A DNA stretch of 33,448 nt from a virus: positions 1 to 33,448 of the IMG/VR virus record IMGVR_UViG_3300030117_001710; one strand, given 5' to 3'. The position numbers and the translations under genes were made by a program. Position 1 is the stretch's first letter; every line of letters begins with the position of its first letter. The notes under the pieces were generated by a model, which searched no databases, was not told where the DNA came from, and saw nothing but the letters and a program-made list of their open reading frames with translations. Shown here one piece after another: positions 1-33,448 of this stretch.

Positions 1-1
1 A

Positions 2-262
2 ACGAAAAAGAATATAATCCAAGCTGGGCACAAAGCGGTTGAAGAATTAATTAAGGTTGCTAGAGAAGAAATAGTTGACTCAGACGAAGATATATCAGCT
101 GATAGACTAAAGAATGCGGCTGCTACAAAAAAGCTAGCTATATTTGATGCTTTTGAAATATTAAACAGAATCCACGAAGAAGAGAATATGCTGGAAGAAA
201 AACCAGTTGAGGAAGAAAAGAGAACCACTTTTAAAGGATTCGCAGAAGGAAGATCTAAATAA
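2..262 (+). CDS. 3' end of a gene, putative small terminase subunit
   Basis: The window opens inside an open frame whose last 86 codons can be read; the 5' end is missing. The peptide is charged and looks mostly helical (for example GHKAVEELIKVAREEI, then DRLKNAAATKKLAIFDAFEIL), and ends in an acidic stretch and a basic tail (GFAEGRSK). It shares its stop with the start of the large terminase gene in a TAATG overlap, so the two are probably translationally coupled. Small terminase genes usually lie directly before the large one, and helical C-terminal regions are common in them. That position is the main reason for the call. No DNA-binding domain is visible because the N-terminus is outside the window. 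It could be another small packaging or regulatory protein. Confidence 0.5.
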   Translation, partial: TKKNIIQAGHKAVEELIKVAREEIVDSDEDISADRLKNAAATKKLAIFDAFEILNRIHEEENMLEEKPVEEEKRTTFKGFAEGRSK

Positions 263-2496
263 TGTACGAGCAAACATTATATAAGGTTGTAGAGCCTATA
301 AAATCAAATACCATAAAAAGACTTAACAAGTCTAAAAAATGGAAATATGGCTATAATAAAGAAGCTGATATAGTTTCTATATCTAAAACAGGAATGATAG
401 GTGAGATATTAGAAATACAAGGTTTTCAAATAGCTCTACCAAAACAACCTAAAGAAATATATTCTTGCAGTAAAGATAAATCAGAACAGAAATGGAAACA
501 ATTTCCAGTTAATCCTGATTTTAAAAGAATTAAAACCGTTTTTGATTGGCAAGATTATCCAGATGATTTTAAAGAAAAGCATTATGGGTATATAGACGAA
601 GAGTTTAGAAGAAGAGAAGAAGGATTCTGGTTTATGAATAACGGTAAGCCAACGTACATAACAGGCACGCATTATATGTACTTACAATGGAGTAAAATAG
701 ACGTTGGTGCTCCAGATTTTAGAGAGGCAAATAGATTGTTCTTTATATTCTGGGAAGCTTGTAAGGCGGATTACAGAAGTTACGGAATGTGCTATTTAAA
801 AAATAGACGTTCTGGATTTTCATTTATGAGTTCAGCTGAAACTGTTAATTTAGCTACATTAGCTAGTGATAGTAGATTTGGGATACTTTCTAAAACTGGT
901 AGTGATGCAAAGAAAATGTTCACGGACAAAGTAGTACCAATTAGTTTAAACTACCCATTCTTCTTCAAGCCAATACAGGACGGTATGGACCGACCAAAGT
1001 CCGAGCTCGCTTATAGAGTCCCAGCTAAAAAGTTTACTCGTAAAAAAATGAGGGAACGAGAGGAACAAGATGATATGGAGGGACTAGACACAACCATTGA
1101 TTGGAAAAACACAGGTGATAATAGTTATGATGGTGAAAAACTTTCTTTATTAGTTCATGATGAAAGCGGTAAGTGGGAAAGGCCTGATAATATAAAAAAC
1201 AACTGGAGGGTTACAAAAACCTGTTTAAGGTTAGGTAGTAGAGTGGTTGGTAAATGTATGATGGGATCAACTTCTAATGCTTTAGATAAAGGTGGTGATA
1301 ATTTTAAAAATTTGTATAACAATTCTGACGTAACAAAACGTAATAGAAATGGACAAACAAAATCTGGATTATATTCTTTATTTATACCAATGGAGTGGAA
1401 TTATGAAGGATTTATTGATGAGTACGGTCAGCCAGTTTTTAATACACCTAAAAAAGAAAAAAAAGATCCGCACGGGCTAGATATAGATTGTGGAGTTATA
1501 GACCATTGGGAAAATGAAGCTGATGGATTAAAAGATGACCAAGACGCTTTAAATGAATTTTATCGTCAATTTCCTAGAACTGAAGAACACGCGTTTAGAG
1601 ATGAAACAGGGAATAGTTTATTTAATCTTGTTAAAATATATGAGCAAATAGATTACAACGAAGGAAATAGAAACTCATCAGTATTAACAACCGGTAATTT
1701 TCAATGGACAAATGGGGTTAAAGATACACAGGTTACTTTTAATCCAGATCCTAATGGTAGATTTAAGGTTAGTTGGGTACCAAGTGGCGAATTACAAAAT
1801 AATGTAATATTAAAAAACGGTATAAAATATCCAGGCAATGAACATATGGGAGCTTTTGGCTGTGACTCATATGATATATCTGGAACAGTGGATAATAGAG
1901 GATCAAAAGGAGCATTGCACGGACTTACAAAATACTCAATGGAGGATGCTCCAGCTAATACATTCTTTTTAGAATACATAGCTAGACCTCAAACAGCTGA
2001 GATATTTTTTGAAGATATTTTAATGGCGTTGGTATTTTACGGAATGCCAATATTAGCAGAAAATAACAAACCAAGATTATTATACTATTTGAGAAGAAGA
2101 GGATATAGAGGTTTTAGTATGAATAGACCTGATAAAATTTGGAACAAACTATCAGTTGCGGAAAAAGAAGTAGGTGGAATACCTAATTCAAGTGAGGATA
2201 TAAAACAGGCTCACGCCGCAGCAATTGAAATGTATATCAATGACCATGTTGGTTTATTACAAGACGGTACTTACGGTACTATGTATTTTAACGAAACTTT
2301 AAATGACTGGTCTAAGTTTGATATAAATAAAAGAACTAAGCATGATGCTTCTATAAGTTCTGGTTTAGCGATAATGGCTTGTAATAGACATTTATATAGA
2401 CCGCATCCAAAAAGAGAAAAACAACCATTGAATATACATATATCAAAGTATAACAATAAAGGATTTCAATCGACAATAATAAAAAATAAAGCATGA
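262..2496 (+). CDS. terL: Terminase large subunit (packaging ATPase and nuclease)
   Basis: This is the motor that pumps DNA into the prohead and cuts it. Of its 744 residues, the ATPase half shows a deviant Walker A at K180-NRRSGFS187, a Walker B with the catalytic pair at LLVHDE (D300, E301), and a C-motif-like GSTSN at 335-339. The normal Walker A lysine before the final Ser is Phe186. The lysine is instead at the start of the motif (K180), as in lambda gpA (KSARVGYS). The nuclease half has candidate metal-binding acids at GCDSYD (D535/D538), E600 in LAENN, and D695 in KHDASISSGLA. The length is normal for long-form terminases. The start overlaps the preceding stop (TAATG), and the stop overlaps the portal start (ATGA). 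Family assignment is confident; the exact nuclease residues are inferred. Confidence 0.88.
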   Translation: MYEQTLYKVVEPIKSNTIKRLNKSKKWKYGYNKEADIVSISKTGMIGEILEIQGFQIALPKQPKEIYSCSKDKSEQKWKQFPVNPDFKRIKTVFDWQDYPDDFKEKHYGYIDEEFRRREEGFWFMNNGKPTYITGTHYMYLQWSKIDVGAPDFREANRLFFIFWEACKADYRSYGMCYLKNRRSGFSFMSSAETVNLATLASDSRFGILSKTGSDAKKMFTDKVVPISLNYPFFFKPIQDGMDRPKSELAYRVPAKKFTRKKMREREEQDDMEGLDTTIDWKNTGDNSYDGEKLSLLVHDESGKWERPDNIKNNWRVTKTCLRLGSRVVGKCMMGSTSNALDKGGDNFKNLYNNSDVTKRNRNGQTKSGLYSLFIPMEWNYEGFIDEYGQPVFNTPKKEKKDPHGLDIDCGVIDHWENEADGLKDDQDALNEFYRQFPRTEEHAFRDETGNSLFNLVKIYEQIDYNEGNRNSSVLTTGNFQWTNGVKDTQVTFNPDPNGRFKVSWVPSGELQNNVILKNGIKYPGNEHMGAFGCDSYDISGTVDNRGSKGALHGLTKYSMEDAPANTFFLEYIARPQTAEIFFEDILMALVFYGMPILAENNKPRLLYYLRRRGYRGFSMNRPDKIWNKLSVAEKEVGGIPNSSEDIKQAHAAAIEMYINDHVGLLQDGTYGTMYFNETLNDWSKFDINKRTKHDASISSGLAIMACNRHLYRPHPKREKQPLNIHISKYNNKGFQSTIIKNKA

Positions 2497-4895
2497 CAGA
2501 GAATTATATAGACTTTCCGTCCCAGGCAGTTAGCGATTTAGAAAAGCTATCTGAAGACTATGGATTAAGAGTTGCAAAAGCTATAAAACAAGAATGGTTT
2601 ACTGGAGCTAATTCTAAATTTAATAGTAACATAAATAGTTATCATAAACTAAGACTATATGCTAGAGGAGAACAGTCTGTTCAAAAATATAAAAATGAAT
2701 TATCTATAAACGGTGATTTATCTTACCTTAACTTAGATTGGAAGCCAGTTCCGATTATTCCTAAATTTGTCGATATAGTTGTAAATGGCATGTCTCAAAG
2801 AAATTATGAAATTTCTTGTTTTTCACAAGATCAATATGGAGTTAGTAAGAGAACAGAGTACATGGAATCAATAATAAGAGACATGAAGGCTAGAGATTAT
2901 AGCAACTTGGTTCAAGAACAATTTGGTATAGATATATTTGATCATAAGCCTGAAAGCTTACCGGACACAGAAGAAGAACTTGCTTTACATATGCAACTAA
3001 ATTATAAGCAAGCTGTAGAGTTAGCAGAAGAGCAAGCTATAGATGTTTTAATGGAAGCTAGTGATTATGATTTAATAAGAAGAAGAGTTTTATATGATTT
3101 AACAGTCCTTGGTGTTGGTGCAACAAAAACAACTTTTGATTGGACTGACGGCGCTAAAGTTAAATATGTAAATCCATCTAACTTAGTTTATTCTTATACA
3201 GAGTCTCCATATTTTGAAGACGTATATTATATTGGAGAATTAAAAGAGATACCAATAAACGAGCTAGTTAAAGAATTTCCTAATTTAACTGAAGATGAAA
3301 TAAAAGAAATCGTAGATAAGTCCGGTAAAATGGTACATGCTGGTCATGACTACAAGACGAATACTGATAAGAATAAAATAGAGGTTTTATATTTTAATTA
3401 TAAAACTCACATGAATGATGTTTACAAGTTAAAGAAAACTGGGAGTGGTGGTGAAAAAGTTATTCAAAAAGATGACTCATTTAATCCTCCAGTAGAAAGT
3501 ATGGATGGTAACTTTAGTAAGTTAGAAAGAATTATAGAAGTTTTATATGAAGGTGTTTATGTAATAGGTGCTGATAAATTATTACAGTGGAAAATGGCTG
3601 ACAATATGATGAGGTCAGAAACTGACTTTGGTAGCGTTAAGATGAATTATCAAATGGTTGCCCCTAGAATGTACAGAGGAAAAATAGAATCTATAGTTAG
3701 TAGGATAACAGGTTTTGCAGATATGATTCAATTGACCCACTTAAAGCTACAACAAGTAATGGCAAGAATGGTACCAGATGGTGTTTACCTTGATGTAGAT
3801 GGTTTAGCTGAGGTAGATCTTGGTAATGGAACAAATTACAATCCACAGGAAGCTTTAAATATGTTCTTCCAAACTGGTAGTGTTATTGGTAGAAGCTTTA
3901 CATCTGAGGGTGATGGGAATCCTGGTAAAGTGCCAATCCAACAAATAAATAATGGTGTAAATAGTGGTAAAATACAAAGTTTAATATCTACGTATAACTA
4001 TTATTTACAAATGATAAGAGATACAACTGGATTAAACGAAGCTAGAGACGCTGCAACGCCAGATAAAAACGCTTTAGTTGGTGTACAAAAATTAGCGGCT
4101 GCAAATTCTAATACAGCAACAAGGCACATACTTCAATCAATGTTATATTTAACAGCAGAAGTCGCTGAGTGCATGTCGTTAAGAATTTCTGATATAGTTG
4201 AATACTCTCCAACAAAAGAAGCTTTTATTAGAGCCATTGGAGCACATAACGTGGCAACTTTAGAGGAATTAAAAGATTTACATCTTTATGACTTTGGTAT
4301 ATTTATAGAGTTGTTGCCAGATGAAGAAGAAAAAGCTATGTTAGAAAATAACATACAAGCAGCGATAGCGCAGCAATCTATAGACTTAGATGATGCTATA
4401 GATTTACGATCTATTAGAAATGTAAAATTAGCAAATCAATTATTAAAAGTAAAACGTAAGACTAAAGCTTCTAAAGATCAAAAGATGCAACAAGAAAATA
4501 TGCAGGCGCAAGCTCAAGCAAATGCACAAGCGCAGCAAGCAGCCGCTCAAGCTGAAATACAAAAGAACCAAGCTAAAACACAAGCTGAATCTCAATTAGA
4601 GCAAACTAAAAACCAATTAAAAACACAATTTTTACAAGCAGAAGTGCAAGCTAAAAAAGAACTAATGCAGTTTGAATTTGAATTAAACTCTCAATTAGAA
4701 GGAATGAAAAAAGATACAGATAGTGAAAGAGAAGACAAGCGAGAAGATAGAAAAGATATGAGAGTTGATAGACAAGCCAAACACCAAATGGATATGATTG
4801 AACAAAGAAAACAGGGTGATTCTAATAAAGATTTTGAATCATCAGGTAATGATATACTTAGTGGAGATGCTGGTATGGGCAGATTCAATCTTTAA
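2493..4895 (+). CDS. Portal protein
   Basis: Predicted dodecameric portal at the DNA entry vertex. It is 800 residues long, directly after the terminase with a 4-base overlap. The body is a mix of helices and strands with portal-like features: an N-terminal helical region, a central region with repeated aromatic and acidic residues, and a long helix-rich part with QLTHLKLQQVMARMVPDGVYLDVDG (about 410-433) followed by DTTGLNEARDAATPDKNALVGVQ. Residues of about 660-775 form a long Gln/Ala-rich then highly charged coiled-coil-like tail, which could be the C-terminal barrel or an internal extension. Large portals with Q-rich tails occur in marine podoviruses and crAss-like phages. The assignment rests on size, position and fold-like features, not on a short diagnostic motif. 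Confidence 0.82.
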   Translation: MTENYIDFPSQAVSDLEKLSEDYGLRVAKAIKQEWFTGANSKFNSNINSYHKLRLYARGEQSVQKYKNELSINGDLSYLNLDWKPVPIIPKFVDIVVNGMSQRNYEISCFSQDQYGVSKRTEYMESIIRDMKARDYSNLVQEQFGIDIFDHKPESLPDTEEELALHMQLNYKQAVELAEEQAIDVLMEASDYDLIRRRVLYDLTVLGVGATKTTFDWTDGAKVKYVNPSNLVYSYTESPYFEDVYYIGELKEIPINELVKEFPNLTEDEIKEIVDKSGKMVHAGHDYKTNTDKNKIEVLYFNYKTHMNDVYKLKKTGSGGEKVIQKDDSFNPPVESMDGNFSKLERIIEVLYEGVYVIGADKLLQWKMADNMMRSETDFGSVKMNYQMVAPRMYRGKIESIVSRITGFADMIQLTHLKLQQVMARMVPDGVYLDVDGLAEVDLGNGTNYNPQEALNMFFQTGSVIGRSFTSEGDGNPGKVPIQQINNGVNSGKIQSLISTYNYYLQMIRDTTGLNEARDAATPDKNALVGVQKLAAANSNTATRHILQSMLYLTAEVAECMSLRISDIVEYSPTKEAFIRAIGAHNVATLEELKDLHLYDFGIFIELLPDEEEKAMLENNIQAAIAQQSIDLDDAIDLRSIRNVKLANQLLKVKRKTKASKDQKMQQENMQAQAQANAQAQQAAAQAEIQKNQAKTQAESQLEQTKNQLKTQFLQAEVQAKKELMQFEFELNSQLEGMKKDTDSEREDKREDRKDMRVDRQAKHQMDMIEQRKQGDSNKDFESSGNDILSGDAGMGRFNL

Positions 4896-4921
4896 TTTTT
4901 AATATTTTATAAAATTTTATT

Positions 4922-6097
4922 ATGGAAGAACTAAACAAAGAAGTTGTTGAAGAAACAACTAACTCTGTAGAGCAAAAAGCAGAGGATAATACAGAGCAAC
5001 CAGTAGAAGAAGTTGCTAAAGAAACAATTGACGAATCTAAATTTGAAAGCGCTGGAGATGATAGCGTTTTTAAAGTTGATTTAAGTAAGCCACCACCGCT
5101 ACAAGAAGAAAATGTAGAAAAGGTAGAAAAAGTAGAAGTTAATGAAGAAGAATTTCCAGTTATGGAAGAAATTACTGTAGAGGATCTTAAAGAAGATGAA
5201 AAAAAAGAAGTTGAGCAGATAAAAGAAGAAACAGTACAAGCTATAGAACAATCAGAAAATACTGGTAATCCATTGCCAGAGAATATACAAAAGCTTGTAA
5301 ACTTTATGGAAGAAACAGGTGGTGATTTAAATGACTACGTTAAGTTAAATAGAGATATTGGAGAAATGGACGACTCTGATATATTAGATGAGTATTACAG
5401 GCAAACTAAATCTCATTTATCAAATGAAGAAAGATCGTATTTATTAGAAGATTCTTTTGGAATCAATGAAGATATAGACGACGAGAGAACAATACGAATG
5501 AAAAAAATAGCCCTCAAAGAGCAAGTTGCCGAGGCTAAAGCCCACTTAGACGGGCAAAAGTCTAAATATTACGAAGAAATTAAAGCTGGGTCAAAATTGA
5601 CACCTGAACAACAGGAAGCTATTAATTTTTTCAACAGATCTGAAGAACAAAAAGAAGTAATAGAAAAAAACAAAAGAACATTTTTAAATAAAACTGATAG
5701 TTTCTTTGGACAGGATTTCAAAGGTTTTGAATATAATGTCGGAGATAAAAAATATAGGTTTAATGTTAAAGATGTTGATAAGGTTAAGGAAACACAAAGT
5801 GATATTAATAATTTTGTTAGTAAGTTTACTGATAAAGAAAATTCAACTATTAAAGACACTGCTGGTTACCATAAATCTTTGTTTACAGCTATGAACGCTG
5901 ATGCTATAGCAAAACATTTTTATGAGCAAGGTAAATCCGATGCTATTAAAGATAGAGTTGCTAAGGACAAGAACATTAATTTAAATCCTAGACAAACACA
6001 CGGTGAAACAAACGTTGGTGGTGTTAAGGTTAGAGTTTTGGGTGAGTCTGCTTCTGATATGAAAAACAGATCTTTTAAAATTAGAAAAAGAAAATAA
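4922..6097 (+). CDS. Acidic scaffolding-like head assembly protein
   Basis: A 391-residue protein between portal and major capsid genes, where scaffolding proteins normally lie. The first 130 residues are extremely Glu-rich and probably disordered (VEEVAKETIDE, KEDEKKEVEQIKEE). The middle (about 190-270) is helical and charged, and the C-terminus is basic (NRSFKIRKRK). Acidic, helical, with a basic C-terminal tail is the usual look of phage scaffolds, whose basic end binds the inside of the shell. I see no Ser/His/Asp protease motif, so a fused maturation protease is not supported. The start is preceded by an A/T-only stretch ending TTTTATTATGG, without a Shine-Dalgarno. Scaffold is an inference from position and composition. 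Confidence 0.62.
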   Translation: MEELNKEVVEETTNSVEQKAEDNTEQPVEEVAKETIDESKFESAGDDSVFKVDLSKPPPLQEENVEKVEKVEVNEEEFPVMEEITVEDLKEDEKKEVEQIKEETVQAIEQSENTGNPLPENIQKLVNFMEETGGDLNDYVKLNRDIGEMDDSDILDEYYRQTKSHLSNEERSYLLEDSFGINEDIDDERTIRMKKIALKEQVAEAKAHLDGQKSKYYEEIKAGSKLTPEQQEAINFFNRSEEQKEVIEKNKRTFLNKTDSFFGQDFKGFEYNVGDKKYRFNVKDVDKVKETQSDINNFVSKFTDKENSTIKDTAGYHKSLFTAMNADAIAKHFYEQGKSDAIKDRVAKDKNINLNPRQTHGETNVGGVKVRVLGESASDMKNRSFKIRKRK

Positions 6098-6121
6098 CTA
6101 ACAATTTAAAATAAATTAATT

Positions 6122-7558
6122 ATGGCAATTACTCCAGGAACGCAGAGTAGAGGCGCGGCAGTACAAGCGACTACATCTGCGAATTATTTAGACATCCAAG
6201 ATAATGGATGGGCACAGCAATATCTTCCTGATCTAATGGCTAAAGAAGCTGAGGTATTCGGACAAAGAACTATCTCTGGTTTCCTTGCTCAAGTAGGTGC
6301 GGAAGAGGCTATGTCAGCTGATCAAGTTATTTGGTCAGAACAAGGTAGATTACACCTTTCATACAAATGTGATATGTTAGATGTTACAGCTAGTACAATT
6401 AATATTACTCATAATATTGATGGTGTGGCTCAAACAACAGATCACGGTATTAGAGTTGGTGATCAAGTATTAATCTCAGGTGGTTCAGGTGCTACTGTTA
6501 CAGCTCGTGTAAGCGTTGCTGCTGCAGCATCTCAAACTATTACTGTACAGCCTTATGGTGCTGCTCACATGACAAACTTGTCTTATGTAAACGGTGACAA
6601 CGACTGTAGAATATTAGTATTTGGTTCTGAAAACGCTAAAGGAACTAGCTATTCAGCTCCTAACAGATCTAATAAACCTTCTTTCACAACATTTACTAAC
6701 AAACCAATTATATTAAAAGATTTGTATGAAGTATCAGGATCTGATGCTGCTCAAATTGGTTGGGTTGAAGTATCTGGTGAAGACGGACAAAATGGTTACT
6801 ACTGGTACTTAAAAGCTGAAGGCGACACTAGAGCTAGATTTAATGATTACTGCGAAATGAGTATGATTGAATCAGAGCTAGTTGCTGGAGCTTCTGCTAT
6901 TGCATTACCAACTGATGGTGGTGCAGGTACAGCGGGTACTGAAGGTTTATTTGCTGCTATTGAATCAAGAGGACATCAATCATCTGGTGTAACAGGTGTT
7001 AACGCTGCTACTGATTTAGCAGAGTTTGACGCTATACTAGCTGAGTTTGATAAAAATGGTTCAATTGAAGAAAACATGATGTTTGTTAATAGAACAACAG
7101 CTTTAGCAATAGATGACATGTTAGCTTCAATGAATTCTTACGGAGCTGGAGGTACTTCATACGGAGTATTCGACAATGACGAAGACATGGCATTAAACTT
7201 AGGTTTTTCAGGATTCAGAAGAGGTTCTTATGACTTCTACAAATCTGACTGGAAATACTTAAATGATCTAGCTACAAGAGGTGGTATTAACGCTGCTGCA
7301 TCTACAGATGCTGTAAGAGGTGTTATGATTCCAGCTGGGACTTCAACAGTTTATGACCAACAAATGGGTAAAAACTTAAAAAGACCTTTCTTGCACGTTA
7401 GATATAGAGCTTCTAACACAGAAAGTAGAAAAATGAAAACTTGGATTACAGGTTCAGTTGGAGCTACTACATCTGATTTAGATGCAATGCAAGTAAACTT
7501 CTTATCAGAAAGATGTTTAGTTACACAAGGTGCAAATAACTTTATGTTATTGAACTAG
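6122..7558 (+). CDS. Major capsid protein
   Basis: The 478-residue shell protein, predicted HK97 fold. The order portal, scaffold-like protein, this gene matches the standard head block, and the size fits crAss-like and marine podovirus capsid proteins. Residues of about 40-100 look like an N-terminal arm and extended loop, an inserted beta-rich part follows (ITHNIDGVAQTTDHG to PYGAAHM), and the C-terminal region has the long helix and strand pattern with KRPFLHVRYRASNTESRKMKTW near 420-440. The coding sequence looks more even, with more C-ending codons than its neighbours, as expected for the most abundant virion protein. A strong hairpin terminator follows directly, so its transcript probably ends there. 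The start context is AATTAATTATGG. Confidence 0.82.
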   Translation: MAITPGTQSRGAAVQATTSANYLDIQDNGWAQQYLPDLMAKEAEVFGQRTISGFLAQVGAEEAMSADQVIWSEQGRLHLSYKCDMLDVTASTINITHNIDGVAQTTDHGIRVGDQVLISGGSGATVTARVSVAAAASQTITVQPYGAAHMTNLSYVNGDNDCRILVFGSENAKGTSYSAPNRSNKPSFTTFTNKPIILKDLYEVSGSDAAQIGWVEVSGEDGQNGYYWYLKAEGDTRARFNDYCEMSMIESELVAGASAIALPTDGGAGTAGTEGLFAAIESRGHQSSGVTGVNAATDLAEFDAILAEFDKNGSIEENMMFVNRTTALAIDDMLASMNSYGAGGTSYGVFDNDEDMALNLGFSGFRRGSYDFYKSDWKYLNDLATRGGINAAASTDAVRGVMIPAGTSTVYDQQMGKNLKRPFLHVRYRASNTESRKMKTWITGSVGATTSDLDAMQVNFLSERCLVTQGANNFMLLN

Positions 7559-7575
7559 TACTTTACTTAAGATTA

Positions 7576-7600
7576 GGGGAGCGTTAGTCGCTCCTCTTTT
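7576..7600 (+). terminator. Rho-independent terminator after the capsid gene
   Basis: GGGGAGCG (7576-7583) pairs with CGCTCCTC (7589-7596) around the loop TTAGT, giving an 8-bp stem with one G-U pair, followed by TTTTCTTTATTTT. It starts 18 bases after the capsid stop codon and would end the head-block transcript. Confidence 0.88.
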
Positions 7601-7633
7601 CTTTATTTTATTAATTATATTATATATTATATT

Positions 7634-8485
7634 ATGGCAAAGAAAAAAGAAACAACTAAGGTAGAAAAACCTGTAGTTGAAGAAACAGTAGCTGTTGAAG
7701 AACAGCCGGTTGTAAAAGAACAACCTAAAATTAAAATTCCTGAGATAAAAGTAAAATCAAAGGATACATGGGAAATAAAAGATAGAACATACTTATTATC
7801 TAATAATAAAAAACCTTTAAGTAAAATGATTAAAGGTGCTAACATATATTATTTTGATGAAGAAAAAGGGTATGAAAGAGAATTGAAATACTGTGAAAAC
7901 CAAAGAACATGCTTTGTAGATGAAATGCAGGGCGACCAAAGGTTAGCACATATAGTTTTTAGACAAGGTATATTATTTGTTCCTAAAAATAAAGTTGTAC
8001 TTCAAAAACTTTTATCTTTATATCACCCAATGAGGGATAAAGTATTTTACGAACTAAAACCTGTTGAAGTAGCTAAGTCTCAATTAGATTGGTTAGAGTT
8101 TGAAATTGAAGCTTTATCAATAGCAAAAAATTTAAGTATTGATGCTTGTGAAGCTATAATGAGAGTTGAGGTTGGGTCTAAAGTTAATAACTTAAGTTCT
8201 AAGGAATTAAGAAGAGATTTATTAATTTTTGCTAAAAATAACCCTCAATTATTTATAGAGTTAGCTTCAGATCAAAATATTAAATTAAGAAATTTTGGTA
8301 TTAAAGCTGTTGAAATGGGAGTATTAAAACTATCAAGTGATCAACGAACTTTTAGTTGGGGATCTAATGATAGAAAATTAATGACAGTTCCTTTTGACGA
8401 ACACCCATATTCAGCTTTAGCCGCTTGGTTTAAAACTGATGAAGGTATGGAAATTTATTCAAATATAGAAAAAAGAATGAATTAA
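7634..8485 (+). CDS. Conserved-looking virion-region protein of unknown function
   Basis: 283 residues. The first 45 are a Val/Glu/Lys-rich disordered leader (VEETVAVEEQPVVKEQ). A compact domain follows, with the pattern RTYLLSNNKKPLSKMIKG, FDEEKGYERELKYCENQRTCFVDEMQGD and HIVFRQGILFVPKNK (about 55-125). The rest is mostly helical, and includes SIDACEAIMRVEVG and a short C-terminal helix. I recall similar 'fully open RY..NQ..F.DEQ' proteins next to capsid genes in marine phages, always unnamed. It is the only gene between two terminators, so it may be expressed as a single-gene unit. No palindromic element like the one at 8562 lies upstream, only a run of A and T (7601-7633). A head-completion or minor capsid role is possible but not shown. 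Confidence 0.72.
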   Translation: MAKKKETTKVEKPVVEETVAVEEQPVVKEQPKIKIPEIKVKSKDTWEIKDRTYLLSNNKKPLSKMIKGANIYYFDEEKGYERELKYCENQRTCFVDEMQGDQRLAHIVFRQGILFVPKNKVVLQKLLSLYHPMRDKVFYELKPVEVAKSQLDWLEFEIEALSIAKNLSIDACEAIMRVEVGSKVNNLSSKELRRDLLIFAKNNPQLFIELASDQNIKLRNFGIKAVEMGVLKLSSDQRTFSWGSNDRKLMTVPFDEHPYSALAAWFKTDEGMEIYSNIEKRMN

Positions 8486-8504
8486 CAATTTTTTAACTAA
8501 TATT

Positions 8505-8534
8505 AATAGCCACTCATTACGGGTGGCTATTTTT
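8505..8534 (+). terminator. Rho-independent terminator
   Basis: AATAGCCACTC (8505-8515) pairs with GGGTGGCTATT (8521-8531) around the loop ATTAC, an 11-bp stem with one G-U pair, followed by a short T run (8530-8534). It lies 20 bases after the stop of the 283-residue gene and directly upstream of the palindromic element at 8562. Confidence 0.87.
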
Positions 8535-8561
8535 ATTTAAGTGCTAACCTTTCGCTTTATT

Positions 8562-8585
8562 ATGTAACTATAATATAGTAAAATA
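8562..8585 (+). promoter_or_regulatory. Repeated palindromic element, copy 1 (candidate promoter/operator)
   Basis: The 24 bases beginning ATGTAACTATAATATAGT are identical to those at 18455-18478. The core ACTATA-A-TATAGT is a perfect inverted repeat. It ends 7 bases before the start codon of the first ring-protein gene and follows a terminator, which is where a new promoter is expected. It contains TATAAT, but I see neither a TTGACA-like box at the right spacing nor the Bacteroidota TAnnTTTG motif. It may be read by a phage factor, or be an operator. Confidence 0.6.
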
Positions 8586-8592
8586 TAAACAA

Positions 8593-9342
8593 ATGGCAAT
8601 AAACGTAGATACAGTATATCAGAAGGTATTAGCTTTAGCTAATAAAGAGCAAAGAGGTTACATAACACCTCAAGAGTTTAATTTATTAGCAGACAAAGCT
8701 CAAAATGAAATATATGAAAATTATTTTCATCAAGCTAAAAATTCAAATGCTAAAATAAAAGATGATGATAACTATACAGATACATTAGAAATGATTGAAA
8801 CTAAACTAAATCCTTTTTATAAACAATCATTAAACGTTAATAATACTAATGGTATCCTTAGTTTGAAAAATCCAGTACCTAGTGATTCAACAAATTACCA
8901 AAACGATGATATATATAGAATTATAAGTATATCATATCTTGTCAACAGCAAAAATAGAGTAGTTACTGAAGTAAATAGAAGTGAGTGGAATCTTATAACA
9001 GAAAACTCAGATTCAGTTTTATATCCTACTACATCAAGGCCTATATATTATCGCTACAACAACGTAGAGCAAATTAGCGTATTACCCGCTCCAAGTAACG
9101 GTACAATATTTACAGTTACTTATTATAAAATACCGACAGCTCCTAAATGGGATTACGTTGTAGTTAATGATAAAGCTTTATATAACTCTAATAGCAGTGT
9201 AGATTTTGAATTGCACGTTTCTGAAGAGGAACCATTGGTATTAAGAATACTAATGTTAGCTGGTTTAACAATACAAAGACCTGATATTATACAAGCTGGC
9301 GGTCAAGGTTTACAAATGATTAATCAAGAACAAAATAACTAA
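8593..9342 (+). CDS. Predicted head-to-tail ring (adaptor) protein
   Basis: 249 residues. The N-terminal helical part carries NKEQRGYITPQEFNLLADKAQNE (about 17-39), a signature I recall from ring or connector-type proteins of marine and crAss-like podoviruses. The middle is beta-rich with RPIYYRYNNVEQISVLPAP and VTYYKIPTAPKWDY. The C-terminal part has DFELHVSEEEPLVLRILMLAG, predicted as a helix. Proteins of this type form rings below the portal and join it to the tail nozzle. The next gene starts 2 bases after this stop and looks like a second ring protein. Assignment is by family resemblance and position; no enzymatic motif is present or expected. Confidence 0.66.
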   Translation: MAINVDTVYQKVLALANKEQRGYITPQEFNLLADKAQNEIYENYFHQAKNSNAKIKDDDNYTDTLEMIETKLNPFYKQSLNVNNTNGILSLKNPVPSDSTNYQNDDIYRIISISYLVNSKNRVVTEVNRSEWNLITENSDSVLYPTTSRPIYYRYNNVEQISVLPAPSNGTIFTVTYYKIPTAPKWDYVVVNDKALYNSNSSVDFELHVSEEEPLVLRILMLAGLTIQRPDIIQAGGQGLQMINQEQNN

Positions 9343-9344
9343 TT

Positions 9345-10727
9345 ATGGGATTATTAGACGGACAAACTCAATCAGCTTATTATGCTGGTAGCGATCTAGG
9401 TAATTATCAATTTATAACTTTAGATAATATCATAACTAATTTTATGTATATTTATGTAGGTGAAAATAAAATAATAAGCAAGGTAAATAGAACAGATGTT
9501 CAATTTCACGCAATGAGGGCTTTACAAGAATTATCTTATGATGTTTTAAGATCATTTAAATCTCAAGAAATAGAAGTACCTAACACGCTTAAAATGGCTT
9601 TACCTCATGATTATGTTAATTATATTAAACTAACTAGATCTGGTAATGATGGTATTGAAAGAGTTTTATACCCAACTAGTGGAACATCGAATCCTTTCGC
9701 AATAACTCAAGCTACTGATGGAACATATACTACACAAAATATAAAAAGACAGTATACTATGAGGGTACCTGATGATGTCACGAGTCCAGCTACAGCAGCA
9801 GGAGCAAGAATAGCAGATGGTGACTACTTAAGTTTATATTATGAAAAAGCAGATGGAACTACTGAGTTAATGTACTTTATATTTAATTCTGATGATGATA
9901 TTGATGACGGAACAAATCCTCAAACAAATAGGCCAGGTCCTTATTTTGAGGTTGATTTTAATGTTAATATGACTAGATCAGAGTTATTAACAGCTTTAAA
10001 AACAGCTATAGATCTTAGTAATAGATTTACAACGGAAATATCAGGTGATAATTTAGTTATAACTCAACTAACAGATTTTACGGCCTCATTAGTTACTTAT
10101 GCACAAGATACCATTAATGTACAAGAAGGTTTTTTCGCTGCATCTCAAGTGACTGGAGGTGGCTCTCATATATCCTCCCCTTCTTTACAAGCCGCTACAG
10201 CTGCTGATAACGGTGGTTGGGCTTTTTCTGTAACTCAAGATAATGCTAGTACTTCCACTGATTTAACAGAACAATCACCTAGTAATACACTTTCAAATTT
10301 TCAAGACACTACTGAATCAGATACTAACACCACAGATGTTACGGATGTGAAATTAGATTATAAAGGAAGAAGGTATGGATTAGATCCTCAACATGCTCAA
10401 AATAACGGTACTTTTTATATAGATAATCTTAGAGGTTATATACACTTTGGTGCTAACTTAATAGGAGACACAATAATTTTAAAATACGTTAGCGATAGTT
10501 TAGGGACAGACTCTGAAATGGTAGTACATAAATTTTGTGAAGAAGCTTGCTACAAGCATATAATGTACGGAGTATTATCTGGTAGATCTAATATGCCAGA
10601 GTATATAGTACAAAGGTTTAAAAAAGAAAGGTTTGCTGAAACTAGAAAAGCAAAAATAAGATTATCAAATATTAAGATAGAAGAATTTACTCAGGTATTG
10701 AAAGGTATGGGTAAGCAAATTAAATAA
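9345..10727 (+). CDS. Predicted second ring/adaptor protein with a beta-rich insertion
   Basis: 460 residues. An N-terminal helical segment (VQFHAMRALQELSYDVLRSF, about 50-69) runs into VPNTLKMALPHDYVNYIKL. The C-terminus is helical and basic (EEACYKHIMYGVLSGRSNMPEYIVQRFKKE, then KAKIRLSNIKIEEF). Between them, about 130-330 is a Thr/Asp/Ser-rich beta domain that looks inserted. Helical ends of this kind are seen in connector proteins that contact the portal, and the inserted domain would face outward. It starts 2 bases after the preceding stop and ends 2 bases before the nozzle-like gene, so the three are surely co-translated. It could alternatively be a T7 gp11-like tail adaptor. Confidence 0.6.
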   Translation: MGLLDGQTQSAYYAGSDLGNYQFITLDNIITNFMYIYVGENKIISKVNRTDVQFHAMRALQELSYDVLRSFKSQEIEVPNTLKMALPHDYVNYIKLTRSGNDGIERVLYPTSGTSNPFAITQATDGTYTTQNIKRQYTMRVPDDVTSPATAAGARIADGDYLSLYYEKADGTTELMYFIFNSDDDIDDGTNPQTNRPGPYFEVDFNVNMTRSELLTALKTAIDLSNRFTTEISGDNLVITQLTDFTASLVTYAQDTINVQEGFFAASQVTGGGSHISSPSLQAATAADNGGWAFSVTQDNASTSTDLTEQSPSNTLSNFQDTTESDTNTTDVTDVKLDYKGRRYGLDPQHAQNNGTFYIDNLRGYIHFGANLIGDTIILKYVSDSLGTDSEMVVHKFCEEACYKHIMYGVLSGRSNMPEYIVQRFKKERFAETRKAKIRLSNIKIEEFTQVLKGMGKQIK

Positions 10728-10729
10728 CT

Positions 10730-13700
10730 ATGCCACAAATTAAACAGAATTTTTCGGGTGCTAAAATGAACAAGGATCTTGATGAGAGAATTGTTCCTAA
10801 AGGCCAATATAGAGACGCTTTAAATATTAAGATATCAACTACTGATAGTGATACTAGTGGTATAGGTAATGTTGGTACTGTTCAAAATTTAGAAGGTAAT
10901 AAATTAATAAGAGCAACATCTACAACAACAGATTATAGTAGTACTCCAAAAAAATCTAAAATAATAGCTAGTATATCAGACGAAGGTAACAATAAATCTT
11001 ATTTCTTTACAGCAGCGCCTGTTCCAAAAGAAGGTTTATTATCAATAGCAAACGCAGATATAACAGGTGCTACAACTACAGAGAGGATTTGGGTTGATAG
11101 TATAACAGAAGTAGAAGCTGTTGGTGATGGGGATAGCACAAATCCAGTTGTTATAGATAGATTTGCTATAACAGGAATAAAGTCAGATGTTTTCACTTTG
11201 TCTAGTGGCAATATAGTAAATGCCGATACATACAAAACAAATACTGCTTCTCAATCAACTCCAGGTAATGGCTATGATCAAATAGTTGTTACAGATGGGA
11301 CTAAGTATAGAGTTGGTATGAACATATATGCTATAAATTCTGGCGGTGTTAATTTACTATCTGACGGTAATGATGAATTTGTTAAAATAACTAGAATAAC
11401 AGGTAATACTTTAACGTTAGCCTCTGAGCAAACTGCAGATTTAAATAACGCTGTAGTATTTAAATTTATATATCCAGAAAGAGTTTTAGAATTTGATTAT
11501 TATACTGGTGATGAATTTGAGACAATAAATGTAATACCATCAGCGTCTATAAACGTGTTAGATAATTTACTTATATGGACTGATGGCAAGAATGAGCCTA
11601 AAAAAATAAACATAGATAGATGTAAAGATGGTTGTTCTTCTACAAATCCTTTTACTACACATACAAAACTACACGTTAACTCTCCTACAACTAACAATCC
11701 ACAAATTATTAGTGAAATTGAACAAATAGGCTTTAATGAAGTATCTGATGATTTATTAAAAGAGCACGTTACTGTAATTAAAAAAGCCCCAACTAACCCA
11801 CCTACTATAGAGGTTAAAAATATTGATAGAGAAGACAACCAAAACTTTCCAATACAATTTAACTTTATTCAAGATGAAACTTTACCAGTTATTAGTGGTA
11901 TTAAATATATTACATTTCCTGATGTTATAGATTTTAGAATAGATGATATTTATAACTTTGACGCTGTTAATGTTGTTGATCCAGTTACTATACGTGTTAA
12001 AATATTAGAAATTGATGAAGCGGATCCAAATCTAGCAAAAACTGAAATTTTATTTATAGATAGTGATTTTACAGCTCAATCCGTTATTAACAGTTGGACT
12101 GTTAGCTTAGAAACTAAAAGACCATTTTTTGAAACTAAATTTGGAAGATTTGCTTATAGATACCAATATGAAGATAATGAATATTCTAGTTTTTCACCTT
12201 GGTCTGATTTAGCTTTTCTTCCTGGTAACTTTCTATATACACCTAGTAAAGGTTTTAATGAAGGCATGGCAAACACCGCTAGATCAATAATTGTTAGAGA
12301 TTGGCTAACTACTAATTACAGTAGACCTCTTGATATTAAAGCTATTGATATACTTTGGAAATCAACAAGTGATGGAGGTGTTTATATAGTAAAAAGTATT
12401 AAAAGAGGTATAGACTCTGAATGGAAGGATATGGTTGACAACCAAAGTTTAAGTAATACTGGTTATTTTACCATAACAACAGAAATGATACATAAAGTTG
12501 TCGAATCTAATCAAACACTTAGAGCTTGGGATAATGTCCCTAGGTATGCAAAAGCCCAAACTATAACTAGTAATAGAATTGTTTATGGTAATTTTACGCA
12601 AGGTTATGATTTAGACGCTAACGTTGGATTATTACAAACTATTGTTTCTAAAAAAGCATTATTTCCAAAACCTAAAAAGTCTATTAAATCACTTAGAAAT
12701 TATCAACTTGGTATTGTTATGGGAGATAAGTATGGTAGAGAAACGCCAGTTATATCTAATGGTTACCAAACTGAAGAAGGTCAAGTGATGCCAGGTACAT
12801 CAAAAATTGAAAAAAGCTTATCTAGTTATTCAAATAAATTTAAAGTACAGCAAAGCTGGACAGATTCTAATCCAACTCAAATGCCTTGGATGGAATACGT
12901 AAAGTATTATGTTAAAGAAACATCTAATGAATATTATAATTTAGTATTAGATAGAACATATGACGCGGGTGATGATACTATTTGGTTAGCTTTTAACTCA
13001 GCTGATAGAAATAAGGTAGATGAAGAAACGTTCTTAATATTAAAAAACGAACATGGTAGTCAAAAAGCAGTAGACGAAGAGGCTAGATATAAAATTATAT
13101 CAATATCAAATGATGCTCCAGATTATATAAAAACTGATGAGAGGGAATTTGATTTAATAGAAATAGATCCTGAAAATATTTACGGTGAAAATTATCCAAA
13201 TACTATAGACGATGCTTCTGTTGCTATTACAGATGCAGTACCTAGAAGATTGTTCGGTTTTAAAACTATAAGAAGTAGTAATTTTCCATTAGTAGATGAT
13301 ATAGAATTTAAAGGAATACCTAAAGTTAAAATAGTAGCACAGTTTACAACTGGTGGTGTTACTTACGAAGCAAAAAGTTCTCTTAAAACAATAACTAGAG
13401 TTTTTGAGGCAGATGATGTTGGTGATGGAGGTGTAGCTATTAGAGAGGAATTTATAGAAGGTGACGTTAGTTTATATAACCGTATATTAACTCAACTTCC
13501 AGATGCTTCTGCGTTACCAATATCAACAGCTGATACTAATACAGATTTTAAATATTACATGCAGCTTGTAGATGCTGTTGTAGAGAACAAGCCTCAATTT
13601 GATGGCAAGTTTTTTGTTAAAATAGCTAAAGATAATATTTTAGAATCTAGAGTTTTAAATAACTCACTAGGTGAATATCAAATTTTAAATACTTATCAAT

Positions 13701-16519
13701 TAGCATTTTTGGCAGATGAGGCAACTAACCCAGCGTTAGATGATAACGAATATGCTTCAGAAATGGATTATGAATCGGCTAGCTGGGGAACTATTGCTCA
13801 GTTTACTAGTTCAAATATAGCTGGAACAACTAGTGACTTACCTAACTTTATAAATCTTAATGGTGACTCTAGCGCTACAGATGATTTCTGGGTATCATGG
13901 TATAATAGTTCAAATAGAACTGCTGATATATTTATAGATAGCGTGCCAGCTTTTAGTGGATTTAATTTACAAACAGAAAATGGTGTAGACGCATTAACTG
14001 ATTTCAACTCTGGGTACACCCCAATGAATACTGTGGATGGTGTTACAAATTGGCATCCACAAGGACTTTCTACTGGATCTTTTACAGATGGCACTTTGGG
14101 TCAATTTACTTTTTCTATGATTGGAAATTTAAATGACGAAGATAATCAACCTTGGCAAGGTACTAATTCTTATTTTAAAAGTAAAATGCAGCAGACTGGT
14201 ACGCTATTCAGATTTAGAGACGATCCTAATCAAGAAATTTATTACGTTGAAGCTACACAAGAGCAATCTATAGGAAACTCAGGGGAAACAATTTCAGGTC
14301 CTATAACTATACAAAGTAAAAACTTTAATAATGATGGCTCAAGTAGTTTTGTAGATAGAGAGTCAATAATAGTTAGATTTAAACGATTAGGATCTAATGG
14401 GCAAATTATATTACCAAATACTGGTTTAGACCCTACTGTGTGGGATCCTAGAGGTACAATTAAACATAATGGTTTTACCAGCATGACTATTGATATAATT
14501 CAAAGGGTTTCAGTTGGTAGCTTGTCAGATGATTCTATAGTTACAAACGCAGCTTGTTTTGAAACAGAACCTAAAGAAGATGTTGGATTAGATATATATT
14601 ATGAAGCTAGTGGAGCGGTGCCAATAAAATTAAAACAAAATAATATAGTATCATTCGTCGGCTCAAATCCGCTTAGAGATAGAGCTAGTAAATTTAGCGT
14701 TGAAAATAGAAAATTAACAAACAATAACAACGTAAGTGTAAACTTAACTGGTGATCCTTATACAAATTCTACTGTAGGACGCGATAATATTTATATAAAA
14801 AGAAAAGTCGTTGCAGATGTGCCTTTAAAAACAATAATTACAGACGGAACTTCTGATGGAGTTTGTCCAGCTATAGGTGACATTGTTAACTTTGAACATC
14901 AAAACGGATTAATTACTAAGTCTAAAATTTTAGATCATTCAAAAGTTTTAAATTCATTAATATGTGTACCTTCAGATAGATACACTATAGCTGGTTATGG
15001 GTTTTCTGTTGAGGCTTTTCCTGATGCCTCTAGTATACAAATCGGTTCTGGGGTTACGAACGTTAATAACATTACGGCTGGAATGCAAGTAACAGGTGAC
15101 AATGTAGATAATGGTACGTTTGTTACTTCTGTTACTCTTATTGGAGATACTTATTATATTAATACAAATCAACAGCTATTAACTTTTGGTGGATTTAATG
15201 ATAATTTTACATTTATTGATGTGACGGGATATTTTAAAATAGATAAAGAAGTATGGAAATATTCTGTAGAATTAGGTTGGTTTAATTGTTATTCATTTGG
15301 TAATGGTGTGGAATCAGATAGAATTAGAGATGACTTTAATGCTCCTCAAATAGATAATGGTGTAAAAGTATCTTCTACGTTTTTAAATTATGGAGAAGAA
15401 AATAAAACTAGTGGTATGATATTTTCAGGCTTGTATAACTCTACGTCAGGTGTTAATAACTTGAATGAGTTTAATATGGCTGAAAAAATCACAAAAGATC
15501 TAAATACTACTTACGGCTCAATACAGGCTATACTAGCTAGAGATAATGATGTTGTTGTTTTTACTGAAGACAAAGTATTAAAGGTTCAATCTGGTGGTAA
15601 AGACGCTTTATTTAACGCTGATGGCAATCCACAGTTAACAGCTACAAATAGAGTATTAGGAACAACAATACCATTTGCTGGGGATTATGGTATATCTAAA
15701 AATCCAGAATCACTAGCGGTAGATAATTATAGAATGTATTTTGCGGACAAGCAAAGAGGGGCTGTATTAAGATTATCTGGTAATGGAATAACACCTATAT
15801 CAGATGTTGGGATGAAAAACTATTTTAGAGAAAACTTAAAATATTATACTAACATAACTGGATCATTTAATGGCATAGATAGTGAGTATAATATTACATT
15901 ACACCAAACTAGTAAGTTTAGCCAAACAACTAGTGAAACAATTTCCTTTAGTGAATCAGCTAAGGGTTGGGTTAGTTTTAAGTCTTTTACTCCGTTAGCA
16001 GCCACTAGCCTTAGTGATAGATACTACTCATCTTATGATAATTCTATATATAAACACCATGATTCAACTGTTTCTAGGAATAATTTTTATGGAACTCAAT
16101 ATAGTTCAGAAATTGAAATTTTATTTAATGAAATGCCTGGTTCTATTAAATCTTTTAAGAATATTAATTATGAAGGTAGCCAAGCTAAAGTAACTGAATT
16201 TACAACTCAATCAGTTGAAGATGCTGCTGGTAATACATTTACAGTTAATGATAACGAATATTATAATTTAACAGCAAAAACAGGTTGGTACACAAGTAGT
16301 ATTGAAACAGATAAGCAATCGGGTAAAATAACGGAATTTGTAGAAAAAGAAGGAAAATGGTTTAACTATATAAATGGAGATACTACAACTGATTCTAATT
16401 TAGACACAAGTGAGTTCTCCGTGCAAGGTATAGGATTTCCGCTAGCTAATCCAACTGACACTCAAACAGAGAGTCAAGTAACAATACAGGCAGTAGATCC
16501 TGATGGAGAAAATTTATAA
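10730..16519 (+). CDS. Very large tail nozzle ('muzzle')-like virion protein
   Basis: 1,929 residues. The N-terminus NFSGAKMNKDLDERIVPKGQYRDALNI (about 6-32) is a recurring opening in large structural proteins of marine and crAss-like phages. LLIWTDGKNEPKKINIDR (about 279-296) and, near the C-terminus, ARDNDVVVFTEDKVLKV (about 1603) and NYRMYFADKQRGAVLRLSGNG (about 1665-1685) are the blade-like repeats expected of a beta-propeller tail hub such as P22 gp10 or T7 gp12, to which the crAss001 muzzle is related. Those are shorter, so about a thousand residues in the middle are extra, beta-rich and Asp/Asn/Thr-rich, and may be surface domains. No enzymatic motif was found. Position after two ring proteins supports the call. 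Confidence 0.62.
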   Translation: MPQIKQNFSGAKMNKDLDERIVPKGQYRDALNIKISTTDSDTSGIGNVGTVQNLEGNKLIRATSTTTDYSSTPKKSKIIASISDEGNNKSYFFTAAPVPKEGLLSIANADITGATTTERIWVDSITEVEAVGDGDSTNPVVIDRFAITGIKSDVFTLSSGNIVNADTYKTNTASQSTPGNGYDQIVVTDGTKYRVGMNIYAINSGGVNLLSDGNDEFVKITRITGNTLTLASEQTADLNNAVVFKFIYPERVLEFDYYTGDEFETINVIPSASINVLDNLLIWTDGKNEPKKINIDRCKDGCSSTNPFTTHTKLHVNSPTTNNPQIISEIEQIGFNEVSDDLLKEHVTVIKKAPTNPPTIEVKNIDREDNQNFPIQFNFIQDETLPVISGIKYITFPDVIDFRIDDIYNFDAVNVVDPVTIRVKILEIDEADPNLAKTEILFIDSDFTAQSVINSWTVSLETKRPFFETKFGRFAYRYQYEDNEYSSFSPWSDLAFLPGNFLYTPSKGFNEGMANTARSIIVRDWLTTNYSRPLDIKAIDILWKSTSDGGVYIVKSIKRGIDSEWKDMVDNQSLSNTGYFTITTEMIHKVVESNQTLRAWDNVPRYAKAQTITSNRIVYGNFTQGYDLDANVGLLQTIVSKKALFPKPKKSIKSLRNYQLGIVMGDKYGRETPVISNGYQTEEGQVMPGTSKIEKSLSSYSNKFKVQQSWTDSNPTQMPWMEYVKYYVKETSNEYYNLVLDRTYDAGDDTIWLAFNSADRNKVDEETFLILKNEHGSQKAVDEEARYKIISISNDAPDYIKTDEREFDLIEIDPENIYGENYPNTIDDASVAITDAVPRRLFGFKTIRSSNFPLVDDIEFKGIPKVKIVAQFTTGGVTYEAKSSLKTITRVFEADDVGDGGVAIREEFIEGDVSLYNRILTQLPDASALPISTADTNTDFKYYMQLVDAVVENKPQFDGKFFVKIAKDNILESRVLNNSLGEYQILNTYQLAFLADEATNPALDDNEYASEMDYESASWGTIAQFTSSNIAGTTSDLPNFINLNGDSSATDDFWVSWYNSSNRTADIFIDSVPAFSGFNLQTENGVDALTDFNSGYTPMNTVDGVTNWHPQGLSTGSFTDGTLGQFTFSMIGNLNDEDNQPWQGTNSYFKSKMQQTGTLFRFRDDPNQEIYYVEATQEQSIGNSGETISGPITIQSKNFNNDGSSSFVDRESIIVRFKRLGSNGQIILPNTGLDPTVWDPRGTIKHNGFTSMTIDIIQRVSVGSLSDDSIVTNAACFETEPKEDVGLDIYYEASGAVPIKLKQNNIVSFVGSNPLRDRASKFSVENRKLTNNNNVSVNLTGDPYTNSTVGRDNIYIKRKVVADVPLKTIITDGTSDGVCPAIGDIVNFEHQNGLITKSKILDHSKVLNSLICVPSDRYTIAGYGFSVEAFPDASSIQIGSGVTNVNNITAGMQVTGDNVDNGTFVTSVTLIGDTYYINTNQQLLTFGGFNDNFTFIDVTGYFKIDKEVWKYSVELGWFNCYSFGNGVESDRIRDDFNAPQIDNGVKVSSTFLNYGEENKTSGMIFSGLYNSTSGVNNLNEFNMAEKITKDLNTTYGSIQAILARDNDVVVFTEDKVLKVQSGGKDALFNADGNPQLTATNRVLGTTIPFAGDYGISKNPESLAVDNYRMYFADKQRGAVLRLSGNGITPISDVGMKNYFRENLKYYTNITGSFNGIDSEYNITLHQTSKFSQTTSETISFSESAKGWVSFKSFTPLAATSLSDRYYSSYDNSIYKHHDSTVSRNNFYGTQYSSEIEILFNEMPGSIKSFKNINYEGSQAKVTEFTTQSVEDAAGNTFTVNDNEYYNLTAKTGWYTSSIETDKQSGKITEFVEKEGKWFNYINGDTTTDSNLDTSEFSVQGIGFPLANPTDTQTESQVTIQAVDPDGENL

Positions 16520-16529
16520 AATTTAACAC

Positions 16530-18050
16530 ATGGCATATAACTATACAGTATCAGAATATATATTTACGGAAGCAGTCACTGACGCTAACTACGCTGGTAA
16601 TATGATTAGTGGCGGAACTATGACTATAACACCAAATTCAGGTTATGTCGTTTCGGCTGCTAATTTTTCAGCTTCAGGTACTCTACCTGCACAATTTGCT
16701 AGTATATCATTTACAGACACTGCTGTAGCTGGTGAAATAAATAATACGGTAACAGTTACATTTACATTTGCTGCTTTATTTGAAATGTCACCTACATTAA
16801 ATAATATAAATCTACCAATAACAGGTCATGCTAATTTAATTGACGATAAGCGAGAAATTGATTTTAGTCTTACTTTAATTGATAATACTACAGAAAACGC
16901 AAATGGACAAACTGTTTTAACTGGTAGCTATGTAACTGGGTCTCCAGCAACAGGGTTAACTAGTGGCACAAGGGTTTCTGGAACAATAGACGCTAATAAT
17001 AATATAGTTATAGCTACAATAACTTTAACAGCTGACGCTAATAATCATTTTAATGAGGGTGCTACAATTAGCATAGAAAATGCCCCTACTGAAGCTAGTT
17101 TTACATTACAATCTATAGAGGTAGCCACAACAAATAGTGATGGGCAGAGAACATCAATAAAATATGGCTTAAAATTAAATAGTAGCGTTGGTATACCAAG
17201 TGGGTTGGGTTGTAAAGTTTTTATACATTACACGGGCGTTTCTGATAGAGCTACACTTACAACATCAAAAAAGGAAATAAAGGAAATTATATACGGTGAA
17301 CCTGAAATATCTATTAAAGGGGCCACAAGAAGAATAAAAATAGTTGGTGATGTAGATGCGGAATTTGATTTAACTATAACTAAAAATAGTAATAACACAT
17401 CTATAATGGATACTAATCTAGCTAACGCGGATATTATACATAATCCAGCTGGATTGATAAGAGGTTTAAATAAAACTTTAACAGAGTCTAGTACAAATCA
17501 ACTATTTGCTACATATGAATTTATTCAAGAGTTTCCATCTGCTAGTTCTAATGAAATATATCATATTAATGTAACGCCTAAAGGTAGCACTATACTAAAT
17601 GCTAATTTAACACAAGCAGCACCTCAAGGAATAATATATCAATATATAAACCCTACAATAACTATAGTAGCTATTAAACGTAGCTTGCCTATAAATTCTC
17701 CAGCTAATATAGTTTATACTGGTAGGCCAAATAAAAAGCCAAGTAAACTTAAACACATTAAAAGTATAGTAGAGACTTTTCAAATTAATTATCAATTAAC
17801 CCATACTAGCGGCGCTGGTAATACAGTTACAGCAGGTACTCCACCGACTTGGTCTAGCACTGATCAAACCGCTTCTAGTTGGACTCATTCTGTTACAGCT
17901 GAAAATGGTGGTACTCATATAGAAATAGTAAACATAGCTGTTGCGTCTGGAGATCCAACTGCTACTGTTACAGCAGATGTTATAGTCAAAAAATTTGGAA
18001 CAGCTGATGTAACGATGGTTTTAGATTTAACTGAATTTATTTCAACTTAA
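16530..18050 (+). CDS. Beta-sandwich-rich virion protein, possible tail fibre or appendage
   Basis: 506 residues, almost all predicted strand, with alternating Thr, Val, Ile and Asn and no cysteine-rich or catalytic motif. The N-terminal 100 residues contain SGGTMTITPNSGYVVSAANF, a short repeat-like strand pair typical of immunoglobulin-like or fibre modules, and similar strand pairs recur along the protein (TATVTADVIVKKFGT near the end). It lies between the nozzle-like gene and a second small beta-rich protein. Stacked beta modules here suggest host-surface contact or decoration of the tail. I do not recognise a named family, so function is an inference from composition and location. Confidence 0.5.
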   Translation: MAYNYTVSEYIFTEAVTDANYAGNMISGGTMTITPNSGYVVSAANFSASGTLPAQFASISFTDTAVAGEINNTVTVTFTFAALFEMSPTLNNINLPITGHANLIDDKREIDFSLTLIDNTTENANGQTVLTGSYVTGSPATGLTSGTRVSGTIDANNNIVIATITLTADANNHFNEGATISIENAPTEASFTLQSIEVATTNSDGQRTSIKYGLKLNSSVGIPSGLGCKVFIHYTGVSDRATLTTSKKEIKEIIYGEPEISIKGATRRIKIVGDVDAEFDLTITKNSNNTSIMDTNLANADIIHNPAGLIRGLNKTLTESSTNQLFATYEFIQEFPSASSNEIYHINVTPKGSTILNANLTQAAPQGIIYQYINPTITIVAIKRSLPINSPANIVYTGRPNKKPSKLKHIKSIVETFQINYQLTHTSGAGNTVTAGTPPTWSSTDQTASSWTHSVTAENGGTHIEIVNIAVASGDPTATVTADVIVKKFGTADVTMVLDLTEFIST

Positions 18051-18060
18051 AATATAAATT

Positions 18061-18444
18061 ATGGCAACAATAACATTACAATTTTGGAGAAAAGATTATC
18101 CTTCTTTACAAGTAGGAGATACAGCTTATTATTCTAGTACTGCCTCTAATGCTGGATTTAATACAAGTAGTAGTTTTACTAAAATAGGTTTAGTTAAAAG
18201 TATAGATAACACAACAACATTAAATAGCGAATATAACGGTTATGAAACAACTACGTTAACATGTGAGATCGATGATGCTACACCGGTACCAACAACATCG
18301 GATTTTGTATTTTTTTCAAAAGACAATCAAGTCAATACAACGTCATTATTAGGATATTACGCTTCAGTAAAATTTATTAATAACTCTACAAGTAAAGCTG
18401 AATTATTTTCTATTGGATGTGAAATTGCTGAAAGTAGTAAATAA
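18061..18444 (+). CDS. Small beta-rich virion protein
   Basis: 127 residues. It opens MATITLQFWRKDYPSLQVGDTAYY and its C-terminus, FSKDNQVNTTSLLGYYASVKFINNS and AELFSIGCEIAESS, is a pattern I recall from small structural proteins of marine phages. It starts 10 bases after the preceding stop with the context AAATTATGGC. Being small, strand-rich and without signal peptide, it is probably a virion component such as an appendage or cement protein. No catalytic residue pattern is visible. The palindromic element at 18455 follows it, so it may be the last gene of the tail transcript. Confidence 0.6.
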   Translation: MATITLQFWRKDYPSLQVGDTAYYSSTASNAGFNTSSSFTKIGLVKSIDNTTTLNSEYNGYETTTLTCEIDDATPVPTTSDFVFFSKDNQVNTTSLLGYYASVKFINNSTSKAELFSIGCEIAESSK

Positions 18445-18454
18445 TAAGCAAAAA

Positions 18455-18478
18455 ATGTAACTATAATATAGTAAAATA
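18455..18478 (+). promoter_or_regulatory. Repeated palindromic element, copy 2 (candidate promoter/operator)
   Basis: Identical over 24 bases to 8562-8585, with the same ACTATA-A-TATAGT palindrome. It lies 5 bases before the start codon of the small internal virion protein, at the boundary between the tail block and the ejection block. The flanks on either side are not similar to those of copy 1, so the identity is confined to the element and is unlikely to be a leftover of a larger duplication. Confidence 0.6.
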
Positions 18479-18483
18479 ATAAT

Positions 18484-19182
18484 ATGGCAACAATTAGAAA
18501 AGAAAAAGAATCACCTTTTAAAATATGGGGCGCTATTGGCGGTCTAGTTGGAGGTGTATATCAAGGAATACAAGCTGGTAAAGCTGTTAAAAAAGCGGAG
18601 AAAGACGAAAAGGAAGCTAAGCAAAACCAAAAAGAAATGCAAGATTACTATATGTCTCAAGATATTAGTAATCCGTTTAAAGGTATGCAGAATCAATTTG
18701 CTGGCTTAGAAAATAAAATGGAAGATTTAACAGTTAATAAAAAAGAAGCTGAATTTGCATCTCAACAATTTGCTCAAAGTCAATCTAATATTTTGTCTGG
18801 ATTAAGAGGTGCTGCTGGTGGTAGTGGCATAGCTGCATTGGCACAATCATTAGCTCAACAAGGACAGATAGCTGCACAGAAATCTGCAGCTGGTATAGGT
18901 CAGCAAGAAGCCGCTAATCAGAAGGCAGCGGCAACACAAGCAGCTACTTTACAAATGAAGGAAGCTTCTGGTGCACAAAATGTTGCTGAAAAAATAGCAG
19001 GTGGGGAACAACGTGCTCAACAAATGGACCAACAAAGAAGACAAACGTTGATGAACGCTGCTAACCAAGAATACCAAAATGCTCAAGGGCAAACAGCAGA
19101 AGCACAAGCAAAAAAAGATGAAGCTTGGAGTGGTGCTATAGAAAGTGGTATAGGTTTAGCTGGTAGCTTTTTTGGAGGATAA
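18484..19182 (+). CDS. Small internal virion (ejection) protein-like
   Basis: 232 residues. Residues of about 12-32 form a glycine-zipper-like hydrophobic segment (IWGAIGGLVGGVYQGIQAG), the middle is a Gln/Ala-rich helical region (QSLAQQGQIAAQKSAAGIGQ), and the C-terminus ends in another small-residue hydrophobic segment (ESGIGLAGSFFGG). This profile, size and location before a giant protein match the small ejection proteins of podoviruses (T7 gp14, 196 residues; P22 gp7, 229 residues), which insert into the envelope to form a DNA channel. No sequence homology can be claimed by eye. It is the first gene after palindromic element copy 2. Confidence 0.6.
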   Translation: MATIRKEKESPFKIWGAIGGLVGGVYQGIQAGKAVKKAEKDEKEAKQNQKEMQDYYMSQDISNPFKGMQNQFAGLENKMEDLTVNKKEAEFASQQFAQSQSNILSGLRGAAGGSGIAALAQSLAQQGQIAAQKSAAGIGQQEAANQKAAATQAATLQMKEASGAQNVAEKIAGGEQRAQQMDQQRRQTLMNAANQEYQNAQGQTAEAQAKKDEAWSGAIESGIGLAGSFFGG

Positions 19183-19200
19183 TAGTTTAAAAATATAATT

Positions 19201-20178
19201 ATGGAACAAAATAAACAAGTTCAACTTACAAATGACATATTAATAAACACCGCTAAAAACGAGCTTAATAGAGACGTTACTCAGAAGGATCAAAATGAGT
19301 TAGATATTTTAGAAAAGGAGTTTAGAAAAGATAAAGAAGAGTATGCTAATAACGAAAGCGCTGGACCTTCTTTGATGAAAAAAGTTGTGATGAAAGGAGA
19401 GAGAATGTTTAGGTCTGATTCATTTAGACAAGAGTTAGCTAGCTTACTAACTGATACAGAAAATACTGGCCATGATTTAGTAAGTAAATTCCCTGATAAT
19501 GCTGAAGACTTTAATAGTATTATGGATGGTAGCTTAGAGCCTACATATAACAACAACATGCCAGGTTACGAGTTATCAACTGGTTGGAAGTCGCAACAAG
19601 AAGTAATAGACATGATTAAGGCTAATAGCGTTGATATTAAATCAAAAGAAGGTTTTAAGGTTTTACTTGATAATCAAAAAGCTCTAGCTGAACAAGCTAA
19701 TGAAATAGAAGGTGCTAGTTTTAATTGGGAAAAAGAGTATAATAACATAATGCAAAAAATGGTTGAAGCTGGTGATATAAGATCTTTAGCCACTGATAAA
19801 ATATTTCAGGGAAGAGTTTTTAAAGACGATTTAATGGAATCAATATCTTTAGGTAGTTATAAAGATTTAGGATTAACCGATGAGCAGATTAGCAAAATGG
19901 ATCCAACTGATGATGGTAAAATAACAATGGAAGACGCGTTATATATAACTTCTACTATAATGAAAGATGAGGATCAACTTAAAATATATTTAGCTGATTA
20001 TTACACTAAAGCATTAGAGCAAAATTATTATAATAATTTAAACGAAGATGTTAGAAAGGCTATGCTAACTGAGCAAGGGCAAGTATTAAATAGTAACATA
20101 AAAAATTCAAATGAAATAAAAGTAGGTGGCGGTATTATAAAAGATGGCATATATATACCAGACACGGTAAAAAAATAA
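19201..20178 (+). CDS. Putative virion protein with one EF-hand-like calcium loop
   Basis: 325 residues, mostly helical and charged, with no hydrophobic segment or signal peptide. Residues 234-245, DPTDDGKITMED, fit the EF-hand loop pattern with acidic or polar ligands at 1, 3, 5 and 12, Gly at 6 and Ile at 8. A helix lies on each side (DEQISKM before, ALYITSTIM after), so one EF-hand could really fold here. It sits between the small internal virion protein and the giant multidomain protein, the usual place for other ejection or internal proteins. Calcium binding is an inference from the motif. The short C-terminal sequence GGGIIKDGIYIPD looks strand-like. Confidence 0.55.
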   Translation: MEQNKQVQLTNDILINTAKNELNRDVTQKDQNELDILEKEFRKDKEEYANNESAGPSLMKKVVMKGERMFRSDSFRQELASLLTDTENTGHDLVSKFPDNAEDFNSIMDGSLEPTYNNNMPGYELSTGWKSQQEVIDMIKANSVDIKSKEGFKVLLDNQKALAEQANEIEGASFNWEKEYNNIMQKMVEAGDIRSLATDKIFQGRVFKDDLMESISLGSYKDLGLTDEQISKMDPTDDGKITMEDALYITSTIMKDEDQLKIYLADYYTKALEQNYYNNLNEDVRKAMLTEQGQVLNSNIKNSNEIKVGGGIIKDGIYIPDTVKK

Positions 20179-20213
20179 AATAAATATTAACACGGGTAAC
20201 TAACGAAACAGTA

Positions 20214-23200
20214 ATGATAAAATATACATTAAATGGTGAGACTTTTAACGTCGATCCACAACACGAAACACAATTCAAAATAGATAATCCTGAAGCTCAA
20301 AAAGTCGAAGAGCCGGGAAAGAAGGAACGCTCCACGACGGAAACGCCGGAGGAGCGAATCACAGAGACGGATCAGTCTCAAAAAAATCAAAAAAAAGATA
20401 CGGAATTATTATCGGAAAAATCTTCTTCGGAATCGAAATCTAAAGATTCTTATTGGTTAGATATTATAGCTGGTGGAGTAAAACCCGCAGAATCAACCTT
20501 TGATAAAGAAGTAAAAGAAAAAGAAATTGCAATAAAAAATAATAAAGATTTTCATGATGGGAAACTTGATGTAGACTCTCTACCTGGTTATGATCCCGCA
20601 ACAGAAACTTATATAGTAGGTAATCGTCGAATAAGAGTTCCAGGTGCTAGTGATCTTTCATTTTCACAAAAATTAGAAACATTAGAACATCATACTTATG
20701 ATGAATTTGAAGATATGTTTGGGGTGCATAAGGTAAATAAAGGTAATAGATGGGGTCAAAAAGTTGCAGGTGCTAAAAAATACAGTGGAAATAAATTTTA
20801 CGGAAAAGATGAATATGAAGATATCGTAGAGTGGTTTAATAGAAAAAGTAATTATGCTAAAACCGGATTAAAACTTAATCTAACAAGTAAAAGATACGGT
20901 AAGGTAGAGTTATTGGAACCGGGTCAAGAAGAAGGTAGTGGCGTATCATTTAATATGTCTGACCCTGAGTTTTATAATAACCTTCAAACTCAAATTAAAA
21001 CAATAGCTAACCCTAATACTCTAGAAGAAACTTATGATTATTTAGGTGACTTAATAAGTCCAGAGTTACTTAAATTAACTGATAATGATACGGGTTATTT
21101 TCCAGCTAATAGAAAGCTTTTTAAAAACTCTATGGACGTAATAAATGCCACTATACAAACAACCCCATTTGAAAGTAATAGAGAAAAAGAAATATTAAAT
21201 AGTTTACCAGAAAAAGTATACGATGAGTCTCAAGCGGAAATAGGAAAAATTTCTATTTCTGCTAATATGGATGACTACAAAGATCCTCGTGTTGATTGGA
21301 GTCAAATTAGCGAAGAAGATATAGCTAAAATGAAAAAAGATCCTGAGTATAATTTTTTGTTTGAAATTCCAAGTATAACATTAGCAAGTCCAGGTTCAGA
21401 TTATTTTGATCCCACAATTAAACTTTCTAAAGAACAAATTAATGCATTTTATAAAAACTCTTCAAAATCCAAGCAATTAACCGCAAATTTGCGAATGCTA
21501 GAAACCCCTGAATACGATGGATACGCACAGTGGATTACTTACCGAGAAAATTATGACGCTGAGCTGGCTTTAGATAATGGTCAAATAATATTACCTAATG
21601 GAGATAAAGTTAGTTATGATTGGATTTGGGCAAATAGAGATGCTATACATCATCATAAAACATCAAAACAAAACTTAGAATTTGAAGAAAAAGAAAAACA
21701 GAGGGTTTACGAAAATCAAGTTGATGAAAATCTTAAAGAAAAGAAGAAAGCTGGGGATCATCCAGAGGTAAATGGTTTTACATACGAGCAAGATCCAGAT
21801 AATTATAAACTTCAATTACTAGCAGAAGATTATAAAAATAAAGCTTATAAGTCAGGGTACATTACTCTGGGTTATAACTCAAAAGTTGACGAAAAAATTA
21901 ACGATGTGGTTCATGATATGGAGGAGTTTGAAGAAAATTACAAAGGTGATAAACCTTTGCACCAAGTAAAAGAATATCAAGAATTAGTTTTAAAGAAAAA
22001 AACTTTATATGAAGAGGCTGGCTACAGTAGAGACATGATGCTGTATGATAAAGACGGTAAGTTTATAGATATAGATAAAGCGTGGGAGTGGCATGAAGAT
22101 AAAGGTGTATGGATACATAAAGAAACTAAAGAAGAAATAGTACCTACAGTTAATGAAGATGAGGCTGTAGAGATATCTAAAAATGATTTACAAAACTTAG
22201 AACAAATGTTTGTAGATGAAGTTATAAATGTGACCAACATTGTCAAACAAATGAATGATCAAGGTCCAGATAGATATCTTGATCAGTTTGCAGGTAGTTT
22301 TAAATATGCAAAGTATCATCCAGATTTAAAGTTTGCATCTGGCCAAAGAGATATAATAGCGGAGGCAGCTTTAGCGGGTGATATATTTTTAAATGATTTC
22401 CCTTTACCTATTTATCATGATAGTGCTGAGGGTATACTTGCTGAGTATAATAAATCTATGAAAAAAATGGCTACACTTTATAGAGCCATGCAACTTAATG
22501 TTAACCCTCTAAAAGATGATTCAAACAGTATGTGGCATGAACTCTGGACTCATACAAAGCGAAAATCAATTGGTGGAGACTATATTATTGGTGATGAGGC
22601 CGCAGATGCTTTTGAACAAGTTTTTACTGAAAGCGTTGGAGGTAGTGAATATATTTTAGGTACAGATCCTGATAAAAGAGAGGGAACTGGTAGAAAGTGG
22701 TTTGATACAATCTCTAAAGGCGTTGTTGATATAGGTGAGTTAAGTTTAGCAATAGCGGTTACTAATAGAGCATTAGGGGTTTCTAAATTTTTTAATCTTT
22801 TAGAAAAAGGATACAAGGCTAAAAAAGCTTATCAAAAATCTTCTACATTTAAAAAACTTTTAATGAACACAGCTTTTAATGCTAATAAGACTTTTGTTGA
22901 ATGGTCAGCTGGTGAGGGTTTTTGGACAGCGATGACGGGTAATGAGTTACAGCAAACATTCTATTGGGATGGCGATAAAGGTGAATACGTGATACACCCT
23001 TGGGCACCTTGGGCTATGGGTGGTGGTATGACATTACATACAGCTGCTAGAACATGGCTTCATAAATCTATGATGAAGAAATCGCCAAAGTATAGACAAC
23101 TGAACGATATAACACCCTCATTGTTTAAAGAATTTTCAAACACGTTAGGTGCTGGTACCACACCAGCGCTTTTGTTAGCTAATGGTGAAATTGCACATCA

Positions 23201-26200
23201 GTTTCTTACTACTGGTAAAGTAAATTTTACAAATGAATACGATGAAAATGGAAACCTTATATCACCTAGTATATTTGGGCCTGAAGGTTTTAAGTCACTT
23301 GGTGAAAGTATTGCAATGTTTGCAACTTATAGTGTATTAAGAGGTAGAGGAAATCCTTTTTATGAAGCTGCTAAAAAAGATATATTTAAACTTAGAGGTT
23401 TAGATGTAGACCAAGTAAAACACTCAAAAAAACTTAAAATAGATAATAAAGAAACAGATGCGGATGGTATAATAGATTCTCATGTTATAGATGATGCTAA
23501 GAAGAAAGAAACAAAGAAAGTTGATAAAGAAATAAAAAAAGTAGAAAAAGATAACAAGCTTTCAGCGGAAGAGAAGGGTAATAAAATAACAGAATTAGAG
23601 CAGAAAAAAAAGGAAATCGAAGAAGCTGCTAAAGCATTAGAAACTTACAATATAATTAATGAAGGAAGAGCTATTGCAAGAGAAGATAATAAGTATGATG
23701 ACTATTTACTAAAAGAGTTTTTAGAAACAGATGCTTTTAATCAATTACGCCAAGGTATAGATAATATGAGTAGCGAGCAGTTAGAATTGATTGGGTCAAG
23801 ATATGGAATGACTGATCAAGCTTTGTCTGCGTTATATTATAAGTTAGGTATTAAGCCTGGTTCTGAAACAGCGGATTATTATGATTATGTTGTACGACAA
23901 ATAAGATCTGGGGTAGAAAGATTAGATTTTTTTAAAATACCAAAAACAAGTAAAAAGGGTAAAAAAGCTAGAGAAGAGTATTTAAAAAGTATGCATGAGG
24001 TAAGTTTTAATGAAATGAAAATTACCCAATTACAAGCTGACTCTAAAGAAAACCCAAACAATAAGCTTAAGAATGATACAGAAATAAAAAACTTAAAAGA
24101 AACAAACAAAGAGCTTTATGAAAATATTACAAATACAGAAAAAAAATTCCATGAAAATTTTAAAGATTATTTAAAAAGAGAAAATGATTATTTAAAGAAA
24201 ATTGTAACAGAGTATGGCGGGCAAGTAAGTAAGAAAACGGGTAAACCAACTAAATTTAGCTATAAAGCTTTAAACACTAAGGCATTTAAAAATGCTATAG
24301 AGAAAAAAGAAAATGGAAAGTGGGATGACAGTATGGGTGCTTTTATTTCTGCTGATGGTAAAAGAATATATATAGATAAACAAAAAGCATATAAAGAAAA
24401 ATCTTTAGGTAAAGGTTTACACGAGATTGGTCATTTAATATTATTTAGCCATTTAAAAACTACAAATAAAAAAGGCGAAAGAGTTATAAGTGAGGAGGGT
24501 ATAGCTATTATAGATAGAATGTTAGACATGCTACCAGGTGGTAGACTTGGTAAGGAATTCTTAGAGCTTCAAAATGAAATAGATATAAACTATAGATATG
24601 AGGTTGATGTAGATGCTACTATAAAAAGTATGCTTGAGGGAAAAGATAAGTTGATATTTAAAAAAGACAAGAATGGTAAACGTATTGAACGTAAAAAAGA
24701 AGAGTACTATGAAGAGTATGTTGGTAAATTAATAGAATTCATAAGAGATGGTAAAATAAAACCTTCTACAGATTTAGGTGGTAGAATAGGTAGAGCATTT
24801 TATCCTGTATTAAAAAACTATCTACCTAGTTTATATAAGTTTGATATAAACCGATCAAATAGTAAGAAGGCTGGTGAAGACATGATGAAGTTTGTACAGT
24901 GGCTTGGCACAATGGGTCCTACCCAAAATATACTTGATATTGGTATAGGCGGTAGAGGTTCTAGTGGAACTAGTAGTATTCAAAAATCACGTGATATAAA
25001 TAGTCAAATACCTAAACTTGAAAAAGGATCTGAAGTTATTGTCGAAAGAAATACCGCAATACATGACATATTACTCACCCGTGCTAAAGAAAAATTTGGT
25101 GATAACTGGAAAAAAATATTAGATAGTGACATAAAAGAATATAAAACTGAAAAAAAAGAATTTGTTGAAGAAACTTCTGACTTAAGAAATGCTATAGTAG
25201 AAAATAATAAAAACGTAGCACATTGGATGGCAGCGCACCCTAAATACGGTGGTAAAGGTGGATACAGCGGTATAGAAGGTGATATATTAGTTGATAAGAA
25301 TAAGTTTTTTGAAAAGTTTGAAGATCAACTACGTGAATTAAGTAGAACCTACAATCCAGCTAAAAATACTGCTATTGGAGCTTACTTATTTCAGACTATA
25401 AAGAAAAGATACCCAGGAATAATGGATCAATTAGCTCCTGAAACTAGAACTAGATCTTTAACTACGGAAGATGGTAAAGTAATTGATGTAAAAGATATTG
25501 CTAACTATGAGCGATTTGAAGGTTTAAATATACTTGAAATAGAACTTAGAAAAAGTAATAAGGCTAAACTAACTGAAGAAGCTAAAACTACAATATTAAA
25601 ATCTGAATTAAGAAGAAGTTTGGGCATAGAAGATGCTCAAAAAGAAAAAATATTTGAGCAAGTAAAAAAAGATTTACAAATAACAAAATCTCCCATAGGT
25701 ACAAAGAAAAAGAATTTTTTAACATCACTAAAAAAAGCGACAGAAAACTCTCATTATGATATTTTAGATAAATCATTAACCACTGAAAAAATAATTGAAC
25801 TGAAAGATGTTATTTTAAAATCTATACCTTTATCAGATTTAGTTCAATTAGGTAAATTTTTGCCACAAGGAAATATATTTGTAAAAACATATAGTCACCC
25901 AACAAAAACTAAATGGAGCGCGGAAGCAGATTTAATGGAGTTTATGGGTTTTAAACCTGATGGTACTAAGTTATATAACTTTAGGAAAGGTTTTACTGTT
26001 AATACTTCTGGAAAAAATTTATTACCAGAAATGAGAAGTTTGTACGAGGCGTATTCTAAACTACCGGAAGAAACTTTTAAAGAAGGTGAGATAGCACAAA
26101 AAGAATCAGCTGAATATAAAGAGTTCAAAAAGAAACAAAAAGTTGGTTTTCCTAAAATATATGAAAGATTAGATGTTGGTGTTAGTGAATGGAGAGCGTA

Positions 26201-29200
26201 CGTAGAGGCTACTACCAAGGGTAATAGACAGATTGCGGAAAAATCTGGTACTAAAACTAATAATAGAAATAATATAATAAGAAAAATGTCTACATCTTTA
26301 ACTAAAGATGCTATACCAGAATTACTTGAAACAAATAAAGATTTTGTTGATAAATACATGGACATTAAAGGTCTAGAAAATATAGAAGCTAAAGCCTTAA
26401 TAGAGCAGTTTATTAATAGCATAGACAGAAGACAAGGCTTGCAATTTTCTAGAAATGCAAAAGGTCAAATAATGTCAGGTATAGAATTTGGTGCTAAAGA
26501 AAAGCAGAGACTTTGGGATATTATTGAAACTACTATGGGTGATTTCCATAGAGTCTTTGATATAAAAGTTTTAGAAAAAGGTAAAGCTCATCTTGCTTTA
26601 ACTAAAGATTATAAAGATAAATTAAGTGTAGCTGAAGCTGATATGATTCTTGACTTATTCTTAAAAAATAAAATAAATGACATTCCTTATATTTTAGGTA
26701 AAATAAATCAAAAGATAAAACCTGGTGATACTAGAAGTAAAGGAGCTGGAGAGCAATGGGGTATTAATAGAATATTCAAAATAAGAGAGTTAACTGGAAT
26801 GGAGATCGATGTTGTTAAGGAGCAGACGGAAGTTGGTGATGCTGCTGATATACAAGGTAAAATATTAGAAGGTTACGCGGGTCAACCAGGAATACCATTT
26901 AATATAGAATATAAACTATCAGCACAAGGGGCACAATATGGTAGCGTTAGTGGATCTATAACAAAAGTAGGTAATAAATACTCTATATCAACTACTGGTA
27001 AATTAACTGGCGTTAATAAACTAGATGCTTATAGTAAAGAAAATAGAGAGAAAATTGAAAAGCTATTAATGGATGTTATTCCTGGCCATAAAATTATGGT
27101 AAAAAAGTTAAACGATCTAGGTAAAATGGATTTAGGTTGGACAGAGCTAGAAAGAAAACAATTATTAGAGTATAAAAATATTGGAGACCCATACCCAAAT
27201 AAAGTTCATAGGGATTTTATAAAATCAAAAGATTCTAAAACTGGAAAAAGTATTTTAAGTGGATTAGAAACTATTGGTAAATTTAATGAAACAATACTTG
27301 TGGATCATTATATTAATGAAAAATTATTTTTAGGTAAAGATCCTTCACGTCATATTATTCTTGGAGAAGACTTGTATCATATTGGAGAAAATATTTTAGG
27401 GACAAATACAACTAAATTAACTGGTAGTTTTTTAGGTGGGTGGAGAGGATTTAAAGCAACGTTACCACGAACAATATATACTTACAAGGGTAAAGAATAT
27501 ACTACGGATGATTTATCTGTTTCAAATATGAAAGATAGATTGTTAGCTAAGGAAATAAAAACTAAAGGAGTTAAATCTGAAGATAGAAATACTGTTAGTC
27601 TAATGTTAAGATTTCATCCATTTAAACCTAAAATAGATGCTGAATCTAAAGCTAAAATAACAACGGATTTAGATTTAAAAAATATATTTACTAAAGAAAG
27701 TTATGAAGCTTTAAAGGCAAAGCAAGTTGCTAAATCACAAGGTCAAGCATCAAAAAATATTAAAAATGTTATTGATTTTGCTAATGGTAAAAATAAAAGA
27801 CAAGGTGGTTCTGTTTTTGATTTTGATGGTACAATTGGTAATACAAAATCTGGAGTTAGAGTAACAATGCCTAATCCTAGCGGAACACCTAAGCCAAAAC
27901 GTAAAGTTATATTTTTAGCTGGTGGAGCTGGTAGTGGTAAAGGTAATGTGATTAAAAAATTAGGTTTAGAAAAAGATGGTTTCAAAATAGTTAACTCAGA
28001 TATATCATTAGAGTGGTTAAAAAAGAATCACGGTTTACCTGAAAATATGAATGAATTAACAAAAGAACAAAGAAGTATATTAGGTAAATTAGGTCATGAG
28101 TCTAGGCAAATAGCTAAACGTAAAATGATGAAGTACCAAGGTAAAGCAGATGGTGTTGTTATTGATGGTACTGGTGGATCTGTTAAAACAATGGAGAAGC
28201 TTGTTAAAGAGTTTAAAGATAAAGGTTATGATACTAGTATGTTATTTGTAGAAACTTCATTAGATGTAGCCTTAGCACGTAATAGAGCTAGAAAGGAAAG
28301 ATCATTGCTGGACATTATAGTTAAACGTAATCATGAGGCTGTTCAAAAAAACAAACCAACATTTACAGAAATGTTTGGTGAAAGATTTATGGAAATTAAA
28401 ACAGATAACCTAAAACAAACAGACGCAATGCCTAGAGAGCTTGTTGAAAGAATGAAAGACTTTGTTAGTGGTTATGAAAAAATTAGATTAGATGCTGAAG
28501 AGTTTGCTGATAAGGGTGAAGTAATTAAAAATAAAGGAGGTGAATTTGACTTTTCTGAATTTAATAAAGTTATAGATGGTACACCAGGTCCATACTTAGA
28601 AAAACTAAGAGAAAGAGTAAAAGACTTTGGAAATAAAGATGTGTTTGTTTTAACAGCTAGACCACAACAGTCCGCTACTGCTATACATGAATTTTTGAAA
28701 GAACAAGGTATAGACATACCAATAGAGAATATAACTGGTTTAGCTAATAGTACTGGTGCTGCTAAAGCTAAATGGATGTTAGAAAAATATGCAGAAGGTT
28801 ATAACGATTTATATTTTGTAGATGACGCTTATCAAAACGTTAAAGCTGTTAAAGACGTATTAGAACAACTTGATGTTAAATCAAAAGTAGTTCAAGCTAA
28901 AGCTCAATTTAGTAAAGATATAAATTCAACGTTTAATGAAATTATAGAAAGAAGATCTGGTATTGATGCTGGTAAAAAAATGTCTTTAGCTGAAGCAAAA
29001 GCTTTAGGTAAAAGTAAAGGACGTTTTGACTTTTTTGTTCCAGCTTCCGCTGAAGATTTAAAAGGTTTAACATATAGATTACTTGGCAAAGGCAAACAAG
29101 GTGATGCTGATATGAGATTTTTCAAAAAAGCTTTATTCGATCCATTTGCTAAAGGTACTAGAAATTTAACTATTGTTAAACAAAAAATGGCTGAAGAATA

Positions 29201-31241
29201 TTCTACATTAAAAAAGAAATCTAAAAATATAAAACTAAATAAAAAAGTAGAAGGAACACCATATACAGTTGACACTGCTATTAGAATGTACTTATGGGAG
29301 AAAGCTGGTTATGAAGTACCTGATATAAATAAATCAGAAAAAAGAACATTAGTAGATTACGTTAAAAGTAAACCTGAATTAATTTCATTTGCTGAAACGT
29401 TAGGTGCTATAAGTAGAGTAAAAGAAGGTTATGAGAAACCTAGTGAATATTGGATGATAGAGAATATAGGTTCTGACTTAAATAATATAACATCGAATAG
29501 AGCTAGAAAGGAATTTTTATACGAATGGATTGAGAATAAAAATATACTATTTTCACCTGAAAATTTAAATAAATTAGAAGCTACTTTTGGCAAAAGCTAT
29601 AGACAGGCTTTAGAGAACATGTTAACTAGAATGGAAAAAGGTACTAACAGGTTACATGGTATAAAGGACGGTCCTACAAAATGGTGGTATGATTGGGTGA
29701 ACGGTTCAGTTGGCGCGACAATGTTCTGGAATACTAGATCTGCCATGCTGCAAACTATTTCTATGATGAACTTTACTAATCATGCAGAGAATAATATATT
29801 TGCACAAGCTAGAAACTTTGCTAACCAAAAACAATTTTGGAAAGACTTTGTTATGTTATATAATTCACCAATGTTGAAGCAAAGAAGAGCTGGTTTAGAA
29901 ATAGATGTATCAGCTTCGGAAATACAAAATATGTTTTCTGCAAGTGGTAGAGATCCTAGAGCTATATTAAGATACATGTTAGAAAAGGGATTTACTCCTA
30001 CTCGAATGGCGGATAGCTTTGCTATAGCGATGGGTGGTTCTAGTTTTTATAGACAAAGATTTAAAAAGTACAAAAAGCAAGGTTTTTCTGATATAAAAGC
30101 TAAAGAAAAAGCAATGCTTGATTTTCAAGAAATAGCAGAAGAAACACAGCAATCTTCTAGACCAGACTTAATATCACAACAACAAGCTGGTCCATTAGGT
30201 AGATTGATATTAGCATGGCAAAATACACCTATGCAGATGACTAGGTTAATGAAGAGGTCGCTATCTGATATTGTTAATAGAAGAACAATAGAAGGTCAAT
30301 CGCAAATGCAAAGTGATATGTCAAATATTTCTAGAATTATTTATTATGGTGCAATACAGAATTTATGGTTTGGAACACTACAATCAGGTTTAGCATGGTT
30401 AATGTTTGGTTCAGATCAAGATGATGAGTTTAAAAAGAAAGAAAGAAACATATTAAATGGAGCCTTTGATACATTGTTAAGAGGTACTGGTATTTACGGA
30501 GCCGCTATATCAACAGGTAAGAATACATACCTTAAATATAAAGAAGAAAGAGACAATCCTTTTTGGAAACAAGATTACGGTAACGTCGCTGTAGAAGCTA
30601 TAAATTTATCACCACCAATAGGTAGTAAAGTTAGAAAAGTTTACAGTGCTATAAAAGGTTGGGGTAAATATAAATCAGCTGAAATAGGAAAAGAGATGGG
30701 ATTGAGAATTGATAATCCAGAATTAATGAATATTGCTAATATTATTGAGGCTACTACAAATATACCTTTAGCTAGATTATTAAATAAATCTAGTAATTTA
30801 GAAGAAGCAATTACAGGTAATCACGAATGGTGGCAGCGAACAGCGATGGCTTTAGGATGGAGTAGATGGAACGTTGGTGTTAAAGATGAAGAAGTGGAAG
30901 AAGCTAGAGAAAGATTAAAAATTAAAAATAGAGAAAAGAAGAAAGAAGAAAAAAGAAAAGAAAAAGAAGAAAAGAAAATACAAGAAGAAAAAGAAAAGAA
31001 AGAAAAAGGAATCAAAACTGTTCAGTGCTCTGGTATACGATCTAATGGGGTAAGGTGTGGTAATACTACGGAAACAGCAGATAAAACTTGGAAGTGCTAT
31101 CATCATGCTAAATTTACAGATGGTATGGATAGAGACGGCGATGGTAAGAAAGAATATAGGTGTACAGCCACAAAAAAGAACGGTGAGAGATGTAAGAACA
31201 AGACAGAGAATAAAAATAAAAAATGTTATGCTCACCAATAA
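20214..31241 (+). CDS. Giant multidomain virion protein: HExxH peptidase, split HAD phosphatase with nested P-loop kinase, tandem Cys/His modules
   Basis: 3,675 residues, a third of the window, resembling 'large polyvalent' phage proteins thought to be ejected with the DNA. In order: N-terminal MIKYTLNGETFNV and a disordered linker; a hydrophobic segment near 845-860; a zinc-peptidase motif HEIGH (H1403, E1404, H1407) with a possible third ligand at E1427/E1428; a weakly sigma-like helix pair near 1710; an ExK pair (E2232, K2234) that may be nuclease-like; a HAD motif I DFDGT (2536-2540); a P-loop kinase (Walker A GGAGSGKG, 2570-2577) of about 200 residues; HAD motifs II T2814, III K2851 or K2853, IV D2870/D2871; hydrophobic helices near 3170, 3327 and 3375-3400; a Lys/Glu-rich helix; and two Cys/His modules. 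No signal peptide. Roles are inferred; the reading frame itself is certain. Confidence 0.78.
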   Translation: MIKYTLNGETFNVDPQHETQFKIDNPEAQKVEEPGKKERSTTETPEERITETDQSQKNQKKDTELLSEKSSSESKSKDSYWLDIIAGGVKPAESTFDKEVKEKEIAIKNNKDFHDGKLDVDSLPGYDPATETYIVGNRRIRVPGASDLSFSQKLETLEHHTYDEFEDMFGVHKVNKGNRWGQKVAGAKKYSGNKFYGKDEYEDIVEWFNRKSNYAKTGLKLNLTSKRYGKVELLEPGQEEGSGVSFNMSDPEFYNNLQTQIKTIANPNTLEETYDYLGDLISPELLKLTDNDTGYFPANRKLFKNSMDVINATIQTTPFESNREKEILNSLPEKVYDESQAEIGKISISANMDDYKDPRVDWSQISEEDIAKMKKDPEYNFLFEIPSITLASPGSDYFDPTIKLSKEQINAFYKNSSKSKQLTANLRMLETPEYDGYAQWITYRENYDAELALDNGQIILPNGDKVSYDWIWANRDAIHHHKTSKQNLEFEEKEKQRVYENQVDENLKEKKKAGDHPEVNGFTYEQDPDNYKLQLLAEDYKNKAYKSGYITLGYNSKVDEKINDVVHDMEEFEENYKGDKPLHQVKEYQELVLKKKTLYEEAGYSRDMMLYDKDGKFIDIDKAWEWHEDKGVWIHKETKEEIVPTVNEDEAVEISKNDLQNLEQMFVDEVINVTNIVKQMNDQGPDRYLDQFAGSFKYAKYHPDLKFASGQRDIIAEAALAGDIFLNDFPLPIYHDSAEGILAEYNKSMKKMATLYRAMQLNVNPLKDDSNSMWHELWTHTKRKSIGGDYIIGDEAADAFEQVFTESVGGSEYILGTDPDKREGTGRKWFDTISKGVVDIGELSLAIAVTNRALGVSKFFNLLEKGYKAKKAYQKSSTFKKLLMNTAFNANKTFVEWSAGEGFWTAMTGNELQQTFYWDGDKGEYVIHPWAPWAMGGGMTLHTAARTWLHKSMMKKSPKYRQLNDITPSLFKEFSNTLGAGTTPALLLANGEIAHQFLTTGKVNFTNEYDENGNLISPSIFGPEGFKSLGESIAMFATYSVLRGRGNPFYEAAKKDIFKLRGLDVDQVKHSKKLKIDNKETDADGIIDSHVIDDAKKKETKKVDKEIKKVEKDNKLSAEEKGNKITELEQKKKEIEEAAKALETYNIINEGRAIAREDNKYDDYLLKEFLETDAFNQLRQGIDNMSSEQLELIGSRYGMTDQALSALYYKLGIKPGSETADYYDYVVRQIRSGVERLDFFKIPKTSKKGKKAREEYLKSMHEVSFNEMKITQLQADSKENPNNKLKNDTEIKNLKETNKELYENITNTEKKFHENFKDYLKRENDYLKKIVTEYGGQVSKKTGKPTKFSYKALNTKAFKNAIEKKENGKWDDSMGAFISADGKRIYIDKQKAYKEKSLGKGLHEIGHLILFSHLKTTNKKGERVISEEGIAIIDRMLDMLPGGRLGKEFLELQNEIDINYRYEVDVDATIKSMLEGKDKLIFKKDKNGKRIERKKEEYYEEYVGKLIEFIRDGKIKPSTDLGGRIGRAFYPVLKNYLPSLYKFDINRSNSKKAGEDMMKFVQWLGTMGPTQNILDIGIGGRGSSGTSSIQKSRDINSQIPKLEKGSEVIVERNTAIHDILLTRAKEKFGDNWKKILDSDIKEYKTEKKEFVEETSDLRNAIVENNKNVAHWMAAHPKYGGKGGYSGIEGDILVDKNKFFEKFEDQLRELSRTYNPAKNTAIGAYLFQTIKKRYPGIMDQLAPETRTRSLTTEDGKVIDVKDIANYERFEGLNILEIELRKSNKAKLTEEAKTTILKSELRRSLGIEDAQKEKIFEQVKKDLQITKSPIGTKKKNFLTSLKKATENSHYDILDKSLTTEKIIELKDVILKSIPLSDLVQLGKFLPQGNIFVKTYSHPTKTKWSAEADLMEFMGFKPDGTKLYNFRKGFTVNTSGKNLLPEMRSLYEAYSKLPEETFKEGEIAQKESAEYKEFKKKQKVGFPKIYERLDVGVSEWRAYVEATTKGNRQIAEKSGTKTNNRNNIIRKMSTSLTKDAIPELLETNKDFVDKYMDIKGLENIEAKALIEQFINSIDRRQGLQFSRNAKGQIMSGIEFGAKEKQRLWDIIETTMGDFHRVFDIKVLEKGKAHLALTKDYKDKLSVAEADMILDLFLKNKINDIPYILGKINQKIKPGDTRSKGAGEQWGINRIFKIRELTGMEIDVVKEQTEVGDAADIQGKILEGYAGQPGIPFNIEYKLSAQGAQYGSVSGSITKVGNKYSISTTGKLTGVNKLDAYSKENREKIEKLLMDVIPGHKIMVKKLNDLGKMDLGWTELERKQLLEYKNIGDPYPNKVHRDFIKSKDSKTGKSILSGLETIGKFNETILVDHYINEKLFLGKDPSRHIILGEDLYHIGENILGTNTTKLTGSFLGGWRGFKATLPRTIYTYKGKEYTTDDLSVSNMKDRLLAKEIKTKGVKSEDRNTVSLMLRFHPFKPKIDAESKAKITTDLDLKNIFTKESYEALKAKQVAKSQGQASKNIKNVIDFANGKNKRQGGSVFDFDGTIGNTKSGVRVTMPNPSGTPKPKRKVIFLAGGAGSGKGNVIKKLGLEKDGFKIVNSDISLEWLKKNHGLPENMNELTKEQRSILGKLGHESRQIAKRKMMKYQGKADGVVIDGTGGSVKTMEKLVKEFKDKGYDTSMLFVETSLDVALARNRARKERSLLDIIVKRNHEAVQKNKPTFTEMFGERFMEIKTDNLKQTDAMPRELVERMKDFVSGYEKIRLDAEEFADKGEVIKNKGGEFDFSEFNKVIDGTPGPYLEKLRERVKDFGNKDVFVLTARPQQSATAIHEFLKEQGIDIPIENITGLANSTGAAKAKWMLEKYAEGYNDLYFVDDAYQNVKAVKDVLEQLDVKSKVVQAKAQFSKDINSTFNEIIERRSGIDAGKKMSLAEAKALGKSKGRFDFFVPASAEDLKGLTYRLLGKGKQGDADMRFFKKALFDPFAKGTRNLTIVKQKMAEEYSTLKKKSKNIKLNKKVEGTPYTVDTAIRMYLWEKAGYEVPDINKSEKRTLVDYVKSKPELISFAETLGAISRVKEGYEKPSEYWMIENIGSDLNNITSNRARKEFLYEWIENKNILFSPENLNKLEATFGKSYRQALENMLTRMEKGTNRLHGIKDGPTKWWYDWVNGSVGATMFWNTRSAMLQTISMMNFTNHAENNIFAQARNFANQKQFWKDFVMLYNSPMLKQRRAGLEIDVSASEIQNMFSASGRDPRAILRYMLEKGFTPTRMADSFAIAMGGSSFYRQRFKKYKKQGFSDIKAKEKAMLDFQEIAEETQQSSRPDLISQQQAGPLGRLILAWQNTPMQMTRLMKRSLSDIVNRRTIEGQSQMQSDMSNISRIIYYGAIQNLWFGTLQSGLAWLMFGSDQDDEFKKKERNILNGAFDTLLRGTGIYGAAISTGKNTYLKYKEERDNPFWKQDYGNVAVEAINLSPPIGSKVRKVYSAIKGWGKYKSAEIGKEMGLRIDNPELMNIANIIEATTNIPLARLLNKSSNLEEAITGNHEWWQRTAMALGWSRWNVGVKDEEVEEARERLKIKNREKKKEEKRKEKEEKKIQEEKEKKEKGIKTVQCSGIRSNGVRCGNTTETADKTWKCYHHAKFTDGMDRDGDGKKEYRCTATKKNGERCKNKTENKNKKCYAHQ
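20328..20356 (+). other. G+C-rich patch with a hairpin inside the giant gene
   Basis: By my count 21 of these 29 bases are G or C, in a genome that is otherwise strongly A/T-rich. CGCTCC (20328-20333) pairs with GGAGCG (20351-20356), with an inner CGG/CCG stem (20338-20340 with 20346-20348) around AAACG. The patch lies in the disordered linker near residue 40-48 and uses codons such as ACG, CCG, GAG and CGC that are rare elsewhere in this window. No T run follows, so it is not a standard terminator. Confidence 0.5.
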
Positions 31242-31244
31242 ACG

Positions 31245-31265
31245 TGTGATTATAGTATAGAACCA
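31245..31265 (+). promoter_or_regulatory. Diverged copy 3 of the palindromic element (candidate promoter)
   Basis: TGTGATTATAGTATAGAAC aligns without gaps to the element at 8563 and 18456, with 15 of 21 bases identical and several differences being transitions inside the core (shared core TATA-R-TATAG). It lies between the giant gene and the first small gene of the lysis cassette, 13 bases before that start codon. The match is weaker than between copies 1 and 2, so this assignment is tentative. Confidence 0.4.
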
Positions 31266-31278
31266 AAACAAAAAAAAT

Positions 31279-31458
31279 ATGATAAATTGGATTAACTCGT
31301 GGAAAGCGGGTAACAAAAAAGAAAGATATGAATTAGTATTTAGATTAGGAACTTGGACTATGTTTGAGTTAATGTTTTGCCCTTGTGCAAAGTGTGACAA
31401 TAAAGGAACATGTCCTAGATTTAGATTTATGATCTTCAACTTTGGATTTGAAATATAA
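31279..31458 (+). CDS. Small Cys-rich protein of unknown function
   Basis: 59 residues from an ATG preceded by a run of A. The C-terminal part carries FCPCAKCDNKGTCP: C34-x-C36-x2-C39-x5-C45, enough ligands for one zinc site. The rest is aromatic and basic, with no signal peptide and no long hydrophobic segment. The stop overlaps the next ATG (TAATG), which supports it as a real gene translated together with the one after it. The neighbouring 25-residue gene also begins with a Cys-x-Cys-rich segment (MCPCPIC). I do not recognise the family. Confidence 0.6.
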   Translation: MINWINSWKAGNKKERYELVFRLGTWTMFELMFCPCAKCDNKGTCPRFRFMIFNFGFEI

Positions 31459-31535
31459 TGTGTCCTTGTCCAATATGTACGACGGCCGCGATTATTGGTT
31501 TAATAATTTTTAAAATAGCGGTAAAAAGAAAATAA
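31458..31535 (+). CDS. 25-residue Cys-rich single-span membrane peptide
   Basis: The frame reads MCPCPICTTAAIIGLIIFKI then AVKRK, a CPCPIC head, a hydrophobic segment of about 13 residues and a basic tail. Its ATG overlaps the preceding stop (TAATG), and the next gene starts 1 base after its stop. A short hydrophobic helix with a positively charged end next to a cell-wall enzyme gene is what one would expect of a small membrane or lysis-accessory peptide, but 25 residues is short for a holin. Its length leaves room for chance; the tight overlap on both sides is the main support. Confidence 0.5.
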   Translation: MCPCPICTTAAIIGLIIFKIAVKRK

Positions 31536-31536
31536 A

Positions 31537-31785
31537 ATGAAATTTATAGGTAGTGAACAATTAAAATACAGAAAGGCTATAAAAGATGGTAAGGTTGTTG
31601 ATAAAAATAAAGACAACCTTATCACCATGCCAACTAATACAGCTTTATCTTTTGGTGATTTAATAGAGGTTACAAATCCTAAAACAGGTAAGCCAACCGG
31701 TGATTACACTTTAACGTTAACTGCTACTAGAACATTTCCTACAACAGGAAGCCTAAGTAAATCAATAACATTAAAATTAACGTAA
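31537..31785 (+). CDS. Small protein of unknown function
   Basis: 82 residues. The N-terminal half is basic and polar (YRKAIKDGKVVDKNKDN); the C-terminal half is strand-rich and Thr-rich (TLTLTATRTFPTTGSLSKSITLKLT). No signal peptide, cysteine or catalytic motif is visible. It starts 1 base after the preceding stop and its own stop overlaps the next ATG (TAATG), so it is embedded in a coupled cassette. It may be a small virion protein, but I cannot name a family. Confidence 0.6.
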   Translation: MKFIGSEQLKYRKAIKDGKVVDKNKDNLITMPTNTALSFGDLIEVTNPKTGKPTGDYTLTLTATRTFPTTGSLSKSITLKLT

Positions 31786-32084
31786 TGGCGGGGATATATA
31801 CAAATATAACATCAGCAACAACCACAACTTTAATAACTAAAGATAGTGGCGTTAGTGGCAATATTAAAAAAATATTAATAACTAACGTTAATACTTCTAA
31901 TGTAGTTGATATAACAGTGGATTTATATGATGGAACTAATACATACACTATTATTAAAGAAATAGAGATACCAATTAATTCATCTCTAGCATTATCAGAT
32001 AATGTAGCGTTTGATAGTAATGTTTTTAATTTAAGAATAACAACAGCGGGTACATCACCTAATGTTACAGTAATAATAAAATAA
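31785..32084 (+). CDS. Small beta-rich virion-like protein
   Basis: 99 residues, predicted as one beta-sandwich (ITKDSGVSGNIKKILITNV, VDITVDLYDGTNTYTIIKEIEIP, FNLRITTAGTSPNVTVIIK). It resembles small structural proteins I recall from marine phages, often near tail or lysis genes. Both ends overlap neighbours by a TAATG arrangement, the later one being the cell-wall enzyme gene. It has no signal peptide, so it is not a secreted enzyme. Virion attachment is an inference from fold type. Confidence 0.62.
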   Translation: MAGIYTNITSATTTTLITKDSGVSGNIKKILITNVNTSNVVDITVDLYDGTNTYTIIKEIEIPINSSLALSDNVAFDSNVFNLRITTAGTSPNVTVIIK

Positions 32085-32692
32085 TGGAATTAACAAGAGA
32101 AATAATAGAGCAAGGTGTAAAGGCTAAAGGGTACAAATGGTTTGAAACAGGTGACTATAATATTAATATAGTTGGCGTAAGGAACTCTGATACAGGAACT
32201 GAGGTAACAAATAAGTTTGATGATAAGATTACACTATCATTTAAGTGTGGTGGTGATTGGGAGTTTTATTGTTATGATTGCACAACTGACCCCGGTAAGT
32301 ATTGGGTGGAGAATATAATGAGAGTGGAGGGTGTGGCCGTCTTGAAGGAAGGGCAGTATCCCGGTTCTCATAAAATTAGATTACATCAAGGTAGGTATGA
32401 GGCATTAGGGCAATGTCGCCCTGTCACAGTATATCGCGACGCCAACAAAGATGATAAGTTTGATTTAAGTGATGATAACACTCAAACAGGTTTATATGGA
32501 ATCAATATACATCGAGCTACTAAATGGGGTGGTAAAAAATCTAAACAAGTAGATAAATGGTCAGCTGGATGTCAAGTAATAGCAGCTAATGATGATTGGC
32601 ATGAGTTTATGGATATATGTAGAGTTGCTAGAGATAAGTGGAGTAATAGCTTCACATATACATTATTAGATAGTAAAGATTTAAAATTATAA
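32084..32692 (+). CDS. YkuD-like (L,D-transpeptidase-fold) cell-wall enzyme, probable endolysin
   Basis: 202 residues. The motif GINIHRA...KWSAGCQVIA gives H143, then S160-A-G-C163 after 16 intervening residues, which matches the YkuD catalytic pattern (His, 14-17 residues, Ser/Thr-x-Gly-Cys). Just before it, DANKDDKFDLSD (119-130) has the spacing of a calcium-binding loop. This arrangement, a short calcium-loop-like run followed by a Cys-type catalytic site, is one I recall from endolysins of Bacteroidota phages and related marine phages. The N-terminal half (VRNSDTGTEVTNKFDDKITL) is beta-rich and may bind the wall. No signal peptide is seen, so export would need a holin. Its location next to a tiny membrane peptide fits a lysis cassette. 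Confidence 0.78.
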   Translation: MELTREIIEQGVKAKGYKWFETGDYNINIVGVRNSDTGTEVTNKFDDKITLSFKCGGDWEFYCYDCTTDPGKYWVENIMRVEGVAVLKEGQYPGSHKIRLHQGRYEALGQCRPVTVYRDANKDDKFDLSDDNTQTGLYGINIHRATKWGGKKSKQVDKWSAGCQVIAANDDWHEFMDICRVARDKWSNSFTYTLLDSKDLKL

Positions 32693-32693
32693 A

Positions 32694-33448
32694 ATGAAAC
32701 ACTTATTATTATTTCTGTTAGTTTGTACTATAAGTACAGCTCAGATAAAAGACTTCTTTAAGTTCTCAACTTTCTATACATCGATGTCAACAAACACATC
32801 ATTTGTTGAAAGAGAGAATTATAGAGCCGTTATGAAAGGTTATGAAGATATAACTGAAATTAACCCGTACGATTACAATTTAACGTTAGGCGTGCGCAAA
32901 ATAGCAAGATTTGATTATGAGACGAAGAGACAAACATGGTACACTGGTACTGAAAGAAATACTGCAGACAATGTTACTGTTGGTAATGCTAATGGTTGGG
33001 AGTATTTGTTTAATTATTCTTTTATACGTAATCGTGGTGAAAAGTTTACTGAGCAAAATTTTTGGTTACGTTACCTCGGTGATTGGTTCGTGGCTAAAGC
33101 GCAATATACGGACAATGAAAGGGTAAACTTAAAGTATACATCTTTAGATTATAGAGTAAGATTAAATAAAGGTAATTGGGATTTTACTATTGGCACAATG
33201 TTTAGAATGCATCCAGTATATGGAGTAAATCCTATAGAAGATTTTTGGGTACCAGGCGAAAGTACGTTTCAAGATATAGCAGAGGACTTTGGTTATGTGC
33301 CTCAACCTTGGAATCAAGGTTTTTATATAGACCAAAACTGGTACGATGTTAGTGGTGGAGACTCAGTGTTAGTAGCTACCTCTAATGATGAGTTCTTCAA
33401 CCACTACTTCGGTGATGCGGTTGCAAGATACAATGAGCGTGAACTTGA
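32694..33448 (+). CDS. 5' part of an exported phage protein, possibly outer-membrane or envelope-acting
   Basis: The frame runs 251 whole codons to the window end with no stop, so the protein is incomplete. MKHLLLFLLVCTISTAQ is a convincing signal peptide with cleavage probably after STA (before Gln), typical of Bacteroidota. The mature part starts IKDFFKFSTFYTSMSTN and is rich in aromatic strands (LGVRKIARFDYETKRQ, WEYLFNYSFIRNR, LRYLGDWFVAKAQYTDNER, WDFTIGTMFRMHP), as in an outer-membrane beta-barrel or a beta-rich envelope protein. It starts 1 base after the endolysin stop. I recall related proteins beside endolysin genes in marine phages, unnamed. A role in envelope disruption or blocking superinfection is conceivable. 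Confidence 0.62.
   Translation, partial: MKHLLLFLLVCTISTAQIKDFFKFSTFYTSMSTNTSFVERENYRAVMKGYEDITEINPYDYNLTLGVRKIARFDYETKRQTWYTGTERNTADNVTVGNANGWEYLFNYSFIRNRGEKFTEQNFWLRYLGDWFVAKAQYTDNERVNLKYTSLDYRVRLNKGNWDFTIGTMFRMHPVYGVNPIEDFWVPGESTFQDIAEDFGYVPQPWNQGFYIDQNWYDVSGGDSVLVATSNDEFFNHYFGDAVARYNEREL

Follow-up and report, generated by a model that had tools for sequence, protein, structure and literature searches.

A predicted P-loop kinase nested in the flap of a HAD phosphatase-like domain within a giant protein of a marine crassvirus-like phage

A giant protein of a marine crassvirus-like phage contains a HAD domain that, in sequence alignments and predicted structures, is interrupted in its flap by a complete P-loop kinase. 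The protein is encoded in the window, that is, the whole 33.4-kb IMG/VR virus record (33,448 nucleotides) analysed here. We take the nesting to be real because it recurs in dozens of related phages and because, in many others, this phosphatase occurs with no kinase in it. As to its class, the region is quite probably a HAD phosphatase that holds a kinase of the AAA_33/polynucleotide-kinase/zeta class in its flap, with activity predicted. A nested kinase had been proposed in a preliminary description of the window, and the positions given there for motif I, Walker A, DGTGGS, the lid, the RLDAEEF stretch (2758), T2814, K2851 and D2870/D2871 agree with translation and alignment. The features are as follows.

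20214-31241, plus strand: giant ORF of 3675 aa, polyvalent-protein-like, which holds the nested HAD–kinase region
24420-24452, plus strand: HExxH metallopeptidase-like motif HEIGHLILFSH (aa 1403-1413) of the same giant protein
27804-27872, plus strand: HAD part 1, with strand S1, motif I, the squiggle and the first flap strand VRVTMP (aa 2548-2553)
27819-27833, plus strand: HAD motif I, DFDGT (aa 2536-2540), with D2536 and D2538
27873-28472, plus strand: P-loop kinase insert, linkers included (aa 2554-2753)
27903-28469, plus strand: folded core of the kinase (about aa 2564-2752), from Pfam and the strands and helices of the AlphaFold2 model
27921-27944, plus strand: Walker A, GGAGSGKG (aa 2570-2577)
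27999-28001, plus strand: candidate general base of the kinase, Asp 2596 (VNSD), which aligns with D35 of T4 Pnkp
aa 2651-2656: DGTGGS of the kinase
28275-28304, plus strand: Arg-rich lid ARNRARKERS (aa 2688-2697), with R-N-x-x-R
28473-28898, plus strand: HAD part 2 (aa 2754-2895), comprising the KIRLDA region as second flap strand plus the remaining Rossmann domain
28653-28655, plus strand: HAD motif II, Thr 2814 (LTAR), invariant
28764-28766, plus strand: HAD motif III, Lys 2851, invariant
28821-28826, plus strand: HAD motif IV, Asp 2870/Asp 2871 (VDDA), D2871 invariant and D2870 nearly so

Scanning viral contigs with the region returned 74 loci, some with the whole HAD–kinase–HAD arrangement and others with the HAD alone. 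We counted a sequence as distinct if it differed in its first 60 residues or in its spacing, a definition under which some are still close relatives. Motifs I and II lie 78–81 residues apart in 155 distinct plain-HAD sequences and 278 residues apart in 56 distinct nested ones (window included); a further nested sequence, L194, has a spacing of 276, bringing the nested total to 57. The insert makes the spacing 199 residues longer than is commonest in uninterrupted sequences, close to the 200 originally estimated. Its point of entry is constant: in alignment and models alike, every nested sequence carries the kinase at the tip of the flap β-hairpin, and VRVTMP-(kinase)-IRLDAEEFA of the window lines up with VTMP-SGKQF-KIDATEFA of the plain relative L057. 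The segment corresponding to HAD part 1 continues unbroken in plain relatives, and HAD part 2 of the window is about 50–61% identical to most uninterrupted relatives. The agreement of 57 nested and 155 plain sequences on many contigs rules out chance or mis-assembly, and none of 2000 protein shuffles reproduced motif I followed by Walker A at that spacing. A kinase that forms a separate domain behind the HAD does occur in three relatives (L033, L240 and L241/L193), but not in the window, where the insert lies between the flap strands and is no separate C-terminal domain.

Beyond these viral contigs, a scan of host and prophage genome contigs keyed on kinase peptides found no nested copy and only two distant kinases. 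In known phage genomes, tblastn of HAD part 2 and of the C-terminal part after it found nothing, and the matches that did appear were to the kinase only, at 33–39% identity. A BFVD neighbour at 70% identity carries the name UDP-N-acetylglucosamine kinase—probably an automatic label—and relatives have thus already been deposited.

Structure prediction, which the preliminary description had named as a check, gave with moderate confidence the strand order that nesting requires. The AlphaFold2 model of the nested region, built from 31 sequences (mean pLDDT 75.6, pTM 0.63), places S1 at 12–17, a strand at 29–34, the kinase at 45–233, another strand at 235–240 and then the other HAD strands. In the model of the plain HAD (89 sequences, pLDDT 82.5), strands alternate with helices and a hairpin follows S1; as predicted, this HAD has a Rossmannoid core with squiggle and flap, the flap hairpin being formed by the neighbouring strands 24–28 and 34–38. 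The equivalents of these two strands stand on either side of the kinase in the nested model (29–34 and 235–240), and it is from this correspondence that we infer their pairing there.

Both predicted active sites are well preserved among relatives and evolve under purifying selection. In an alignment of 31 nested relatives (alignment position n corresponding to residue n+2519), the HAD residues D2536, D2538, T2814, K2851 and D2871 are invariant and D2870 nearly so; in the kinase, K2576 of the P-loop, D2596, D2651-G-T, R2689, R2693 and R2696 are all invariant. The initial assignment of motif III to K2851/K2853 thus holds for the former residue, whereas K2853 is not conserved in these 31 sequences. 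Motifs I–IV (DxDxT, T/S, K, DD) are conserved in that order in the 31 nested and in 89 plain sequences. When the window is compared with six relatives, identity is 64–87% for the kinase and 62–81% for HAD part 2, as against 27–45% for the preceding 500 aa of the giant protein in the same six. NG86 dN/dS for the kinase and for HAD part 2 is 0.12–0.33, a rough range with synonymous sites well diverged.

To which families do the two enzymes belong? HMM searches gave matches above curated cut-offs for the kinase, but not for its host domain. The kinase alone exceeds the Pfam cut-offs of both AAA_33 (41.8 bits, cut-off 27; 1.7e-10) and Zeta_toxin (PF06414; 37.8 bits, gathering cut-off 22.3; 1.8e-9); AAA_33 scores higher, and the two fit about equally. 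Among PHROGs, an uncharacterised family ranks first (7.7e-19), a polynucleotide-kinase PHROG coming lower (5e-6), and the sequence profile of the kinase comes closest in the PDB, weakly (E 0.003), to 4gp7 and its kin, which Foldseek names polynucleotide kinase. The HAD of uninterrupted relatives, by contrast, matches no curated HAD family above cut-off, and the HAD profile has no close solved relative in the PDB. We base the assignment on the four motifs, a weak match of the uninterrupted HAD to PHROG 415, 'polynucleotide kinase' (1.7e-5), and Foldseek matches of the plain model. The latter include phosphoserine phosphatase, Legionella Ceg4 and EYA2, with weak E-values near 1e-4; of the ten matches at E<=1e-3, nine are HAD phosphatases and the tenth, 6iuy, is a dehydrogenase with a HAD domain.

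The pair is reminiscent of T4 Pnkp (pseT; 2ia5, 1ltq) in content but not in plan, and we therefore do not class it as a Pnkp. Both join a P-loop kinase and a HAD phosphatase in one chain, and Walker A, the base Asp and the R-N-x-x-R lid line up. In the T4 enzyme, however, the kinase precedes the HAD in tandem—side by side, not nested, as had rightly been pointed out—whereas here it lies inside the HAD, within a 3675-aa protein, and the similarity of the HADs is weak, the profile match to the T4 phosphatase spanning motif I only. Moreover, an Arg three residues after the base Asp (D-x-x-R; R38 in T4) is important in PNK kinases, and in the aligned nested sequences this position is Leu. Foldseek of the nested model against the PDB ranks T4 Pnkp first (2.3e-8, 366 columns), ahead of zeta toxin (3q8x, 1gvn) and bacterial polynucleotide kinases; with the HAD alone, Pnkp is not among the PDB matches.

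As for the site of insertion, the flap hairpin is where C1 caps are found in other HADs (PMC8069645). Our domain shares with C1-capped enzymes, phosphoserine phosphatase among them, the four motifs and a domain inserted in that hairpin, but the caps in that account are either helical or of the alpha+beta type, and the insert here is a P-loop kinase. Our search of open-access full text turned up no earlier description of a P-loop kinase at this place in a HAD enzyme.

The genomic setting suggests how such a protein may reach its place of action. Genes in the window run in the order terminase, portal, virion structural proteins, the 3675-aa ORF and an endolysin-like gene, so that the giant ORF is flanked by virion structural genes, with a muzzle-domain gene upstream, and by the endolysin-like gene. 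The terminase shares 63% identity with its counterpart in MW202828, an uncultured podovirus, and 45% with the terminases of Flavobacterium elemo phages, and a 1929-aa structural ORF (10730-16519) ends in a C-terminal crassvirus muzzle domain (PF25729, 1.5e-10). The window is therefore a fragment of a crassvirus-like podophage. In gene place and size, and possibly in its HExxH motif, the protein fits the polyvalent proteins, described in passages of Iyer et al. 2017 (PMC5512222) as very large, multidomain products of genes among those of the virion, with an HExxH motif and interchangeable enzymatic domains, and thought to enter the host with the phage DNA; the passages found there differ from our case in that they hold no HAD domain. 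Crassvirus virions, in turn, carry large cargo proteins (PMC10172136). By gene position and this analogy, the giant protein is probably virion-borne and would be ejected into the cell, as the preliminary description had it. Comparable HExxH motifs are present in 13 of 75 loci scanned, many of which end before reaching that far upstream. A Pfam search gave no peptidase match for the HEIGH-motif region of the giant protein, and no known LPD domain was detected in the protein. Its C-terminus (window 31026-31238) has two similar Cys/His motifs, CSGIRSNGVRC...CYHH and CTATKKNGERC...CYAH, which are possibly small zinc-binding units.

Within the family, the kinase is an add-on, given the three tandem relatives and the lack of any AAA_33 kinase anywhere in 18 plain-HAD contigs. 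The tandem relatives also indicate that the nested geometry is not required. Their kinases adjoin short VDxTTxEG repeats, lying between two copies in L033 and L240; in L242 and L252, two relatives that lack the kinase, the pair of repeats stands by itself. Six relatives hold other inserts in the same HAD hairpin: that of L041 (5587-5985, ~130 residues) resembles ART-PolyVal (E 0.008, under the Pfam cut-off), and those of L040, L058, L060, L108 and L146 are about 22 to 88 residues long. The HAD flap thus looks like an insertion hot spot. As to the number of kinase insertions, the tree of HAD part 2 as found needs six changes for nesting, but by the AU test a single nested clade is also compatible with the data (p 0.243 with L194, 0.753 without). 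L194 (5001-5561) has the most divergent nested kinase (47% identity, spacing 276) and a HAD that groups with non-kinase ones in the tree, and could represent a second insertion or a transfer. More distant kinases (about 24–38% identity) are single genes in other phage contigs and in HTVC008M. The lone kinases of marine T4-like phages (HTVC008M gp129 and those of the Melnitz phages) are 35–39% identical to ours, agree with it in the base Asp and resemble it in the lid, but are separate genes of ~220 aa with no HAD. HTVC008M gp129 (L236, 5953-6615) is annotated as hypothetical and is directly followed by a gene annotated as a cytidyltransferase.

What might the two enzymes do? We propose that the HAD would be the resident enzyme and the kinase an optional, movable second activity, housed either within the flap or immediately after the HAD. 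Both would most likely act after host entry, moving phosphates on nucleotide or nucleic-acid substrates: the kinase would add phosphate from a nucleoside triphosphate, with D2596 as base and the aid of the Arg lid, and the HAD would strip phosphates via an Asp2536–phosphate intermediate. The kinase may also act as a cap that shields or selects the HAD active site. In its full form—a catalytic kinase serving as C1 cap, the nested sites taking turns on one shared nucleotide or nucleic-acid substrate, the whole delivered with the phage DNA—this proposal is tentative and rather unlikely. Alternatively, the pair may be a Pnkp in nested form, in which the HAD removes 3′-phosphates, the kinase phosphorylates 5′-OH ends and a ligase reseals phage DNA (or, less likely, host tRNA) after entry. 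We regard this as possible, if doubtful. The rank of T4 Pnkp as best PDB match of the whole model, the common lid and base Asp, the profile similarity to 4gp7 and its kin and the PHROG 415 match of the uninterrupted HAD all point in this direction, and of the nested contigs, all six that reach 64 kb or more encode an ATP-dependent DNA ligase. However, the ligase is also present in 15/18 plain-HAD contigs and so does not track the kinase, the D-x-x-R arginine is replaced by Leu, and the HAD taken by itself neither retrieves Pnkp from the PDB nor matches the T4 phosphatase profile beyond motif I. When 16 nested contigs were searched with PF09511, PF09414, PF01139 and PF01068, the RNA_ligase matches fell on the same ORFs as the DNA-type ligase, RtcB was not found, and T4 Rnl1 (PF09511) had no match, although this model was silent in the controls too. 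Repair of tRNA via a phage RNA ligase was therefore set aside and is the least supported version of end healing. Hence, the combined 3′-phosphatase/5′-kinase envisaged in the preliminary description is a possible function, favoured by the fold match, lid, base Asp and weak PHROG match and disfavoured by the missing arginine, the HAD's lack of a Pnkp match, the absence of any such kinase from the plain-HAD contigs and the about equal fit of AAA_33 and zeta toxin; its extension to cut nucleic acids, host tRNA nicks included, sits poorly with ligases in kinase-free relatives and the failure to find RtcB.

A different substrate class is conceivable if the kinase were an effector akin to zeta toxin. 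It would then phosphorylate UDP-N-acetylglucosamine or a similar small molecule and so weaken the host wall, and the HAD would be an unrelated chassis whose flap takes up effector domains. The Zeta_toxin score above the Pfam cut-off, the place of 3q8x and 1gvn right after T4 Pnkp in Foldseek, the name of the BFVD neighbour and the further inserts in the same hairpin, one of them ART-PolyVal-like, are in line with such a role. Zeta-toxin-like kinases are also on record as parts of polyvalent proteins and as fusions with MuF, the passages in question (PMC5512222) mentioning no HAD around the kinase. Yet AAA_33 fits about as well, the BFVD name is probably automatic, the ART match falls under its cut-off and, above all, the HAD catalytic residues are conserved more strictly than a mere chassis would need; we consider this scenario unlikely. 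Less probable again, and indeed very unlikely, is a mainly structural C1 cap: the kinase would cover the HAD active site and tune it, and would switch the phosphatase by binding ATP, with no separate substrate. Identical spacing in 56/57 nested sequences would suit a cap, but the kinase has an invariant base Asp and invariant lid arginines, which suggest catalysis, three relatives have the kinase outside the flap, and 155 sequences do without it.

Two of the commonest phosphate-handling folds are joined here by insertion, not fusion, at the very place where HADs evolve substrate-selecting caps. With members that have no insert, a kinase in the flap, a kinase behind the HAD or other flap inserts, the family offers a natural series for studying insertion tolerance and the possible mutual influence of two nested enzymes, a pair with which marine crassvirus-like phages probably enter their host.
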